Positions 1 through 64,000 of a stretch of DNA of 64,000 nucleotides are shown here, one piece after another. Location: the NCBI RefSeq assembly GCF_949774925.1, contig NZ_OX458932.1, positions 806,001 to 870,000 of the forward strand, in the 5' to 3' direction. Numbering within the stretch: position 1 is the stretch's first letter; every line of letters begins with the position of its first letter. This DNA is from Candidatus Methylacidiphilum fumarolicum. GTDB lineage: Bacteria > Verrucomicrobiota > Verrucomicrobiia > Methylacidiphilales > Methylacidiphilaceae. The notes under the pieces were generated by a model. That model was given only the letters and a program-made list of their open reading frames with translations, was not told the origin of the DNA and searched no databases. A program made the translations under genes and the position numbers.

Positions 1-690
1 TCTCTTTGAAAAGCCTCTTCCAATCTTCCAAGCATTTCATTGAGGATCGTAACGAGTCTTTTAAGATCCGGATCTAGGGCTGGAATGGAAAGTCTTTGAT
101 GCAAAGCCGAAGCTCTGATCTGTTCAAGGGTAGAGGTCATTTGACGGATGGGTAGCAAAGCCTTTCTAGAGATCCACCATCCTCCAAATGTGGAGAGGAT
201 CAAAGCGAAGGGGGCAGATAGTAGATAGGCGTAGGAAGCTTCCGTGAGGATTTCATAGATCGAAAGCATCTTTTTTCCAAGAGCAAGCTTATAACCGTTC
301 TTTTCAGTATAAAATACGCGATAGAGGCCATCTCCAAGTTGTGCATAAAAAAAACTGTTGATTGCATGGTCTTCAAAGAGGTTTTTACCAGCTAGGAGTG
401 GCGATTTGTAGACCATTGCTGGATCAGAATAAGACAGTTCGAGAATGGAGCTTTCTTCGAAGGGATTAATATTCAAAGAAAAAGAGTCTTTGGAAGAAAA
501 GAAAGAGGCAGGCTTTTCGGTTAAAAGACCGAACAATTCAATGGAATCGGTTTTCAACTCTTGGTCTGTACTTTCAATCAACTCTCTATAGAGGGTCAAG
601 CCAGCGACAATTCCAGATGAAAGAAGAGAGGCTCCAACTAAAAAAGCGGTCCAAAGGGCTATCTTCCAGCCTAGAGGAAGGTTTTTCATA
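1..690 (-). CDS. Sensor histidine kinase, N-terminal part (cut by window edge)
   Basis: Reading the minus strand from the ATG at 690 gives about 230 codons without a stop, beginning MKNLPLGWKIALWTAFLVGA. A first membrane segment covers about residues 9-32. An extracytoplasmic sensing segment follows to about residue 140. A second membrane segment lies near 150-172, and then comes a HAMP-like linker (RKALLPIRQMTSTLEQI). The window ends before the phosphoacceptor His box and the ATPase domain, so those are not seen. The gene starts 31 bases after the stop of the upstream response regulator and must be its partner. The inducing signal cannot be read; kinases paired with CusR/CzcR-like regulators often sense metals. 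Confidence 0.85.
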
Positions 691-721
691 GCAACAATAG
701 AAATGGCCACAGCTGGTTTTC

Positions 722-1399
722 CTAGACGGCTTCTATTTTGTACCCAACACCCCGAACAGTTTGTATCAATTTTTGTTCTTCAAATTCGTCAATCTTTTTG
801 CGCAGCTTTTGGATATAGACATCCACAAGGTTTGTTCCAGGATCAAAATGATAATTCCAAACATGTTCACAAATTTGAGTCCTCGTGAAAACTCTTCCTG
901 GTGTTCTCATTAGTAGCTCAAGAAGGGAAAATTCCTTTGCCGTTAAATCGATTTTCTTTTGGCCGCGGAACACCTCTCTTGTTACCAAATTCAGCGTCAA
1001 ATTCCCTACTTTATAAACAGAGAGACCGACACCTGCCGTTCTTCGGATTAAGGCCCTTAAACGAGCTACTAGCTCATCCATAGAAAAAGGTTTTGGAAGG
1101 TAGTCGTCAGCACCACTGTTCAACCCTTCTATTTTGTCTCTTGTTTGGCTTCTTGCACTCAATAAAAGAATAGGAAGATGAACCCCTTTTTCCCTAACAG
1201 CCTTAAGGACACTGATCCCATCTGGTCCTGGAAGCATAATGTCTAAGATCGCTGCATCATAAGGGGTGGTGAGCAATTGAAGAAGAGCCTCATCACCTCG
1301 GCTGCAAGTATCAACCACAAAACCCTCTGCTTCCAATCCCTTGGCAATGAATCGGCAGATTTTTCCTTCATCTTCGACGACAAGAATACGCATGCCCAC
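722..1399 (-). CDS. OmpR/PhoB-family response regulator
   Basis: A 225-residue two-domain regulator. The receiver domain (about 1-120) has the acidic pair E9/D10, the phosphoacceptor D53 in LDIMLPGPDG and the conserved Lys in LPKPF. The winged-helix DNA-binding domain (about 130-222) ends in the family signature TVRGVGYKIE. Length and motifs are typical of the CusR/CzcR/PhoB group. A second Met at position 3 is an equally good start. It is transcribed first and is followed by the histidine kinase, the usual order for this group. The target genes are not identifiable from the sequence. Confidence 0.93.
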   Translation of the reverse strand: MGMRILVVEDEGKICRFIAKGLEAEGFVVDTCSRGDEALLQLLTTPYDAAILDIMLPGPDGISVLKAVREKGVHLPILLLSARSQTRDKIEGLNSGADDYLPKPFSMDELVARLRALIRRTAGVGLSVYKVGNLTLNLVTREVFRGQKKIDLTAKEFSLLELLMRTPGRVFTRTQICEHVWNYHFDPGTNLVDVYIQKLRKKIDEFEEQKLIQTVRGVGYKIEAV

Positions 1400-2086
1400 A
1401 GTTCTTTCTCAAAGATAGGATTAAAAGCTCTCTTTGGAAAGAGTCAATGTTCAAAAGAAAAATTCCTGTGGATAGAGCACTTCTATTGGTGACATTCCCA
1501 TATCCCCTAAAAAGGATGAACTTCTAACCCCTTTTCACAAGTTTTGGGCTGTTCCCATAGTAGGGAACCTGCGCCCGTGCCAGTATGTTGCTTGATGTTT
1601 GCAATTGAGGCAAGAAAACGTTGGCCCATGTACAGATTGCTACTACGCGGGAGACTACCAGGGCGCACGTAATGTCTTTGGGCAACGACACTATTTGACT
1701 ATAGCTGATAGGATCCATGTTGATCAAGCCTACACTGTCCTTGTAACTCTCCAATTCATGGGCTTTGCATCGAGAGTTCCTCCCTTTGGGCTTGTGGCAA
1801 TGGCCACATGCAGTACGCCCTCTTTAGCTGCCAGGTTCCTCCTCAAGTGAAGCACACAATGCGGTATTTACCTGATTTCTGTTGTAGCTAATTGATGTCC
1901 TTGCCGTATTCCTACTGGCTTATGCGCTAGCTGTAAGGACGACTTATCCCTCCTCAGAGTTGTCGAAAAAAAGCGACTGTATGCCCTCTTCTTTGCAAAA
2001 CCTACTAATTTGGTCCATCCCCTTGTGGCGCAAGTCACGCATATGCCGCTTGTGAGGCATTACTTTATAATGCAAACTGAACACCA
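1400..2086. other. Stretch without a supported gene; possible decayed insertion
   Basis: The first 100 bases should hold the promoter of the two-component operon. From about 1520 to 2080 the composition becomes more GC-rich than the surrounding genes. Only short reading frames occur on either strand. On the minus strand, cysteine pairs (CGHC near 1815, CLNC near 1620 in another frame) vaguely recall the zinc ribbon of a TnpB, but spacing and frame do not fit, so no gene is called. Confidence 0.4.
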
Positions 2087-3175
2087 TCAAGCTTTCTTAA
2101 GTTCTTGTAAGCACTCATCCAGATTATCCAATAGATTGCCAATGGTTTTAGGGGTCTCATCTCCCATATGAGAAATCCTAAAAGTCTGTCCTTTTATTTT
2201 CCCATAGCCTCCATCAATAGTCATGCTAAAACGATTTTTAAGGAGTTGAATCCATTGAGGAATATCAATCCCTAGATTGTTTTTGATACAACTCAAAGAA
2301 ATCGATTCATATCCAATTTGTGGGAAAAGCTCAAAGCCCCTTTCCTTGGCCCATTGTCTAGTCATCAAAGCCATAGTGAGGTGTCTTTGATACCTGTTTT
2401 CAAGTCCTTCTTCGAAAATTTCTGCTATTTTACTTTTCAATGCATAAAAGAGACTGATGGAAGGAGTACTGGGAGTCATGGAATTGTCGTGATTCTTTTG
2501 AAACTCAAGGAAATCAAAGTAATATCCTCTGGCTGGTGTTTTTTCAGCTTTAGCCATTGCTTTTTGCGATACGGCAAAAAGAGCTCCGCCGGGAGGCAAA
2601 GCCAAAGCTTTTTGAGTGCCCGTTAGCATGACATCTATTCCCAGATCATCAAAAGGAATTTTAAGAACACTGAAGGAAGAGACACAGTCTACGATGAAAG
2701 AAACATCTGGAAATTCTTTCATGACGGCAGCGACTTCAAAAAGAGGATTCATCATTCCCGTTGACGTTTCATTATGAATGAAAGTTACTGCATCATATGC
2801 GTTCGAATTTAAACGGTTTTTTAAATCACTAGGATCAATTGGCTTTCCCCATGGATACTGAAGCTTATCTGCTTCTTTACCGCAGCGGATTGCTACATCA
2901 AACCATTTGTCAGAGAAAGCTCCATTCATACAGCAAAGCACTTTTTTCTGAACGAGATTTCGTATGGCAGCTTCCATGACTCCCCAAGCTGAACTTGTAC
3001 TGAAAAACACAGGCCTTTGCGTATAGAATAGTTTCTGAAGTCCAGATTGGACTTCACGATAAAGAGCTTGGAAATCCTTGCTTCTGTGTCCGATCATTGG
3101 ACTTGCAAAAGCTTCGAAAGTCTTTTTAGATACTTCAGTGGGACCAGGTATAAAAAGTTTTATGTGGTTCGACAT
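2087..3175 (-). CDS. Class V PLP-dependent aminotransferase (serine/alanine-glyoxylate type)
   Basis: A 362-residue fold-type I aminotransferase. The N-terminal FIPGPTEVS and MIGHRSKDF motifs mark the alanine-glyoxylate / serine-pyruvate aminotransferase family. D163 (FIVDCVSS) should bind the PLP ring nitrogen. K189 in TGTQKALALPPGG is the Schiff-base lysine. The family moves amino groups between serine or alanine and glyoxylate or pyruvate. In a methylotroph a link to the serine/glycine pool is plausible, but substrate cannot be read from sequence. It is divergent from the exported protein gene at 3196, with only 20 bases between the two starts, so regulatory sequence must overlap both reading frames. 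Confidence 0.88.
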   Translation of the reverse strand: MSNHIKLFIPGPTEVSKKTFEAFASPMIGHRSKDFQALYREVQSGLQKLFYTQRPVFFSTSSAWGVMEAAIRNLVQKKVLCCMNGAFSDKWFDVAIRCGKEADKLQYPWGKPIDPSDLKNRLNSNAYDAVTFIHNETSTGMMNPLFEVAAVMKEFPDVSFIVDCVSSFSVLKIPFDDLGIDVMLTGTQKALALPPGGALFAVSQKAMAKAEKTPARGYYFDFLEFQKNHDNSMTPSTPSISLFYALKSKIAEIFEEGLENRYQRHLTMALMTRQWAKERGFELFPQIGYESISLSCIKNNLGIDIPQWIQLLKNRFSMTIDGGYGKIKGQTFRISHMGDETPKTIGNLLDNLDECLQELKKA

Positions 3176-3195
3176 TCCGTCAAAATATCTTTCTT

Positions 3196-3993
3196 ATGAA
3201 AAAAAAGCAAATGATAGTTGTTGTTTTTGAAATCTTGCTTTTGTTGACGTATGGATTGTCCTTTGCCAATAGCCAACATAAGGATCCGCAAATTCATAAA
3301 CCTTCCATAACCCTTGAAGAAATCGTCAGCCGTGCCATCTCCCAAAACGAGCTTATGACCAAAGCTATGCTTGGGTTGGAGTATCAGGAAAAAATCGAAC
3401 TTCAAAAATTAGACGCTTTTGGAAAGCCTCTGAAGACAGACCGTCTTGAATTTCTAGTCAAACCTGGAGAGGGCTTTCTTTTGTCAGCTGATCCAAATAG
3501 TGGGACTTTGTCTTTCCGAAAGATGAGCACCAAAGACATTCAAAAAGCTCAAACGGCTAACTTAGTCTCAGATTATCTTTCGCTTCGGAATCTTGTTCCC
3601 CGATTTGAATTACATTACGAAGGAATGAACCAATGGCATGGACTGGCTTCATACATTATCGGTTTTGATCCAAAACCGAACCAACCCTATCAGTCTAAGA
3701 TAGAAAAGCTGATCAACTCTGTTCAAGGTAAAATATGGATTAGTAAAGATGATTTTTCAGTTCTGTATGTAGAAGGCAGGCTACCCAAACCGGTAGCCAT
3801 GGCATGGTTTATTGCGGTTGTCGATAAGCTTGATATTCACTATCACGCCAATGCTGAAAAGGGTCTCTTTGGATATATGCCCTCTCTTTTCGATCTAGAA
3901 TACCGACTTAAATACATATTTGGACAATCTCATGCTAGACAGATTATTTCAATGAAAGATTTTAAATTGCCTCAGCAGATTGGCAGCAACTAA
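3196..3993 (+). CDS. Exported protein of unknown function
   Basis: A 265-residue protein with a classic signal peptide (KKK followed by a hydrophobic core, likely cleavage near residue 26 after SFANS). The rest is soluble, with alternating strand-like segments such as LEFLVKPGEGFLLS and QGKIWISKDDFSVLYVEG. That pattern resembles outer-membrane lipoprotein carrier-like (LolA/LolB fold) proteins, but the resemblance is only impressionistic. No Cys lipobox is seen. It precedes an old yellow enzyme gene by 28 bases on the same strand, so the two may be co-transcribed. Confidence 0.7.
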   Translation: MKKKQMIVVVFEILLLLTYGLSFANSQHKDPQIHKPSITLEEIVSRAISQNELMTKAMLGLEYQEKIELQKLDAFGKPLKTDRLEFLVKPGEGFLLSADPNSGTLSFRKMSTKDIQKAQTANLVSDYLSLRNLVPRFELHYEGMNQWHGLASYIIGFDPKPNQPYQSKIEKLINSVQGKIWISKDDFSVLYVEGRLPKPVAMAWFIAVVDKLDIHYHANAEKGLFGYMPSLFDLEYRLKYIFGQSHARQIISMKDFKLPQQIGSN

Positions 3994-4021
3994 AAACAAA
4001 TAACTGAGAAAAAAAGGAACT

Positions 4022-5086
4022 ATGAGCAAGCTGTTTGAGTCTTTTTGTATCCGTTCAGTCCGTTTTAAAAACAGAATTTTCCTTTCTCCAATGTGTATGT
4101 ATTCGGCTGAAGAAGGATTTGTAAATGAGTGGCATCTTGTCCATCTAGGTTCAAGAGCTGTAGGAGGAGTGAGTTTAGTGATGGTTGAAGCGACAGCAGT
4201 CAGTCCAGAAGGCAGAATTACCCCTTTTGATTCAGGTATTTGGTCTGATAGGCATATTGAGCCTTTTATTCCAATCGTCAATTTTATTTCCAAACAAGGC
4301 GCGGTTGCTGGGATACAGATTGCTCATGCAGGTAGAAAGGCTTCTACTGATAAGCCATGGTTTGGAGGGGCTCCAGTTCCTCCTGAAAGAAACGGCTGGA
4401 TCCCTATAGCGCCAAGCCCCATACCTTTTGATGCGCTTTCTCCTACACCCATAGAGATGACCCACAAAGATATCCATAGGGTGGAAGAGGATTTTGCCCG
4501 AGCGACACAACGGGCAAGAAAAGCTGGATTCCAAGTTTTGGAAATCCATATGGCTCATGGCTACTTGCTTCATGAATTTCTTTCCCCGCTGTCTAATAAG
4601 CGGACTGATGAATTTGGAGGAAGTCTAGAAAACAGGATGAGATTTCCTCTTATTGTTGCGAAGGCTGTTCGATCCCTGTGGCCTCAAGATCTCCCTGTTT
4701 TTGTACGCATTTCAGCATCTGATTGGCATAAAGATGGTTGGGATCTTGAGCAGTCGATTTCCTTTTGTCATAAGCTTAAAGAGATTGGAGTTGATCTGAT
4801 TGATTGTTCTAGTGGTGGGCTGATTAATGTCCCTATACCGGTTGGTTCTAACTATCAAGTTCCATTCTCTGCATCGATTCGTAAACAGGTGGGCATTATG
4901 ACGGGTGCTGTAGGGATGATCACCGATCCCTGGCAGGCTGAGGGTATTCTTTCTGAAAATAAAGCCGATTGCGTTTTTTTGGCTAGAGAGCTACTCAGAG
5001 AGCCTTACTGGGTTTTGAAGGCTGCGAATGCCCTGGGAGTTAAAGTTTCATGGCCCGCTCAGTATTTGCGAGCTAGACCATCGTAA
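4022..5086 (+). CDS. NADH:flavin oxidoreductase, YqjM-type old yellow enzyme
   Basis: A 354-residue TIM-barrel FMN enzyme that reduces activated C=C bonds with NAD(P)H. The YqjM-class cysteine that tunes the flavin lies in FLSPMCMYSA. The substrate-binding His pair lies in EIHMAHGYLLHEFLSPLSN, followed by the family motif RTDEFGGSLENR. The C-terminal half carries the FMN phosphate loop (VGMITDP) and the ARELLREPYW motif. Length matches the family. The physiological substrate is unknown; members often act on electrophilic stress compounds. An AT-rich hairpin follows the stop codon. Confidence 0.93.
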   Translation: MSKLFESFCIRSVRFKNRIFLSPMCMYSAEEGFVNEWHLVHLGSRAVGGVSLVMVEATAVSPEGRITPFDSGIWSDRHIEPFIPIVNFISKQGAVAGIQIAHAGRKASTDKPWFGGAPVPPERNGWIPIAPSPIPFDALSPTPIEMTHKDIHRVEEDFARATQRARKAGFQVLEIHMAHGYLLHEFLSPLSNKRTDEFGGSLENRMRFPLIVAKAVRSLWPQDLPVFVRISASDWHKDGWDLEQSISFCHKLKEIGVDLIDCSSGGLINVPIPVGSNYQVPFSASIRKQVGIMTGAVGMITDPWQAEGILSENKADCVFLARELLREPYWVLKAANALGVKVSWPAQYLRARPS

Positions 5087-5095
5087 TATCGTCAT

Positions 5096-5125
5096 TTTCT
5101 TTTTAGAAAAAAGAAATTTTATTTG
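5096..5125 (+). terminator. Possible intrinsic terminator after the OYE gene
   Basis: An AT-rich inverted repeat (TTTCTTTTT-AG-AAAAAAGAAA) is followed directly by TTTTATTT, ten bases downstream of the stop at 5086. The stem has only two G-C pairs, so termination strength is doubtful. Confidence 0.3.
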
Positions 5126-5160
5126 TAATTGCATATATAGAACCAAGATAATCATAGAGC

Positions 5161-5850
5161 ATGAAAATGAGTTCTAAAGATATTAAAATTGCTCCTTCTA
5201 TTTTGTCTGCTGATTTTTCTCGGTTAGAAGCCCATGCCAAAGAAGCACTAGATGCTGGGGCAGATTGGCTTCATATTGATGTAATGGATGGTCATTTTGT
5301 TCCAAACATTACAATCGGTCCTTTGATTGTCGAAGCTCTTAGAAATTTAAAAAAAGCAACAGGAACAACGTTGGATGTGCATTTGATGATTGAAAATCCT
5401 GATCGCTATATTCCTGATTTTGTCAAGGCGGGCGCTGACATTATAACTGTTCATGTAGAAACCTGCCCTCATTTGCATCGGACAGTTCAGTTGATCCATG
5501 ACTTAGGAGTTAGGGCGGGAGTAACATTGAATCCAGCAACTCCATTGGTGAGCCTTGAAGAAATTATTTGGTATGCTGATTTAATTCTAATCATGTCGGT
5601 GAATCCTGGATTTGGTGGACAGGAATATATTCCAACTAGTACAAGGAAAGTGGAACGACTCAGGCAGATGCTTGATGCGGTAAAATCAAAAGCCTGGCTT
5701 GAAATTGATGGAGGAGTGAAACCTGCCAATGCTACTGAAATTGTAAGAGCTGGAGCTGATGTATTGGTTGCTGGTTCCGCTGTTTTTAAAGGAAATGTCA
5801 AAGAAAATATTTTACAACTAAGGGAAAGTATTGAGAAGGCTTTCCCTTGA
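5161..5850 (+). CDS. rpe: Ribulose-phosphate 3-epimerase
   Basis: A 229-residue TIM-barrel enzyme that interconverts ribulose-5-phosphate and xylulose-5-phosphate in the pentose phosphate and Calvin cycles. Signatures include APSILSADFSRL, the metal and catalytic motif HIDVMDGHFVPN, HLMIENP, the MSVNPGFGGQ loop and the second catalytic Asp in EIDGGV, ending with the phosphate-binding AGSAVF. Length is normal. A second ATG two codons in is an alternative start. The downstream prpD gene begins 62 bases after its stop on the same strand. Confidence 0.96.
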   Translation: MKMSSKDIKIAPSILSADFSRLEAHAKEALDAGADWLHIDVMDGHFVPNITIGPLIVEALRNLKKATGTTLDVHLMIENPDRYIPDFVKAGADIITVHVETCPHLHRTVQLIHDLGVRAGVTLNPATPLVSLEEIIWYADLILIMSVNPGFGGQEYIPTSTRKVERLRQMLDAVKSKAWLEIDGGVKPANATEIVRAGADVLVAGSAVFKGNVKENILQLRESIEKAFP

Positions 5851-5912
5851 GATTGGTTTAGAATGGGTGTAACTAGAAGAGAGACGGAATACGAAAGAAA
5901 GGATGCATCCCG

Positions 5913-7316
5913 ATGAACATTGAAGGTGATCAGGTATTGGAAGAAATTTGTAGCTATGCTCTTCATAGCAAGGATTTTAGTGTCAGTGCCATTGAAAATG
6001 CCTATCTTTGTTTTTGGGATGCTCTTGCTTGCCTGTTCCACGGGGTTAAATCTGAAGAATGTCGCCGGAGAATGACCCCACTTTTTGATTCTCCTGGAAC
6101 CTGTGTTATTCCAGGGACTTTGCTTAAGGCTGATCCCCTCAATGCTTCCTATGCTATTAGCTGCGCAGTCCGTTGGCTTGATTACAATGATGCTTGGTTG
6201 GCTCAAGAATGGGGGCATCCCTCGGATAATTTGGGTGGAATTTTCGCATGCACACAGTACATGGAGAGGATTAAAAAAGAAAAGATAAGTGGGTTAAAAA
6301 TTCTGGAATGGATGATCAAAGCTCACGAAATCCAAGGGATCCTTTCCTTAAAAAACTCTTTGAATCGTTTTGGCTTAGACCATGTTGCCTTTGTTCGTGT
6401 GGCTTCGGCAGCCATCGTAACATCCATCCTTGGGGGAGGAGAAAGAGAAGTAATGAGTGCGTTAAGCAACAGTTTTGTGGATGGAGCTCCCTTAAGAATT
6501 TATCGACATGCACCAGCTACAGGATGGAGAAAGTCTTGGGCAGCAGCAGATGCTGTTCGAAGAGCGGTATGGTTAGCGTTTATGGCGATCAAAGGGGAAA
6601 TGGCTTATCCCAATGTGCTTTCTCTTCCTCAATGGGGATTTTCAGATGCTCTGCTAAGAGGAGCACCAATCGTTATAGATAGACCACTTTCGCATTTTGT
6701 CATGGAAAATGTTCTTTTCAAACCTTTTCCAGCAGAATATCATTCCCAGAGTGCAATAGAAGCAGCTTTGGAACTTAGAGAAGAAGTTCTTCCTAAACTT
6801 GAAAAAATACGTCGGATTGAGATTCATACACAGTTGCCGGCGATCAGAATTATTCATAAGCAAGGTCCTCTTCACAATCCAGCCGATCGTGATCACTGTT
6901 TGGAATACATTGTAGCCATAGCTCTGTTGTACGGCAGGGTGACTCAAGATCTATACGAAGATGAGGTGGCAAGAGATCCGCGGATTGATGCGCTAAGAAA
7001 AAGGATGGTAACTATTGAGGATAAGGCCTATACCTCCGATTATTATGATCCAGAAAAGATGGCTGTTCCTAATGCCATACAAGTGTTTTTTGAAGATGGC
7101 ACTGCAACGATAAAAAAAGAGATCCTCTATCCCCTTGGACATCCTAAAAGAAGAAATGAATTTCAAAAGGTATTGTTGCAGAAGATAGAAAGTTCTTTGG
7201 ATAATCTTTTTTCTGAAGAAAGAAAAAAACAAATTCTCGATCTTTATCTTAATAAAGAAAAGTTTTTTTGCAAAAGCTCATCTGAACTGGCTTCTCTATT
7301 TGTTCCAGATATTTAG
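5913..7316 (+). CDS. prpD: 2-methylcitrate dehydratase (MmgE/PrpD family)
   Basis: A 467-residue protein of the MmgE/PrpD family. The segment RWLDYNDAWLAQEWGHPSDN (about residues 88-107) is diagnostic for true PrpD rather than for distant MmgE or cis-aconitate decarboxylase relatives. The family dehydrates 2-methylcitrate to 2-methyl-cis-aconitate during propionate breakdown. PrpB and PrpC partners do not occur in this window, so a complete methylcitrate cycle cannot be claimed. It has a good ribosome site (GAAAGGATG region) before the ATG at 5913. Length is close to that of the E. coli enzyme. Confidence 0.9.
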   Translation: MNIEGDQVLEEICSYALHSKDFSVSAIENAYLCFWDALACLFHGVKSEECRRRMTPLFDSPGTCVIPGTLLKADPLNASYAISCAVRWLDYNDAWLAQEWGHPSDNLGGIFACTQYMERIKKEKISGLKILEWMIKAHEIQGILSLKNSLNRFGLDHVAFVRVASAAIVTSILGGGEREVMSALSNSFVDGAPLRIYRHAPATGWRKSWAAADAVRRAVWLAFMAIKGEMAYPNVLSLPQWGFSDALLRGAPIVIDRPLSHFVMENVLFKPFPAEYHSQSAIEAALELREEVLPKLEKIRRIEIHTQLPAIRIIHKQGPLHNPADRDHCLEYIVAIALLYGRVTQDLYEDEVARDPRIDALRKRMVTIEDKAYTSDYYDPEKMAVPNAIQVFFEDGTATIKKEILYPLGHPKRRNEFQKVLLQKIESSLDNLFSEERKKQILDLYLNKEKFFCKSSSELASLFVPDI

Positions 7317-7650
7317 ACACCTGTTCTTAAAAGATTCATAATTAAAAATCAATTCAATGGACTGTTGTTACTTCCGAGCAACAGACACCATGCTCAGTGC
7401 TGCATTTATAGGTAAAGTAACTCAACGTGGCAGGCAGGGTTAGAAGTTTGGGGTTATTGCTTATTTTGGTTTGGTTTTAAGATAGTGCAAGATTGGTTAT
7501 TGCTCATAAAGACTGGCTGGCTTTCTTTTTATCGCTTGCATAGCAACTCCAAGTGATTCATCGGTTAGGTCTTAATTCATTAACTTTGACTAGCAAAAGA
7601 GCGTTAGGATGCAGCAATAAAGCATCTTTTTATGACCCTGTAGTGTTTAA
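7317..7650. other. Gap between prpD and an insertion sequence; no gene seen
   Basis: About 330 bases of AT-rich sequence with no credible reading frame. It ends at the left terminal repeat of the IS1634-type element. Confidence 0.6.
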
Positions 7651-7664
7651 CCCATCTTCCGCAA
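7651..7664 (+). repeat. Left terminal inverted repeat of the IS1634-type element
   Basis: CCCATCTTCCGCAA, perfectly complementary to the right end at 9454-9467. The pairing extends outward through TTAA on both sides. Confidence 0.88.
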
Positions 7665-7783
7665 GTTTTTGACCATTTTGTTGATGTATCAATGACTTAT
7701 GTATATTTGTGTAGGCCTCAATAATTTATTATTTTTCTATTATTTTGTAGGCATCGTAGTGGAAAAATGTTAGCCTGATAGGC

Positions 7784-9403
7784 ATGTACTTGCAGGAGGT
7801 CCGCACACGCCACAAAGGGAAGATTTACAGGTCCTATATTGTCCGAGAGTCCTACCGGGTGGGGAAGCAGGTGAAGACACGCCGGATCGCCAACGTGACC
7901 CGGTTGCCGGAAGAAGCTCGGGAAGTGCTGGCGGCGGCCTTGCAAAAGAAGCGTCTTGTCCCTGTAGAGGGGCTCGAAGTCCAGGAGGCACTTGATTACG
8001 GAGGATTGGCCGTTCTCGAAGAAGCCTGGGGTCGCTTTGGCCTCGATGAAGTCTTTGCCAATGTTGGCTCGGAGCGGAAACGAAGGCTTTTGAAGGCGAT
8101 GATTTTTGGCCGGATTCTCTTTCCTTCCTCGAAGCTGGCCCTTCGGGAGGAAGCGCGGGGGACTCTTCTGTCCAAGGCTTGTGGGCTCGAGGAGAAGGAT
8201 CTGGATGAGGACGAGCTCTACCGGGCGATGGATGAGTTGAACGGCTGTTGGAGTGGGATTGAGAAGAAGCTTTACCAAGGGAGTCAACCGCAGGGGGCGA
8301 GCCTGGTGCTCTACGATCTATCAAGTGTTTACTTCGAAGGGGAGGGTCCTGAGGGACTGGCGCAATATGGCTATAGTCGGGATCACCGGCAGGATCGGCG
8401 ACAAGTTCTTCTGGCGGTGGCTACGGATGGTCGGGGGATTCCGTTCCATGTGGAAGTGCTGAGAGGGAATCGGGCGGACCGCACGACCTTGACGGGGCTC
8501 TTGGTCACGCTCAGACGGAGGTTTGGGATTCAAGAGGCGACCTTCGTCTTCGACGGGGGGAGGAGGAGTTGTTGGAACTTGGAGATCCTGACTGGCATGG
8601 AGCTGGAGTACGTGACCCGGTCGACTCGGGCCAAGCTTCAGGAGATTCTCAGTCGTCTGCCTGAAGACCGGCAGCTTTGGCTAACGGACCGGACGCGGGT
8701 ACTGGAGATCGAACAGGAGGGAGTGCGCTATGTCATTGCGGGAGGAGAATGGCGGGCTCAGCGGGATCGCGAACGGCGGCAAAGCCGCATTGCCCAAGCA
8801 GAAGAGGTGCTCCGCCAGATCACGAAGGCGGCACGCCGAGGGGTGAATCCCGTGAATCTCGGCAGCCGGGTCGGCCGAGCGTTGCAGAGGCTCCAAGCGC
8901 ACAAATACTTCCAGTACGGCGTCGACGCAAGCGGCCGGTTCTGGTGGAAACTGGATCAGGAGCGGGTCAAGGAAGAAGAGGCGACTGACGGCTGGTATCT
9001 CTTGGAGACCAATCTCCCGGCGACCAAGGCTTCGGGCCAGGCGGTGCTCACCCACTATAAGCAGCTGGCTGTGGTCGAAGCCGCTTTCTCGGAGCTCAAG
9101 AGTTACCTGGAAGTCCGTCCCGTCTATCACTGGCGACCGGACCGGGTCCGCAACCATGTAAGGATCTGCTTCCTGGCCTTCTGGATAAGTGCGCGGCTCG
9201 GAGCCGAATGGGGGGCTAAGGGCTTTACCGAAGAGGTGCCCAAGGTGCTTCGGCGTCTTCAGACGATCCGCTTGGTCAACCTCTCTCTAAAAGGACAACC
9301 GCTGATTGGGCTCTTCTCTCAGATTCCCCCAGAGTTGAATGCCCTACTTCAAAAGCTCGATCTACTTTCTCTCTTCACTTCTCCGCCCAAGTGGGCAATG
9401 TAG
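7784..9403 (+). CDS. IS1634-family transposase
   Basis: A 539-residue DDE-type transposase. The N-terminus (KIYRSYIVRESYRVGKQVKT) is the typical start of the IS1634/IS1549 group, with a strand-rich domain and RIANVTRLPEE. A central LVLYDLSSVYFEGEG segment carries the first catalytic Asp region. ATFVFDGGRRS lies at the position of the second, and the C-terminal KQLAVVEAAFSELKSYLEVRPVYH contains the catalytic Glu region. The frame is intact and full length, so the enzyme may be active. It could act in trans on the short deletion derivatives only if their different end sequences are recognised, which is doubtful. Confidence 0.92.
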   Translation: MYLQEVRTRHKGKIYRSYIVRESYRVGKQVKTRRIANVTRLPEEAREVLAAALQKKRLVPVEGLEVQEALDYGGLAVLEEAWGRFGLDEVFANVGSERKRRLLKAMIFGRILFPSSKLALREEARGTLLSKACGLEEKDLDEDELYRAMDELNGCWSGIEKKLYQGSQPQGASLVLYDLSSVYFEGEGPEGLAQYGYSRDHRQDRRQVLLAVATDGRGIPFHVEVLRGNRADRTTLTGLLVTLRRRFGIQEATFVFDGGRRSCWNLEILTGMELEYVTRSTRAKLQEILSRLPEDRQLWLTDRTRVLEIEQEGVRYVIAGGEWRAQRDRERRQSRIAQAEEVLRQITKAARRGVNPVNLGSRVGRALQRLQAHKYFQYGVDASGRFWWKLDQERVKEEEATDGWYLLETNLPATKASGQAVLTHYKQLAVVEAAFSELKSYLEVRPVYHWRPDRVRNHVRICFLAFWISARLGAEWGAKGFTEEVPKVLRRLQTIRLVNLSLKGQPLIGLFSQIPPELNALLQKLDLLSLFTSPPKWAM

Positions 9404-9453
9404 GCAGAAAGAAAAATCTATTTCGTTCTGTTGCAATCACTTATGACGCAACG

Positions 9454-9467
9454 TTGCGGAAGATGGG
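9454..9467 (-). repeat. Right terminal inverted repeat of the IS1634-type element
   Basis: TTGCGGAAGATGGG, the exact complement of 7651-7664, located 51 bases after the transposase stop codon. Confidence 0.88.
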
Positions 9468-9569
9468 TTAATCTACAAACACCATTCTCAATATGCTCTA
9501 ACAAAATATCTCTTTAAATCTTATTTTTAAGGAATATATTTTCCAATATTTTCTCTTATAAGGAACATT

Positions 9570-10973
9570 ATGAATTGGACTATAGATCCTACATTTTATC
9601 CCTCTGCAAGGTTGGCAATGGATGCGCCACCAGAAAAACTTGCTTATGTAGTGGCTTTTAATCCTAAAGCTCTATCTTCAGATCATCCGAATAAAGATAG
9701 AGGAGACGTGTTGGCTGTGATCGATGTGGATCCTGATTCTAAAAGTTACTCTCAAATCCTTAGCTTGTTGGAAGTGCCTTACAGCGGTGATGAGCTGCAT
9801 CATTATGGCTGGAATGCTTGTAGCAGTGCACTTTGTCCGAATGCTCCGCATCCGCACCTTGAAAGAAGATATCTTATCGTGCCTGGATTAAGATCTTCCC
9901 GCATTTATATTATCGATACAAAACCTGATCCAAGTTTCCCATCGATTTCCAAGATTATAGAACCAGAAACATTAATGAAGAGAACTGGATACTCCCGACC
10001 TCATACCGTCCATTGTGGGCCTGATGGAATTTACATCAGTGCTTTAGGCAATAATAAAGGCGAGGGGCCAGGAGGAATTTTTGTTATGGATCATTTTTCT
10101 TTTGAGCCTTTGGGGATGTGGGAAATAGACAGAGGTCCTCAATATTATGCCTATGATTTTTGGTGGCATATCAACCAGGATATTCTTTTGAGTAGTGAAT
10201 GGGGAACTCCACCTATGATAGAAAATGGGGTTGTGGGGAGCCTCCTAATGGATGGTCAATATGGTCACAGCCTTCATGTTTGGGATTTAAGAAAAAGAAA
10301 GCATTTAAAAGCTTTAGATCTGGGAAATGAATATCAAATGGCTTTAGAAGTAAGGCCTGCACATGATCCTAGGAGACTCTATGGATTTTTGGGAGTAGTA
10401 ATTTCTAGGAAAGATCTATCCGCTTCCGTATGGTTATGGTTTAAAGAAAAAAACGATTGGCAGATTAAAAAAGTAATTGAAATTCCAGCTTTGAAAGCCG
10501 ATCCAGAAGCGCTTCCCCCTCTCTTACAACCATTTGGTATGGTCCCTCCTTTGGTGACAGACATCGATCTTTCTTTAGATGATAAATATCTTTATGTTTC
10601 CTGCTGGGGAACTGGAGAACTGCATAAGTATGATGTCAGCGATCCCTTTCATCCTGTTCTTGAAGGTTGTATTAAAATTGGAGGGATTGTTGATAGAACG
10701 CCGCATCCAAAAAAACCGCAAAAGCCGCTTCTTGGTGGTCCTCAAATGGTAGAAATCAGTCGAGATGGCAAAAGAATTTATTTGACTAATTCTCTTTACT
10801 GGGCTTGGGATGAACAGTTTTATCCAGCTGGAATAGAAGGTTGGTTAGTAAAGATTAAGGCTGAAAGCTTTGAGTTGGAAAAGGATTTCTTTGTGGAATT
10901 CCCAGGATTTAGACCTCATCAAGTCCGGCTCCAAGGGGGTGATTCATCAACAGATTCTTTTTGTTTTCCATGA
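9570..10973 (+). CDS. SBP56 family protein, probable methanethiol oxidase
   Basis: A 467-residue member of the selenium-binding protein 56 family, whose bacterial members include methanethiol oxidase (methanethiol to formaldehyde, hydrogen sulfide and hydrogen peroxide). Key segments are GDELHHYGWNACSSA, SRPHTVHCGPDGIYISALG, WWHINQDILLSSEWGTP, YVSCWGTGELHKYDVSDP and FRPHQVRL. Their conserved His residues are proposed metal ligands in the family. No signal peptide is evident, unlike several periplasmic homologues. It overlaps a membrane-protein gene by the ATGA at 10970-10973. The gene starts about 100 bases after the insertion sequence, so its promoter region must lie in that gap or beyond. 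The enzymatic role is inferred from the family. Confidence 0.85.
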   Translation: MNWTIDPTFYPSARLAMDAPPEKLAYVVAFNPKALSSDHPNKDRGDVLAVIDVDPDSKSYSQILSLLEVPYSGDELHHYGWNACSSALCPNAPHPHLERRYLIVPGLRSSRIYIIDTKPDPSFPSISKIIEPETLMKRTGYSRPHTVHCGPDGIYISALGNNKGEGPGGIFVMDHFSFEPLGMWEIDRGPQYYAYDFWWHINQDILLSSEWGTPPMIENGVVGSLLMDGQYGHSLHVWDLRKRKHLKALDLGNEYQMALEVRPAHDPRRLYGFLGVVISRKDLSASVWLWFKEKNDWQIKKVIEIPALKADPEALPPLLQPFGMVPPLVTDIDLSLDDKYLYVSCWGTGELHKYDVSDPFHPVLEGCIKIGGIVDRTPHPKKPQKPLLGGPQMVEISRDGKRIYLTNSLYWAWDEQFYPAGIEGWLVKIKAESFELEKDFFVEFPGFRPHQVRLQGGDSSTDSFCFP

Positions 10974-11587
10974 GCATTGAAAGCCTCGGCTACTATCTTG
11001 GAATAGGTATTTTTCATGGACTAAATCCAGCAATGGGTTGGCTTTTTTCGGTTGCTCTTGCCCTACAGCATAATAGTTTCAGATGGATCATTCGGTCAGC
11101 CATAGCCTTATTAACAGGTCATTTTTTGTCGATAGGCTCCTATTTTGCCTTCTTTTTGCTTTTGGGAAAATGGGTTTCTTTACAATGGATTAAGTGGATA
11201 GCTGTTATAGCTTTATTCAGTTTTGCATTTTACTGGCTCATTCGTGCAAGGCATCCTAAATGGGTTGGGATGAATGTCGGTGTAGCCGATCTGATCTATT
11301 GGTCTTTCCTGATGGCTTCTGCTCATGGGGCTGGTTTGATGCTCCTTGTTGGCTCCTCTCTCTGCGGTCGATCTTTTGCTTTTTGGCTGCAGCCATCTGG
11401 TATTACTGCACAACTTTTTATTCCCCCGGCGATTCATACCCTTGGCTATTTTTTAGCGGTTTTTGTCATTGCTACTATTGTGTATAGGAGCGATCTTTTG
11501 AAAGTGCTTTATAGAAAATGGATCAATTTTGATTTGCTCTGGTCGGCTGCTCTGTTCGCAGCAGGTAGCTGGATTGCTTTAAACTAG
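10970..11587 (+). CDS. Polytopic membrane protein coupled to SBP56, HGLNP motif
   Basis: A protein of about 205 residues with six or so hydrophobic segments. The best start is the ATG at 10970, which overlaps the SBP56 stop as ATGA and indicates translational coupling; a TTG at 10961 would add three residues. Two motifs stand out: GIFHGLNPAMGW in the first helix and ASAHGAGLMLLV in a later one. Each is a His-Gly pair inside a membrane helix, reminiscent of metal or sulfite exporters of the NicO/UreH style. The function is not known. The coupling suggests a role in metal supply to, or product removal from, the methanethiol oxidase. Confidence 0.8.
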   Translation: MSIESLGYYLGIGIFHGLNPAMGWLFSVALALQHNSFRWIIRSAIALLTGHFLSIGSYFAFFLLLGKWVSLQWIKWIAVIALFSFAFYWLIRARHPKWVGMNVGVADLIYWSFLMASAHGAGLMLLVGSSLCGRSFAFWLQPSGITAQLFIPPAIHTLGYFLAVFVIATIVYRSDLLKVLYRKWINFDLLWSAALFAAGSWIALN

Positions 11588-11884
11588 GAGCATCCCAATA
11601 TAGTTATAATCGGCAGGGCGGATCACCATTCGCCAAAGAATTTAGACCACTAACCGGTCAGAACATCAACAAGCAATATCAAAAAGCATTGGAAAGGGAA
11701 GAGGTCTTCCAAACGGACTCAGGCAAACCGGCGATCCTACCCTAGTGAGGATACTGTACGAGGGGATTGGAAAAAGTGGATGGGATCGCTCCGCAAAAGT
11801 CTCCACTGCCAGGAAATAAGTGAGAAGGATCAGTGACACGCACTGGAAAGGTTTTTTTAGCCTAAGGCAAGGGGTGCCGAACAG
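11588..11884 (+). pseudogene. Insertion debris with an IS607 resolvase-like fragment
   Basis: No intact gene. The segment around 11690-11740 shares a nearly identical stretch (CCAAACGGACT.GGGCAAACC then GGCGAT.CTAC) with the start of the decayed IS607 resolvase at 35.85 kb, and can be read as KRT-ANRR-Y, the end of a MerR-like DNA-binding domain. Frames are broken throughout. It abuts the left end of the short IS1634 derivative. Confidence 0.4.
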
Positions 11885-11888
11885 CTAG

Positions 11889-12405
11889 CTTATGTTTGGT
11901 CAAAATGGGCTGATTTTGGGGTGCTACAGAGGAGAGAAAGAGATTATTATAAAAACATAGTGCTACATTGTGAATAACTTTTTTTAAGTTATTTCTCTAT
12001 TATCCTTGCATTTGTTGGCGTTTTTAGATAATGTCTCTTTATGTTTTTGCGGATCGTGCCAATTCGGCAGCCAAACGGGAAGATGGACTAGTATGTTTGG
12101 CTGGTGGAGAGCTACTACGATCGAGGGAAGATTAAGCAGCGGCCGATTGCCAATCTTCTAGCGGAGGAGCTTTTGGCTCTGCATGTGGACTGGCTTGTGG
12201 AGCTTTGGAGGAAAGAGCCTCGGAAGATGACGGGGAACTTAGAGAAGGAATCAGTGGAGGCTTATAAGTTCTTTTGTGCGCTAAGAATCAGCTCCTTAGA
12301 GCCTTGGAAACTCAAAAAAAGAACCTCTAAAACCCCCACATAGTGACACATTGAAAAAATGACCATTGATAATCAATAACTTACGAAATTTTCACCAAAC
12401 ATGGG
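11889..12405 (+). mobile_element. Short deletion derivative of an IS1634-type element (copy A)
   Basis: A non-autonomous element of about 520 bases. The right end carries ATTTTCACCAAACATGGG (12388-12405). The left end (11889-11906) is its complement with three mismatches. It is flanked by CTAG on the left and TTAG on the right, probably a decayed 4-bp target duplication. Between the ends lie the first codons of a transposase and then sequence leading to the right end, so most of the transposase is deleted. A homologous copy with the same structure lies at 36.8 kb in the opposite orientation. Confidence 0.75.
12041..12343 (+). pseudogene. Truncated IS1634-type transposase remnant (copy A)
   Basis: Reads MFLRIVPIRQPNGKMD, an in-frame TAG stop, then VESYYDRGKIKQRPIANLLA and on to a stop at 12343. 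The first part matches the N-terminal strand-rich domain of IS1634-family transposases. The tail, rich in Lys, matches the corresponding part of copy B once frames are adjusted. At about 100 codons against more than 500 for a full transposase, it is a remnant. Confidence 0.7.
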
Positions 12406-12460
12406 TTAGCTCAAGATAATAAAAAGCGTTCGATGGCGCATAAAATCATTGAAGATTCCT

Positions 12461-13801
12461 TTATCTTTCCCTACCTCTCTTTTCCATCGATTTTCCTATA
12501 AAGTTTGGATTATAGAAGTAAAAAGGGGAGGGGTGGGCTGTTTTTTCTATCTCTTCAATGATTTTTTCTGGGTCTTTCTGCTCTACTTTTCTATTATCCC
12601 TACGGATTCCTAGCTCTTCATAGATTTTGGCAACCGTTTCTTCTACGCTAAGGGCTCTTTTTGACTGAGAAGCTTGCTGTTTTTCTTCTTTTCTTTCTTT
12701 ATCTGGCTCAGCTCTTTGCTCTGATACTTTTTCGATACCCACCCCTTGTACTGGCGGCATTGCTTTTTCTTCAGTCCTTTCCCTTTGTTTTTCTTTCTGC
12801 AGCTGTTCTTCTTCTGCTGCTTTTGCGGCTCTTAGGTATTCATGCTTGTAAAGAGGGGCAGGTTGAGACACTCTATCGATCAACTCTTGAGCCCTGTCCG
12901 AAGCTATTCCTCCAAAAAACCCACCCATACCCATTCCTAGCAAGCCTCCCGCTATTGTCCCTGTCCCAGGAAAGATAAGCGAGCCTAGGGTTGCTCCTGC
13001 TGCCCCTCCAACACTACTTCCAATCAGCGGTAGCCCTATCCTTGCCACCGCCTTGCCTATAGCTTCTCCCCACTGGCCTGTTTCCTTCCCTTCAGTTACG
13101 GCAGCTTTTGCTTCTTCACCCACGCCTAAAACTGTTGCAAGCGGACCTAGCCAGCCTAAAACCTTTGGAATTTTTCTTCGGGGCTTAATTTTTTGGCGAT
13201 CATAATTCTTTTTTGCATATTCATACTCTTTATCATTAAAAATGTGATTCCCAGCCTCTATAAAATCATTTTTACCAATATCACTACATTTTCTTCGGTC
13301 AAAAGCCCTTATCTTCCCAATGACTTGTATGGGATCAAGAAACTGAAAAAAAGGATACTCAAAGGTTCTCCCCACTCCAAAGCGAGGATAGCCTTCATAC
13401 CTTTCTCCTAACTTCCTCAGTGTTTCCTCAATTTTATTGTCAATGTACTGGGTTTTTAATTCATGAATATCCACGGGCATAAGCATAATATTCTCGCTGC
13501 CATTGGGGTTTTCTAGCAATCCTGAAAGAAACAAGGGGATGATATGATCCAATTCCCAGCCTTCGGGAGGATGATAAATTATCTTCCCTGATTTGGTTTT
13601 CTCTACCATTGCGTCTATATCCTCCTGGGGGATGCCTAACTTCCTTAAGTCTTCTTGACGATAGGTATATAGGTCTCTGAGAAGGCTTGGCTTATGGTTA
13701 TTTTCGAAGTCCTCCCGCAGTTCTCTTGTTCTTTCTGGGCTTACTCTTTGGACCTTGCCGAGCCGAACCGCTTTCTCCCATGAAAGTTTCTTTTCACTCA
13801 T
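12461..13801 (-). CDS. Putative HNH-type nuclease toxin with glycine-zipper membrane region
   Basis: A 446-residue protein without a signal peptide. Residues 80-124 form a His-Asn-His-like module: WELDHIIPLFLSG with D85/H86, N100 and N104 in NPNGSENIML, and H113 in DIHELK. This matches colicin/pyocin-type HNH nucleases. Residues 254-300 are very rich in glycine and alanine with regular GxxxG spacing, a glycine zipper likely to insert in membranes. Residues 322-375 are charged and probably coiled-coil. It follows the SUKH-domain gene by 57 bases on the same strand, the standard immunity link of polymorphic toxins. The nuclease at the N-terminus is unusual, since toxin domains are normally C-terminal. 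No secretion genes are nearby. Confidence 0.65.
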   Translation of the reverse strand: MSEKKLSWEKAVRLGKVQRVSPERTRELREDFENNHKPSLLRDLYTYRQEDLRKLGIPQEDIDAMVEKTKSGKIIYHPPEGWELDHIIPLFLSGLLENPNGSENIMLMPVDIHELKTQYIDNKIEETLRKLGERYEGYPRFGVGRTFEYPFFQFLDPIQVIGKIRAFDRRKCSDIGKNDFIEAGNHIFNDKEYEYAKKNYDRQKIKPRRKIPKVLGWLGPLATVLGVGEEAKAAVTEGKETGQWGEAIGKAVARIGLPLIGSSVGGAAGATLGSLIFPGTGTIAGGLLGMGMGGFFGGIASDRAQELIDRVSQPAPLYKHEYLRAAKAAEEEQLQKEKQRERTEEKAMPPVQGVGIEKVSEQRAEPDKERKEEKQQASQSKRALSVEETVAKIYEELGIRRDNRKVEQKDPEKIIEEIEKTAHPSPFYFYNPNFIGKSMEKRGRER

Positions 13802-13910
13802 TGGTCATGTCCTTTTTCTTTTCAATAGGCCATGACCTATGGAGCGGTGGCAGAAGGATCACTTATTCATATAAAAAATCTCCTTTAAGAAGGAACAAAG
13901 ATCAGGATAT
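13432..13910 (-). repeat. Direct repeat of toxin/immunity cassette, copy 1
   Basis: About 479 bases covering the 5' third of the toxin gene, the spacer and the last codons of the SUKH gene. It is nearly identical to 15017-15494, with scattered substitutions, one inserted base and one 2-base deletion. Confidence 0.9.
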
Positions 13911-14896
13911 TCCTCTTTAAGATCATGAAAATAGTGATGAAGGGTAAAGAAGCAGTGGGTACTCATATCATAGGCGCACGTAATTTCTAGAAAATTCCTA
14001 TGCTGTCCAAAGATGAAATAATTAGGATTAAAGAACATTTCTTTTGCTTCCTCATCGTCCCATTTTAACACCCTGTAGTAGCGATTATGAGGAATAAGAA
14101 AATCCTTATTAATAAAATAGAGCTCCTCATCATGTTCTTCGCTCTTTAGCCATTCCACAGGAGAGTCTTCGTCAGGGATATGAAAAAAAGTGTATAAATC
14201 ACTCCTGAACCCATTGCTGAAAGCCAAAAATTTCTTATAAAACTCTGGAATGGGCACTCCAAATTCCTCGCGGAACTGTCGGTCTGCTTTTTCAATGGCT
14301 TTGAAAGAGGCCGGCGGAAGAAAGGAGGTTTCGTAGGTGTACTCAAAAGTACTCCTTATTTTTTGAATCAGCTCAATCTCCCTGGGCTCCAAAAGCCTTG
14401 GTGCCGTATAAAGATGACGGAAAAAATACTCTACTTCCTCTTTGAGTAGCGAATAGAGATCCACATAAAACACTTTGATCCCTTCCGGGGGGATCTTTTT
14501 TACCCCCTTGGGATAAATTACTCCCATAGGTCCCAAGTAGTATATATAATAACGCTGGGATACCCCATCGTAATTATATCTCCGGCCCTTACACCTGCCT
14601 AATTGTAGGTGATACGGAGGAAGCAAGTCTGGAAAACGGGCTTTCAGCTCTGAGTTTGTCTCAAGAAGGATCTCCGCACTATAAAGCCAACCATAGCCAA
14701 AACTAATGAACTTGGCATAAGCTAGAAAGTCTTTATAGTCCTGGGGTAGGGCTACCCCAAATGTCTCTTGGCAGGCTTTGTCTAATTGTTCAATAGCCTC
14801 AGGAGCGGCCGGAGGATCTAATTCGATATAAGGATGCTCTTTTTGACAGGACTTAAGCTTTTCCAGTAAAGCTTGGAACTCTGGAGTAATTGGCAT
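13859..14896 (-). CDS. Tandem SUKH (SMI1/KNR4) domain protein, putative immunity protein
   Basis: A 345-residue protein made of two SUKH-like modules. The first (about 15-150) has the helix-then-WLYS pattern: AAPEAIEQLDKACQETFGVA, LPQDYKDFLAYA, FGYGWLYSAEILLE. The second (about 190-335) repeats it: ASFKAIEKADRQFREEFGVP, IPEFYKKFLAFSNGFR. SUKH proteins are the most common immunity proteins of nuclease toxins in contact-dependent and related systems. It is transcribed just before the HNH-type gene. Two modules in one chain may bind two toxin variants, consistent with the broken second toxin copy upstream. Confidence 0.75.
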   Translation of the reverse strand: MPITPEFQALLEKLKSCQKEHPYIELDPPAAPEAIEQLDKACQETFGVALPQDYKDFLAYAKFISFGYGWLYSAEILLETNSELKARFPDLLPPYHLQLGRCKGRRYNYDGVSQRYYIYYLGPMGVIYPKGVKKIPPEGIKVFYVDLYSLLKEEVEYFFRHLYTAPRLLEPREIELIQKIRSTFEYTYETSFLPPASFKAIEKADRQFREEFGVPIPEFYKKFLAFSNGFRSDLYTFFHIPDEDSPVEWLKSEEHDEELYFINKDFLIPHNRYYRVLKWDDEEAKEMFFNPNYFIFGQHRNFLEITCAYDMSTHCFFTLHHYFHDLKEEYPDLCSFLKEIFYMNK

Positions 14897-14987
14897 AGAT
14901 TTCCCTTTCTTTTTTCTGTTTTTTTATGCGCAGCACAATAAACTACCATCACTAACGGGCTCTTCCTTGCAATTATAAATAGAATAA

Positions 14988-15387
14988 CTAGAAGTGTTTT
15001 AAACTTTGTAGGTTTATTTTATTGTCAATGTACTTGGTTTTTAATTCATGAATATCCACGGGTATAAGCACAATATTCTTGCTGCCATTGGGGTTTTCTA
15101 GCAATCCTGAAAGAAACAAGGGGATGATATGATCCAATTCCCAGCCTCTGGGAGGATGATAAATTATCTTCCCAGATTTGGTTTCCTCTACCATTGCGTT
15201 TATATCCTCCTGGGGGATGCCTAACTTCCTTAAGTCTTCTTGATGATAGGTATATAGCTCTCTGAGAAGTCTTGGGCTTCTGGTTATTTTCAAAGTCCTC
15301 CCGCAGTTCTCTAGTTCTTTCTGGGCTTACTCTTTGGACCTTGCCGAGCCGAACCGCTTCCTCCCATGAAAGTTTCTTTTCACTCAT
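14988..15387 (-). pseudogene. Frameshifted and truncated second copy of the HNH-type toxin
   Basis: The first codons (MSEKKLSWEEAVRLGKVQRV) are almost identical to the toxin at 12461-13801. An extra base in a TTGGG run near 15274-15276 shifts the frame after ENNQKP. The homology continues in the next frame (LRELYTYHQEDLRKLGIPQE, then the DHIIPLFLSGLL motif) and stops after DNKI with a short unrelated tail. Only the nuclease module remains. It probably arose by tandem duplication of the cassette. Confidence 0.88.
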
Positions 15388-15494
15388 TGGTCATGTCCTT
15401 TATCTTTTCAATAGGCCATGACCTATGGGGCGGTGGCAGAAGGATCACTTATTCATATAAAAAATCTCTTAAGAAGGAACAAAGATCAGGATAT
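15017..15494 (-). repeat. Direct repeat of toxin/immunity cassette, copy 2
   Basis: The second copy of the repeat at 13432-13910, holding the broken toxin 5' part and a short remnant of the SUKH gene. Its edges show where the duplicated cassette was cut down. Confidence 0.9.
15445..15494 (-). pseudogene. Last codons of a deleted second SUKH immunity gene
   Basis: Fifty bases match the 3' end of the intact SUKH gene, including EIFYMNK and the stop, with a 2-base deletion. The rest of this copy has been lost. It shows that the ancestral unit was immunity gene followed by toxin gene, duplicated in tandem. Confidence 0.75.
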
Positions 15495-15519
15495 GTTGTA
15501 AGTAAGCTTAATCCTGCTT

Positions 15520-16140
15520 TTAGGCAGCGTCCTCCTTGCTTACGATCTTAAAAGTTTGAGCAGCCACAAAACCGCCTAGGAAATCTGCAATCAGATATAA
15601 CCAGAGATTTTTGATTGCCACAAGTCCAAGAGAACAAATACTTAGGGCTACTGCAGGATTGAATACCCCTCCCGATATGTCTCCCACAGCAAAGGCACCA
15701 ACCATGACGGTCATCCCGATGGCAAGACCATAAAAGGAATTTCCGGCCGTTCCCTTTGCTGTAGCAACATTAAGAACTACGAATACTAGGGCAAAACTAA
15801 AGAGAAATTCTGCGGCAAAAGCTGGAAGCAAATCGATAGACATTGGCGTTGAAGGAGGCTTTCTAAAAAGCCTAACAAGCTGTGCAGCGGCTAGAGCCCC
15901 AAGAAACTGCGAAAACATATAGGGTAGGACATCTTTTGAATGGCATCGGCCACGTAACCAGACGCCAAGAGTAACTGCTGGATTGAAATGGCCTCCAGAA
16001 ATATGGCCTCCTGAAAATATCATAACCATTAAAGCCGAACCGATTGCCAAGGGAGGAATTCCACCGCTTACTAAGACAGTGCATCCAATAGTTAGAACAA
16101 GAAAAAAGGTTCCGATAAATTCAACGATGTACTTATTCAT
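15520..16140 (-). CDS. Aquaporin / MIP-family channel
   Basis: A 206-residue channel with six membrane helices and the two NPA half-helices typical of the family: GGHFNPAVTLG in the first half and GGVFNPAVALS in the second. The short length, compact loops and AqpZ-like pattern favour a water channel over a glycerol facilitator, but selectivity-filter residues cannot be fixed with certainty. It stands alone, downstream of the toxin locus remnant, and has its own start 93 bases before the phoD-like stop. Confidence 0.9.
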   Translation of the reverse strand: MNKYIVEFIGTFFLVLTIGCTVLVSGGIPPLAIGSALMVMIFSGGHISGGHFNPAVTLGVWLRGRCHSKDVLPYMFSQFLGALAAAQLVRLFRKPPSTPMSIDLLPAFAAEFLFSFALVFVVLNVATAKGTAGNSFYGLAIGMTVMVGAFAVGDISGGVFNPAVALSICSLGLVAIKNLWLYLIADFLGGFVAAQTFKIVSKEDAA

Positions 16141-16233
16141 GATTTAGAAAAAAGAATGATCCGAAAGTTTTGCTAAGAAATGGAAATTATACAAGGCTTT
16201 AGTGTTCAACACACACAAAAAATAATTCATCTA

Positions 16234-17655
16234 TTATTTAAAACGACTAGGAATGTGGATTTCCTTAAGAAGTATTCTTTCCCCCTCTTTATTTAGTACA
16301 GTGCTTATTCCATAGAAATAGCCGATGCAACCACTGGGACTTATTTCTATTAACACATAACCGCGATGCTCTGTATCGTTAAAAAGAATATGAGGGTTCT
16401 CTTTGAGAATTTTCTCTTTGCCTTCGATTTTGCCAGCCGGGGAAGATATTCCTGCAGTTCCAATTTCGCAAGCTATTTCCTCTCCATCAAGTAGTAGTTT
16501 GCCAAAAGAGAAAACATGAGTATCCCCACTCAATACAACAACATTACGGATCTGATTGTCACGTATTGTCTTTAAAATCTCGTTCCTTTCCCATGCGAAT
16601 CCATCCCATTGATCTAAGTTTATGGGTTTACCTCCTAATTTGATATCCATCATCATATCCCCACTGGCAATAAACTTCCATTGGGCATGGCTTGATTTCA
16701 AAGAGTCAATGAGCCAATTTCTTTGTTCAGATCCAAGCATCGATCTTCCAGGTGCCGATGCCTGCATCGTCGCTTCTACTGGAGCATGGAAGGCAGGATG
16801 CCAAACATCTTCTTCTCGATATTGTCTGCCATCTGTAAGAAAACACTCTAGAAGATTACCGATTTTAAAAGACCGGAAAAGTTTCCATTCTTTTTGTTGT
16901 CGAATAGGCAAATATTCAAAAAAAGCTTGATAAGCTGCTTTCATTCGATCGGGGTTATAGAATGAAAGAGCTCTTCCAGCATAATCATTTTGCACCTCAT
17001 GGTCGTCCCATATGGCAAATAAAGGAAAATTTCTTAAGGCTTCCTGAAGATCAGGATCAGTCCGATAAAGCCTGTGTTTTGCTCGGTAGGTGGCAAGATC
17101 AAAGGCTATGCCTACCGGATCTGGCCTAGCGCAAACTGTTCCATACACCGGAAATTCATAGATCCAATCACCAAGATGAATAATAAAATCAGGATTGTCT
17201 TGTAGCATGTACTTATAGGCTGTATAAAATCCCGCCCCGTAATGCTGACAGCTGGCTAGAGCTATTCGAATCTTTTCAGCTTTTAGCGGCAATGTTTTTG
17301 TTCGTCCTATCGGACTAAAATGCCCATTCCAAGACCATCGGTAGTAATAGATCTTTGCAGGTTCGAGACCTTGCACCTCTTTTTTTAAGGTATAATCGAT
17401 TTCAGGAGAAGTTGAAACAATGCCACTGGCTATGAGTTTTTTAAATTCAGGATCCAGGGCGACTTCATATTGAACATCAATGGTAGAAATCGAACTTTCA
17501 ATCCGGCTCCAAAGGATAACAGAGTTTGTGGTGGGATCACCACTGGCAACACCATAAGGAAAAAAATTGCCTTCTGTTTTTCCTCCACATACAAAAAGAG
17601 AAACACAATTAAAAAGACAAAATAGAAAAAAGACTTTATAAAACATCGACCTCAT
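16234..17655 (-). CDS. PhoD-family alkaline phosphatase, exported
   Basis: A 473-residue secreted phosphodiesterase/alkaline phosphatase. An N-terminal signal segment (MFYKVFFLFCLFNCVSLFVC) is followed by the PhoD N-domain (FPYGVASGDPTTNSVILWSR). The metallophosphatase motifs are ASCQHY, HLGDWIYEFP, AIWDDHEVQND and VVLSGDTHVFSFG, which together place Fe/Ca ligands. It should release phosphate from phosphomonoesters or diesters outside the cytoplasm. The start could be M1 or M4. The gene is monocistronic as far as can be seen. Confidence 0.92.
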   Translation of the reverse strand: MRSMFYKVFFLFCLFNCVSLFVCGGKTEGNFFPYGVASGDPTTNSVILWSRIESSISTIDVQYEVALDPEFKKLIASGIVSTSPEIDYTLKKEVQGLEPAKIYYYRWSWNGHFSPIGRTKTLPLKAEKIRIALASCQHYGAGFYTAYKYMLQDNPDFIIHLGDWIYEFPVYGTVCARPDPVGIAFDLATYRAKHRLYRTDPDLQEALRNFPLFAIWDDHEVQNDYAGRALSFYNPDRMKAAYQAFFEYLPIRQQKEWKLFRSFKIGNLLECFLTDGRQYREEDVWHPAFHAPVEATMQASAPGRSMLGSEQRNWLIDSLKSSHAQWKFIASGDMMMDIKLGGKPINLDQWDGFAWERNEILKTIRDNQIRNVVVLSGDTHVFSFGKLLLDGEEIACEIGTAGISSPAGKIEGKEKILKENPHILFNDTEHRGYVLIEISPSGCIGYFYGISTVLNKEGERILLKEIHIPSRFK

Positions 17656-17724
17656 AGAAAGAAAAGAAAAAGAGCAACATAATTTTTCTTTTCTTTCTAA
17701 AGGTCAATCGTTAAAACACACAAT

Positions 17725-18048
17725 CTATTTGATGGTTCTTTTCCCAGTAAAGCCTTTTTCCATTTCTCCCCCTACATCTTTGAATGACTTTTCCACATCA
17801 TGGCCAAATTTTTTTGTATCTTTCTTTATTTTTTTCTTCGTTTTCTTTCCTGTTGTAGTTTTGTTGTGATGTTTTTTCCCTTCCTTAGATTGATTTTGGC
17901 CGGTGTTTTTGTCTTCCTTTGTTGTAATTCCCTGTGGGTTGTTCTGGGTTTGAGTGGTTGGTTGAGTACTTTGTGCTTTGCCACTAATGATCGATACGCC
18001 AAAGAAAAGGCTTAGTGTTAGGATAAAGACCGTCTTTAAATGTTTCAT
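17725..18048 (-). CDS. Small lysine-rich exported protein
   Basis: A 107-residue protein with a clear signal peptide (MKHLKTVFILTLSLFFGVSI, likely cleaved after GKAQ). The mature part is Thr/Gln-rich, then strongly basic (KKTKKKIKKDTKKFG), ending in an amphipathic segment DVEKSFKDVGGEMEKG. Similar short periplasmic proteins in this kind of bacterium are of unknown function. The basic tract could bind nucleic acid or acidic surfaces. No homologue is recognised. Confidence 0.65.
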   Translation of the reverse strand: MKHLKTVFILTLSLFFGVSIISGKAQSTQPTTQTQNNPQGITTKEDKNTGQNQSKEGKKHHNKTTTGKKTKKKIKKDTKKFGHDVEKSFKDVGGEMEKGFTGKRTIK

Positions 18049-18145
18049 TTGTATTCTCGAAGTTTTAACCCTTTCTTAGGGTCTTGTATTATAATATCTT
18101 ATAATACCTTATAAGTAAAGCCTATAATAGGGAAGGAATTTTTGT

Positions 18146-19255
18146 CTAATTCTTTTCTTCTTTCTCCTCAATTCTAGTTTTATTCCTTTCAATAAGATTA
18201 CGCACTCCAAGACCAATTAGTCTAACGGCTCGATCCTTTTGTAAGTTTGCTTTTAGCAGTAAAATGCCACAGGAAGCAATCTCGAGTGGATTGTGTGTTG
18301 GGGATGTCAAAGTGAGCTGGCGTAAAAGGGTAGAAAAATCAGAGTATCTCAACTTAATAAAGACTGTTTTTGCGACGAGTCCTTGTATTTTAAGATCTTC
18401 GGCCAGTGTTTGACTCATGCCGCAAAGCTCTTTTCTAAGTAGGTCTAGATTTTTAGTATCCTTATTGAAGGTTACTTCCCGACTCATAGACCGAGGTTTG
18501 CTTTCCAGCTCCAAAGGACTAAGATCTATGCCCAAAGAGGCCAGGTGAAAGTATCGGCCTCGTTTCCCAAACTTTTCTATTAATTGTTGTTCTGGTATCT
18601 TTGCTAAATCATCAATAGTGATTACTCCCATGGTATGCAATTTTTTAACAGTTGCAGGACCGACTTCTGGAATTTTTTCTACAGGTAGTGGTGCTAAAAA
18701 AGTTTTTTCAGTGCCCTTGGGGACGACCTTGACCCCATTGGGTTTTGCAAGGTCGCAAGCGATCTTTGCCACAAGTTTATTGGAGGCTACTCCAATAGTG
18801 CTGGGTAGACCAAGTTTTTCTTTAATAGCTTTTTGAATTGCCAATGCCATCTTTTCAGGTTCGATATGTGGGTCTAGCTCCAAGCAGGCCTCGTCAATAG
18901 ATACTTTTTGGATTCGCTCTGAAAAGGTTCTTAAAAGAGCATAAACTTTTGCCGAATATTCCTCGTAAAGAGCATGATGTGCGGGCACAAGGATAAGGCC
19001 AGGGCAGAGGGAAATAGCTCTTCGCAGTGGCATCCCGCTGCGCACCCCGTATTTTCTTGCCTCGTAAGAGGCGGTAGATACTACTCCTCTGCCTTGTAGG
19101 CTACCCATACATACTACCATTGGAGTTTCTTTTAATTCAGGATGCTGAAGTATTTCCACGGAAGCATAGAATGCATCGAGATCTACGAATATAAACCAAC
19201 CTCTTTCTTTGCTTATGACAGATGGCTCTTCATAAGAAGCATTTGAAATGATCAC
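18146..19255 (-). CDS. dinB: DNA polymerase IV (Y-family)
   Basis: A translesion polymerase. WFIFVDLDAFYASVE holds the first catalytic Asp pair. SYEARKYGVRSGMPLRRA and the second acidic site KVSIDEACLEL follow, then the helix-hairpin-helix segment EVGPATVKKLHTMGV. A TTG at 19330 would add 25 hydrophobic residues unlike the family, so the GTG at 19255 is preferred, giving about 369 residues. The usual C-terminal beta-clamp motif is not obvious. No clear LexA box was recognised upstream. Confidence 0.92.
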   Translation of the reverse strand: MIISNASYEEPSVISKERGWFIFVDLDAFYASVEILQHPELKETPMVVCMGSLQGRGVVSTASYEARKYGVRSGMPLRRAISLCPGLILVPAHHALYEEYSAKVYALLRTFSERIQKVSIDEACLELDPHIEPEKMALAIQKAIKEKLGLPSTIGVASNKLVAKIACDLAKPNGVKVVPKGTEKTFLAPLPVEKIPEVGPATVKKLHTMGVITIDDLAKIPEQQLIEKFGKRGRYFHLASLGIDLSPLELESKPRSMSREVTFNKDTKNLDLLRKELCGMSQTLAEDLKIQGLVAKTVFIKLRYSDFSTLLRQLTLTSPTHNPLEIASCGILLLKANLQKDRAVRLIGLGVRNLIERNKTRIEEKEEKN

Positions 19256-20028
19256 ATCTAAAAAATAGCACAAAAGAGGGATTTTAAGCAGTTTTTGATT
19301 CTTTTGGATTCGTCCAACAAAAAGACACAAGGAACAGCGCTATGCCCTATATCAAAGGCCCAAGTAAGCTTAGACTTCAGTCATGAGACGTTAATTAATC
19401 TGTTAATAAAAGGATTCAAAATCTTGTGGAGATATAATAAAAAGCAAATCCCCATACAATGACAAAAAGAAGAATAAATACAAAAATAAAAACAGGAAAT
19501 TTCATAGTTTCATAAAAATTATTATGATTCAATTTTGTTCTATTTCGTAAATGTTAGCAAAAATATAGCGGATTTTTTTTCTTATTTGTCCCCGTGTTTT
19601 TATGAAAATACTCCATTTTCTAATAGTTAAGGCATTTTTCCCAAAATAATAGATTTTTCTCCTATCTTAAGTTCTTCGGGTGAATCAAAAGAAGGTGGAT
19701 ATCGATCTAAGGGGCGAAAAGTTTATCTATGCCTATAAGTTTTTATCGGGATTTTATCTAAGAGAAATGTTATAACAGTAGTTTTTCCAAATCCAAAGAA
19801 AAGGTTTTTAATTTAAAAATTGCAGCTGTCTTTGTTTGGTTAAAAATATCTGTCATTCATGATAGCTTAATGAGTCATTAACGTTTTCAATTTTCCTCCC
19901 TACTAACCTCTCAATGCAATCTTCTTTGGGCAGAAAGGGCACATCAAATAGTTGAAAGGTAGACTAAAGCGATAGAAGAAAAAGTGTGCTCGTTGATCGA
20001 TAGGAAGGGAATGAAGGAGGGGAAAAAC
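19256..20028. other. AT-rich gap between dinB and tRNA-Arg
   Basis: Roughly 770 bases with no long reading frame. A possible 29-residue membrane peptide is encoded on the minus strand at 19416-19505. The rest has long A/T runs and nothing recognisable. Confidence 0.5.
19416..19505 (-). CDS. Possible 29-residue single-pass membrane peptide
   Basis: ATG at 19505 to TGA at 19416 encodes MKFPVFIFVFILLFVIVWGF followed by AFYYISTRF. Nearly the whole peptide is one hydrophobic helix ending in a basic, aromatic tail, the form of many small membrane subunits or regulators. No strong ribosome site is seen. In AT-rich sequence such frames can occur by chance. Confidence 0.35.
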   Translation of the reverse strand: MKFPVFIFVFILLFVIVWGFAFYYISTRF

Positions 20029-20105
20029 TGGCGGTCCCGGGCAGATTCGAACTGCCGACCCGCGCTTTAGGAAAGCGCTGCTCTATCCTTCTGAGCTACG
20101 GGACC
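20029..20105 (-). tRNA. tRNA-Arg(CCT)
   Basis: The minus strand folds into a full cloverleaf. The acceptor arm GGTCCCG pairs with CGGGACC, followed by discriminator G and an encoded CCA. The D arm contains AGCTCAGAAGGATAGAGC. The anticodon stem GCGCT/AGCGC encloses TTCCTAA with anticodon CCT. The T arm contains the GTTCGAATC loop. It reads the rare Arg codon AGG. Confidence 0.95.
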
Positions 20106-20225
20106 TCTCTCTAAAATGGAAACTGCTTTTAAAAACGATTATAAATTGTCCTCTAGCATAGAACAATTGTTCGGTGATGGCTATTTTTTTCTGTTTCCTT
20201 TATAAAGGAAAACTGTTTAAATCTT

Positions 20226-21230
20226 TTAAAGAATAAGCATAGCATCACCATAGCTATAAAACCTATAGCCTTTTTTGATTGCTTCTTCATAGGCCGCTTT
20301 AAGAAGATCGGTACCTGCAAAAGCACAGGTTAAAAGAAACAAGCTAGATTTTGGTAAATGAAAATTGGTGATTAAAGCCCCTGTCCGCTGGAATTGGAAG
20401 GGAGGAAAAATAAAAAGATCAGTCCATCCCTCTTGAGGTTCTAGGTTTTTTATCGTTTCTAAAACACGTACGACCGTGGTGCCAATGGCAACAATTCGTT
20501 GCCCCTCTTTATACATTTTTTTTAGGTTGGCATCGATGATAAAATATTCCGGTTCTAATTTCGCTGTTTTTAGCTGTTTAGGTGTAAGGGGACGAAAAGT
20601 GCCGGGACCAATATGAAGAGTAATAAAAGCGGTTTTAAACTTGCTAAGTAACCCTTTTGAAAAATGTAGTCCAGCTGTGGGAGCCGCAATCGATCCTGGA
20701 CGTTGGGCAAAGACGGTCTGATAGTATTCCATATCCTGCTGATCTATTTCAGGTCTGTTATTCTTTCTTCGCAACTTTCGGATATAAGGAGGAAGGGGAG
20801 GAAGACCAAGGCTTTCCAGATTGGGTTCTTTATCAAATTCCAGGATATAATAGCCATCGGAAAGTTTAGAAACGATTTTTGCCTCAAGCTCACAATACCC
20901 ATCTTTTTGCGACTTTTTTAGCCAAACGATTGAATCACTCTTTACATGTTTGGAGGGGGACGCCATGACTTTCCATTGGTAGGGGGTTAGAGCCTCTACA
21001 AAAAGAAAGGTTGTCTTTTCATCCATTGATTTGAAAAAAGCAGGCAATACTTTCGAATTATTCAAGACAAGGAGGTCTTCTTTTGAAAGAAATTGGGGAA
21101 GATCAGCAAATTGGCAGTGATAAAAACGACCAGTTTTTCTGTCGACTACCATTAGTTTGCAATGATCCCTTTGAGGCGTTGGATCAAGGGCAATCAGTTC
21201 CTTGGGTAATGAAAATGAATACTCTTCCAT
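20226..21230 (-). CDS. queA: S-adenosylmethionine:tRNA ribosyltransferase-isomerase
   Basis: A 334-residue QueA enzyme, which transfers the ribosyl part of SAM to 7-aminomethyl-deazaguanine in tRNA to make epoxyqueuosine. Signatures are FSLPKELIALDPTPQRDHCK at the N-terminus, the GSIAAPTAGLHFS motif, TLHIGPGTFRP and ALITNFHLPKSSLFLLTCAF. It is slightly shorter than the E. coli enzyme but complete. Other queuosine genes are not in the window. Confidence 0.95.
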   Translation of the reverse strand: MEEYSFSLPKELIALDPTPQRDHCKLMVVDRKTGRFYHCQFADLPQFLSKEDLLVLNNSKVLPAFFKSMDEKTTFLFVEALTPYQWKVMASPSKHVKSDSIVWLKKSQKDGYCELEAKIVSKLSDGYYILEFDKEPNLESLGLPPLPPYIRKLRRKNNRPEIDQQDMEYYQTVFAQRPGSIAAPTAGLHFSKGLLSKFKTAFITLHIGPGTFRPLTPKQLKTAKLEPEYFIIDANLKKMYKEGQRIVAIGTTVVRVLETIKNLEPQEGWTDLFIFPPFQFQRTGALITNFHLPKSSLFLLTCAFAGTDLLKAAYEEAIKKGYRFYSYGDAMLIL

Positions 21231-21357
21231 TGTTTTAGTTTATCAGTGAGACAAAATGAAAAATGTTGGCAAAAAAGGTGTTTTTATATAATGTTATGAT
21301 TTGATATTTCAATTGATCAAGTTTAAAAAATTATTCTTGTATTGTTTTCAAATATAG

Positions 21358-21371
21358 TATATCTATAGAGA
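21358..21371 (+). promoter_or_regulatory. Candidate operator upstream of the GntR regulator
   Basis: TATATCTATAGAGA, whose core TCTATAGA is palindromic, lies five bases before the regulator's ATG. The identical 14 bases, in the same orientation relative to the gene, precede the sulfite reductase start. It overlaps the ribosome-binding region (GAGA), so bound repressor could block initiation of translation or transcription. Confidence 0.5.
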
Positions 21372-21376
21372 AATAA

Positions 21377-22207
21377 ATGCAATCAGGTACTTCTCGCTAT
21401 CAACGGTTACCACGACATGAGGTAGTTAGCCAGTGGATTAGGAACGAAATTGATTCTGGTCGTCTGGGGATTGGTGCGCAACTTCCTTCGGAGAAAGAGC
21501 TTCAAAAGACCTTTAACATAAGCCGTATTACGGTCAGAAGGGCCCTTCAAACTTTGGAATCAGAGGGGTTGATTTATCGAAAACAAGGGCTTGGGTCTTT
21601 TGTTGCTGATTTTAGGTTACGTCATGGATTGGTCAGACTGACTGATTTTTCTGAAGATATTTCGAGCGCTGGTATTGAGCCTTCATCCAAAGTTTTATTT
21701 TATGCACAAGAAAATGCTTCAAAGGATATTGCCAAGGAGTTAGGTATTGAAGAGCGGAGTGTTTGTGTTCGGCTTGATCGGTTACGTCTTGGCAATGGAA
21801 AACCTATTGCTTTTGATAGAACCTGGATTCCTCTTTATTATGCCCGACTTTTGGATGGTCGGGATCTAGAAAGGGAAACTATATATCAGATATTACAACG
21901 TGAATACAAGATTCCTGTAATTCGTGGTCGATATTTGATTGAAGCTGTGAATGCGGATAGGGAACTGGCAAGCTATTTAGAAATAAAAGAAAACCAGGCT
22001 GTTCTAGCGATTCATCGGACTTCCTTTACCGTTTCGGATCAACCTATTTATTTCCAGAAACGATTTTATCGGTGTGATCGCGTGATCTACGAACTGGAGT
22101 TAGAAAGAGATCCTTCAAAAAATTTTCATAATCCTTCGGCATTGCCTTTACGCCAATTTTCTCCGTTGTTCGTACAACCCATTAAAAATGGTCAGAGCCA
22201 TTGCTAA
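21377..22207 (+). CDS. GntR/HutC-family transcriptional regulator
   Basis: A 276-residue regulator. The winged helix at residues 8-78 contains LGIGAQLPSEKELQKTFNIS followed by RITVRRALQTLESEGLI and the wing KQGLGSFV. The UTRA ligand-binding domain follows (about 90-240), with RLDRLRLGNGKPIAFDRTWI and the return segment AIHRTSFTVSDQPIYFQKRF. The family binds small metabolites. The gene is convergent with a sulfite reductase gene 60 bases downstream. A shared 14-base motif before both genes suggests autoregulation and control of sulfite reduction. Confidence 0.88.
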   Translation: MQSGTSRYQRLPRHEVVSQWIRNEIDSGRLGIGAQLPSEKELQKTFNISRITVRRALQTLESEGLIYRKQGLGSFVADFRLRHGLVRLTDFSEDISSAGIEPSSKVLFYAQENASKDIAKELGIEERSVCVRLDRLRLGNGKPIAFDRTWIPLYYARLLDGRDLERETIYQILQREYKIPVIRGRYLIEAVNADRELASYLEIKENQAVLAIHRTSFTVSDQPIYFQKRFYRCDRVIYELELERDPSKNFHNPSALPLRQFSPLFVQPIKNGQSHC

Positions 22208-22267
22208 TTGAGATGCTGCTGCTCCCTATGGGAGATCCTTACAGGAAGTAAATCCTAAGAAGCTTTT

Positions 22268-23995
22268 TTAGGAAATATTTTTTGTTTGTAAGGAAGACAT
22301 TTCCATGTGGAAATTTTGGGGAAAAGATTGCTCACAATTAGGATTAATTCTATGCCAGTATTGACTGAATGATTCTTCGTGTCTTCTGTTACGAACGAAA
22401 TCTTCCAGATATTCACGGACTACCGCTGGGATGTCGTTGATGTCAACCACTCTTTTCTGTAGACTGGCTAGTCTATCTCCTGCGGTAGATCCACCTACAA
22501 AAAGAGCATAGCGGTTGGGAGCCCTTCCCACAAAGGAGATGTCAGCATTATAAGGCCGAGAACAGCCGTTTGGGCAACCACTCATCCGGAAAAGAATTTC
22601 TTCTTTTTCTAGCCCTAGTTCTTTTAGAATATCTTCTATCTGATCCATGATTTTGGAAAAGACTCTTTCACTTTCTGCAAGGGCTAGCCCGCATGTTGGA
22701 AGGGCAACGCAGGCATGTGCCAGATTCCTAGCTGCAGTCTTAGTAGAGAGTGGGAACAGACGATTTTCTAAAAGAATCTTTCCTATTTTTTCCTTTTTAT
22801 CTTCGTCAATATCGCATAGAAGAATATTGGCGTTAGGGGTCAGACGGATCGAAGGTTGATAATCTTCTATAATAGAGCGGAGGATACTTCGTAAAGGAAG
22901 GGAAGGAAAATCAGCTATTCGTCCATTTTCTATTCTGATTCCAAGAAAGTACTTCCCATCGCCTTGAGGATGCCATCCTAGATTATCAGATACGGTAGTA
23001 AATGAAAAATGTTTTGGGGCTTCTGGAGAAAAAGAAAGCCGCTTGACCACCTCTAAACGGAACCAATCGATCCCTTTTTCATCAACGAGATATTTCAGTC
23101 TCGCTCTTTTGCGATCTTCCCTATTACCAAAATCTCGATGCATTGTAACAATAGCAATGGCTGTCTCAGTAAGCTTTTCTTTTGGAATATAAAATAAAGG
23201 AACAGCTAGTTTAGGATAAGTCTTAACAACCCCATGGGTCATGCCATGACTGCCACCAACCAAAACGGTAAATCCCTCGATTGTAGTGCCTGAAACATGG
23301 GCAACGAAACCAAGGTCCTGTGAATAAATATCGACATCATTTCTTGGAGGAATAGCAAAGCCGATTTTAAATTTCCGAGGCAGATACACCTTCCCATAGA
23401 TCGGTTCTTCCTCCACGGAACTTTCTTGCGCTGATTCATATGCCACTGGAATGTTATTAATCCAAATTTCGGCATAGGCCTTGCTTTTCGAAAGAAAAGT
23501 ATTGCTAATAGAAAGGGCAAGTCTTTGAAGTTCATCATGTGCACCATCTTTTATAGGAGAGGGAGGAGCCACTACATTCCTGACGATATCCCCGCAGGCA
23601 CCCCATGAATGAATGCCAGAGGCAATGATGGAAGAAATGCAACGATGAAGCTTTCCAAAAACAACCCCATGGAGTTGTATGCCTTGCCTAGTCGTAATCC
23701 TAAGGGTTCCATTACCAACCGAATCACTCAGTTTGTCTAAAGAAAGGTATTGAGAGGCTGTTAAAGCTCCTCCAGGACATTTGGTTCGAACCATAAAAAT
23801 CCAGGCTTTATCTTGTCCAAGCTTTTTTCGTTCGTTCCTTAGATCCCTGTCATCTTGCTGGTAACAGCCGTGAAATTTAAGAATCTGGTAATCTTCTTCG
23901 GAAAAATGCGTTGCAGAAGCCTTTTTTAGTGTTGCTAAAATCGCCCCACGAAGATTCCGACTCTTTTCCTTAATGGATTCAACTGGTGATGGCAT
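22268..23995 (-). CDS. Assimilatory sulfite reductase, siroheme/4Fe-4S hemoprotein
   Basis: A 575-residue siroheme enzyme that reduces sulfite to sulfide for cysteine synthesis. The four cluster cysteines are C429 and C435 (ACVALPTCGLALAESE) and C474 and C478 (MSGCPNGCSRPYNADISFVG), matching the spacing in E. coli CysI. Two ferredoxin-like repeats are evident (about 50-130 and 320-400), and LRITTRQGIQLHGV is a substrate/siroheme motif. No flavoprotein (CysJ) gene is adjacent, so ferredoxin or a distant reductase must donate electrons. The 14-base motif at 24005-24018 lies just before its start codon. Confidence 0.93.
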   Translation of the reverse strand: MPSPVESIKEKSRNLRGAILATLKKASATHFSEEDYQILKFHGCYQQDDRDLRNERKKLGQDKAWIFMVRTKCPGGALTASQYLSLDKLSDSVGNGTLRITTRQGIQLHGVVFGKLHRCISSIIASGIHSWGACGDIVRNVVAPPSPIKDGAHDELQRLALSISNTFLSKSKAYAEIWINNIPVAYESAQESSVEEEPIYGKVYLPRKFKIGFAIPPRNDVDIYSQDLGFVAHVSGTTIEGFTVLVGGSHGMTHGVVKTYPKLAVPLFYIPKEKLTETAIAIVTMHRDFGNREDRKRARLKYLVDEKGIDWFRLEVVKRLSFSPEAPKHFSFTTVSDNLGWHPQGDGKYFLGIRIENGRIADFPSLPLRSILRSIIEDYQPSIRLTPNANILLCDIDEDKKEKIGKILLENRLFPLSTKTAARNLAHACVALPTCGLALAESERVFSKIMDQIEDILKELGLEKEEILFRMSGCPNGCSRPYNADISFVGRAPNRYALFVGGSTAGDRLASLQKRVVDINDIPAVVREYLEDFVRNRRHEESFSQYWHRINPNCEQSFPQNFHMEMSSLQTKNIS

Positions 23996-24004
23996 AATTA
24001 TGTA

Positions 24005-24018
24005 TCTCTATAGATATA
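24005..24018 (-). promoter_or_regulatory. Candidate operator upstream of sulfite reductase
   Basis: On the minus strand this reads TATATCTATAGAGA, identical to the motif before the GntR gene, nine bases before the sulfite reductase ATG. The core TCTATAGA is palindromic. Confidence 0.5.
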
Positions 24019-24184
24019 ATAGGAAAATATAATGTTTTTTAAAAAATGAAAGAAAAAAAAGATATTTTACTTCGTAAAATTAAATTTTTTGTTTAATGCC
24101 TTCTGGGATTCCTATGAGAAGAAAAAGGGTTAAAAGGGCTTTCGCTGTAGCTTGTAAGAATGAAGGATCTGGAGTTTTATCTTA

Positions 24185-24628
24185 TTATTCAGCAGGAGGA
24201 TGGCGCGCGATCAAGACAGAACATCTTGCCTCCTCGCTAACACGTGCCGCTGTACTTCCTAATGCCCGACCCAAAGCACCTGAATAACCACTATGTCCAA
24301 GGACAATCAGATCATAGCCATTTTCATTTGCGCAGTTGACAATTTCTAATGCAGGATGACCATATTTTTTGTAAAATTCCCTTACTTTTATTCCCCATCT
24401 ATTTTCCGCTTCTTGGATATCTTTTCTTATTTCCGAAAAAAATGACTTCTCTCCTTTTTCTTCTTCTTCGTGTTCGATCACAAGACTAATTGCATAGTAA
24501 GGAATTGGAGGAACAACCCAAATGACACCTAATTGACATCCTAAAGTTTTGGCTAGACAAAAACCTTCATCGATAGCCAATCTCCCACCTTTGGACCGGT
24601 CGTAGGCAATTAGTATTTTTGTATACAT
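24185..24628 (-). CDS. Universal stress protein family (UspA-like)
   Basis: A 147-residue alpha/beta protein. It begins YTKILIAYDRSKGGRLAIDE and ends with the ATP-binding signature LGHSGYSGALGRALGSTAAR followed by SVLIAR, the G-2x-G-9x-G-S/T pattern of ATP-binding Usp proteins. The family supports survival under stress; no specific partner is suggested. It stands between the sulfite reductase and a divergent thioredoxin-like gene. Confidence 0.9.
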   Translation of the reverse strand: MYTKILIAYDRSKGGRLAIDEGFCLAKTLGCQLGVIWVVPPIPYYAISLVIEHEEEEKGEKSFFSEIRKDIQEAENRWGIKVREFYKKYGHPALEIVNCANENGYDLIVLGHSGYSGALGRALGSTAARVSEEARCSVLIARHPPAE

Positions 24629-24705
24629 ATCCTTTTGCTTTCCTCCTTCTTATTTTTATTTGACTTTTATTAGTTAAAAAAGAAAATTGGAAAAAAATTT
24701 TTGTT

Positions 24706-25287
24706 ATGGCTGTTACATCTCTTATGCTTCCTTTGGGAACAAAGGCTCCTGAATTTTCTTTACCAGATGCAGTAAGCGGAAAAATCTTTTCTTTATCTGA
24801 TTTTAATAGCTTCCCAGCCTTATTAGTGATGTTTATATGTAACCACTGCCCTTATGTAAAACATATTCAGCATCATTTAGCGCAAACGATTGCTAAATAT
24901 CAAAAAGAGGGATTAGCAGCGGTGGCAATTAATTCTAACGATGTGTCTAGGTATCCCGATGATAGTCCAGAAAAGATGAAAGAAGTAGCTCTTCAAGTAG
25001 GCTACACTTTTCCTTATCTTTTCGATGAAACTCAGGAAACGGCAAAAGCTTATAAAGCAGTCTGTACGCCAGATTTTTTCCTTTTCGATAAAGAAAGGAA
25101 ATTAGTTTATAGGGGGCGCTACGACGAGAGTAGACCAAATAGTGGAGTGGCTGTTACTGGAACAGATCTCTCAAAAGCCATTGAAGCTACCCTTAAAGGG
25201 GAACAAGTCGATCCTGAACAAAAACCCAGTATTGGCTGCAGTCTTAAATGGAAAATTGGGAATGAACCCCCATGGTGGAATTACTAA
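24706..25287 (+). CDS. Thioredoxin-fold redoxin (AhpC/TSA-like)
   Basis: A 193-residue redoxin. PLGTKAPEFSLPDAVSGK is the typical AhpC/TSA opening, followed by the active-site motif ICNHCPYVKHIQ (a CxxC pair) and AINSNDVSRYPDDSPEKMKE. The C-terminal VTPDFFLFDK-like region is CTPDFFLFDKERKLVYRGRY. The CNHCPYVK form belongs to a group of cytoplasmic thioredoxin-like proteins with no established substrate. There is no signal peptide. It likely reduces disulfides or peroxides. Confidence 0.88.
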   Translation: MAVTSLMLPLGTKAPEFSLPDAVSGKIFSLSDFNSFPALLVMFICNHCPYVKHIQHHLAQTIAKYQKEGLAAVAINSNDVSRYPDDSPEKMKEVALQVGYTFPYLFDETQETAKAYKAVCTPDFFLFDKERKLVYRGRYDESRPNSGVAVTGTDLSKAIEATLKGEQVDPEQKPSIGCSLKWKIGNEPPWWNY

Positions 25288-25327
25288 TACTTTCTATTAC
25301 TCGTGCTTCCCCTCAAGCTTCTTTTAT

Positions 25328-25663
25328 TTAAAGGGGCTTTCCTTTATGGGTGAGGGTGTTCCGATTTTTTTTCTTTTCCTGAGGTGCTTTTCCTTTTATT
25401 TCTGCAAAAGAAATTTTAGGCTTTTTATTGACTGATTGGGTCTGAACCACAGGATCTTTCTTTTTTGAATCAACAGTTTTGTTGAGAGACTGAATGTACA
25501 CTTTTCCTTTGGGAATCCTCACTATTTTGTTTTTTTCCATGTTCTCTGCACCGTAAGGATTGAGAATAGTAATTCGTGGGCCTTTGGAAGTCCCCATCAT
25601 AAGGGCATAGGATAAATGAGGAAGAAGAAGAAAGCTCATTAAAAAAAATTTTACAAATTTCAT
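25328..25663 (-). CDS. Small exported basic protein
   Basis: The preferred start is the ATG at 25663, giving 111 residues with a signal peptide (MKFVKFFLMSFLLLPHLSYA). A longer frame reaches 25783 but would overlap recR and lacks a signal at its N-terminus. The mature part is rich in Lys, Asn and Gln (GKAPQEKKKNRNTLTHKGKP) and has the segment SKGPRITILNPYGAENMEKN. No family is recognised. It resembles the other small basic exported protein in the window in style, not in sequence. Confidence 0.55.
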   Translation of the reverse strand: MKFVKFFLMSFLLLPHLSYALMMGTSKGPRITILNPYGAENMEKNKIVRIPKGKVYIQSLNKTVDSKKKDPVVQTQSVNKKPKISFAEIKGKAPQEKKKNRNTLTHKGKPL

Positions 25664-25754
25664 CCTACAAGAAAATCTTAATAAAGAAAAAACTTTTGGG
25701 AAGCAACAAATAGCAGTCAATCTCAATAAATAAAATATTTTTTTTGAGAAGGAT

Positions 25755-26354
25755 TTAAAGTTCTCTTCTTCCTGATAAGGCATAACTTAAGGTAACGCTG
25801 TCTGCGTATTCAAGTCCGCTTCCAGCAGGAAGTCCCATAGCCAGGGAAGAGACCTTAATGGCTCTCTTCTTCAAAATTTGACTGACGAATAAAGCTGTTG
25901 CTTCGGCTTCGGCATCTGTTCCAAAAGCTAGAATGACTTCTCTAGGTTTTTCCTTGTCTATCCTCTGAATGAGGTGGGCGATAGGAAGGTCTTCTGGGGT
26001 ATGCCCTTCTAAGGGGGAGATTTTTTTGCCTAACACATGGTAAACTCCACGAAAGGCCCCTGTTCTTTCTATTTTTAAAACATCCACAGGATGAATGACA
26101 ACACAGTAATATAGAAGATCCCTGGAAGGATCCTGGCAGATTTGGCAAAGAGGCTCTTCACTATAAAAACCACATCGAGAACAGAGTGTGATTTTTGTTT
26201 CGAGCTCCTTTAAAGAAGCAATAAGCCTTTGTTTTGTTCCTTTATTTTCTTCTAGAAGATAAAGGATAATCCTTTCGGCTGAGCGTGGACCAATAGCAGG
26301 CAACTCCTTTAAGGCTTCAATAAGGTTTCGAATTACAGGAGGAAAGTCGATCAT
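25755..26354 (-). CDS. recR: Recombination mediator RecR
   Basis: A 199-residue RecR, which with RecO loads RecA in gap repair. The N-terminal helix-hairpin-helix reads ALKELPAIGPRSAERI. The four-cysteine zinc site is CSRCGFYSEEPLCQIC. The Toprim domain has HPVDVLKIERTG and VILAFGTDAEAEATALFVSQ, and the C-terminal part has LAMGLPAGSGLEYAD. It is the last gene of the classical dnaX-ybaB-recR operon, 18 bases after ybaB. Confidence 0.97.
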   Translation of the reverse strand: MIDFPPVIRNLIEALKELPAIGPRSAERIILYLLEENKGTKQRLIASLKELETKITLCSRCGFYSEEPLCQICQDPSRDLLYYCVVIHPVDVLKIERTGAFRGVYHVLGKKISPLEGHTPEDLPIAHLIQRIDKEKPREVILAFGTDAEAEATALFVSQILKKRAIKVSSLAMGLPAGSGLEYADSVTLSYALSGRREL

Positions 26355-26372
26355 CTGTTTTGGTTCTTGGTT

Positions 26373-26681
26373 TTAGAACATCCCAGGAATACCCAAGCCA
26401 CCCCCTAACTTTTGAAATTGTGCTTGAGAAGCTTCTTTGGCCTTTTCTTGCGCAGCCTGAACAGCGACAACGATGAGATCTTCGATCATTTCACCATCTT
26501 TCGTTTCTAACAGACTAGGATCGATGGCGATTTTGACAAGAACTCCTTCGCCATTGACGGTTGCTTTGACTTTAGACCCTCCACTTTCTCCTTCAAAAGT
26601 CAGAGAGGCCAATTGTTCCTGAATCTTTTTTGCTTCTTCCTGCAGCTTTTGGGCTTGTTTCAGTATTTTATTAATATTCAC
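26373..26681 (-). CDS. YbaB/EbfC nucleoid-associated protein
   Basis: A 102-residue DNA-binding protein with the usual [20 protein letters not shown] start, the central [20 protein letters not shown] strand pair and the glycine-rich end [11 protein letters not shown]. Its start overlaps the dnaX stop as ATGA, so translation is coupled. The family forms dimers that bind DNA as a clamp or tweezer. Confidence 0.95.
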
Positions 26682-28456
26682 GGGCCCTCTTCTTTATTTC
26701 GTTTTTCTATTTTCGAGATCTTCCCTTTAAAAAGCTCTAGGGCTTCTTTTATTAAAGGATCATTTTTGAGACTCGATTCGTCAATCGAGAAATTATCTGT
26801 CTGGTTTTTTTCTTCATTTGTATAATTGGCATAGCCCTTATTTTTGTTTTTGGATGATGATGCTGATTTGGACAGAGCTGTTGTAGCTTTGATATGAAGT
26901 GGGAAAAAAACAAGTTTTTTATCAAACACTTTTTTGACTTCCAGATTAAGTGATGGGTAAAAAGGGGCAATCCGCTTTGCGAATTCAGTTGGTTCCATAG
27001 AATGGTTGATCCTGAGCTCTTCGGCGCCAAGTTCATAAAAGTGAAGATGCTTGGCAATCTCCTTGAATGCCGGATTAGATGCGGAGAATGATTCCACAAC
27101 AAAATCCCATTTTTGGGCGGGTGAATCACTAGATGGAAGAGGTTCTCTAGGGTCTTCTTTTTTATCCGCTATAGAAATGAAAGAGGTGTTATCGGCTTGG
27201 CTTTGTGCGCTTCCCGAAGTCTTTTCTTTAGGTAAAGAAGAGATAGCTTCGAAGGATGTTTCTTCAATCGGTTTGTCTTCTTTTTTGGCAGAAGGCAAGG
27301 GGAAGATCTTTTCTTCGGAGAGGTTCCCTTCGCTTCGAGAGTACATGGCTAACAGTTCTTCTAGCTCTACTTTTTCTTTTAGCTGGGATAGTTCGAGGAT
27401 GGCAATTTCAAAAAGGACTTCTTTATGTAGTGCATACCGAAGTTTATTTTCCCAACTGTCCATGGCTTCAAGAAGATCGATTACCAAAGGAAGTGAAAGA
27501 TGCTTTGATGCTTCTCTAATCAAATCTAACTCCTCAGCGTCAAGCTGGCCTTTAAGGGTTGTAATCGAAGCCTTAAAAAGAGCGACGTTATGTAAAAGAT
27601 TACGGAATTCACGAGCCAATAATATTGGATCTTTGCCAGATTCTAAAAGCATATGGACTTTTTTCAATGCTTCCAGAGACTGCCCGCTAGCTATATCCCT
27701 AAGAATTCCACACAATGGCTCCAATCCAACTATGCCAAACATTTCCTGAACAGAAGCGAGGTCAATTCTTTCTCCATAAAAACTTATAAGCTGATCTAGA
27801 GCGACTTCTGCATCGCGTAGTGCTCCTTCACTTATATCAGCAATGATTTCAAGAGCTTTGCGATCGGCATCGATCTGTTCATATGAACAGATTTTTTGGA
27901 GATGATCGGCTATGAGCTTTCGGGGAATACGTTTAAAATGAAACCGTTGGCATCGAGAGATAACCGTTGTGGGGATTTTATGGGGTTCGGTTGTTGCGAA
28001 AATAAATTTTACATGCTGTGGTGGCTCTTCTAGAATCTTTAAAAGGGCATTGAAGGCCGCCTGAGTCAGCATATGCACTTCGTCTATAATATATATTTTA
28101 TAGCGTGATTGAACAGGCAGTGTTTTAGCTGCCTCCCGCAGATCTCTTACCTGGTCAACCCCGTTATTGGAAGCCCCATCGATTTCAATGCAATCAAAGG
28201 ATCTACCCGCATCAATGTCGAGACAAATCGGATCATTGGGATCAAAATCAGCGTTTGGTCCATCTGTACAATTCAGTGATTTAGCAAGGATTCTTGCAAG
28301 GGTGGTTTTCCCAGTGCCTCTCGGCCCGGAAAAAAGATAAGCATGGGCGACTCTTTGTAGGCGAATCGCATTTTTCAATGTCCTAACTACATGATCCTGG
28401 CCAACAACCTCTGAAAAAACTTTAGGCCGGTATTTTCTACTAAAAACTTGGTACAT
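26678..28456 (-). CDS. dnaX: DNA polymerase III subunits gamma/tau
   Basis: A 592-residue clamp-loader ATPase. [20 protein letters not shown] leads to the P-loop [18 protein letters not shown]. The Walker B/DEVH-type box is [20 protein letters not shown], and the SRC motif is [12 protein letters not shown]. The usual four-cysteine zinc module after the P-loop is reduced: only C63 region, the Cys in [12 protein letters not shown] and one more remain, without the CGxCxxC core. The C-terminal third is a low-complexity linker plus a tau-like domain. No programmed frameshift site was recognised. It starts 12 bases after the SRP RNA. Confidence 0.95.
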
Positions 28457-28468
28457 GCATCCAAAAGG

Positions 28469-28556
28469 CCAAGGACAGTAACAGATAAGGTCAAGTTACC
28501 GTTGCTTCCTTTCGGACCTGGCGGGGTTAGCCTGCCTGTATCTTTACTGTCCTTGG
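28469..28556 (-). ncRNA. ffs: Signal recognition particle RNA (4.5S type)
   Basis: On the minus strand the ends CCAAGGACAGTAA and TTACTGTCCTTGG pair to a long stem. The apex contains the invariant SRP motif CCAGGTCCGAAAGGAAGCAA and the symmetric loop sequence. The RNA binds Ffh and, together with FtsY (encoded at 47.6 kb here), targets membrane proteins. Placement directly before dnaX is common in bacteria. Confidence 0.93.
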
Positions 28557-28704
28557 TAAATTAAATAGTAATCGAACTTTCTCTTCGTGTAAAAGAACAA
28601 AATACAAATAAAAAAAATAGAAGCTATAATGACAATGCACGACTCCCTTAAAAGAAGGAGAGAGTCTAAAGAACACATTTCTTCTATTCTTGTCTTCTCT
28701 ACCT

Positions 28705-29157
28705 TTATGGTTCTTTTTCAGGAGCTGGAGTTTGAGGCTGAGTTGCTGGAGCCTGAGGCTGAGCTTGTTGTTCTAGATTATTCTCTAGACTTTCAGCTTT
28801 CTGTTTTGCTTCTTTTTCAACAGAGTCGGCCTCTTTTTTTACTTCCTGCTGTAGAGCCTGTTCGGGTGCAGGGGCTTTTGTTTGGTCTTGTTCTCCAGGG
28901 TTAGAAGAAGAAGCTGCTGGACTATTTTCTTCCTTCTGCTTTGGTGCCGAAAACTCTGGAGAAGGCAGTGCTGGCTCCTGAGAGGAAGATTCTTGTGAGG
29001 CGGTGGCCTCTTCCTTTTTTTTATCGGGGTTTGTATCTCCGCTTTTAGGCGAAGGGTTGCAGCCAATTAAAAAAGAAAAGAGTAGGAAGGGAAAGAAGAG
29101 TTTTTTCCAGTTTGAAATATAACCATAACATTTCGAATAATTTTTCAATTTATGCAT
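28705..29157 (-). CDS. Putative lipoprotein with Pro/Ala/Gln-rich low-complexity body
   Basis: From the ATG at 29157 the protein has about 150 residues; an upstream ATG at 29193 would add 12. A basic N-terminus, a hydrophobic stretch (KKLFFPFLLFSFLIGC) and a Cys form a lipobox FLIGC. The remainder is low complexity, dominated by Ser, Glu, Lys, Pro and Gln, with a short helical repeat KKEADSVEKEAKQKAESLEN and a Pro/Ala/Gln tail. It may act as a flexible tether in the periplasm. No family is recognised. Confidence 0.6.
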   Translation of the reverse strand: MHKLKNYSKCYGYISNWKKLFFPFLLFSFLIGCNPSPKSGDTNPDKKKEEATASQESSSQEPALPSPEFSAPKQKEENSPAASSSNPGEQDQTKAPAPEQALQQEVKKEADSVEKEAKQKAESLENNLEQQAQPQAPATQPQTPAPEKEP

Positions 29158-29250
29158 GTGAAAACCTATTTTCGGGTTAAATTTGGCATACATTAAACAA
29201 AACTTGTTGTTAAGATGTCAACTCAAGAGGAATGCATTGGAAAAAAAATG

Positions 29251-31464
29251 TTATCTATCAAATGGCAATGGGAACCTACTGGTTAGTTCTAAGACCGATT
29301 GTCTTATTTTTTCTAGCGTCTTAGGATCTTTTCTATGCATCAGCGCCTGATGAATCCATTCAGCAATATCAAACATCTCGTTTTCCTTCATCCCACGTGT
29401 AGTGACCGCGGGCGAGCCTATGCGGATCCCTCCTCCCTGGTAGGGAGGAACCGTATCAAAAGGAATTGTGTTTTTGTTCACTGTAATCCCGACGGAATCT
29501 AAAATATCCTGGGCCTCTTTTCCTGTAATACCAAGAGGCCTAAGATCTACAAGAATAAGATGATTTTCTGTTCCACCAGAGACAAGCCGGTATCCATTTT
29601 TTTTCAACCCCTCGGCTAAGGCTTTTGCATTTTTGATCACCTGTTTTTGATATTCAATAAAAGACTCTTGCAAAGCTTCATGAAAGCAAACGGCTTTGGC
29701 AGCGATCACATGAACTAAAGGACCACCTTGAATACCTGGAAAGACTTGGCTGTCAATTTCTTTCCCATACTGGGCTTTGGCAAAAATAACTCCACCTCGT
29801 GGCCCTCGCAAAGTTTTATGCGTAGTCGTAGTGACAAAGTCTGCATAGGGTATAGGAGAAGGATGTAGTCCAGTGGCCACAAGTCCTGCTATATGCGCCA
29901 TATCGACCATGAGGTAAGCCCCAACGCTGTCTGCAATACTTTTAAGCCTTGGAAAATCTATTATCACAGGATAAGCGGAAGCTCCAGCGATTAGCATCTT
30001 TGGCTTGTGTTCTCTAACGGCAGCTTCTAGACTATCATAATCGATTCTTTCATCTTTTGGACTAACACCGTAATGGAAAACGTGGAAAAATTTCCCTGAA
30101 AAATTCATCTTAAACCCATGAGTCAAATGCCCACCGTGGCTAAGATCCATGCTCATGATGGTATCAAAGGGTTTAAGCATAGCAAAATAGACAGCCATGT
30201 TTGCTTGAGAGCCTGAATGAGGCTGAACGTTGACGTATTCGGCTTTGAAAAGCTCTTTAGCTCTCTCTATAGCAAGGGACTCAATTTCATCAACATTTTC
30301 ACAGCCGCCATACCATCTTCTTCCTGGATAGCCTTCGGCATACTTGTTTGTGAGGCAGCTGCCTTGAGCTTCCATGACTGCAGGGCTAGTAAAGTTTTCA
30401 GAAGCAATAAGTTCGAGGTTTTGCTTTTGTCTTTGTGCTTCTTTTTTTATAAGGAAGTAAATTTTTGGATCATTTTGAGCTAAGGCTGATTCGAAATGGG
30501 GATGTTGACTATGCATAGGTTGTTGTACGGAAGATTCTAAAGGTTCATAAAGTTCATGGTTAGCTGGCTTTTCAATAGAGCCATCTATCCAAGTTTTTAA
30601 AATTTGGGGAAGATCGGCTATTTTGACATACTGACTTCCCAGACACAATACGTTACAATTTAATTCTTTTTTTGCCACCAAAATATCCGAAAGAGCAGTA
30701 GCTCGGACAGCTCGGAGCTGAGGAAATTTGTTGGCTGCTATCTCTACATCAATTCCATTCTTTGAAAAAAGAATGCTGGTATCAAAGTTTCCTTCTAGAA
30801 GCTCCACAGCTATCCTCTCAACCATTTCTACTATGTCGAGAGGATCAGTGGGGACAATCTCTTCAAAGGGGATATGCCACGTTTCAAGAATTTCCTTGGA
30901 AGCATTTTTGAGTTCAGCCCCATAAAAATTGGAGCCAAGAAGGACACGAAGCCTGCTTTTATCTTTGCTTTCGGTGGTGGAACCAGAGACATTGCTATAG
31001 GAAGAGGCTTTGCTCAAAACGAAAGACAGAATTTTTGGCATAACCTGTCTCATTTGATCCCGACAGAGTTTATATAGTTCAATAGAACCACCTATAGGAT
31101 CAGGAATTTCCCTTGCCATTATGGGCAGATCGTTTGCAAATTCCAAAAGAAGAAATGTTTTTTCCCCAGCCTCTGGATAGAGAAGTAGCAGAGAGTCCAG
31201 ATGGGAATAGCTCATGCAGAAAATAAAATCTGCCTTCCTAATTAATTCTGAATTGACTGGCTTACTTCGAATATGAGAAATGTCGATGCCTATTTCGGCC
31301 ATGACCTCTATAGCATGGGCACTTGGTGGCAGACCGCTAATGGCTCCTATGCCTGCGGAATCTACTTTAATGTCCTTATTTCCACGGATCAAAGATTCAA
31401 AAAGGCCTTTAGCCATAGGGCTTCTGCAAATATTACCAGTACAAACAAACAAAATATTTTTCAT
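29251..31464 (-). CDS. glyA: Fusion: LMW protein tyrosine phosphatase + RpiB-like domain + serine hydroxymethyltransferase
   Basis: One 737-residue reading frame. Residues 1-150 are a low-molecular-weight tyrosine phosphatase: the P-loop [14 protein letters not shown] has catalytic C8 and R14, and the general acid lies in EIPDPIGG (D122). Residues 172-300 align with ribose-5-phosphate isomerase B, but active-site positions are changed (GSNFYG for [20 protein letters not shown] for CGTGIGxSIAANK). Residues 320-737 are a complete [47 protein letters not shown] and the PLP lysine in [19 protein letters not shown] converts serine and THF to glycine and methylene-THF, central to one-carbon flux. 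The fused order is clear in sequence; the purpose is unknown. Confidence 0.93.
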
Positions 31465-31854
31465 CCCACGATCTTTTCTAAGCCTCTTTCTTTATTATCT
31501 TTTTTATATGTTTAGATTTTTTAGCCAAAAAAATTTTCATCGCTTTGACAACATGGAAAAAGCGGAATGGAAAAGCGGAGAGTATTTTTCAGAAATAGAC
31601 AATGTATAGAAGAATCTCCCTTGGTCTATGATGAAACGAAAATTTCACTTTCAATCAAAGAAACACTGATAATTAAAAATTTCAAGAAACTTTCTTTTAA
31701 GAAAAATGAAAAATAGGGTTCAAAAGAACATTTATTGGAAAGAATGAAATTTACGATCCTTTTTCATTATGATCGGAGAAATTGGCAATGCATTGCATTG
31801 GGTTCAATAGCCCATTTAACAATATCTTCTTCTTTTGAAAAGGAATCATGGCAA
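31465..31854. other. Gap between accD and the fusion gene
   Basis: About 390 AT-rich bases upstream of the SHMT fusion gene, presumably holding its promoter. A 43-codon frame on the plus strand (31744-31875) overlaps the accD end and is not convincing. No riboswitch structure was recognised. Confidence 0.5.
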
Positions 31855-32688
31855 TCAGACCAAAAAATAAAGTAGCTCTTTTAGAGAAGATCTAAGATCT
31901 TTTCTGTGGATTATTTTATCGATAAGGCCTTTTTCCAACAGGAATTCCGATGTTTGAAAACCCTGCGGCAGCTCTTGCTGCGTTGTCTCTTTGATCACTC
32001 TACTGCCTGCAAAACCGATCATTGCTTTAGGTTCAGCAATAATCACATCTCCTAGGGAAGCGAAACTAGCAGTAACACCGGCCATTGTAGGATTGGTCAA
32101 CACGGAGATATAAGGAATGCCCGCCTGAGAAAGCCGTTGGAGAGCAGCAGAGGTCTTAGCCATCTGCATAAGGCTTATCATCCCCTCGTACATTCGGGCC
32201 CCGCCCGATGCGGATATGATAATAAGAGGTATTCTTTCTGACAGGGATCTTTCAATCGTTCGGGTTATTTTTTCCCCTACTACACTGCCCATACTTCCTC
32301 CAAGGAAGTTAAAATCCATAACACTAATAAAAACTGGAATAGAACCAATGGTGCATTTTCCGCAAACCACCGCTTCGTTAAGGCCCGTTTTTTCCTGATA
32401 ATAACGAAGCCTTTCTTCGTAGCTTTTTTCACCGCTAAATCCAAGGACATCAACAGAAAGGAGATTGTGATCATATTCAACAAAGCTTTGAGGATCAGCA
32501 AGGAAGGAGATACGTTCCAAGGCTTGAAGAGGAAAATGATGCTGACAATATTGACAGACTGATTGGTTCAACTGCAGTTCCTTATTATAAAGGAAACGGG
32601 AACAAGAAGGGCACTTTGTCCATAGCCCTTCAGGTATATCAAGCACTTTGTCTCCTGACGGAATTTGTGGTTTGTCTTTGTTGATCAC
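31855..32688 (-). CDS. accD: Acetyl-CoA carboxylase carboxyltransferase subunit beta
   Basis: A 277-residue AccD. The N-terminal zinc ribbon has CPSC and CQYC pairs (WTKCPSCSRF and VCQYCQHHFP). The crotonase-fold body contains DFNFLGGSMGSVVGEKITR, IISASGGARMYEGMISLMQM and SVLTNPTMAGVTASFASLGD. It transfers the carboxyl group from carboxybiotin to acetyl-CoA together with AccA, encoded separately at 45.3 kb. It is complete. A comF-derived fragment begins 15 bases before its start codon. Confidence 0.96.
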   Translation of the reverse strand: MINKDKPQIPSGDKVLDIPEGLWTKCPSCSRFLYNKELQLNQSVCQYCQHHFPLQALERISFLADPQSFVEYDHNLLSVDVLGFSGEKSYEERLRYYQEKTGLNEAVVCGKCTIGSIPVFISVMDFNFLGGSMGSVVGEKITRTIERSLSERIPLIIISASGGARMYEGMISLMQMAKTSAALQRLSQAGIPYISVLTNPTMAGVTASFASLGDVIIAEPKAMIGFAGSRVIKETTQQELPQGFQTSEFLLEKGLIDKIIHRKDLRSSLKELLYFLV

Positions 32689-32703
32689 TGTTTTTCAAGC
32701 TCC

Positions 32704-32975
32704 TTAGTTTCTAGCGACGGTCAAAACTGCTATGTCCTTAGTGCTGCCCTCTTTTTTCAAGACTTCCGCGCATTCTTCAACGGTTGCCCCTGTGGTCATT
32801 ATTTCGTCTATAATTAACAAGTTCTTAGCCGATAAGTCAAAGCCCCTTTTCAGTTTAAAGCTATCTCTTGTGTTGGCACTTTTCTCTAGTAAAGAAAGGT
32901 CCGTTTGTTGCTGACTAAACTTGACTCTTTTCAAAACTGTTAGGTATTCTAACTGTTGGTGGCGGCAAAGAGACT
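32704..32975 (-). pseudogene. C-terminal fragment of a duplicated comF
   Basis: Encodes a ComF C-terminal phosphoribosyltransferase part (FDLSAKNLLIIDEIMTTGAT to the end VLTVARN) nearly identical to the intact comF at 43.75-44.45 kb. Homology runs to about 32975, where an IS607 element interrupts. The Met at 32934 is only an internal codon of comF, so this is not an independent gene. The 5' part resumes beyond the element at about 34425. Confidence 0.85.
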
Positions 32976-32999
32976 GCGGTATTTTACCTTCCCGTCAGA

Positions 33000-34047
33000 C
33001 TTACTCATTTCTGCTCGTCAGCCGAAACAAAGCTGACTTCCTGCTTCACCGAGACCGGTTTCACTACCGTCTTGTGACGACGACCAGCACCTTCCTCTCC
33101 ACAGACTTCACATCAGGCGGAACTCGCCGTAGAGGAGCCCAGTACTGCCAAGTCATACGCCAAGAGATTCTTGGCCGTCTTCACGTCTCGGTCCTGGAGC
33201 GTTCCACTGTCCGAGCAGGTCCACTGGCGAGCAGCCAGCGGTATTTTTCCTCGAACCTTCCCGAAAGCCGAAGAGGTATTACTGGAGGGAAACCAGAGAT
33301 CGCCTACTCCCCACTGAGTCACCATACCATTCCGCCTTGTATTCCAGTTGCCGCCGGAACTCGGAAACACTCATGTCGGCAATGGACCAAGCCAGGGGAT
33401 AGTTTTACAGCCTCCCGCCCACTTTCAAGTCTTTGATAACAATGGGATGAAACCGTTGGATAAGGTTGGAGGTGAGCTTGTTTCAGGTGTCCTGCTGGAT
33501 ATTGGCGATGCGGGCGAGGAGCCTGGATAGCTTGGCTCTTGCTTTTTTCGCATTCTCTGATACCGGCAACCGTTTGCCTTTGGGAACCAGGGCATTGTCC
33601 GCCCACTCAAGCTTTGTCTTGGCGGCTTGGTGCTTGCGAGAGAGACTGCAAGACAGTTCCGCAATCTTTTGGGTACCGTGGAAAGTGTTATAAGGGCCGA
33701 TACCCCCAAATCCACCCCAATCACGCTTTGGTGTTCGGCGAGATCCAGGGCGATAGCGTCCGTATCGGCATGGATACTGATAAACCACCGGTTCGCACCT
33801 GAAAGACGGTAGCGGACAGGATCTTGCCTGTGAAAGGCAACAACTCCAGCCTCCATACCCAACCCAGTTTGGGTATGCGGATGCAGCACTCGTCAAGGGA
33901 AAACTGGTCGTTGGTCAATGTAAAACAGTCAGGCACGCCTTTCTTGCGGTGCTACGGATACTTTGCACGTTCTGACCAGAAGTTCTTTAAGACGGATTTC
34001 AACTGCCTAATCGTCATCTGTGGTTCGTTTTTGGTGACTTCAAGCAT
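33000..34047 (-). pseudogene. tnpB: tnpB pseudogene of the IS607 element
   Basis: Pieces in several frames reconstruct a TnpB. EVTKNEPQMTIRQLKS and KNFWSERAKYP (with a stop) come first. FTLTNDQFSLDECCIRIPKL and GWVWRLELLPFTGKILSATV follow, then the first RuvC motif IGVDLGVSALITLS. Next comes RFHPIVIKDLKV, where the catalytic Glu of IEDL is replaced by Lys, and finally the zinc ribbon region AARQWTCSDSGTLQDRDVKT with one Cys changed to Ser. At least three frameshifts and several stops make it non-functional. Confidence 0.85.
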
Positions 34048-34059
34048 ACAGGGAAATTG

Positions 34060-34350
34060 TTAGCGTTTCATGGCGTTGAGCTGACGCCCGTATAGCCGAG
34101 TGCTGAACCCGTGATAATTTCCAGTACGTCCTTCTTGTCGTGTCTGGAAACACGGGCATAGGCAATGGTATGCCGATTGGCTTTGGCTGTGGCAAGAAAT
34201 CGCTCTGGGTGCAATCGCACAGGATCGTAGCGCTTGCGTCCGCCCGCCGTGCAGGCAAGAGGCAAAAGCTTGCCCTCGCGTTCCCATCACTGCAGCTTTT
34301 GGGCAGCCCCCCGGGAATTCAGGCGGCCTCTTGAATGCGGGCCATCTTGC
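34060..34350 (-). pseudogene. tnpA: tnpA (serine resolvase) pseudogene of the IS607 element
   Basis: Begins MARIQEAA, then after a frameshift WEREGKLLPLACTAGGRKRY and DPVRLHPERFLATAKANRHT lead to TIAYARVSRHDKKDVLE. This is the MerR-like DNA-binding domain and the start of the serine-recombinase catalytic domain. The frame then runs into unrelated codons and stops, so the catalytic domain is missing. Confidence 0.8.
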
Positions 34351-34424
34351 GCGACAGGTTCAAGCTTTGCATTACTGCACAACACAAAGTGCCAGTGTTA
34401 TGGAAACTGTTCCAACCTACTGGA

Positions 34425-34565
34425 TCACTTCTTAGGCATGTTCACTGAAGACAAGCCTTGCTTTTACTCAAAGGAAAAGCATAGGTTTACCCAATGTAAT
34501 TTTACAGCTTTTAAAATAGGGTAATTCTTTAGGAAAGGGTAGGCAGGTTAGGAAACTCAGGGAGA
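34425..34565 (-). pseudogene. 5' region fragment of the duplicated comF
   Basis: The stretch TAGGGTAATTCTTTAGGAAA with adjoining sequence matches the zinc-finger region of intact comF (44.2-44.37 kb), including the segment before it (CACTGAAGACAA). It is more diverged than the 3' fragment and lacks the middle of the gene. Confidence 0.7.
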
Positions 34566-35271
34566 ATTATTAAGAAGGGTGCTTTATCTTTACTATCTTT
34601 TTTGAGTTTGCTGGTTTTTTATAGCTCTCCACTTCACGAGAGACTTCTTTGAATCGATGTAATATAGAATGGTGCCAATGTCGAGCAAGCTCTTTGCCGC
34701 ACACGAAACTTCTTTTGGCTTGGGGTAGGTTGATTAGTTGTGTTGCTCATCTTCCGACCTTGGAGGTGGATGAAGAGGCGGAAAGAAATAATTGAGACAG
34801 TGAAAAAGATGCGCGAGGATCTTCGCAAAGATGAAGCGATGATGTATGTGATTTACATCATTGAACTTTTTATTGTCATTTGGGCTATTTCCTGTACGAG
34901 AGACTACATGGAGTTCCTTCCGTATCGAATAGAAAGCATAATGTAGTAGCAATCGTATAGGAGGCTTCTGAAGGTGTGTGGATTTGGTCTATTACGTTAG
35001 CCATATATCAGCCTTGAAAGTGGAGGCGTGTGATAAAGTTGATAACGGCAGCCCATCCTGATCGGGTGGCTTTTATGGAAAATAAGCGCGATTTTCTCTA
35101 ACTGGCATGCGCTAATGGAATACCGATAGGTAATACTGGATTTCACAACTGGTGGAGCACTAGTCGCCGGACGTCCGAGCACATCAAAAAACGTTGATCA
35201 TAGAAGTTTAATCTCCTAATAAGAGTTAGAATGAAAAGTATTTTGGTATACTTTACGGAAAGGAAAAATTT
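34566..35271. other. Stretch without a well-supported gene
   Basis: Seven hundred bases between comF debris and a small exported-protein gene. Only a possible 58-residue membrane peptide at 34770-34946 is worth naming. The part from 34990 to 35200 is more GC-rich and may be further insertion debris. Confidence 0.45.
34770..34946 (+). CDS. Possible small single-pass membrane protein
   Basis: From the ATG at 34770 about 58 residues: a highly charged amphipathic N-terminus (MKRRKEIIETVKKMREDLRK) followed by a hydrophobic helix (MMYVIYIIELFIVIWAIS). A GGAGGTGG tract lies just before the ATG, although with very short spacing. The arrangement is protein-like, but the surrounding sequence is decayed, so it may be a chance frame. 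Confidence 0.3.
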   Translation: MKRRKEIIETVKKMREDLRKDEAMMYVIYIIELFIVIWAISCTRDYMEFLPYRIESIM

Positions 35272-35574
35272 ATGAAAAAAGCCATTATTTTGTCTCTTGC
35301 CTTACTTGTAAGTTCTCCACTTATAAGTTCTTCTGGTTTTTGTATGGTCAGAAACTTCTCGTGGACAGATGGGAAAAATTTCATCTTTGGATCTCAAGTG
35401 GGAAGAAATTTTTATTTCAGAGAATATCGTGGATTAAGTCCTATTCCTTATACGTGGGGTTGGGGAACTGAGGCGGGGAATAATTTTTATTTTTACTCGC
35501 ACCATCCATTAAACGAAAGGTATTTTGGTTGGGATTGGGAAGATGAGGAAAGCTTTGAAGACGATGATTATTAA
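35272..35574 (+). CDS. Small exported protein with repeated aromatic motif
   Basis: A 100-residue protein with a good ribosome site (GGAAAGGAAAAA) and a signal peptide (MKKAIILSLALLVSSPLISS). The mature part holds an imperfect repeat: DGKNFIFGSQVGRNFYFRE and TEAGNNFYFYSHH. It is rich in Phe, Tyr, Trp and Gly and ends in a very acidic tail (WDWEDEESFEDDDY). No family is recognised. The acidic tail could bind cations. It sits among insertion debris but is itself intact. Confidence 0.65.
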   Translation: MKKAIILSLALLVSSPLISSSGFCMVRNFSWTDGKNFIFGSQVGRNFYFREYRGLSPIPYTWGWGTEAGNNFYFYSHHPLNERYFGWDWEDEESFEDDDY

Positions 35575-35795
35575 ATATTGTTGGGTTGATGATAAGTTAT
35601 CATTTTTGGCTGTTCTTTGACGTCTTCCGTTGTCTTATTCTAATGTCGATATAAGTGAATAGGATTTTATTTGTTCTTTTTGTATTGCTAGGGGTTTTTT
35701 TACTTCAAGCAAAAGAGTGAAGAATAGAGTTATTGATATTGCCATGTCAATCTAGTTATAAATAGGCATGGCGAACCTATATCGCCGAAGAAGTT

Positions 35796-36360
35796 TTGCG
35801 TGTTGATCGGTCTGAGCGTAAACACGCTGCAACGAAAGGTGGTGCAAAGAGGTTCTGCCCGCCAAACGGACTGGGGCAAACCGGCGATACTACACCTACG
35901 AGGGACTACCTGCGGATGATTGTCAATGGGCGACGAGAGCGCCGCACAAGCGTCTACACAAAAGTCTCTAGTTATGGACAAAAGGGGGATCTGAAGAATC
36001 AGCGGGAAGCATTGGCAAGGTTTTGTCTGGCACAAGGCAAAACGTTGGCCGAATAGCTGGGGGATAGAATGCAGCGGACTAAACTACAAGAGAAAGAATT
36101 TTCTGCGTCTGATGGATCTGGAGGAAACGAGCAAGATTTCCAGGATCGTAGTGGCTCGCAAGGACCGTCTGGTCCAGTTCTGCTTCGGATGGTTCGAGAA
36201 GTTTTGCTAGTCCCATGGGACCAAAATCCCCGTCATGAACGCTGAATCCCTCTTTCCGCAGAAAGAGATGACCAAGGAGATTTTTTCGATCATTCCCTGC
36301 TTTTACAATCTGTCTTTACGGTTTGTGCAAACACAAAAGAAAAGACCAGAGGCCGTGGGG
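35796..36360 (+). pseudogene. tnpA: Decayed IS607 serine resolvase (TnpA), second element
   Basis: Pieces in adjacent frames rebuild a TnpA: RRERRTSVYTKVSSYGQKGD and NQREALARFCLAQGKT; after a stop and frameshift GLNYKRKNFLRLMDLEE, KISRIVVARKDRLVQFCFGW and FEKFC; after another stop PVMNAESLFPQKEMTKE. These match the catalytic and dimerisation parts of IS607 resolvases, with the nucleophilic Ser in KVSSYGQK preserved. Stops and shifts make it inactive. Confidence 0.85.
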
Positions 36361-36768
36361 AAAGCCGATGTTGCCAGATAAGACGATGTGGCGAACGATC
36401 CCGAGCGGAGAACCTGCTACTCAACCAGAAAAAGCACGAGATGCTATAGGATCTCTTGCCTTCGCTAAGCAGCCGAGAATGAGTGTTTTTTCGTCTCTTT
36501 ATCAGGCTTGGACCGCTTCGTGGAAAGTCTCTCGCGAACGAGGAGAGCAGGGCAAACTTATGACAGAAAGCGACGTAAGCTCGAACCGATCTCCGGTAAG
36601 AATGTGGAAGGTACCCCTCGATGATAGCTAGGAAGGGATCGAAAAATGGCTGTTAGCCTCCACTGCAATGATCTACTCAAAGATCCTGTGCCGCCTAAGA
36701 TGGGCGGAAGAAAAGCCAAGCGATTGGCTTACTGGATATCCCACTTTGCGCAGCGGCTTGTTTCTGTG
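36361..36768. other. Stretch without a recognised gene
   Basis: About 400 moderately GC-rich bases following the resolvase pseudogene. It is the expected place for its tnpB, but no TnpB motif could be recognised. Confidence 0.4.
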
Positions 36769-36772
36769 TTAG

Positions 36773-37292
36773 CCCATGTTTGGTGAAAATTTCGTAAGTT
36801 ATTGATTATCAATGGTCATTTTTTCAATGTGTCACTATGTGGGGGCTTTAGAGGTTCTTTTTTTTGGGTTTCCAAGGCTCTAAGGAGCTGATTTTCAGGG
36901 CGGAAAGAATCCTCGAACAGCCGCTGATTCCGCCTTCTAGCACCCTGTCATCTCCCATGGCTCTCCTCTCAGAAGCTCCACAAGCCGGTCCACATGCGGA
37001 GCCAGAAGCTCCTTCCGCCCAAGATAGGCAATCGTCCGCTGCTTAATCTTCCCTCCATCGTAGTAGCTCTCCACCAGCAGGACATTCTGGTCCACCTTCC
37101 CGCTTGGCCGCCGAATTGGCACGATCCGCAAAAACATGAAGAGACATTATTTCAAAACGCCAAAACATGCAAGGATAATCGAGCAATAAATTAAAAAAAA
37201 GTTATTCACAGTGTAGCACTATGTTTTTTGCAAAAATCGCTTCCTCTCCTCTGGAGCACCCCCAAAATCAGCCCATTTTCACCAAACATGGG
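36773..37292 (-). mobile_element. Short deletion derivative of an IS1634-type element (copy B)
   Basis: A 520-base element with an 18-base perfect inverted repeat (CCCATGTTTGGTGAAAAT at 36773-36790, complement at 37275-37292) and the non-palindromic TTAG directly repeated on both sides (36769-36772 and 37293-37296). Inside are the first codons of a transposase and the right-end region, in the same arrangement as copy A at 11.9 kb but in opposite orientation. Confidence 0.85.
36937..37137 (-). pseudogene. Truncated IS1634-type transposase remnant (copy B)
   Basis: Sixty-six codons beginning MFLRIVPIRRPSGKVDQNVL and continuing VESYYDGGKIKQRTIAYLGR, the N-terminal domain of an IS1634-family transposase. 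It stops after EPWEMTGC; the remaining sequence continues to match copy A at DNA level. It lacks all catalytic residues. Confidence 0.8.
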
Positions 37293-37296
37293 TTAG

Positions 37297-38189
37297 GAAA
37301 AAGACAAGCCGCTCGCTTCTAAATTTCACATGACAAAAGAGAGGCAAGCTGCCATCCTTTTGGCTTGTGAAAGGACCTGCGGAAAGGCAATCGGAAAGTC
37401 GCCAAGAATGTTACTAACTCACTCGATTGTATGCGGGGAATGTAGGTATCAAACTTTTGAAGAGAAGAGGAGATAGCATATCTCTCTCATGAGTCTTGAA
37501 CATGGTAAAAGGATGGTTATTGCTTTTTCAGCTAGCTTAAAGATTCAGGGCATAATTTGACTTGTTTTAAAGGAAAAGGAGGCAGTCATTCCCTACGCAG
37601 CGCAACTACAAGTTCCGAAGCGATTATATGGAGAAGCAGTCGAGATAGAGGCTTTACTTTCTGAAGTTTTCTCAAAAGACCACGGGAAATAGGAGAGAGG
37701 GTTTTGATGGTTGCTCGCTAATCTCTCTAAATATCATAAGGAGGAAGGGAGAAGAAACGGCACAATTTTCAGGCGATTGGTAAGAATCCAGGCAAGGCAG
37801 TTAAAGCAAGACGCATCCGCAAGCACCACTTGGGAAGATAAAAAGCGATTGCTTTGCGTGCGCAAGGGGCTGGCGGAAATAGAGAGGCAAATAAATGCAA
37901 GCCTAAGCCCTCTTCTTACATTACGAGGATCTTCAGTATTTGTTTCTGAGGATTTACATATATAAAGTAACGTTTCAAGTAAAGGGCATTCCAGGCGCAT
38001 TATACAAATACGTAGCGGCATGATTAAAAAGCGAATCGATTTTCTGGCGCCTGGCTGGAGGTTCCTATCGAGAGAAGGTCAATCCAGCTTAGATCTCTTA
38101 GCTTTGTTCGCGGTGTAAGTAGGTTCATCCGAAGCAGTGCATGTGGAACAAGTTTGTGTGCTGGGCATATAAGCTATGTGGATAGGGAT
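37297..38189 (+). pseudogene. tnpB: TnpB pseudogene (IS1341-like element)
   Basis: Recognisable parts in shifting frames: TWEDKKRLLCVRKGLAEIER, then SSVFVSEDLHI (the second RuvC motif with its Glu), then KGIPGALYKYVAA followed in another frame by RIDFLAPGWRF, and near the end the zinc-ribbon segment CAGHISYVDRDSAYN. The region before 37580 shows no clear homology. Numerous frameshifts show it is dead. It leads directly into the element's 3' end, which is also present at 57 kb. Confidence 0.7.
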
Positions 38190-38524
38190 AGTGCATACAA
38201 CCAAATAAAAAGGATCGGAGATCCGGAGATTTCCCTGTGGACGCCGCAGAACCGGCTGCATGCGATTCGGTTGAAGAGGTTTACTTGTAATAGCGGGCTA
38301 CCGTCCGATGGGAATCTCGATGAGGGGAGGCTGGCCTTGGATGGACGACTCTAGGCACTGGGAAGTGTCCTCTTTGATTGCCTAAATGATATGCTAATTC
38401 TAGCCCGCTCTCCCGTAGAACGAAACGGTCTTGGCAATCCCTGGTCATCCCTGTCCAATACCATGGTGAATTGAACGAACTTGGGTCAGGCGTAAGCGTT
38501 TCCGAGTACGTTTTAAGGAACAGT
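38190..38524 (+). repeat. Right end of a TnpB element, copy 1 (possible omega RNA region)
   Basis: Begins in the last codons of the tnpB pseudogene (RIGDPEISL and LKRF equivalents) and runs through GCCTTGGATGG-type sequence to AGGAACAGT at 38524. The same region occurs inverted at 56955-57420. In TnpB elements the guide-bearing RNA overlaps the tnpB 3' end and this segment. RNA activity is inferred only. Confidence 0.65.
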
Positions 38525-38884
38525 ACTTGGAAGCTGTATTGCTTCGATAAGTCTTGTGGGTTCGTTAGACATGTCAATCTTCTTCAAAAATATCTTTTAG
38601 ATTTATGACTGAATAGAGCATTGACACATGAGAGCCATTGGCTTCCCTTACATCAAACTAGACTACTCAAGCGTTCCTGATCCTTTTGGATATTCCATTT
38701 TCATTACATAGAACGTTTCTATATAAGATAGTACTGTATACGATTATGACATATACGCAATAAAGGAATAACAATTATGTAACATATATGCCATACTACT
38801 GACACCTATATGTTATAATAATTACATATAAATTTAACATAAGAGAATTTGAAATAACATATTATTCAGCAGTATTAACATTTC
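38525..38884. other. AT-rich upstream region of the truncated receptor gene
   Basis: No gene. It contains AACATATATG and CTATATGTTATA arms (38779-38820), an interrupted inverted repeat similar to the palindrome upstream of the intact receptor gene. Confidence 0.5.
38779..38820 (+). promoter_or_regulatory. Interrupted inverted repeat upstream of the truncated receptor
   Basis: GTAACATATATG and ATATGTTATAATA flank a short spacer about 65-105 bases before the ATG at 38885. The arms share GTAACAT/ATGTTA with the 16-base palindrome before the intact receptor. Confidence 0.35.
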
Positions 38885-39100
38885 ATGCTTACCTGTAAGA
38901 TGTATCTTACTAATATCCTTATTATCCTGCTTGGCATTACTTATTGTGTCGTTGCCACTGAGACAGGGTTATATGAGAATAGCAGATCGTCTTCATTGTT
39001 GAGCGAGAGAGTGACGAATCCTACTTCTATGCTAAGTAGTGGCCATAAAAGTTGGGATACTCTTCAAAATGACTCCACTTACTTTTGGATACTAGACTAA
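38885..39100 (+). pseudogene. N-terminal remnant of a TonB-dependent receptor
   Basis: Seventy-one codons with a signal-like hydrophobic segment (NILIILLGITYCVVA) and then SRSSSLLSERVTNP and GHKSWDTLQNDSTY, which parallel TRSSPLLSDNSSND and GPESWDTPQHDSN of the intact receptor at 40.1 kb. The plug and barrel are absent. The frame ends 44 bases before the TPR gene, as if the middle of the receptor had been deleted after tandem duplication. Confidence 0.75.
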
Positions 39101-39144
39101 TTGGCTAATCAGTGATATTGTAAGCAATAGCCTTATAACAAGCA

Positions 39145-39882
39145 ATGTATTTGAAAAAGATCTATCCCTTCTGGATTTATCTTTTCCTCTCGACTTTTCT
39201 GTTTGCTTTGCCGCAAAAGCCTAGTTCAAATCCACTCTTGAAACGGCTTATAGTTATAATTGTACCAGGAATGATAGATCGCGTCCAGGCACACCTACGA
39301 AGTGGGGATATCTCTGCTGCTGAAAAATCAGCTCTTACCGATCTGAAATTAGTTCAATCAAGACTCCGAAAAGCAGCTTTTAGTGGTATTGGACTCATAC
39401 CAGTCTTAAATAATCTTGCCGTTATTCGTGTTCATCAAAACCGTCTTGAAGAATCCTCTCAACTGCTTAGCCGCACGATCAAAGACGGACAGCGGGAGAT
39501 CGATCGATTAGAACTACAATCCGGCTACAACCCATGGTCCTGGTATATCCTGCCAGGAGGCAGCAAAGGCTCTGAACAGATCAAATATCTCCTTTCTCTC
39601 TGTCTCTTCAACTTAGCTACAGTCTATCGATTACAGGGCAACACCGAAGATGCTGGCCCATTGGAGGCAAAAGCACTGAAATGGAATCCCAAGCTTTCTT
39701 CCCTCATGCAGTTACAATCAACAGCTCCAACCACTCCGAAACCTAAACATCCATCCTCTCCTCCTCCCCAACGGCGTCCTTCACCCCCACGACCTACTCC
39801 TCCAGACTGGTATCCGAAAGAGCGCAGTAAAATCCAGATTGGAGGTGTCGACACATTTCAAGACAAACAAATAAAAGGGTAG
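39145..39882 (+). CDS. Exported TPR-like protein, paralogue of the 42.98 kb gene
   Basis: A 245-residue protein with a signal peptide (IYPFWIYLFLSTFLFALPQK). Two TPR-like helix pairs can be seen: VLNNLAVIRVHQNRLEESSQ and LSLCLFNLATVYRLQGNTED followed by AKALKWNPKL. A Pro-rich tail (PTTPKPKHPSSPPPQRRPSP) ends the protein. Every TPR segment has a counterpart in the 195-residue protein after the intact receptor; the Pro-rich tail does not. It probably binds a partner protein in the periplasm, most likely the receptor or its TonB machinery. This is inference from pairing. Confidence 0.7.
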   Translation: MYLKKIYPFWIYLFLSTFLFALPQKPSSNPLLKRLIVIIVPGMIDRVQAHLRSGDISAAEKSALTDLKLVQSRLRKAAFSGIGLIPVLNNLAVIRVHQNRLEESSQLLSRTIKDGQREIDRLELQSGYNPWSWYILPGGSKGSEQIKYLLSLCLFNLATVYRLQGNTEDAGPLEAKALKWNPKLSSLMQLQSTAPTTPKPKHPSSPPPQRRPSPPRPTPPDWYPKERSKIQIGGVDTFQDKQIKG

Positions 39883-40139
39883 GGGCCTTGTTGTATTACT
39901 CGAAAGTATAAATAAGTTAGCAAGCTTTTTAAGACTTTACTCTATATTTTTCATATTATAACGGATCTTAAGGACATGCCTGTATCTTTAATGGAGTAAG
40001 AATAATCTACAATCAAGAAGTAGATTTACACATAGTTATATTTTTTTACATTTATTCGTAATATTTCCATATTTCTGTAACATAAATGTTACATTATTTC
40101 CTATTGCTCAATTTTATTTGCAACATTTAATATGCTTCC
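39883..40139. other. AT-rich upstream region of the intact receptor gene
   Basis: No gene. It contains the palindrome GTAACATAAATGTTAC at 40077-40092 and must hold the receptor promoter. Confidence 0.5.
40077..40092. promoter_or_regulatory. Perfect 16-base palindrome upstream of the receptor gene
   Basis: GTAACATAAATGTTAC, centred 56 bases before the receptor ATG at 40140. Position and symmetry fit an operator for a dimeric regulator. It does not clearly match a Fur box. A related interrupted repeat precedes the truncated copy. Confidence 0.45.
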
Positions 40140-42962
40140 ATGACTGTCTATCAGGTATTTGCCATCATTGGATATGCTACTATATTCATGAGTATCAGTA
40201 TTCCTGTGTTGTGTTATGCTGGCGAGGAGCTTCCGACCACTCGTTCTTCGCCTCTTCTCAGTGACAATTCCTCTAATGATCCTTTACTGCTAGGTGGCGG
40301 CCCTGAAAGTTGGGATACTCCTCAACATGACTCCAATATCCTTTCTCCTTCTTCTGTCTATGGCGGCTCAAGTCAACTTCCAAGAAATCTTGGAAGCCTA
40401 CAACCCCTACTGGCTCAAAACTCATTATCATCCTCAGCTTCTTCGACTTCTACTTCTTCATCTGCTTCCTCGGCACCATCTGGTAGCACCCAGGCAATCT
40501 CCATGCCCGAAACTATTGTTTCGACAACCAGTGAATCTGTCTTGCCAAGCGAATACGAAATCAATTCCGTCTACGGCATGCCGACAAATATTATTGATAC
40601 TCCAAGAAGTGTCCAAGTTATTACCAAGCAAGAAATTGAGCAATCCGCTTTCGTTACACAAAATGTGATGTCGCTAATGTATATGGCCCCAGGACTTTAT
40701 ATGGGAACTACCTTTGGAGAATTCTCAGTCCCCAATATCCGCGGCATGCCAGCCAACAAATACATCAACGGGATGCTTTCCTTCCTGCCTGGCACAGGCT
40801 ATGAAGGTGGTCCCATGAATATGAACGACTTTGATCAGATCAACATTGTGCAAGGCCCCACCATGCCTAGCCTCCTTTCGATACGAGCTGCTGGAGGCTA
40901 TCTTGATATCCAAACCAAACGACCCTATTTTGATACTTTTCACGGCTATGCGACTGTGTGGGAGGGTATGTACGATCAAAACGTTTGGCAGGCCGATGTG
41001 GGAGGCCCCATCAATGACAAGCTTGCCTTTCGGTTCAGCTATCTGGGTGACTACTCGGGTAACTACTATTATAATGATTATCTTCACAATGAGGCCTTTT
41101 ATGGGGCATTGAGCTTCCGTCCTTACGACAACTACGAGATCTTCTTCAATAATTCGTTCTACACAGAAGGCTATAACGAAATTGGTGGAATTAACCGACC
41201 TACTCAAGAGCTTATTTCCGACCATGAATATCTTTCTGCTTTTATACCGAACGTATTTCTAGGCCCACCAGTATTGGTTGATCACCATAAGGTCAACTAT
41301 AATATTGGACCGGAGTTGTATAACTATGGGGTTTCTGTCCTACCAAAGTATTATAACACTATTCATTTTGTTCCTTTATCAGCAATTGGTGGCTATCGGG
41401 CAAATCTTTTAAATCCTGGCTCTGGAGGATTTGTAGTCAGTGAGAGAGGCCAGATTATCCAAAGGATTAACATCGACGATGGATTTCAGATCATCAACAA
41501 TAGCAACTTTGAGTGGTTCACCTATAACTACCAAAATTTTACGCCTTATAATATCTATACCCCTGGCTCTTGGGTAGGACAAAACAACACGTCAATCCTC
41601 CTTAACTTCGACACTCCTATCGGAGGTGACAAGGAAACACTAGCAGAAGAAAAAGGGGATCAGAGCGATCAAAAAAATCTTCCCCTAAAAAAGAAGCAAC
41701 CGTTCCGGATCCACCATACCGTTAATACAGGATTTGAAGTCGATTATGCCAATATGATTGTCTACGAGGGCGACTTCGAACAGACTTTTAATCCATGGAA
41801 TATGGGTCCTTTGGCGGATGCGGTCTACCCTTCCTATTTTCAGTATAATTTGCCTGGTAGACCTTGGTTTACCAAATACCTCTATCAGGACGTCCCGATT
41901 CCTGGCCGTCCTGGTCAGGTGTTTAATCCAGGCAATTTTAGTTCGACTGATTCAGAGACCTGGTACTTGCGACCTTACTGGCAGCATCAGATAGACTTTG
42001 GGGAACACTTTTCGATTTTCATGGGAGCAAGTGTCTTGAGCCTTATGGGTACGGCTCAGAATCCAGTAGGGACACCCAGCACCTACTATGACTTTGGCGA
42101 GGCGCTCCATCCTACTGGACACTACTTTTCTACTGTTATCCCTAACTTTGACTTCAGCCCTCGTTGGAAGCCGAATGAGTGGACAACTGTCTATTTTGAT
42201 TTTCAACAGGCCTATTTAGCTGAAACTGGAGCTTTTTACGGCCTTTCCCCCTTGACAAGCAACTTCGATCTTCACCTCCATCAGCGACTCTTCAGCGGAG
42301 GGGTCAACTTCAGCCTGCTCAATGGCAAGCTGAACATTTTGACTGCAGCCTTCGATCAGTTGTTTCAAGAATTAGAATCTTTCAAGAAGGTCCTTCTTGT
42401 TCCGGTGCCAATCGATGTGGTTGGAGCCACAATGCAAGTTGTCTATCAGCCGGATCGTCATTTATGGCTTGTAGCCAATGCCTCGTATATCCAGGGTACA
42501 TTCGACTATGGTCCACCCCTAACCACAGGTCCGAGCATGGATCAGCCTTATCCAAGCAATTATGTTCTTCTCAATCCAGCGAAATATCCATTCGACTTAT
42601 TTGGATATTTTCCATTTGGGACATATAACTATGTTGGCTGGCCTAATTTCCAAACCTCGTTCATGGCGACCTATACATTGGATTCTGGGATCGGTTTTTT
42701 TGCATCCTTTAACGCTACAAGCCCACAATATCTCGCCTATGATTACCAAGTGAGGATTCCTTGGCAGTATACGCTTAACCTTGGAATTAGTTACACGAGT
42801 CCTGACAAACATTGGACAGCCCGTGTATGGTTTTGGAACGTCACTGATCAGCACAACTGGATGACATCCGGTAGTGGATTTGCGACTTCCTTCAACAATT
42901 ATGACGAGCTCATGGTTTCTTGGCCATTTTGGATCCAAGGTCAAGTGAGTTACCAATTTTAG
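40140..42962 (+). CDS. TonB-dependent outer-membrane receptor
   Basis: A 940-residue protein. A signal segment (about 1-29) is followed by a long Ser-rich low-complexity stretch (about 90-125). A candidate TonB box lies at ETIVSTTSES. The plug domain follows with TPRSVQVITKQEIEQSAF, NIRGMPANKYINGM and the IRAAGGYLDIQTKRP segment. The remainder is a beta barrel with alternating aromatic strands, ending in the outer-membrane signature QVSYQF. Such receptors import siderophores, metal chelates or vitamins; the ligand cannot be told. The organism type raises the possibility of a lanthanide chelate, which is speculation. A TPR gene follows after 16 bases. Confidence 0.9.
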   Translation: MTVYQVFAIIGYATIFMSISIPVLCYAGEELPTTRSSPLLSDNSSNDPLLLGGGPESWDTPQHDSNILSPSSVYGGSSQLPRNLGSLQPLLAQNSLSSSASSTSTSSSASSAPSGSTQAISMPETIVSTTSESVLPSEYEINSVYGMPTNIIDTPRSVQVITKQEIEQSAFVTQNVMSLMYMAPGLYMGTTFGEFSVPNIRGMPANKYINGMLSFLPGTGYEGGPMNMNDFDQINIVQGPTMPSLLSIRAAGGYLDIQTKRPYFDTFHGYATVWEGMYDQNVWQADVGGPINDKLAFRFSYLGDYSGNYYYNDYLHNEAFYGALSFRPYDNYEIFFNNSFYTEGYNEIGGINRPTQELISDHEYLSAFIPNVFLGPPVLVDHHKVNYNIGPELYNYGVSVLPKYYNTIHFVPLSAIGGYRANLLNPGSGGFVVSERGQIIQRINIDDGFQIINNSNFEWFTYNYQNFTPYNIYTPGSWVGQNNTSILLNFDTPIGGDKETLAEEKGDQSDQKNLPLKKKQPFRIHHTVNTGFEVDYANMIVYEGDFEQTFNPWNMGPLADAVYPSYFQYNLPGRPWFTKYLYQDVPIPGRPGQVFNPGNFSSTDSETWYLRPYWQHQIDFGEHFSIFMGASVLSLMGTAQNPVGTPSTYYDFGEALHPTGHYFSTVIPNFDFSPRWKPNEWTTVYFDFQQAYLAETGAFYGLSPLTSNFDLHLHQRLFSGGVNFSLLNGKLNILTAAFDQLFQELESFKKVLLVPVPIDVVGATMQVVYQPDRHLWLVANASYIQGTFDYGPPLTTGPSMDQPYPSNYVLLNPAKYPFDLFGYFPFGTYNYVGWPNFQTSFMATYTLDSGIGFFASFNATSPQYLAYDYQVRIPWQYTLNLGISYTSPDKHWTARVWFWNVTDQHNWMTSGSGFATSFNNYDELMVSWPFWIQGQVSYQF

Positions 42963-42978
42963 TTGGAAAAGGTGTACA

Positions 42979-43566
42979 ATGATTTCATACAGATCCCTAA
43001 TTCGGTGGTTGGTTCAGTGTTTTCTTTTTGCTATTCCTCTTGGAGTAGTATTCCCCAAGCAGGTGACGAAGCCCACTTCCATGGGATGGCAGCTACAGTT
43101 CATCCTTGGAGCTAATGGAGAGGGTAAACAGGCTCAGGCTCTTTTGAATTCTGGCCATCCGGCAGAGGCTGAGAAAGCAGCGGAAGCGGATCTTCATACG
43201 ATGATGGCGAGAGCTAGCTTTGGCTCATTCAGTCTTCTACTTCCCTATAACAATCTTGGAGTGGTCTATGCGACCGAAGGCAAATACTCCGAAGCTCATA
43301 AGATGTTTGCTCGGGCTATTGGTCTTGGGCGTGCTGCGGTAAGCCAGGGAGAGATGACCAGTGGATATAGCGCAGGTTCTACTTACCGCCAAGCGGGAGC
43401 TGGGGGAGGCAAAGGGGTTGAGGTGCAAAAAAAACTGCTGGCTCTCTGTCTTATGAATAATGCCGCTACCTTTCGGATGGAAGGAAAAATGACTGAGGCA
43501 ATATCTTTAGAACACCAGGCACATAAGCTCGATCCAAACTTACCGTTGCCAGCTTCCGATCGCTAG
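42979..43566 (+). CDS. Exported TPR-like protein downstream of the receptor
   Basis: A 195-residue protein with a signal segment (LIRWLVQCFLFAIPLGVVFP) and two TPR-like units, YNNLGVVYATEGKYSEAHKM followed by FARAI, and LALCLMNNAATFRMEGKMTE followed by HQAHKLDPNLP. It is a paralogue of the 245-residue protein at 39.1 kb, lacking the Pro-rich tail. It starts 16 bases after the receptor stop, so the pair is one transcription unit. A helper role for the receptor is the simplest reading. Confidence 0.72.
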   Translation: MISYRSLIRWLVQCFLFAIPLGVVFPKQVTKPTSMGWQLQFILGANGEGKQAQALLNSGHPAEAEKAAEADLHTMMARASFGSFSLLLPYNNLGVVYATEGKYSEAHKMFARAIGLGRAAVSQGEMTSGYSAGSTYRQAGAGGGKGVEVQKKLLALCLMNNAATFRMEGKMTEAISLEHQAHKLDPNLPLPASDR

Positions 43567-43753
43567 TTTCATTCAGATTCATACCATATCGGAAATGCCT
43601 ATGGGTGGTTCTTCTTCCTTATGAATCTACCGATTACTCAACAGCTGGACCTGTAAAAGAAAATAACAACAAGACAGGCACTTTCTATAGCCCTTCTGGT
43701 AGATCAAGTGATCTCTCAGCCGAGGAAATACGTGGTTGGTTGACTTTGCTGAT

Positions 43754-44452
43754 TTAGTTTCTAGCGATAGTTAAAACGGCTATTTCCTGAGCTCTGCCCT
43801 CTTTTTTCAAGACTTCCGCGCATGCTTCAACCGTTGCCCCTGTAAACATTATATCGTCTATAATCAATAAGTTCTTAGCTGATAAGTCAAAGCCCCTTTT
43901 CAGTCTAAAGCTATCTCTTATGTTAATGCTTTTCTCTAGTAAAGAAAGGCCTGTTTGTTGCTGACTAAACTTGACTCTTTTCAATGCTGGTAAGTACTCT
44001 AACTGTTGACGGCGGCAAAGAGATAGGGCAAGTTCTTCAGCCAAATTAAAGCCTCTTTTTCTAAATTTCTTAGGATGCAATGGAACTGGGACCACTCCAT
44101 GGCAACGCCAGCCAGCAATGTATTTTTTGTAGCCTTTTTCTAGCCATTCTTCAAGGATACCAATAAGGTGGTATTCGTTGTGGTATTTCACCCGTTGAAT
44201 CACTTCTTGGACTAGCCCACTGAAGACAAATCCTGCTCTTGCAAAAAGAAAAGATCTAGGTTGGGTCGAGCAAATTTTGCAGTTTTTAAGATAGGGTAAT
44301 TCTTTAGGAAAGGGTAGGCAACAATGATAACAAAAGGGAGGATCAAGAGGGTAGATAGATAGGTTGGGAAGCTTGGGTGGTGGATAAATTAAAGAAAGAA
44401 AACATTGAGCTTCCCTTTGGATTTCCCATAGTATTTTCTGTAAAAGATCCAT
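43754..44452 (-). CDS. comF: ComF family phosphoribosyltransferase-like protein
   Basis: A 232-residue ComF/GntX-like protein. The N-terminal zinc finger has FCYHCCLPFP and CKICSTQ. RVKYHNEYHLIGILEEWLEK follows, and the phosphoribosyltransferase core contains VVPVPLHPKKFRKRGFN and the PRPP loop NLLIIDDIMFTGATVEAC. In naturally competent bacteria ComF helps DNA uptake; elsewhere the role is unclear. Its start lies inside the end of the preceding CPBP gene (64-base overlap). Partial duplicate pieces occur at 32.7 and 34.4 kb. Confidence 0.9.
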   Translation of the reverse strand: MDLLQKILWEIQREAQCFLSLIYPPPKLPNLSIYPLDPPFCYHCCLPFPKELPYLKNCKICSTQPRSFLFARAGFVFSGLVQEVIQRVKYHNEYHLIGILEEWLEKGYKKYIAGWRCHGVVPVPLHPKKFRKRGFNLAEELALSLCRRQQLEYLPALKRVKFSQQQTGLSLLEKSINIRDSFRLKRGFDLSAKNLLIIDDIMFTGATVEACAEVLKKEGRAQEIAVLTIARN

Positions 44453-45240
44453 AATATAGCAGAAAAAACTGCCAGTATGACACTTTCTTTACTGTCAGAC
44501 AGTAGCCTTTCAGGTTCTATCCAGCTTTGGGAATGTACTAAAAAAACAATGCCCCCATGGATACCAATAGGCTGCCATATGTTTTTCCCGTTTATATAGG
44601 CTACTCCCAAAAGGATGCCGAGCAAAAATAAAATGAGTCCTTGGATAGAAATCCATTCTAGGCGTAGGACTGGTTGAAACATCTCCAGTAGGACTTGGAA
44701 ACCACTTCCCAGGGTGGGATGGAAATCAGGATAATTTTGCGGTTTATTATTCAAAAAATGGGAAAGAGAGAAAACCCCAGCACTGGCAACAAGAGCAGGC
44801 AGCTCTCCAATGGATCTCATAAAAACTCCAAGCAGTATTCCTCTCATCATTACCTCTTCGATAATGGCAACTGCGGCCGCTTTGGAGAAAATTTTGAGAC
44901 TATCCTCTATGGAACCTGTAGCGTGTGGAAAACGAATGATTTTGCCAAGGATTTCTGGTTCTATAACAAAAGAAAAGCCTACTATCCCTATGGCCCATCC
45001 TAAGCCATACAAAAGGGGTCTAAAGACTGGTCTTTTAAAACCTATATCTGCCCAGTGGTAAATGCCAAGATGCTTTCGAAAAAGAAAAACTACTGCCAGC
45101 AAAATGATTTCAAGGAGTCTGTGATAAAAACGAATAAAAGAAAGAGGGCCGCTTATCGAAAAAAAAAGAAGATAGGCGAAAGGACTTATGGCTGATGCAA
45201 AGATAAAAGAAAAAAAAATCAGGAACAATAAAAAAACCAC
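44389..45240 (-). CDS. CPBP-family intramembrane metalloprotease
   Basis: A 283-residue membrane protein with about eight hydrophobic segments. The family motifs are present: the Glu pair in AVAIIEEVMMRGILLGVFMR (near residue 127), the His in FSLSHFLNN and a later HGGIVFLVHS. CPBP proteins (CAAX prenyl protease-like) cleave within membranes or process small peptides. The true substrate is unknown. It overlaps comF by 64 bases. Confidence 0.85.
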   Translation of the reverse strand: MVFLLFLIFFSFIFASAISPFAYLLFFSISGPLSFIRFYHRLLEIILLAVVFLFRKHLGIYHWADIGFKRPVFRPLLYGLGWAIGIVGFSFVIEPEILGKIIRFPHATGSIEDSLKIFSKAAAVAIIEEVMMRGILLGVFMRSIGELPALVASAGVFSLSHFLNNKPQNYPDFHPTLGSGFQVLLEMFQPVLRLEWISIQGLILFLLGILLGVAYINGKNIWQPIGIHGGIVFLVHSQSWIEPERLLSDSKESVILAVFSAILWIFYRKYYGKSKGKLNVFFL

Positions 45241-45309
45241 CTCGATAAGGTAAAAGAAAAATGAAAGGACTTTAAAGAAAAAAGAGAAAGGAACCGTTTC
45301 CTCTTTTTT

Positions 45310-46275
45310 CTAGGGCTTTTCTATCCACTGGCCTATTTTCCTATAACGGAGGTATCTTTTTTCTAACAGTTCCTTAGGGCTTAGGGCTTTTAAAGCTTTT
45401 ATATTTGAAAGAATATACTCCTTAAGGATTTCGGTGGCTTGATCCCAGTCCCAGTGAGCAGCTCCTTTAGGCTCAGGAATGATCTGGTCTATAATCCCAA
45501 GTTCAAGAAGCTCTTGAGCAGTTAGTTTAAGTAATTTTGCGGCTTGTGGAGCATGCTTTTTGTCTTTCCACAGAATAGCTGCACATCCTTCAGGAGAGAT
45601 CACCGAATAATAGGCATTTTCCATCATCAAAATTCTGTCAGCAACCCCTATACCTAAAGCTCCACCGCTTCCTCCCTCGCCTATAACAACCGAAACAATG
45701 GGCACAGTGAAGCCTGACATTTCCATAAGATTGGTAGCGATAGCCGCTCCAACATGCCTTTCTTCTGATCCAATTCCAGGGTAAGCTCCAGCCGTGTCAA
45801 TGAATGTAATAATAGGAAGATGAAACTTATTGGCAAGTTTCATCAGTCTTAAGGCTTTTCTATAACCTTCGGGAAGAGGACAACCGAAATTCCTGGCTAG
45901 GTTTTCTTTGAGTGTTCTTCCTTTCATTTGTCCTATTGCCATTGCTTTTATTCCATCAATAGTCAGGAAGCCCCCGACGATAGATAAATCGTTACCAAAG
46001 AGTCTGTCTCCATTGAGTTCAAAAAAATCGGAGGATAGCCTTTTGATGTAATCTAGAAAATAGGGTCTTTTAGGATGGCGGGCAATTTGAACCCTTTGCC
46101 ATGGGCTTAGACTAGAATAAATCGTTTTTTTTAGTTCTTCGAGTTTGGTGTTTAGAATGTTTCTTTGTTTTTCTAATTCTTCAGCGGATAAACCATTGTT
46201 GGTCTTTAACCGCTCAATTTGTTCTATTACTTCAACAATGGGCTTTTCGAAATCCAAATAGCCGTTAGAATGCAT
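45310..46275 (-). CDS. accA: Acetyl-CoA carboxylase carboxyltransferase subunit alpha
   Basis: A 321-residue AccA. It begins YLDFEKPIVEVIEQIERLKT and contains the crotonase-fold motifs RPYFLDYIKRL, GGFLTIDGIKAMAIG, FIDTAGAYPGIGSEERH and IGEGGSGGALGIGVADRILM. With AccD (31.9 kb) it forms the carboxyltransferase. The gene is divergent from ribH. Confidence 0.97.
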   Translation of the reverse strand: MHSNGYLDFEKPIVEVIEQIERLKTNNGLSAEELEKQRNILNTKLEELKKTIYSSLSPWQRVQIARHPKRPYFLDYIKRLSSDFFELNGDRLFGNDLSIVGGFLTIDGIKAMAIGQMKGRTLKENLARNFGCPLPEGYRKALRLMKLANKFHLPIITFIDTAGAYPGIGSEERHVGAAIATNLMEMSGFTVPIVSVVIGEGGSGGALGIGVADRILMMENAYYSVISPEGCAAILWKDKKHAPQAAKLLKLTAQELLELGIIDQIIPEPKGAAHWDWDQATEILKEYILSNIKALKALSPKELLEKRYLRYRKIGQWIEKP

Positions 46276-46370
46276 AGAAGGATAGATTTATTTTGTTGCA
46301 AACAAACAGTAAAAAAATTTCAAATGTAGTTATATTTTATCATGTCTTTTCAGAGAATCTAGAACAATAT

Positions 46371-46805
46371 ATGGAACAGAAGGCACTGTTTCGCTTTGCT
46401 ATCGTGGTTAGTTCCTATCACAAGGAATATACCAGTCGGCTTGTCGAGTCAGCTCTGGATATACTTCAGGGACACAAAGTCGATGTCTTTTGGGTGCCGG
46501 GGGCATTCGAAATTCCCCTGCAGGCCCAAAGACTTGCCCGCAAAAAAATTTATGACTGCATTCTCTGTTTTGGGATCGTCTGGCAAGGAAAGACGGCACA
46601 TGCGGCTGAAATCCTGCGAGCTTGTACTGACGCTTTGATGAGGATAGGGCTTGAAAACGATCTCCCAATCATTCACGAAGTGCTTTCGATACGTACTCAA
46701 TCCCAGGCTAAAGCACGAACAATGGGCAAGCTCAACCGAGGAATAGAAGGAGCAAAAACGGCCTTGGAAGTATTGTCACTGAAATTTGACAACACGGAAG
46801 CATAG
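46371..46805 (+). CDS. ribH: 6,7-dimethyl-8-ribityllumazine synthase
   Basis: From the ATG at 46371 a protein of 144 residues, the usual RibH size; an upstream ATG at 46293 would add 26 residues not found in the family. RFAIVVSSYHKEYTSRLVES, the substrate motif VFWVPGAFEIPLQAQ and the catalytic His in GIVWQGKTAHAAEI are visible. The next part, PIIHEVLSIRTQSQAKAR, departs from the usual PVxFGVLTTxxxEQA, so binding details may differ. It makes the lumazine precursor of riboflavin and is followed by nusB, a common pairing. Confidence 0.85.
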   Translation: MEQKALFRFAIVVSSYHKEYTSRLVESALDILQGHKVDVFWVPGAFEIPLQAQRLARKKIYDCILCFGIVWQGKTAHAAEILRACTDALMRIGLENDLPIIHEVLSIRTQSQAKARTMGKLNRGIEGAKTALEVLSLKFDNTEA

Positions 46806-47138
46806 TTTCAGTTTTAAAGATATTGAAAGTCACGATCAGGTCTGCTTATTAAATAACCAGCCCATTTCTTTTCCCTTGAAGAGATTACCTTCTCATTGCC
46901 CTCAACTTCCTTTTTTTATCTCCCTTATGTTTGCTTCCATTTTCTATTTAATTTTTTATGCCTTCTTTTTCAGTGTTATTTTTTCTTCTTTAGAAGTATT
47001 CTAACATTTCCATTTATTTTCTCGTGTTTTTTTATGTCGGCCAAAAGAGGATTATGTTGTTTTTATGGGAATTAAATAGCATATTATGATCCCTTATCTG
47101 GCAATCTTCTGCTATCATTTTAACTAAATCTTAAGGGA
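46806..47138. other. T-rich gap between ribH and nusB
   Basis: About 330 bases, very T-rich on the plus strand, without a credible gene. One short plus frame into it is hydrophobic only because of T-runs. Confidence 0.5.
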
Positions 47139-47582
47139 ATGGTTCTTCTAATGACAAGCAGGCGTAAAATTCGAGAACTTATTATTCAATTTCTTTATCA
47201 GTGGGAAATGAACAAAGAGAGTCCTTTTGAACAGATACTTAGCCTTTTTTGGGATGTTGCAGAGATAAAGGAGGAGGATAAAAAAGTTGTAGAAGAATGG
47301 ATTAGAGATATTGTAAAAAGAAAAAAAACGATAGAAGAAAAGATCAACAGTTATATCAAAAACTGGAGTCTCGACCGGCTAGCTATTGTGGATAAGTGCA
47401 TTCTCATGCTAGGAATCTATGAGATTCTTTACAGAAAAGATATTCCTCCCGCAGTAACTATTAACGAATCTGTTGAAATTGCCAAAAAATATAGTACAGA
47501 GGCATCTGGAAAATTTGTCAATGGGGTACTTGATGCGATCCGAAAGGAGTCTGGTAGACAAGCTTGGATAACAAGTAGCTAA
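47139..47582 (+). CDS. nusB: Transcription antitermination factor NusB
   Basis: A 147-residue all-helical NusB, which with NusE binds boxA RNA in ribosomal RNA transcription. Typical features are SRRKIRELIIQFLYQWEMN, WSLDRLAIVDKCILMLGIYE and PPAVTINESVEIAKKYSTEA with GKFVNGVLDAI. An ATG at 47151 (MTSRRK) fits the family start slightly better than the one at 47139. ftsY begins 25 bases downstream. Confidence 0.95.
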   Translation: MVLLMTSRRKIRELIIQFLYQWEMNKESPFEQILSLFWDVAEIKEEDKKVVEEWIRDIVKRKKTIEEKINSYIKNWSLDRLAIVDKCILMLGIYEILYRKDIPPAVTINESVEIAKKYSTEASGKFVNGVLDAIRKESGRQAWITSS

Positions 47583-47607
47583 ACGGTATGGATAATGGGA
47601 TGAAGTT

Positions 47608-48456
47608 ATGTCATTTTGGAAAAACTTAGTAGGAAAATTTACAACGCTTATTGGTCAAAAAGAACTGGTAGATTGGGAAGCTATACTAATCGAATCAGAC
47701 TTAGGGATAAATCTATCTCAAAAGCTTTATAGCTTGCTTGAAAAAGAAAAATTATTGACTAGAACTGATTTAGCTGAAAGAAGAATCCGTAAAGAGCTTA
47801 TCGCTATTCTTGGAAACGACAGCCTTTCTTTTCCTATTGGCCAGCCAGGAGTCATTCTTCTTGTAGGGGTTAATGGAGGGGGTAAAACGACTACTGCGGC
47901 AAAACTCGCATATAAGTTCAAGAGCGAAGGAAAAAAAGTCTATTTAGCTGCCTGTGATACCTTTAGAGCTGCAGCAACCGAACAGCTGAAAATTTGGGCT
48001 GACAAGCTTGAGCTACCAGTCATCTCAGCAAGAGAGGGTGTAGATGCTGCCAGTGTTGCTTTTAGAGCTTTTAGCCAAGCATCCCAATCTCAAGCTGATT
48101 ATTTGATTGTAGATACGGCTGGTAGACAAGCGAACAAGAAAAATCTCATGTTAGAATTAGGGAAAATTAAAAAGACATTAGAAAAAGCATCTGGCCAGAT
48201 TCCGCTTTTTGTTTTATTGGTTGTCGATGGGACTTCTGGATCTAATGTCTTAATTCAAGCCAGAGAATTTCACGAGGCTTTAGGACTAAGCGCCATGGTT
48301 GTAACCAAACTCGATAGTTCTGCTAAAGGAGGAATGATTGCTGCTGTTAAATATGAACTAGGTATTCCAACCTTGTTTATTGGTCGTGGAGAAAATCTAG
48401 AGGCTTTGGAAGCATTTAGTCCGGAGGGTTTTATTGAAGAGTTTTTCTCTCGATGA
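47608..48456 (+). CDS. ftsY: Signal recognition particle receptor FtsY
   Basis: A 282-residue NG-domain GTPase, lacking the long acidic A domain of E. coli FtsY. The N domain (about 1-75) precedes the P-loop GVNGGGKTTTAAKLA. DTFRAAATEQLKIWA, DTAGRQANKKNLMLEL, TKLDSSAKGG and FIGRGENLEAL follow. It docks ribosome-SRP complexes at the membrane, with the SRP RNA encoded at 28.5 kb. Its 3' end overlaps ribD. Confidence 0.96.
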   Translation: MSFWKNLVGKFTTLIGQKELVDWEAILIESDLGINLSQKLYSLLEKEKLLTRTDLAERRIRKELIAILGNDSLSFPIGQPGVILLVGVNGGGKTTTAAKLAYKFKSEGKKVYLAACDTFRAAATEQLKIWADKLELPVISAREGVDAASVAFRAFSQASQSQADYLIVDTAGRQANKKNLMLELGKIKKTLEKASGQIPLFVLLVVDGTSGSNVLIQAREFHEALGLSAMVVTKLDSSAKGGMIAAVKYELGIPTLFIGRGENLEALEAFSPEGFIEEFFSR

Positions 48457-49531
48457 TCGTTACTGGATGCAAGAAGCCTTTAAACTGGCTCTTTTAGGGG
48501 AAGGTTTGACTAGCCCTAATCCCTCTGTGGGCGCTGTGATTGTTAAGAATGGGATAATCATTGGAAAGGGTTATCATAAAAAAGCTGGAGCTCCTCATGC
48601 AGAAATCGAAGCTATAGAAGATGCCAAGAGGCATGGCTACTCAGTCAGCGGCTCTACTTTGTATGTAACCCTGGAGCCTTGTACATGCTGGGGGAAAACC
48701 CCTCCCTGCAGTTTGCGAATTATTGAAGAGAAAATAAGTCGGGTTGTGGCTGGTTCTCCAGATCCCAATCCAAAAAATAAGCCGAGAGCCATGGAGCTTT
48801 TTCGTGCTCAGGGGATCGATTTTTCATGGGAGATCCATTCAGAGGCAATTTTTCTTAATCGAGGATTTTATCATTGGATTGTAACTGGAAAACCCTGGGT
48901 GATAGGTAAGATGGCTATGGCTATTGATGGAAGCTTTTCTGCTGGGATTGGAGATGAGAAATGGATTTCAGGGCTTCCGGCACGAACCGTTGCTCATACA
49001 CTAAGGATGATTTCTGACGGTATTTTAATTGGAGCCCAGACAGCCAGGCATGATAACCCTCTGTTGACTATCCGGCATGTAGATAAAAAATATAAAGTCC
49101 AACCTTGGAGAGCTATTGTGAGCCTTTCGGGAAGGCTGCCGAAAGAACTTTTTCTTTTTACTGATTCTTTTAAAGAAAGAACATTACTCTTTGTTAGAGT
49201 TCCTTTAGAGATGGTTTTAGAAGAGTTGGGTTCAAGGACCGTTACAACTTTACTTGTGGAAGGAGGAAAAACGATTTTTCAGGCTTTCCTTTCTAAAGGA
49301 CTCATTCATGAGGTGGCGTTTTTTCTTTCTCCACTGATTATAGGCAAAGCCCATCACACCGAATGGGGCAATTCTTTGATTGAATCAAAGGCTTTGTCTA
49401 GTCCTATTCCTTTGATCTATCCATCTTGGGAAAATTTAAAAGGGGATATTTATTGTCGTGGACTTTTATTAAAGGGTGCTCAGTTCCTTGAAGAGATTCG
49501 CAATCAAGTTATTAATCTAGCTAATGTATGA
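48434..49531 (+). CDS. ribD: Bifunctional riboflavin deaminase/reductase RibD
   Basis: A 365-residue two-domain enzyme for the second and third steps of riboflavin synthesis. The deaminase domain has TSPNPSVGAVIVKNG, the zinc motif GAPHAEIEAIE and EPCTCWGKTPPCSLRII. The reductase domain (about 150-365) has GKMAMAIDGSFSAG, DGILIGAQTARHDNP and TLLVEGGKTIFQAFL. The family normally has residues before YWMQEAF, which requires the TTG at 48434, overlapping ftsY by 23 bases; the ATG at 48467 would be shorter. Confidence 0.94.
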   Translation: MKSFSLDDRYWMQEAFKLALLGEGLTSPNPSVGAVIVKNGIIIGKGYHKKAGAPHAEIEAIEDAKRHGYSVSGSTLYVTLEPCTCWGKTPPCSLRIIEEKISRVVAGSPDPNPKNKPRAMELFRAQGIDFSWEIHSEAIFLNRGFYHWIVTGKPWVIGKMAMAIDGSFSAGIGDEKWISGLPARTVAHTLRMISDGILIGAQTARHDNPLLTIRHVDKKYKVQPWRAIVSLSGRLPKELFLFTDSFKERTLLFVRVPLEMVLEELGSRTVTTLLVEGGKTIFQAFLSKGLIHEVAFFLSPLIIGKAHHTEWGNSLIESKALSSPIPLIYPSWENLKGDIYCRGLLLKGAQFLEEIRNQVINLANV

Positions 49532-50091
49532 ATACAGTTAATAAACCAAACGCTAGGTTATCCTATAAAATTGGGCGTGTGTTACTTTCAGAGGAAAAAA
49601 TTCAAAAGAGAATCCTCGAACTCTCTGCAGAAATTCGAGAAGCATATCGAAAAAGGCCTTTTATGATTTTAGGGCTTTTGAATGGTTCACTCTTTTTTGT
49701 TGCAGATCTCCTTAAGAATTTACCGTTACGGACAGAAGTCGAGTTTTTACAGCTTAAAAGCTATGCTGGAACAGTTTCCACAGGATGTATTCAAGGACTA
49801 GAATGGATAGACAAAAAAAAATTTGAAGCTAAAAATATTCTTGTCATAGACGATATCCTTGATTCAGGCCAGACATTAAGTGCGGTTAAAGAAAAACTCT
49901 ATGATTCAGGGGCATTGAATGTCGAGTTTTGTGTACTTTTAAAAAAGCTAAAAAAAGAGCAAAAGCCGATCCAACCAAAATGGGTAGGATTCGAAATACC
50001 GGATGTTTTTGTCGTAGGATATGGACTAGATTTTGAGGGGATGTATAGGGGGCTCAAATCGATTCGGTCCTTTTCTCTAATTCAAAAATAG
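49528..50091 (+). CDS. hpt: Hypoxanthine phosphoribosyltransferase
   Basis: A 187-residue purine salvage enzyme, which makes IMP or GMP from hypoxanthine or guanine and PRPP. ILGLLNGSLFFVADLL, EFLQLKSYAGTVSTG and the PRPP motif ILVIDDILDSGQTL are clear, followed by KPIQPKWVGFEIPDVFVVGY and GLDFEGMYRGLK. The start overlaps the ribD stop as ATGA, so the two are translationally coupled. Confidence 0.95.
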   Translation: MNTVNKPNARLSYKIGRVLLSEEKIQKRILELSAEIREAYRKRPFMILGLLNGSLFFVADLLKNLPLRTEVEFLQLKSYAGTVSTGCIQGLEWIDKKKFEAKNILVIDDILDSGQTLSAVKEKLYDSGALNVEFCVLLKKLKKEQKPIQPKWVGFEIPDVFVVGYGLDFEGMYRGLKSIRSFSLIQK

Positions 50092-50215
50092 ACATAAAAA
50101 GAATATTCTTGTTCTATGCGTGGCTCTAGAAGTTGTTTTCCTATTTGAGGTGCCAACCACTAGACCACTAGGTATAATAGGCATCGAATCAATACCATGC
50201 TGGAATAATTTAGGC

Positions 50216-50797
50216 TTAACAGCTGGTTTGGCCTTCTTTTGGATCTTTTTGTTGGGAGTTAGAAAGCATTCGCTTAGTTGAGGGGATGAGGAAAGGGGGG
50301 AAGAAAAGGGCGATGGTTCGTGCTAAGACAAGGATAAGAACCGCAAGACTCCATATCAAAATATGGATTCCTGAGATCTTTTCATCAAATAGTAAGAGCA
50401 TGAGCTCCCGAAGTACAAAGGCCGCTCCCGCTTCCAAAAGCACATGAAGTCGAATACGGTCAAATTGGAAATATTCGACGAAAGCGCGCAATAGCTCGAG
50501 GATAACAACTAGAGAAAGAGTTCGTTCGACAAGATCGCGAAAATTTAAATTCGCCCTGTTTTTTGCCAAACCTGGAGCTAATTCCCATACGCTGCGAACG
50601 ATTTCAACAGCCAATCCAATAAGAAGCAAAAAAATGATGAGATTAAAGGCAATTGCAACCGAAATCCTAAAAAAATGGAGCAGGACTTTTTGCATTTCAG
50701 TAAGTTCCTGTTCTAAACTTGGGAAACAATCTAGGGAAGATCTATAAGAAATTGTAATAATAAGCTGAGCTGAAGCATCTGTCAAATAGAATACCAA
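50216..50797 (-). CDS. PsiE-like membrane protein
   Basis: The frame is 193 residues, but the ATG at 50695 (MQKVLLHFFRISVAIAF) gives 159 and fits the family better. Four hydrophobic segments are seen, with AVEIVRSVWELAPGL, ERTLSLVVILELLRAFVEYF and the segment LLEAGAAFVLRELMLLLF typical of phosphate-starvation-inducible PsiE proteins. The biochemical role of the family is unknown. It lies 21 bases after lnt on the same strand. Confidence 0.7.
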   Translation of the reverse strand: MVFYLTDASAQLIITISYRSSLDCFPSLEQELTEMQKVLLHFFRISVAIAFNLIIFLLLIGLAVEIVRSVWELAPGLAKNRANLNFRDLVERTLSLVVILELLRAFVEYFQFDRIRLHVLLEAGAAFVLRELMLLLFDEKISGIHILIWSLAVLILVLARTIALFFPPFLIPSTKRMLSNSQQKDPKEGQTSC

Positions 50798-50818
50798 GAG
50801 TTCAAAGGTTGTTCGGAT

Positions 50819-52402
50819 TTAAAGAAACTTTCTTATTTTAGAAAAAGAAGAAAAACTCAAGGTTAAGAGCGCCAAAGCGACGATCCAGTCTCCAAATTTT
50901 TTATATACAGTTTCGGCTGGCTGATACCAATGAGCTTCTCCTACCATTATCCCTTTAAATCCAACAAGTTTCCCATCTTTTTTAAGAATATTAAGTATTC
51001 TTCCTCGTTGATCTATCCATACAGATACCCCGGTGTTGGTGCATCGGAGCAAGGGAATATCCAGTTCAACTGTTCGAAATAGTGCGTTAATCATGTGGAG
51101 AAAGGCACCCGAGGAGTCCTTAAACCATCCATCATTTGTGATATCGATCATAAGATCAGGTTTTTGAACGGCCATTTTTCGTACATAACTGGCGATTGTA
51201 TCCTCAAAGCAGATAAGAGGAGCAATTTTGAGTTTGGGATTATCCAGGAAAAAGATATTGGATGTTTTTCCTGGGGTAAGATCAACCTGGAAGGGAACGA
51301 GTTTGCGTAGGAATGGAAAAATGTTAGCAAAGGGGATGAATTCCCCGAAAGGAACAAGACGATTTTTTGCATACAGTTCTAGCTCTTCTTGAGGATATTT
51401 GAGTAGGACCGCTACATTGAAAAGTTCTTCTCCTGTGGCTTTAAAGGACCCAGAGAGAAAAGAAAAGGGCTGTGCTTGCTGCAGCTTGCGAATTGGTTCT
51501 AAAAGTTTTGGAGATGAAAAAAAATCCAAGCCAAACGGGCTTTCTGGCCAGCATATAAGATCTGGAAAATAGCTTAAAGATTGTCTACTTAAAGTGATTT
51601 CCTCCAGAAAACCCGCTTCTGGGTCGATCGTAACATTTAAATCCTGAGGGATATTCGGTTGGATGGCTGCATAACGGAGCTTAAAAGCTGGCTGTCCTGA
51701 AGGAGTATTTAGGCGATATTCTCCATAAAAAATACAAAGAGCTAAAAGTAGCAGAAGTGACAGTAACTCTAGTTTTGGAAAATAAAAAGAATGTGCAACA
51801 AACTGTCGATACAGCGAACGGAACGAAAAAAAGATAAGTCCATTAATGGTAGCTATAAGCCAAGAAAGGCTCAAGACGCCGCCAAGGCTACTAATTTGGA
51901 TAAAAAGGGGACTTTTATAAGCACCCACTCCTAGTTCATTCCATGAAAAACCGCTGAATAGCCAGCTTCTGATCCATTCCAACAGAATCCACAGACTAGC
52001 ACTGTTTATAGCATTGAGAAGATTGGTTTTTGAAGAGTAGGAAGAAAATTGAACAAACGGTCTTCCTAAGCCCAGCAGCCAGAGAGCTGGATATAAAGAG
52101 AGATAAGCAACCAAAGCAGCCGTTCCTAAAATGGTGACATAACCAATCCACCAGAAAGATAGAGAAAAAAAGAGCATGCCACTAAGATAGCCACTCCAAA
52201 ATCTTGCCCAGGGCTTTTCCTTATAGTAATCAGCTGCGGCAAAAAGCGGAATAAGGCTAATCCAGCTGAAAAGAAAAGAAGCTTGAGGGCTGAAAGAAAA
52301 GGCCATCCCAACCCCAGATAGAGATGGCAGAATGAAAAAGAAGAAAATTCTCGCAGAGAAGATCTGTTTTGTTTTTTTTTCTTTTATTTTAAGATTTTCC
52401 AT
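50819..52402 (-). CDS. lnt: Apolipoprotein N-acyltransferase
   Basis: A 527-residue membrane enzyme, which adds the third acyl chain to lipoproteins. Six or more membrane helices cover about residues 15-220. The nitrilase domain follows, with ICWPESPFGLDF (catalytic Glu), RLVPFGEFIPFANIF and the catalytic Cys in APLICFEDTIASYVRK. A final membrane helix closes the chain. It confirms a Gram-negative-type envelope and fits the lipoproteins predicted in the window. Confidence 0.94.
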   Translation of the reverse strand: MENLKIKEKKTKQIFSARIFFFFILPSLSGVGMAFSFSPQASFLFSWISLIPLFAAADYYKEKPWARFWSGYLSGMLFFSLSFWWIGYVTILGTAALVAYLSLYPALWLLGLGRPFVQFSSYSSKTNLLNAINSASLWILLEWIRSWLFSGFSWNELGVGAYKSPLFIQISSLGGVLSLSWLIATINGLIFFSFRSLYRQFVAHSFYFPKLELLSLLLLLALCIFYGEYRLNTPSGQPAFKLRYAAIQPNIPQDLNVTIDPEAGFLEEITLSRQSLSYFPDLICWPESPFGLDFFSSPKLLEPIRKLQQAQPFSFLSGSFKATGEELFNVAVLLKYPQEELELYAKNRLVPFGEFIPFANIFPFLRKLVPFQVDLTPGKTSNIFFLDNPKLKIAPLICFEDTIASYVRKMAVQKPDLMIDITNDGWFKDSSGAFLHMINALFRTVELDIPLLRCTNTGVSVWIDQRGRILNILKKDGKLVGFKGIMVGEAHWYQPAETVYKKFGDWIVALALLTLSFSSFSKIRKFL

Positions 52403-52521
52403 GGATGGTTTTAAAGCTTATGAAAATTAAAGTGAATGAAAAAAGGAATTTTCTTTTCTTCCCCTTTTTCTCTTTTATGCGTATTCCAAAGAAATATAGC
52501 TAATGAGGATAAGAACGAAAT

Positions 52522-54048
52522 ATGTTGAAAATATTGCGTACGCATTCGTGGTTGCTTGTTGTTGTGCTTGCCGTCATTGGCGTCTCCTTCTTGTTGTTTT
52601 TTAACATACCCGCTATGAGCGGGTTAAAAAATCCGTCTGTTGCCAAAATTGCCGGCAAGAGTATTTCATTGGAAACGTTCAGATTAGCTAGACAAGCCAG
52701 CTCGATAGAGATTGCCTTGAGCTCTGGGAATCAGCCTTATGGAGAGAATCTCCAGCAAATACTCGATCAAATGGCCTGGACGAGATTGCTTTTTCTACAA
52801 GCCGCAAAAGAGTTGCATTGCTTGGTTCCTGAAGAAGAAGTGGTTCAATTCATTCAGCAGCTTCCCTTTCTTCAGAAAGAGGGAAAATATGATCCTGCAA
52901 TTTATCAACGTTTTGTCTCTTCTTTTTTGGTTCCACAAGGTATAACCGAAGAAAGATTTTTGCAGGTGATGCATGAAGAGCTTGTAATTGGGGAGGTTAA
53001 AAAAGTTCTGATTGCCCCTGTAGAAGTTGTTTCAGGAGAATTAGATGAAATTTATAACATGACTTTTGGTGCTGTGCAGGTCGTTCTATTTAGGCTGAAG
53101 ATCGATCCTTTTATGCAAAATCTTCAAGTCAAACCCGAAGAAATTGAAAAAGAATATAAAAGCCATTCCAAGGATCCGGACTATTATACGGCTGAAAAAA
53201 GAAAAGCAGGCTATGTGTTTTTTCCTTTTCCTCCAGAATGGCAATCTCTAAAAGGAAAAGAACTTGATGAGGCCAAAAGGAAGCTTTTAGAAAAAGCCGA
53301 AGATTTTTCAATAGATACTGTTAGACTAATGGAATCTTCTCAAACTGCGGAGATTGAAAAGATCGCTAGAGAAAAAAATCTTTCTTACCGCCTTACCCCG
53401 TTTTTTTCTTTGGATCATCCTCCTACAGAGGTAGAGGAACCTGAAAAATTTGCCAAAGCCGTTTTTGAACTCTCTCAAGAAAAGCCTGTTAGTGACCCGA
53501 TTGAAACTTCCAAAGGATATTATGTCATCGTTCTCCTTGGGGTAGAAAAAGGGGTGTTGCAGCCTTTTGAGCAAGTAAAATCCATCATTGAAGAAAAACT
53601 TAAGCGAAAGAAGGCTTTTGAAGCTCTTTTCGAGAAATCGAACGCTATTGAAAAAGAGCTCAATAAGGCACTGAAAGAAGGGAAGGACATCGAACAAGTA
53701 GCCAGGGCTCAAGGTCTTGTGATAGAAAAGCCTCCGTCTTTTGTTCCTGTTGATCCTCCAAAAGACTTAAACGCGGCTGCTGAAATAGGTTTTGCTTGTC
53801 AGCTATTGGAACCATCCCGGTTAAGTCGTTTTCTGCCTACACCGGAAGGTGGGGTTTTTATTTATCTACAGAACCGCTTCGCTCCCGCATTGCCCAATGA
53901 GATGGAAATTAAAAACAAGCTTGAAAAAGATCTGCTTATGAGTAGAAGGCAAGCATTCTTAGAGGAATGGGTGTTGTGGAGAAGCAAACAGCCAGGTTAT
54001 ATGCCTCCTGCTTCCTTGTTGCAAACCGCTGGCATACAAGATAAGTAA
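52522..54048 (+). CDS. SurA/PpiD-like periplasmic folding factor
   Basis: A 508-residue protein anchored by one N-terminal helix (MLKILRTHSWLLVVVLAVIG). The SurA-N/PpiD N-terminal helical domain follows, with GKSISLETFRLARQASS, QILDQMAWTRLLFLQAAKEL and CLVPEEEVVQFIQQLPFLQ. A central domain resembling a parvulin PPIase (about 275-345: LSQEKPVSDPIETSKGYYVI, VLLGVEKG) is weakly conserved. It likely assists outer-membrane protein folding. It is divergent from lnt. Confidence 0.88.
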   Translation: MLKILRTHSWLLVVVLAVIGVSFLLFFNIPAMSGLKNPSVAKIAGKSISLETFRLARQASSIEIALSSGNQPYGENLQQILDQMAWTRLLFLQAAKELHCLVPEEEVVQFIQQLPFLQKEGKYDPAIYQRFVSSFLVPQGITEERFLQVMHEELVIGEVKKVLIAPVEVVSGELDEIYNMTFGAVQVVLFRLKIDPFMQNLQVKPEEIEKEYKSHSKDPDYYTAEKRKAGYVFFPFPPEWQSLKGKELDEAKRKLLEKAEDFSIDTVRLMESSQTAEIEKIAREKNLSYRLTPFFSLDHPPTEVEEPEKFAKAVFELSQEKPVSDPIETSKGYYVIVLLGVEKGVLQPFEQVKSIIEEKLKRKKAFEALFEKSNAIEKELNKALKEGKDIEQVARAQGLVIEKPPSFVPVDPPKDLNAAAEIGFACQLLEPSRLSRFLPTPEGGVFIYLQNRFAPALPNEMEIKNKLEKDLLMSRRQAFLEEWVLWRSKQPGYMPPASLLQTAGIQDK

Positions 54049-54054
54049 TTTGTT

Positions 54055-55164
54055 TTAGCTTTTCTTTGATAGCCGGATCCCAAAAAGAGGAGCAATTCTA
54101 AAAAGAGAGATGGTTGCAAAAACACATAACGGGGTAAAAATTGCAATAGCTGGGGGAATTCTCATGCCTTGGCCTAAAATCTGGAAAAAGTGGAAGATCA
54201 AATAAAAGGCGATAAGAATAAAAAGGGCATTAAAAACTCCGGCAGCCGGATGTCTGCTACTGAGTCTTCCTCCTTCTGCTAACCCAATAAGAAGAAGGAC
54301 AAGGACAGATAGAGGTTCGGCAATGAGAGTGTAGAATTGGACTTGATAGGGGGCAAGGAGCGTTTTTTGAATATTTCCTGGATTGTCAATCAGTTTCCAT
54401 AATTCTGAGGCATTTAGATCGCGCGGTTTTTTTTCAAGCGCCACCATTTGTCTTGGAGGCGTTGTCCAGGAAATTAGGGAAAGAGATTCAAAATAGGTGC
54501 TTTGGAGAAAATTACTCGAGCTGTCATAGTCGATTCGATTGACATCGTTAAGAATCCAATGGCCATCTTTCCAGATGGCTGTACGAGCAAAGTATTTTTT
54601 CAGATCTTTTCCAGAATCTTCTTGAACAACGACTTCAACATCTTCTCCCTGATTTTTGACAAAATCGAGCTGACGGAAATACCATATTCTTTTTTCTGCC
54701 TTTTCCCTGTAAATGATACCGCGTACAGCATGAACCGATCCTTTGTTTCCTTTGATATCTTCCATAATTTGATCTCTTTTTGCCTGTGAATTCCCACCCG
54801 GACCAAGCTGTAGAGCGATAAGAAAGACCGTCATAATAAAACCTATCATCAAAAAAGGAGCAAAGATTTTTTGCAAGGGAACACCGCAGGCTTGCATGGC
54901 GACAAATTCACCATGTCTGTGAAGCTGCATGAGAAAATAAAGAGAAGCAAAAAGAGAAGCAGGAGGAACAATCATGATCACCACGGCTGGAAGATAAGCT
55001 ACATAATAGTTGAAAATCTGACGGGTCGTGGCTTTGTTTTGGATGAAATCTTCCAATGATCCGAAAAGATCAGCAATGATCACAAGCGAACAAAAGGCAA
55101 GGATCGTAAAGAGTAAGGGATAAAGGAAACCTTTAAAAAGATAGCGGAACAAAATTTTTTTCAT
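54055..55164 (-). CDS. LptF/LptG-family LPS export permease
   Basis: A 369-residue YjgP/YjgQ-family permease with three N-terminal helices (FLYPLLFTILAFCSLVII; VVIMIVPPASLFASLYFLMQ), a periplasmic beta-jellyroll domain (about 130-260) and three C-terminal helices. It forms the LptB2FG exporter of lipopolysaccharide. Whether it is LptF or LptG cannot be decided, and no partner is adjacent. Its ATG is preceded without gap by a GC-rich structured element; the start reads ATGA. Confidence 0.9.
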   Translation of the reverse strand: MKKILFRYLFKGFLYPLLFTILAFCSLVIIADLFGSLEDFIQNKATTRQIFNYYVAYLPAVVIMIVPPASLFASLYFLMQLHRHGEFVAMQACGVPLQKIFAPFLMIGFIMTVFLIALQLGPGGNSQAKRDQIMEDIKGNKGSVHAVRGIIYREKAEKRIWYFRQLDFVKNQGEDVEVVVQEDSGKDLKKYFARTAIWKDGHWILNDVNRIDYDSSSNFLQSTYFESLSLISWTTPPRQMVALEKKPRDLNASELWKLIDNPGNIQKTLLAPYQVQFYTLIAEPLSVLVLLLIGLAEGGRLSSRHPAAGVFNALFILIAFYLIFHFFQILGQGMRIPPAIAIFTPLCVFATISLFRIAPLFGIRLSKKS

Positions 55165-55625
55165 CCAATTTCGCGGGAAACCCCGGCGTTCAGGCCAGGG
55201 AGGGATAGCGCGGCGGCGTAAGCTGCCCCTGTTCCCGCATCACCTTTCTCCAATGCTATCTTGGTCCACAAATATCTATAAAGGAATAGAGAGGCGACTT
55301 CACTCTGCCTTCCATTCCCAGGGCTTATACCCCATCTGGCTTTTGCCGGTGACGGAGCCGAGCTGGCGTTTCCGACTCGCTTCTCTCGGGAAAGTGCGCG
55401 ACCAGCTACCTGCATGTACAGGAGAAGGGAACCTTTGGTGCTTTGCCTTTCGCCTGCATGATCCCCTCCTTCCAGGATCCTAGACAGAGGAAGCATCCCG
55501 GAGTGGGTCTTGTATAACCTATCGCTTACGTAGTTACTTCTTTGCATCGCCACTGCTCCGTAACTTATCCTGGTCAACCAGGCTTGTACGTAACTACATG
55601 CCCCTCCCATTTAGGCAGGGGTAGT
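55165..55625 (-). ncRNA. Candidate solo HEARO (IscB omega RNA) element
   Basis: About 450 GC-rich bases between gmhA and the permease gene, with strong pairing on the minus strand: AACTACCCCT with AGGGGcatGTAGTT near 55590-55625, CCTGG-TTGA-CCAGG, and CGGGGTTTCCCG at the far end. The minus-strand 3' end abuts ATGA, the reported insertion context of HEARO elements. No IscB gene follows, so it would be a solo copy. An open frame of 149 codons crosses it but has no recognisable protein features. The assignment rests on context and partial memory of the motif, not on a model search. Confidence 0.5.
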
Positions 55626-55680
55626 TGACTGTTGAACCACTTGAATTAAGCTGTACAAGCTAACCCTTTTTTACAAGAAT

Positions 55681-56271
55681 ATGGAAAAAATGTCAGTCAA
55701 TTCAACCCAAATTATTGAAAGAGAGCTAGAGCAGCTACGCCAGTTAGCATCGAATATGGTGGCTTCTGTGGATATTCTCTCTAGAATTGTCGATAAATTG
55801 CTCGAATGTTTCAAAAAAAATGGAAAGCTCCTTTGTGCAGGCAATGGAGGAAGTGCTGCTCAAGCTATGCACTTTGCAGAAGAACTTTTGGGAAAATTTA
55901 GAGATAAAAGACCTCCTCTAGCGGCCATCTCTTTAGCATCCGATGGCCCTACGCTTAGTTGTATTGCAAATGATTTTGGATTTGAAGAAATCTTTTCCAG
56001 ACAGATAGAAGCTCTTGGATATCCAGAAGATCTGCTGATCCTTTTTTCTACTAGCGGTAATTCTCGCAATCTCATTAAGGCTGCGCAATCAGCCAAGCAT
56101 AGGGGCATGTTTTCTATCGCTTTTCTGGGAAAAGGGGGAGGAGAGCTATGCAGACAGGTCGATATGTCCTGGATCGTCCCGAGTGAAAATCCTTCAAGAA
56201 TACAAGAAATGCATTGTTGGGCTGTGCATGCCCTTTTAGAGATCATTGAAGCCTGGAAAAACAGTGCCTAA
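55681..56271 (+). CDS. gmhA: Sedoheptulose-7-phosphate isomerase
   Basis: A 196-residue SIS-domain protein: LLCAGNGGSAAQAMHFAEEL, LGKFRDKRPPLAAISLASDG, LILFSTSGNSRNLIKAAQSA and IVPSENPSRIQEMHCWAVHA. The last motif with the His and Glu is typical of GmhA. It converts sedoheptulose-7-phosphate to a heptose-7-phosphate for LPS core heptose, matching the neighbouring LPS permease. The start could be at M1 or M4. Confidence 0.93.
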   Translation: MEKMSVNSTQIIERELEQLRQLASNMVASVDILSRIVDKLLECFKKNGKLLCAGNGGSAAQAMHFAEELLGKFRDKRPPLAAISLASDGPTLSCIANDFGFEEIFSRQIEALGYPEDLLILFSTSGNSRNLIKAAQSAKHRGMFSIAFLGKGGGELCRQVDMSWIVPSENPSRIQEMHCWAVHALLEIIEAWKNSA

Positions 56272-56301
56272 TAGCAAGATAAGCTTGATTATGCAGGAAG
56301 A

Positions 56302-56748
56302 TTAAAGCAGTTTTACTTTGAACAAAGGCTTGTTAAAATCTACAGGTTTACCATTTTCCGCCAACACCTCTGTGATGATTCCGTGAACTTCGGCTTTAAT
56401 TTCGTTCATGACTTTCATGGCTTCTATGATGCACACTACCGTATCTTCTGTGACTTCTTGTCCAACTTCTACGTAGGGCTGGGCATTGGGAGAAGGGGAT
56501 CTATAAAATATTCCTACCATAGGCGAGCGTATCTCTGTAAACTTGGGAGAAGCAAGTAAGGAAGGTTCTTTGTCTTTGACTTCGACAAAATGTCCGCTAG
56601 AAGAAGGAGGAGGAGCAGAGACCAAGGTAGGCTGTGGAGGAAAATCTTTTCGAAGCCTCAGTTTGGTATTTTCTTCTTCGATCTCTATTTCACTCAGATT
56701 GTTTTTTACCATCAGTTCGATAAGTTCAGCAATTTTAGCTATATCCAT
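56302..56748 (-). CDS. accB: Biotin carboxyl carrier protein of acetyl-CoA carboxylase
   Basis: A 148-residue BCCP. The N-terminal helical part (KIAELIELMVKNNLSEIEIE) and a Pro/Ser-rich linker precede the biotinyl domain (about 72-148) with SPMVGIFYRSPSP, the BCCP thumb, and the biotinylated K112 in CIIEAMKVMNEIKAE. It carries carboxybiotin between AccC and AccA/AccD. AccC is not in the window and usually follows accB; here holB lies downstream instead, with insertion debris between. Confidence 0.95.
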   Translation of the reverse strand: MDIAKIAELIELMVKNNLSEIEIEEENTKLRLRKDFPPQPTLVSAPPPSSSGHFVEVKDKEPSLLASPKFTEIRSPMVGIFYRSPSPNAQPYVEVGQEVTEDTVVCIIEAMKVMNEIKAEVHGIITEVLAENGKPVDFNKPLFKVKLL

Positions 56749-56954
56749 ATCATTTGTTCCCTTTTTTTCTAAAACCGATGCTTCTCATTTTGTGCAAAAT
56801 CTCGTTTCAATCAATTCATTTCATTATTACAGTTTCATTGGTTTTACCTAGCTCAAAAAATGTTCGGTAACTAAACATTTCACCGGAAGGAATTCCATCC
56901 TCCCTCTTTTTCTCTTGTTTTTATCAATTCTGTCAATTTTTTTCCTTCTTTTGA

Positions 56955-57420
56955 ACTGTTCCTAAAAACAGACTTGAGGACATGCTTATGCCTTCCCCAA
57001 GTTCGTTCTATTCGCCTTGGTTTTGGACCGGGAGAAGTCGGGATTGCCAAGGCCGTTTCGTTTACCAGTTGACTGAGGTGGTGTTGATAAGCCGGCGATG
57101 GGCAATCCGCCGGCGCTCCAACAAGTCGCGACGAGTTTCACTCCCATTTTGGGTCCGTTTGCTGCGGTCCGCCAGTGCCTGGAGTCATCCGCCCAGGGAC
57201 AGTGCTCCGCATCGGGATTCTAATCGGATAGTTTCCCGATACTGTGGTAAAACCTCTCCAAAAGGATCGCATGCAGCCATTCTTGCGGTGTCTACAGACA
57301 TATCTCCGGATCTCCTATCCTTTCCTTGAGGTTGTATGCGCCAACCCTGTTCGTATAGCTTACATGCCCACAATACCGGCATACAAGCCTATCCCCCCTG
57401 CGGTCCTTCGGATGGATTTT
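56955..57420 (-). repeat. Right end and 3' fragment of a TnpB element, copy 2
   Basis: On the minus strand it starts with the TnpB zinc ribbon CRYCGHVSYTNRVGAYNLKE and RIGDPEICL, a stop, then LLERF, and continues into non-coding sequence ending at AGGAACAGT near 56955. It is homologous to 38.1-38.52 kb but in opposite orientation. It lies just downstream of holB and has no intact gene. Confidence 0.75.
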
Positions 57421-57424
57421 CCTT

Positions 57425-58285
57425 TTAAAAAGTTTTAGGAAGGAATGCGGCTTCAATAGCAAGCGATTCATCTACCGCATGTCTAAAATCTTGGTGGAGC
57501 TGCTCTATGGTTCTTATCGCCTCCACATATCTCCAGAAACTTTTCTTGGGGGACTCTTTCTTTAGTTCTTCTTGGATCTTTTGCCAGTAAGCCTGTTCAA
57601 GAAGGCGCAAGAACCGTTCCCTTTTATCCATGATCTTGATATGGATGACTGTTTGAGTTTCTTCTAGTGGTTGTTCTTCATTTTCCTTTTCTAGTTCTGC
57701 TTTTGTTTTTTGGATAAACTCATTGAGCAATGCCATCTTTTTGAACCCTGCAATTGGTTCTCCATTGTCGATTTGCATCCATTTTTGCACTTCGGCCAAA
57801 AGCTCTTGATCTTCAGTAGAAATTTCAAAAGGAGAACTGTAGACAGAAACTCGAATGCATCGAGAAAGAATAGTTGGAAATATGGACAAAGGTCTTGTCG
57901 AAGTTAAAAGAATGGTGGTATGCGAAGGAGGCTCTTCAAGGGTTTTTAGAAAGGCATTGGCCGCTTCTCCTCCTCCTAAACACATAGATTCAGCCTCTAA
58001 GATGAGGCAAACTTTTCTGGATTCTTTATACGCCTTCAAGTAAAGCTGCTGGCAGACTTCCTTTATTTGCTGAACACTGATGCGCTTTAGTTTCGTTTGT
58101 GGACGGATAAAGTAAAAATCAGGGTGCTTCAATGGATCTCCTTCTAGCAGCTCTCTGGAAAGAGCCATCCCTACGTTTAACAACAATGAAGCATCGGAAC
58201 CGCTGAAGAGATAAGCTGAAGCGATCCTTTGGTTCAGAATCCCTTTTTTGAATAGTTGAATACAACTTTCATAGCTCAAAGACAT
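57425..58285 (-). CDS. holB: DNA polymerase III subunit delta prime
   Basis: The preferred start is the ATG at 58285 (MSLSYESCIQLFKKGILNQR), giving 286 residues; an in-frame ATG at 58375 would lie inside tmk. RIASAYLFSGSDASLLLNVG replaces a normal P-loop, as expected for the non-ATPase delta prime. LILEAESMCLGGGEAANAFL, KTLEEPPSHTTILLTSTRPL and the SRC motif ILSRCIRV follow. It pairs with DnaX in the clamp loader. It overlaps the end of tmk, the classical tmk-holB order. Confidence 0.9.
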   Translation of the reverse strand: MSLSYESCIQLFKKGILNQRIASAYLFSGSDASLLLNVGMALSRELLEGDPLKHPDFYFIRPQTKLKRISVQQIKEVCQQLYLKAYKESRKVCLILEAESMCLGGGEAANAFLKTLEEPPSHTTILLTSTRPLSIFPTILSRCIRVSVYSSPFEISTEDQELLAEVQKWMQIDNGEPIAGFKKMALLNEFIQKTKAELEKENEEQPLEETQTVIHIKIMDKRERFLRLLEQAYWQKIQEELKKESPKKSFWRYVEAIRTIEQLHQDFRHAVDESLAIEAAFLPKTF

Positions 58286-58901
58286 GGTTAATCTTCTCCC
58301 ATACAAGAGTTGCAATTTCCTCAGGGCTTCCTGTGGCTTCCAAGACATAGAACCTTTCTGGCTCTCTGCTTGCAAGCTCTAAATAAGCTTTTCTTACCGT
58401 ATCCAAGGAGCTCTCAAAATCAGCCTGCAACTTGTCAATGCCTGATTTTTTACCATCCCTTTTTTTAATCCTAAACTGAGCACTTTTCACTGGGATGTCT
58501 AGTAGAATCGTTAAAGTTGGCTTTATACCAGCAGTAGCCAGTTGGTTGAGCTCTTCAATGGTCTTTAAAGGAATGCCACGGACTATTCCCTGGTATACAA
58601 GCGTCGAATCGGTAAAACGATCGGCAAGAACCCATGTATTCTGTGCAATCTCAGGCTCAATGATTTTTTTTATTAGCTCTGCTCTACTCGCTTCAAACAA
58701 AAAGAGTTCGGCAAGTGAGCAGAAGCCTATATCCGAATGTTTTAAAAGCCTACGTAATCGTTCTCCAAGGGGTGTGGAGCCAGGTTCTCTAACACGGATA
58801 ACCTTCTGTCCCCGCTCTTCTAAGCGTTTTTTTAGCAGACGAATCTGGGTTGTTTTCCCACAGCCTTCACTGCCTTCAAAACTAATAAACCGTCTTTTCA
58901 T
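58269..58901 (-). CDS. tmk: Thymidylate kinase
   Basis: Preferred start 58901, where ATGA overlaps the cysS stop; this gives 210 residues. An upstream ATG in the frame would lie inside cysS. Motifs are RRFISFEGSEGCGKTTQIRL (P-loop), VIRVREPGSTPLGERLRRLL, WVLADRFTDSTLVYQGIVRG and LTILLDIPVKSAQFRIKKRD. It phosphorylates dTMP to dTDP for DNA synthesis. Confidence 0.96.
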   Translation of the reverse strand: MKRRFISFEGSEGCGKTTQIRLLKKRLEERGQKVIRVREPGSTPLGERLRRLLKHSDIGFCSLAELFLFEASRAELIKKIIEPEIAQNTWVLADRFTDSTLVYQGIVRGIPLKTIEELNQLATAGIKPTLTILLDIPVKSAQFRIKKRDGKKSGIDKLQADFESSLDTVRKAYLELASREPERFYVLEATGSPEEIATLVWEKINHVFEL

Positions 58902-60304
58902 GCTTTCCATGCTTTTTGTCCTTCTGGAGTATCTTGGACTATCCAACCCATTTGTTGGAGCTGCTGTCGGATCCTATCGCTTGTAGCCCAGTCCTTATTC
59001 TTTCTGGCTTCAGATCGCATTTGTAGCAAAGTTTGAATTTCAGGAGGAATTTCCACGCTGAATTCTCCGATTCCTAAGATTGAATCAACAAGGTGCCAAC
59101 TTCTTTGGAGTGGTGGTAAAGGCTCTCCTTTATCCATCATACGATTGGTGTGTCTGATCCAATCGAAAAGGTGACCGATTGCCTCTGTAATATTTAGATC
59201 ATCCGCTAAAGCCTCAACAAAGCAGCGAAGAAAACGAGTCTCTTCTTCATATTCTTGTAGTTGGAACTGAGATTTAGGAAGGCTTTGGATGCGGCTTAAC
59301 CACTGATCGATTCTTTTGACAGCTTCACGTGAGGCTTCCATGCCCTGCCATGTGAAATTGAGGGTCTGTCGATAATGGGAAGCCGTTAAAAGATGATACC
59401 GAAGCGTCCTTTCATTGAATCCTCTTTCTAAAATATCTCGGATAGTATAGATATTGCCTAGAGATTTAGACATCTTTTCTCCCTCAACCAGTACATGTGC
59501 TACATGAAACCAGTGGCGAACAAAATTTTGTCCTGTCACCGACTCGCTCTGCGCTATCTCATTTTCATGATGAGGAAAAATAAGATCGACACCCCCGCAG
59601 TGAATGTCTATTTCATTGCCTAAATAACAGATACTCATAGTGGAGCATTCTATATGCCATCCTGGTCTTCCTATTTCCCATGGAGAAATCCATCCGACAT
59701 CCCCATCTTCCGGTTTTTTGGCTTTCCATAAGGCAAAATCTCCATAATGTTCTTTGATGTATTCGTCAGCCAATATGTGAGATCCAGGTTTTAATTTGTC
59801 TTTTTCTAAATGGGAAAGTTTCCCATAGTCAGGGAATGAAGCGATGCGGAAATAAACTGATCCATCCTCTCCAATATAGGCATGGTTTTTGTCTATCAGT
59901 TGGCGGATAAATTCAATCATCTTCTCAATGTGCTCAGTGGCCTTTGGTTGAAAATGCGGCTTAAGCATATTAAGGGTTTGCATATCTTGTTCGAATGCAT
60001 CGATATATTTTTGGGTATATTCGGCTAGAGAAAGGCCAGCGGCACGAGAAGCTGCAATTGTCTTGTCGTCAATATCGGTATAGTTCATGGTGTGAATCAC
60101 CTTATATCCGAATAATTCAAGAGCTCTTCGGAGAAGATCCACACAGAGAAAGGTTCTAAAATTGCCGATATGAGCTAGGTTATATACGGTTGGACCGCAA
60201 GCATACATGGTAACATGCGGAGGATTGATCGGCTCAATGGGCTCAAGTTTGCGGGAAATTGTATTGTACAAACGAAAAGGAGGAAGGGGAAAAGAGAATT
60301 TCAT
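58898..60304 (-). CDS. cysS: Cysteinyl-tRNA synthetase
   Basis: A 468-residue class I synthetase. The HIGH motif is in YACGPTVYNLAHIGNFRTFL. Zinc ligands include the Cys of that segment and WHIECSTMSICYLG, with the HCGGVDLIFPHHENEIAQSE motif. The KMSKS loop is EGEKMSKSLGN. The C-terminal part has ADDLNITEAIGHLFDWIRHT and WATSDRIRQQLQQMGWIVQD. It is complete and lies in the tight fabI-to-holB gene run. Confidence 0.97.
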   Translation of the reverse strand: MKFSFPLPPFRLYNTISRKLEPIEPINPPHVTMYACGPTVYNLAHIGNFRTFLCVDLLRRALELFGYKVIHTMNYTDIDDKTIAASRAAGLSLAEYTQKYIDAFEQDMQTLNMLKPHFQPKATEHIEKMIEFIRQLIDKNHAYIGEDGSVYFRIASFPDYGKLSHLEKDKLKPGSHILADEYIKEHYGDFALWKAKKPEDGDVGWISPWEIGRPGWHIECSTMSICYLGNEIDIHCGGVDLIFPHHENEIAQSESVTGQNFVRHWFHVAHVLVEGEKMSKSLGNIYTIRDILERGFNERTLRYHLLTASHYRQTLNFTWQGMEASREAVKRIDQWLSRIQSLPKSQFQLQEYEEETRFLRCFVEALADDLNITEAIGHLFDWIRHTNRMMDKGEPLPPLQRSWHLVDSILGIGEFSVEIPPEIQTLLQMRSEARKNKDWATSDRIRQQLQQMGWIVQDTPEGQKAWKA

Positions 60305-60347
60305 TTTTTTTTGTTGAAAAAGGTTATTTTTTCAATCGTGTTCCTCT

Positions 60348-61769
60348 CTAAACAAAAGATTGGTTCATTTCTTTTTGCTTCTGGAGCACATAAAAGATTT
60401 CTTCGGCTGGGTATCCCAAGATTTCGGAAAGGGTAGGATGATAAAAAGGCATATGCAAAAGATCCTCAACTTTCCCTCTAAAATACATGCACGTACTCAA
60501 CAGATGAATCAACTCTGAAGCATGAGGACCAATAATGGTACCGCAAAGAATTTCTCCAGTAGAAGGCTCAGCATAGATTTTCACAAAGCCATGTTCTTTC
60601 CCTTCGATAATGGCTTTCCCATGATCTTGGAAAAAATACTTAGCGCTTATCGTTTCACCATTTCGAGGCAAAATGCCTACCATTGCTGTTTCTGGATCAG
60701 TAAAAACAACTTCCATTGTCAAACGCCTTGAAATGACGTGCGTAGGTTCTTTACCCGCTAGGAGTTCAAGAGCGTTTTTAGCTGCAATTTCTCCTTCTTC
60801 TCTGGCAATGTGCACGATTCCAAAGTTGCCTGTAACATCTCCCGCTGCAAAAATATGGGGAATGGAAGTCTGCATTTTATCATTGACCTCAAGCGATTGG
60901 AAATCAGTATGAATCCCTATCTTTTCTAATCCAAGGTGTTTTAGGTTCGGTCTTCTTCCAAGGGCGTAGAAAATTTCTTTGGATAAAACTTCCTTCTTTT
61001 TTCCTTTAAAAAAGAAAGAAACTTTTTTCAACCCATTTACAATAGAGACGGATTCAATTTGAGTATCGCTAAAAACCGTAATGCCCTCAGCTGTGAAACA
61101 ATCCTTGAGGCATTGGGAAACTTCCGGATCAAATTGCTTCAAAAGCCTAGGGCTTCTTTGGATGATTGTCGTTTTGCAACCGAGTCGAGAAAAAAATTGG
61201 GCAAATTCGCAAGCAACAGGTCCACCGCCCAGAACGGTAATGCTTTCTGGTAAATGCTCTAGTTCAAGTGCTGAATCGCTTGTAAGGAATCCAGACGCCA
61301 TTAATCCTGGAATGGGCAGGGGATCGATGGCTGAGCCAGTCGTTATGATGATAACATTTGCATAGAGGAGTTGCTTTTCCCCATCTCTTCTAATTATTTC
61401 CAATTCGTTTGGGCTTTTGAAAGAAGCCCGGGCTCGAATGAAGTCTACTGGTAATGAAAGGATCTCTTCTTCTCTATATTTAGCAAACGTCTCAATGAGT
61501 TTTCTTTTTCTCCATTGAATCTGCTGCATATCCACCGAAATAGCCTCTACTTTCAATCCAAAAGTTTTGGCTTGTTGCAAATCCCAAAATCGACGACTGG
61601 ATTCAATTAATGTTTTTGAAGGCATACAACCTTTGAGTATACACAGACCTCCAATCTTTTCTGCTCCTTCGATCAGGGCGACTTTGATTCCCTTTTTTGC
61701 GGCTAAAGAAGCAGCAGCAAAACCCGCGGTTCCTGCTCCGATGATGGCCAATTGATATGATCCCTTCAT
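60348..61769 (-). CDS. FAD-dependent pyridine nucleotide-disulfide oxidoreductase (dihydrolipoamide dehydrogenase-like)
   Basis: A 473-residue flavoprotein. The FAD motif LAIIGAGTAGFAAASLAAKK, the redox disulfide C43/C48 in GGLCILKGCMPSKTLIESS, the NAD motif ITVLGGGPVACEFAQFFSRL and the second FAD motif IFAAGDVTG are clear. The dimerisation domain holds FTDPETAMVG and the catalytic pair in MPFYHPTLSEILGYPAEEI. The sequence could be dihydrolipoamide dehydrogenase or a mercuric-reductase-like relative; no lipoyl complex genes are near. Confidence 0.88.
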   Translation of the reverse strand: MKGSYQLAIIGAGTAGFAAASLAAKKGIKVALIEGAEKIGGLCILKGCMPSKTLIESSRRFWDLQQAKTFGLKVEAISVDMQQIQWRKRKLIETFAKYREEEILSLPVDFIRARASFKSPNELEIIRRDGEKQLLYANVIIITTGSAIDPLPIPGLMASGFLTSDSALELEHLPESITVLGGGPVACEFAQFFSRLGCKTTIIQRSPRLLKQFDPEVSQCLKDCFTAEGITVFSDTQIESVSIVNGLKKVSFFFKGKKKEVLSKEIFYALGRRPNLKHLGLEKIGIHTDFQSLEVNDKMQTSIPHIFAAGDVTGNFGIVHIAREEGEIAAKNALELLAGKEPTHVISRRLTMEVVFTDPETAMVGILPRNGETISAKYFFQDHGKAIIEGKEHGFVKIYAEPSTGEILCGTIIGPHASELIHLLSTCMYFRGKVEDLLHMPFYHPTLSEILGYPAEEIFYVLQKQKEMNQSFV

Positions 61770-61809
61770 TGAAAATCCTCAAATTTTTTTATGCAATCTT
61801 TCTTTAGGG

Positions 61810-62502
61810 CTAATCAGCAAAAAGAGAGAAGAAATCTTTTACACAAGCAAGGTCTTCAAAAGAGTAATCGGGTTTGTATTGATCAAGTTCCCCCTTGCTG
61901 AAACCTCCAGTAGCCACAGCAATCGAAGTAAAACCTGCAAATTTAGCGCAAAGAACATCGTGGGGAGTATCTCCCACTACCCAAAAATTCCTTTTATCAA
62001 TGACCTGGCCGAACATTGTCATAACAAGCTCAGCAGCCATACTGGCTAAATAATTTCTTGATTCGTGAAGATCACCAAACAGCCCAAAAGAAAAATAGGT
62101 CCATACCCTATAATAGGAAAGTTTGATCTGAGCAGCTTTTCTGAAATTACCTGTCAAAAGTCCCATTTTGACAGTAGAGATAGTACTTATTGTTTGCAAA
62201 ATATCTAATATTCCTGGACAAAGCTTCCCTGTATCCTGACTAGTAAGTTCTTCCCGGAGAACTTTCAAATAATGATTTCTGTAAATGGAAAGGTTTTCAG
62301 GAGTCCATGGCACGCCGCATCTATTCAAAATTTGTTTTGCGATCATGAGATCTGTTCTTCCCCGATAGTCTAATTCTTTGGGATGCATCTCTAGATTATA
62401 CAGCTCATTGATTGTCCGAAAAATGGCTCTTACTCCGCTACCAGAGGAATGGATAAGAGTACCGTCGATATCCCATAGAATAATATGTTTTGTTGTTAAC
62501 AT
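61810..62502 (-). CDS. HAD-superfamily hydrolase (phosphoglycolate phosphatase-like)
   Basis: A 230-residue HAD protein. Motif I is IILWDIDGTLIHSSGSG with the nucleophile and acid Asp residues. Motif II is MGLLTGNFRKAA, and motif III/IV is FWVVGDTPHDVLCAKFAG. The cap is helical, as in phosphoglycolate phosphatase and related enzymes. Substrate is not determined. In an organism that fixes CO2 by the Calvin cycle a phosphoglycolate role would make sense, but this is conjecture. Confidence 0.88.
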   Translation of the reverse strand: MLTTKHIILWDIDGTLIHSSGSGVRAIFRTINELYNLEMHPKELDYRGRTDLMIAKQILNRCGVPWTPENLSIYRNHYLKVLREELTSQDTGKLCPGILDILQTISTISTVKMGLLTGNFRKAAQIKLSYYRVWTYFSFGLFGDLHESRNYLASMAAELVMTMFGQVIDKRNFWVVGDTPHDVLCAKFAGFTSIAVATGGFSKGELDQYKPDYSFEDLACVKDFFSLFAD

Positions 62503-62535
62503 GAGATGATAATGTTACAATTCCAGCCTTTAGCT

Positions 62536-63318
62536 TTAGAATCCAAGGATAGAGTATCCACAGTCAACGTAAATCGTTTGTCCTGTAATGGCTTTGGATT
62601 CATCTGATGCTAGAAATAAAGCAACCGATGCAACTTCTTTAGCTTCTACATTTCTTTTCAATGGAGATTTTGCTTCACATTCTTTTAAAAACTTTGTAAA
62701 TCCGCTGATTCCTCGTGCAGCTAATGTGTTTATTGGCCCAGGACTTAAAGCATTGACCCGTATCTGATCTTTCCCAAACTCATAGGCCAGATACCTTACG
62801 GTGGATTCAAGAGCCGATTTTGCAGGCCCCATAATTTTGTAATTTGATATAACTTTTTCCGCGCCATAATAAGATAATGTCAAAATACTACCTCCATCTG
62901 TGAACAAGGCTTTGGCTTCCCTTGCTAAGGCGATAAAAGAATAAACACTTATTTCAAAAGTTTTTATAAAATCTTCTCGAGTGGTCTCATAGAAGTTTTT
63001 TTCTAGCGCTTCTTTTGGAGCAAAAGCGATGGAGTGGAGTAGAAGATCGATTTTGGGAAAATGTTTTAAAGCCTCCGAAAAGAAAGATTTAATTTCTTGT
63101 TCATTACTGACATCACAGGGAAAAGCCAATGAAGGAGGACTGGAAGGGAGTTCAGAAAGGAGAGCTTCCACAGGTTTCTTTAGTCTTTCTCCTTGGTATC
63201 CAATGATCAAGTTGGCTCCGGCCTCGTGCCAGGTTTTGGCAACAGCCCAAGCGATGCTCCATTTATTAGCAACACCAAAGACAACTGCATTTTTTCCTAA
63301 TAGTGGCTTATAATTCAT
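62536..63318 (-). CDS. fabI: Enoyl-[acyl-carrier-protein] reductase (NADH)
   Basis: The preferred start is the ATG at 63318 (MNYKPLLGKNAVVFGVANKW), giving 260 residues; the upstream extension to 63363 is hydrophobic and unlike the family. SIAWAVAKTWHEAGANLIIG, LLLHSIAFAPKEAL, the catalytic segment LSYYGAEKVISNYKIMGPAK (Tyr and Lys of the YxxxMxxxK type) and GPINTLAARGISGFTKFL are typical. It reduces enoyl-ACP in fatty acid elongation and joins the Acc subunits encoded in the window. Confidence 0.96.
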   Translation of the reverse strand: MNYKPLLGKNAVVFGVANKWSIAWAVAKTWHEAGANLIIGYQGERLKKPVEALLSELPSSPPSLAFPCDVSNEQEIKSFFSEALKHFPKIDLLLHSIAFAPKEALEKNFYETTREDFIKTFEISVYSFIALAREAKALFTDGGSILTLSYYGAEKVISNYKIMGPAKSALESTVRYLAYEFGKDQIRVNALSPGPINTLAARGISGFTKFLKECEAKSPLKRNVEAKEVASVALFLASDESKAITGQTIYVDCGYSILGF

Positions 63319-63363
63319 AATAGGATCCTTAATGAAGAAAACAAAATAAAATATAAAGAGCAA

Positions 63364-63413
63364 ATTTTAAATCAGTGACCTCCTCCCACTATTAAAAGGG
63401 TGGGCTTCCCCTT
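63364..63413 (-). repeat. Hairpin at the end of the TnpB element
   Basis: CCTCCCACTATTAAAAGGGTGGG forms a stem-loop just beyond the tnpB stop, resembling the imperfect terminal hairpins of IS200/IS605-type elements. Confidence 0.45.
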
Positions 63414-64000
63414 TCATCGAAGGAAACTTACACAGATATGAGAATTGCTTCCCAGTATCCGTGCAGCGGCCTCCTTCTCCTGGGGCGTGAGTTCGGGCCG
63501 GTCCATCCCTACGACCTGATCAGGGCTCAAGCTACGCCCTTTTCTCAAAATAACCAAAGCGGCATTTATGTCGCGATCGCTAGTCCAAGAACAAGAACAA
63601 TTGAATGTTCTGTCTGAAAGCGACAGCTTCTGCCCTCTACCACAGGCAAAGCACTCTTGGGTAGTCGGTTCATATCTACCTACGAAGACAGGCGTTTCAA
63701 GGCTGTTCCTCAACCTCGATTTCAGTTCGCCTATCCCCGAGGCGTGAACCTCTGACAACCATAGAGCTTCGCCCACCCCTTAAGAAAATCATCTTGAAAG
63801 AACACTCTTTTATAGAGTTTAAGAAAGGCTATAATCTTGTTCTGAGCATCTTTTTTTTTGTTGTTTATCTTCTCGTATTCTCTTCTTAGAAGTTGCTGGT
63901 TTGTGTTTCTGTTTTTTGAACCGTTTTTCGACTTTGCAAATTTTCTTTGAATCCGCTTAAGCCTACCGGACTCATGAAGTTCAAAGTCTATCTTGATTCC
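63414..64000 (-). pseudogene. tnpB: Frameshifted tnpB, continuing beyond the window
   Basis: The upstream part (from 64000) reads GIKIDFELHESGRLKRIQRK and LLRREYEKINNKKKDAQNKI, then FFQDDFLKGWAKLYGCQ. Near 63745-63755 the frame shifts and continues as VHASGIGELKSRLRNSLETP and the zinc ribbon ECFACGRGQKLSLSDRTFNC with SDRDINAALVIL. The ribbon's second pair is CSC rather than CxxC, suggesting further damage. The second RuvC position in this family (FQDD) is preserved. It is most likely inactive. Confidence 0.82.

Follow-up and report, generated by a model that had tools for sequence, protein, structure and literature searches.

The structured sequence immediately upstream of the lptF-type gene in the window (the whole 64,000-nucleotide stretch of Candidatus Methylacidiphilum fumarolicum DNA analysed here) is most probably a non-autonomous derivative of an IscB transposon, one that kept its omega-RNA and both ends, lost nearly all of iscB, was inserted precisely, spread as a mini-element, would have been moved in trans and is probably inert today. 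The evidence comes from empty sites in related species, a covariance-model match, eight further copies in the same genome and the state of that genome's only full-length IscB.

Insertion exactly between the lptF leader and its ATGA start

The element lies exactly between the native lptF leader and the ATGA start. It is absent from the gmhA-lptF spacer in four congeneric genomes (lptF orthologues in congeners: 85-98% identity): the closest empty site reads ...AATTCAAGTGGTTCCATA followed directly by ATGAAAAAAATTTTG, while the window reads ...AATTCAAGTGGTTCAACA, the element and then ATGAAAAAAATTTTG. Relative to the four empty sites there was neither target duplication nor loss. The preliminary description had placed the insertion precisely before the ATGA of an LPS permease gene, and the empty sites prove this; its interval (55161-55640) was right to within about 10 bases, but the element itself runs from 55629 to 55165 on the minus strand (Table 1). 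The name lptF for the permease gene follows its description as an LPS permease and the gene context rather than a family-model match.

Table 1. Features of the mini-element and its target gene (window positions)
Feature	Position	Strand	Description and basis
Whole mini-element	55165..55629	-	465 bp; 5' end GTCAAC, 3' end AAATTGG; copy alignment and empty sites
HEARO / omega-RNA scaffold	55374..55629	-	cmscan RF02033, 66.3 bits, E 6.8e-13; fold conserved over nine copies
Predicted 16-nt guide TTCAAGTGGTTCAACA	55630..55645	-	Native sequence upstream of lptF; position relative to element
Retained iscB 3' end (...WTKIALEKG...) and transposon right end	55165..55280	-	Last 116 nt align with the end of the iscB-remnant copy L009
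Right-end hairpin CCTCCCTGGCCTGAACGCCGGGG	55181..55203	-	Right-end motif also present in gammaproteobacterial IscB elements
ATGA	55161..55164	-	Target-adjacent motif, lptF start codon and stop (TGA) of the 149-aa frame through the element
lptF/lptG-type LPS export permease gene	54055..55164	-	369 aa; ORF; start codon is the insertion point

The proposal that the element is HEARO-like was borne out by the HEARO covariance model (Rfam RF02033), which matched the window at 55629-55374 (minus strand) over model positions 1-211 of 211 with an E-value of 6.8e-13. The assignment carries one qualification: at 66.3 bits the window copy is under the Rfam gathering score of 83 (a curation threshold, not a biological feature) and was not listed by the Rfam scan at that threshold, whereas its paralogues L001 (94.9 bits) and L002 (88.4 bits) are above it. 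Over the RNA, the window copy and L002 are 81% identical. Across the nine copies, 92.9% of pair cells of the fold were kept, versus 35-43% with slid pairings; covariation among the nine was weak (seven pairs with changes in both partners, no more than in shuffled controls).

An open frame of 149 aa (55161-55610) runs through the element, which might point to an unrelated GC-rich structured or coding stretch. Such an origin is extremely improbable given the HEARO match, the nine dispersed copies with common ends and the empty sites in relatives; as an ordinary coding stretch the frame was rejected, since it is lost in some copies. The element is also more than a guide RNA: the iscB gene is absent from the window copy, but its last codons and the transposon right end are still present.

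The guide (its length of 16 nt is presumed from the literature) occurs once in the genome; the next best site has two mismatches and no ATGA, and among sites with up to two mismatches no second target bearing ATGA was found. Since the guide is unique, its expected target, given an active IscB, would be the empty lptF allele, like a retention guide. The mechanism we envisage has the following steps: i) mobilisation in trans would have been the work of a Y1 transposase of the single-strand IS200/IS605 type, putative for these ends; ii) the lptF promoter would transcribe a leader RNA in which 16 nt of native leader, the guide, is joined to the scaffold (a promoter scan of the region gave nothing above chance and no clear match); iii) with an active IscB, this guide would direct cutting of the empty allele (guide plus ATGA), and repair would restore the element, amounting to retention or homing; iv) docking just before the start codon would let the promoter of the host gene drive the guide and leave the protein intact; v) as the only full-length IscB appears nuclease-dead, the window copy today is probably no more than an inert insertion in the leader.

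The nine-copy family and the IscB of the genome

The genome carries nine HEARO copies (L001-L009; the window copy is L005), all of which begin with GTCA and end directly before ATGA, one of the two motifs (ATGA or GTGA) next to which HEARO RNAs are reported to insert. Six of them (L003-L008) are minis of 462-467 bp with one common internal structure, that is, the same iscB deletion; of the other three, L001 arose by a separate deletion, L009 is a decayed iscB copy and L002 has full iscB. Thus the same deleted form at six sites indicates spread as a mini-element. Precise empty sites were found for seven of the nine loci including the window copy, the joined flanks of L001, L002, L003, L006, L007 and L008 running unbroken through sister-species empty sites. 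The eighth, L004 (genome C1:649471-649933), shows a 24-nt change: the 24 nt between two ATGAs in the empty sites of G004 and G001 are gone, and after this loss on the occupied chromosome the element end adjoins a gene start codon. For L009 no match spanning an empty site was found in sister species. One deleted form at several sites, inserted precisely and free of target duplication, is what is expected of non-autonomous (MITE/PATE-like) elements. The genome has 48 Y1 transposase matches, none of them inside the nine elements, and this abundance speaks for our preferred explanation.

Many of the nine copies differ by ~14-20% among themselves, yet the species with the corresponding empty sites differ by only ~4-17% in the flanks. 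Either several diverged sources moved recently, or the elements evolve fast.

IscB has been linked with HEARO RNA (PMC9755519), and the present family itself encodes IscB: a related scaffold accompanies iscB in L002, L009 holds iscB remnants and the window copy the iscB 3' end. We compared iscB deletions in the window's own genome (G000), G001 and G009. All of them (the G000 mini, L001, L031 and L041 in G001, and L034/L047 in G009) keep at least the first 265 nt, which is the whole omega-RNA, and those with an aligned end keep at least the last 84 nt. That every deletion derivative examined preserves the whole omega-RNA suggests that this RNA mattered for spread or retention. The idea of a solo guide RNA is supported, all three computational checks proposed with it (covariance model, iscB elsewhere in the genome, empty sites in relatives) having turned out favourably; it needs the corrections that the copy is not alone, being one of nine relatives (six of them minis), and that it is a deletion derivative.

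An IscB elsewhere in the genome had been suggested as a user of the guide. One full IscB is indeed encoded, in L002 (C1:1050620-1052262; 442 aa, NCBIfam guided_IscB 371.7 bits). Compared with 72 homologues, this protein deviates at 17 of 120 near-invariant positions: i) the HNH histidine (H in 71 of 72 homologues) is Y; ii) the RuvC-III histidine (H in 71 of 72) is Y; iii) the zinc cysteine (C in 72 of 72) is G. The catalytic and zinc-binding roles of these residues are assumed from general knowledge of IscB and Cas9. The L002 IscB is probably nuclease-dead, and active use of guides in this genome today is doubtful; with both nuclease histidines and the zinc cysteine lost from the sole full IscB, the window guide is probably inert.

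The omega-RNA could still be in use by an IscB (that of L002 or one transferred in) to hold the element in place. This would fit the whole omega-RNA in every iscB deletion derivative examined and the conserved fold, but the sole chromosomal IscB is devoid of key catalytic residues and in HEARO score the window copy falls far short of the best ones in the genome; we regard an active solo guide as unlikely.

The window also contains representatives of a second, unrelated GC-rich family of ~457-bp elements (56960-57440 and 38126-38524; loci L187-L206), present at roughly 40 places in the genome with 67-77% identity over long matches. The family had no Rfam match. In one member, L188, coding sequence for the zinc-finger end of TnpB is present (Pfam Cas12f1-like_TNB, E 6.5e-7); thus the family has the look of mini-elements built on a TnpB 3' end and may represent solo TnpB guide RNAs.

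Start codons as insertion points

At six of the nine loci the downstream gene begins at the ATGA: that of an ABC-type permease (L001), a secreted HNH-like protein (L002), a 77-aa secreted protein (L003), lptF (L005, the window copy), a squalene/phytoene-synthase-like protein (L006) and an alcohol dehydrogenase (L008), the names other than lptF being assigned by visual inspection of the sequence. Only its 24-nt loss places L004 at a start codon, and L007 and L009 are not at start codons. For the gene behind L002 (L070), whose start codon is occupied by the full IscB element, the product is a secreted protein of 161 aa in which an HNH-like motif, EIDHLIPLGLGG, was likewise recognised by eye. The control was a sample made up of the window and of loci fetched from this genome and from relatives; in it a simple ORF caller placed gene starts at ~3.0% of all ATGAs, and at 10.9% when only noncoding and start ATGAs were counted. 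Six of nine gives a p of about 6e-8 against the former and 1e-4 against the latter; since gene calling was crude and part of the excess reflects selection against insertion within genes, the 10.9% comparison is the fairer one.

A position before the start codon could also mean that the element has been domesticated, the scaffold in the lptF 5' UTR regulating lptF or, together with a nuclease-dead IscB, acting as an RNA-guided repressor at start codons. The envelope gene whose leader holds the insertion is indeed probably essential, most guides in the genome are native leaders beside a start codon, and the genome's IscB is full length yet has lost both nuclease histidines. However, none of the four congeneric species examined has the insertion at lptF, the genome offers the window guide no other site bearing ATGA, and the IscB deviates at non-catalytic conserved positions too, a pattern more suggestive of decay than of selection for a dead enzyme. 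Domestication is accordingly an improbable account, and we retain that of an inert transposon derivative.

Searching genome contigs with the L002 protein alone gave no match; a search with an alignment of cleaner homologues gave 274 IscB matches. From other genomes 80 IscB loci were fetched, 45 of which have a recognisable right end followed by ATGA. In 34 of these 45, an ORF of 60 aa or more begins at the target ATGA, versus 29.6% of 2181 control ATGAs in the same flanks; among the 29 loci for which the left end was known as well, 14 have what look like true starts, versus 10.5% (p 3e-7). These statistics are only indicative, as two Moorena locus pairs probably each represent a single insertion shared by sister genomes and the patterns for the right end were picked by eye. 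They are indicative of start-codon insertion recurring in related IscB elements of other phyla. The junction reads TGATGA in 23 of 45, and in three of 45 iscB terminates at the TGA contained in ATGA, as it does in L002. A Shine-Dalgarno-like AGGAGG/GGGAGG stands just upstream of ATGA in the right ends of L001/L002 and of Moorena elements; Moorena right ends were located partly by this motif, which there is description and no test.

Two of the start codons are occupied in sister species as well: that of the 77-aa gene (L003) in G001 (L036), and that of the alcohol dehydrogenase gene (L008) in G003 (L042, the same start within 3 nt). The paired elements are only 71.5% (L003-L036) and 52% (L008-L042) identical, versus 84-86% to their closest own-genome copies, while the L003/L036 flanks share 94-96% identity; in the tree, the elements group by species. 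Orthology of the insertions is disfavoured by this grouping and by the low identities. On the simplest reading, each of the two start codons apparently received separate insertions in the sister species; whole-element gene conversion may be an alternative account of both pairs.

A broader interpretation, which we put forward tentatively as a possibility that falls somewhat short of even, is that ATGA-targeting IscB elements are start-codon-docking transposons: the motif would be the host's start codon, the host promoter would transcribe leader-guide plus scaffold, and the right end would supply a ribosome-binding site or an overlapping stop (TGATGA, or TGA within ATGA), such that the host gene stays translated. 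If so, host-promoter expression would select which insertions are retained. A literature search covering mostly titles and abstracts, with the original HEARO and OMEGA papers outside its scope, returned no paper known to report start-codon insertion by IscB elements.

Relation to known systems

Solo omega-RNAs have so far been hard to interpret. Nine copies with empty sites, several separate losses of iscB that spare the guide RNA, and a decaying IscB form a natural series from autonomous element to relic, and the start-codon position suggests how such elements get their guide RNAs transcribed and avoid harm to the host.

The window element resembles the HEARO RNA (RF02033), the omega-RNA of IscB in OMEGA systems, in its full-length model match, its order of guide, scaffold and element end, and the ATGA downstream; unlike HEARO/IscB OMEGA loci, it has no iscB beyond the last codons and scores under the gathering threshold. 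Stand-alone HEARO or trans-acting omega-RNA loci were reportedly described by Weinberg in 2009 and Altae-Tran in 2021. Shared with these are the lack of an adjacent iscB, several copies per genome and insertion before ATGA; what differs is that the present case comes with documentation of derivative structure, of empty sites and of the position at gene starts, and that the genome's IscB looks dead. PATE/MITE-like elements are non-autonomous IS200/IS605 derivatives. Like them, the window family keeps both ends, is devoid of a transposase and exists in several copies with one internal deletion; unlike them, it keeps a complete guide-RNA gene.
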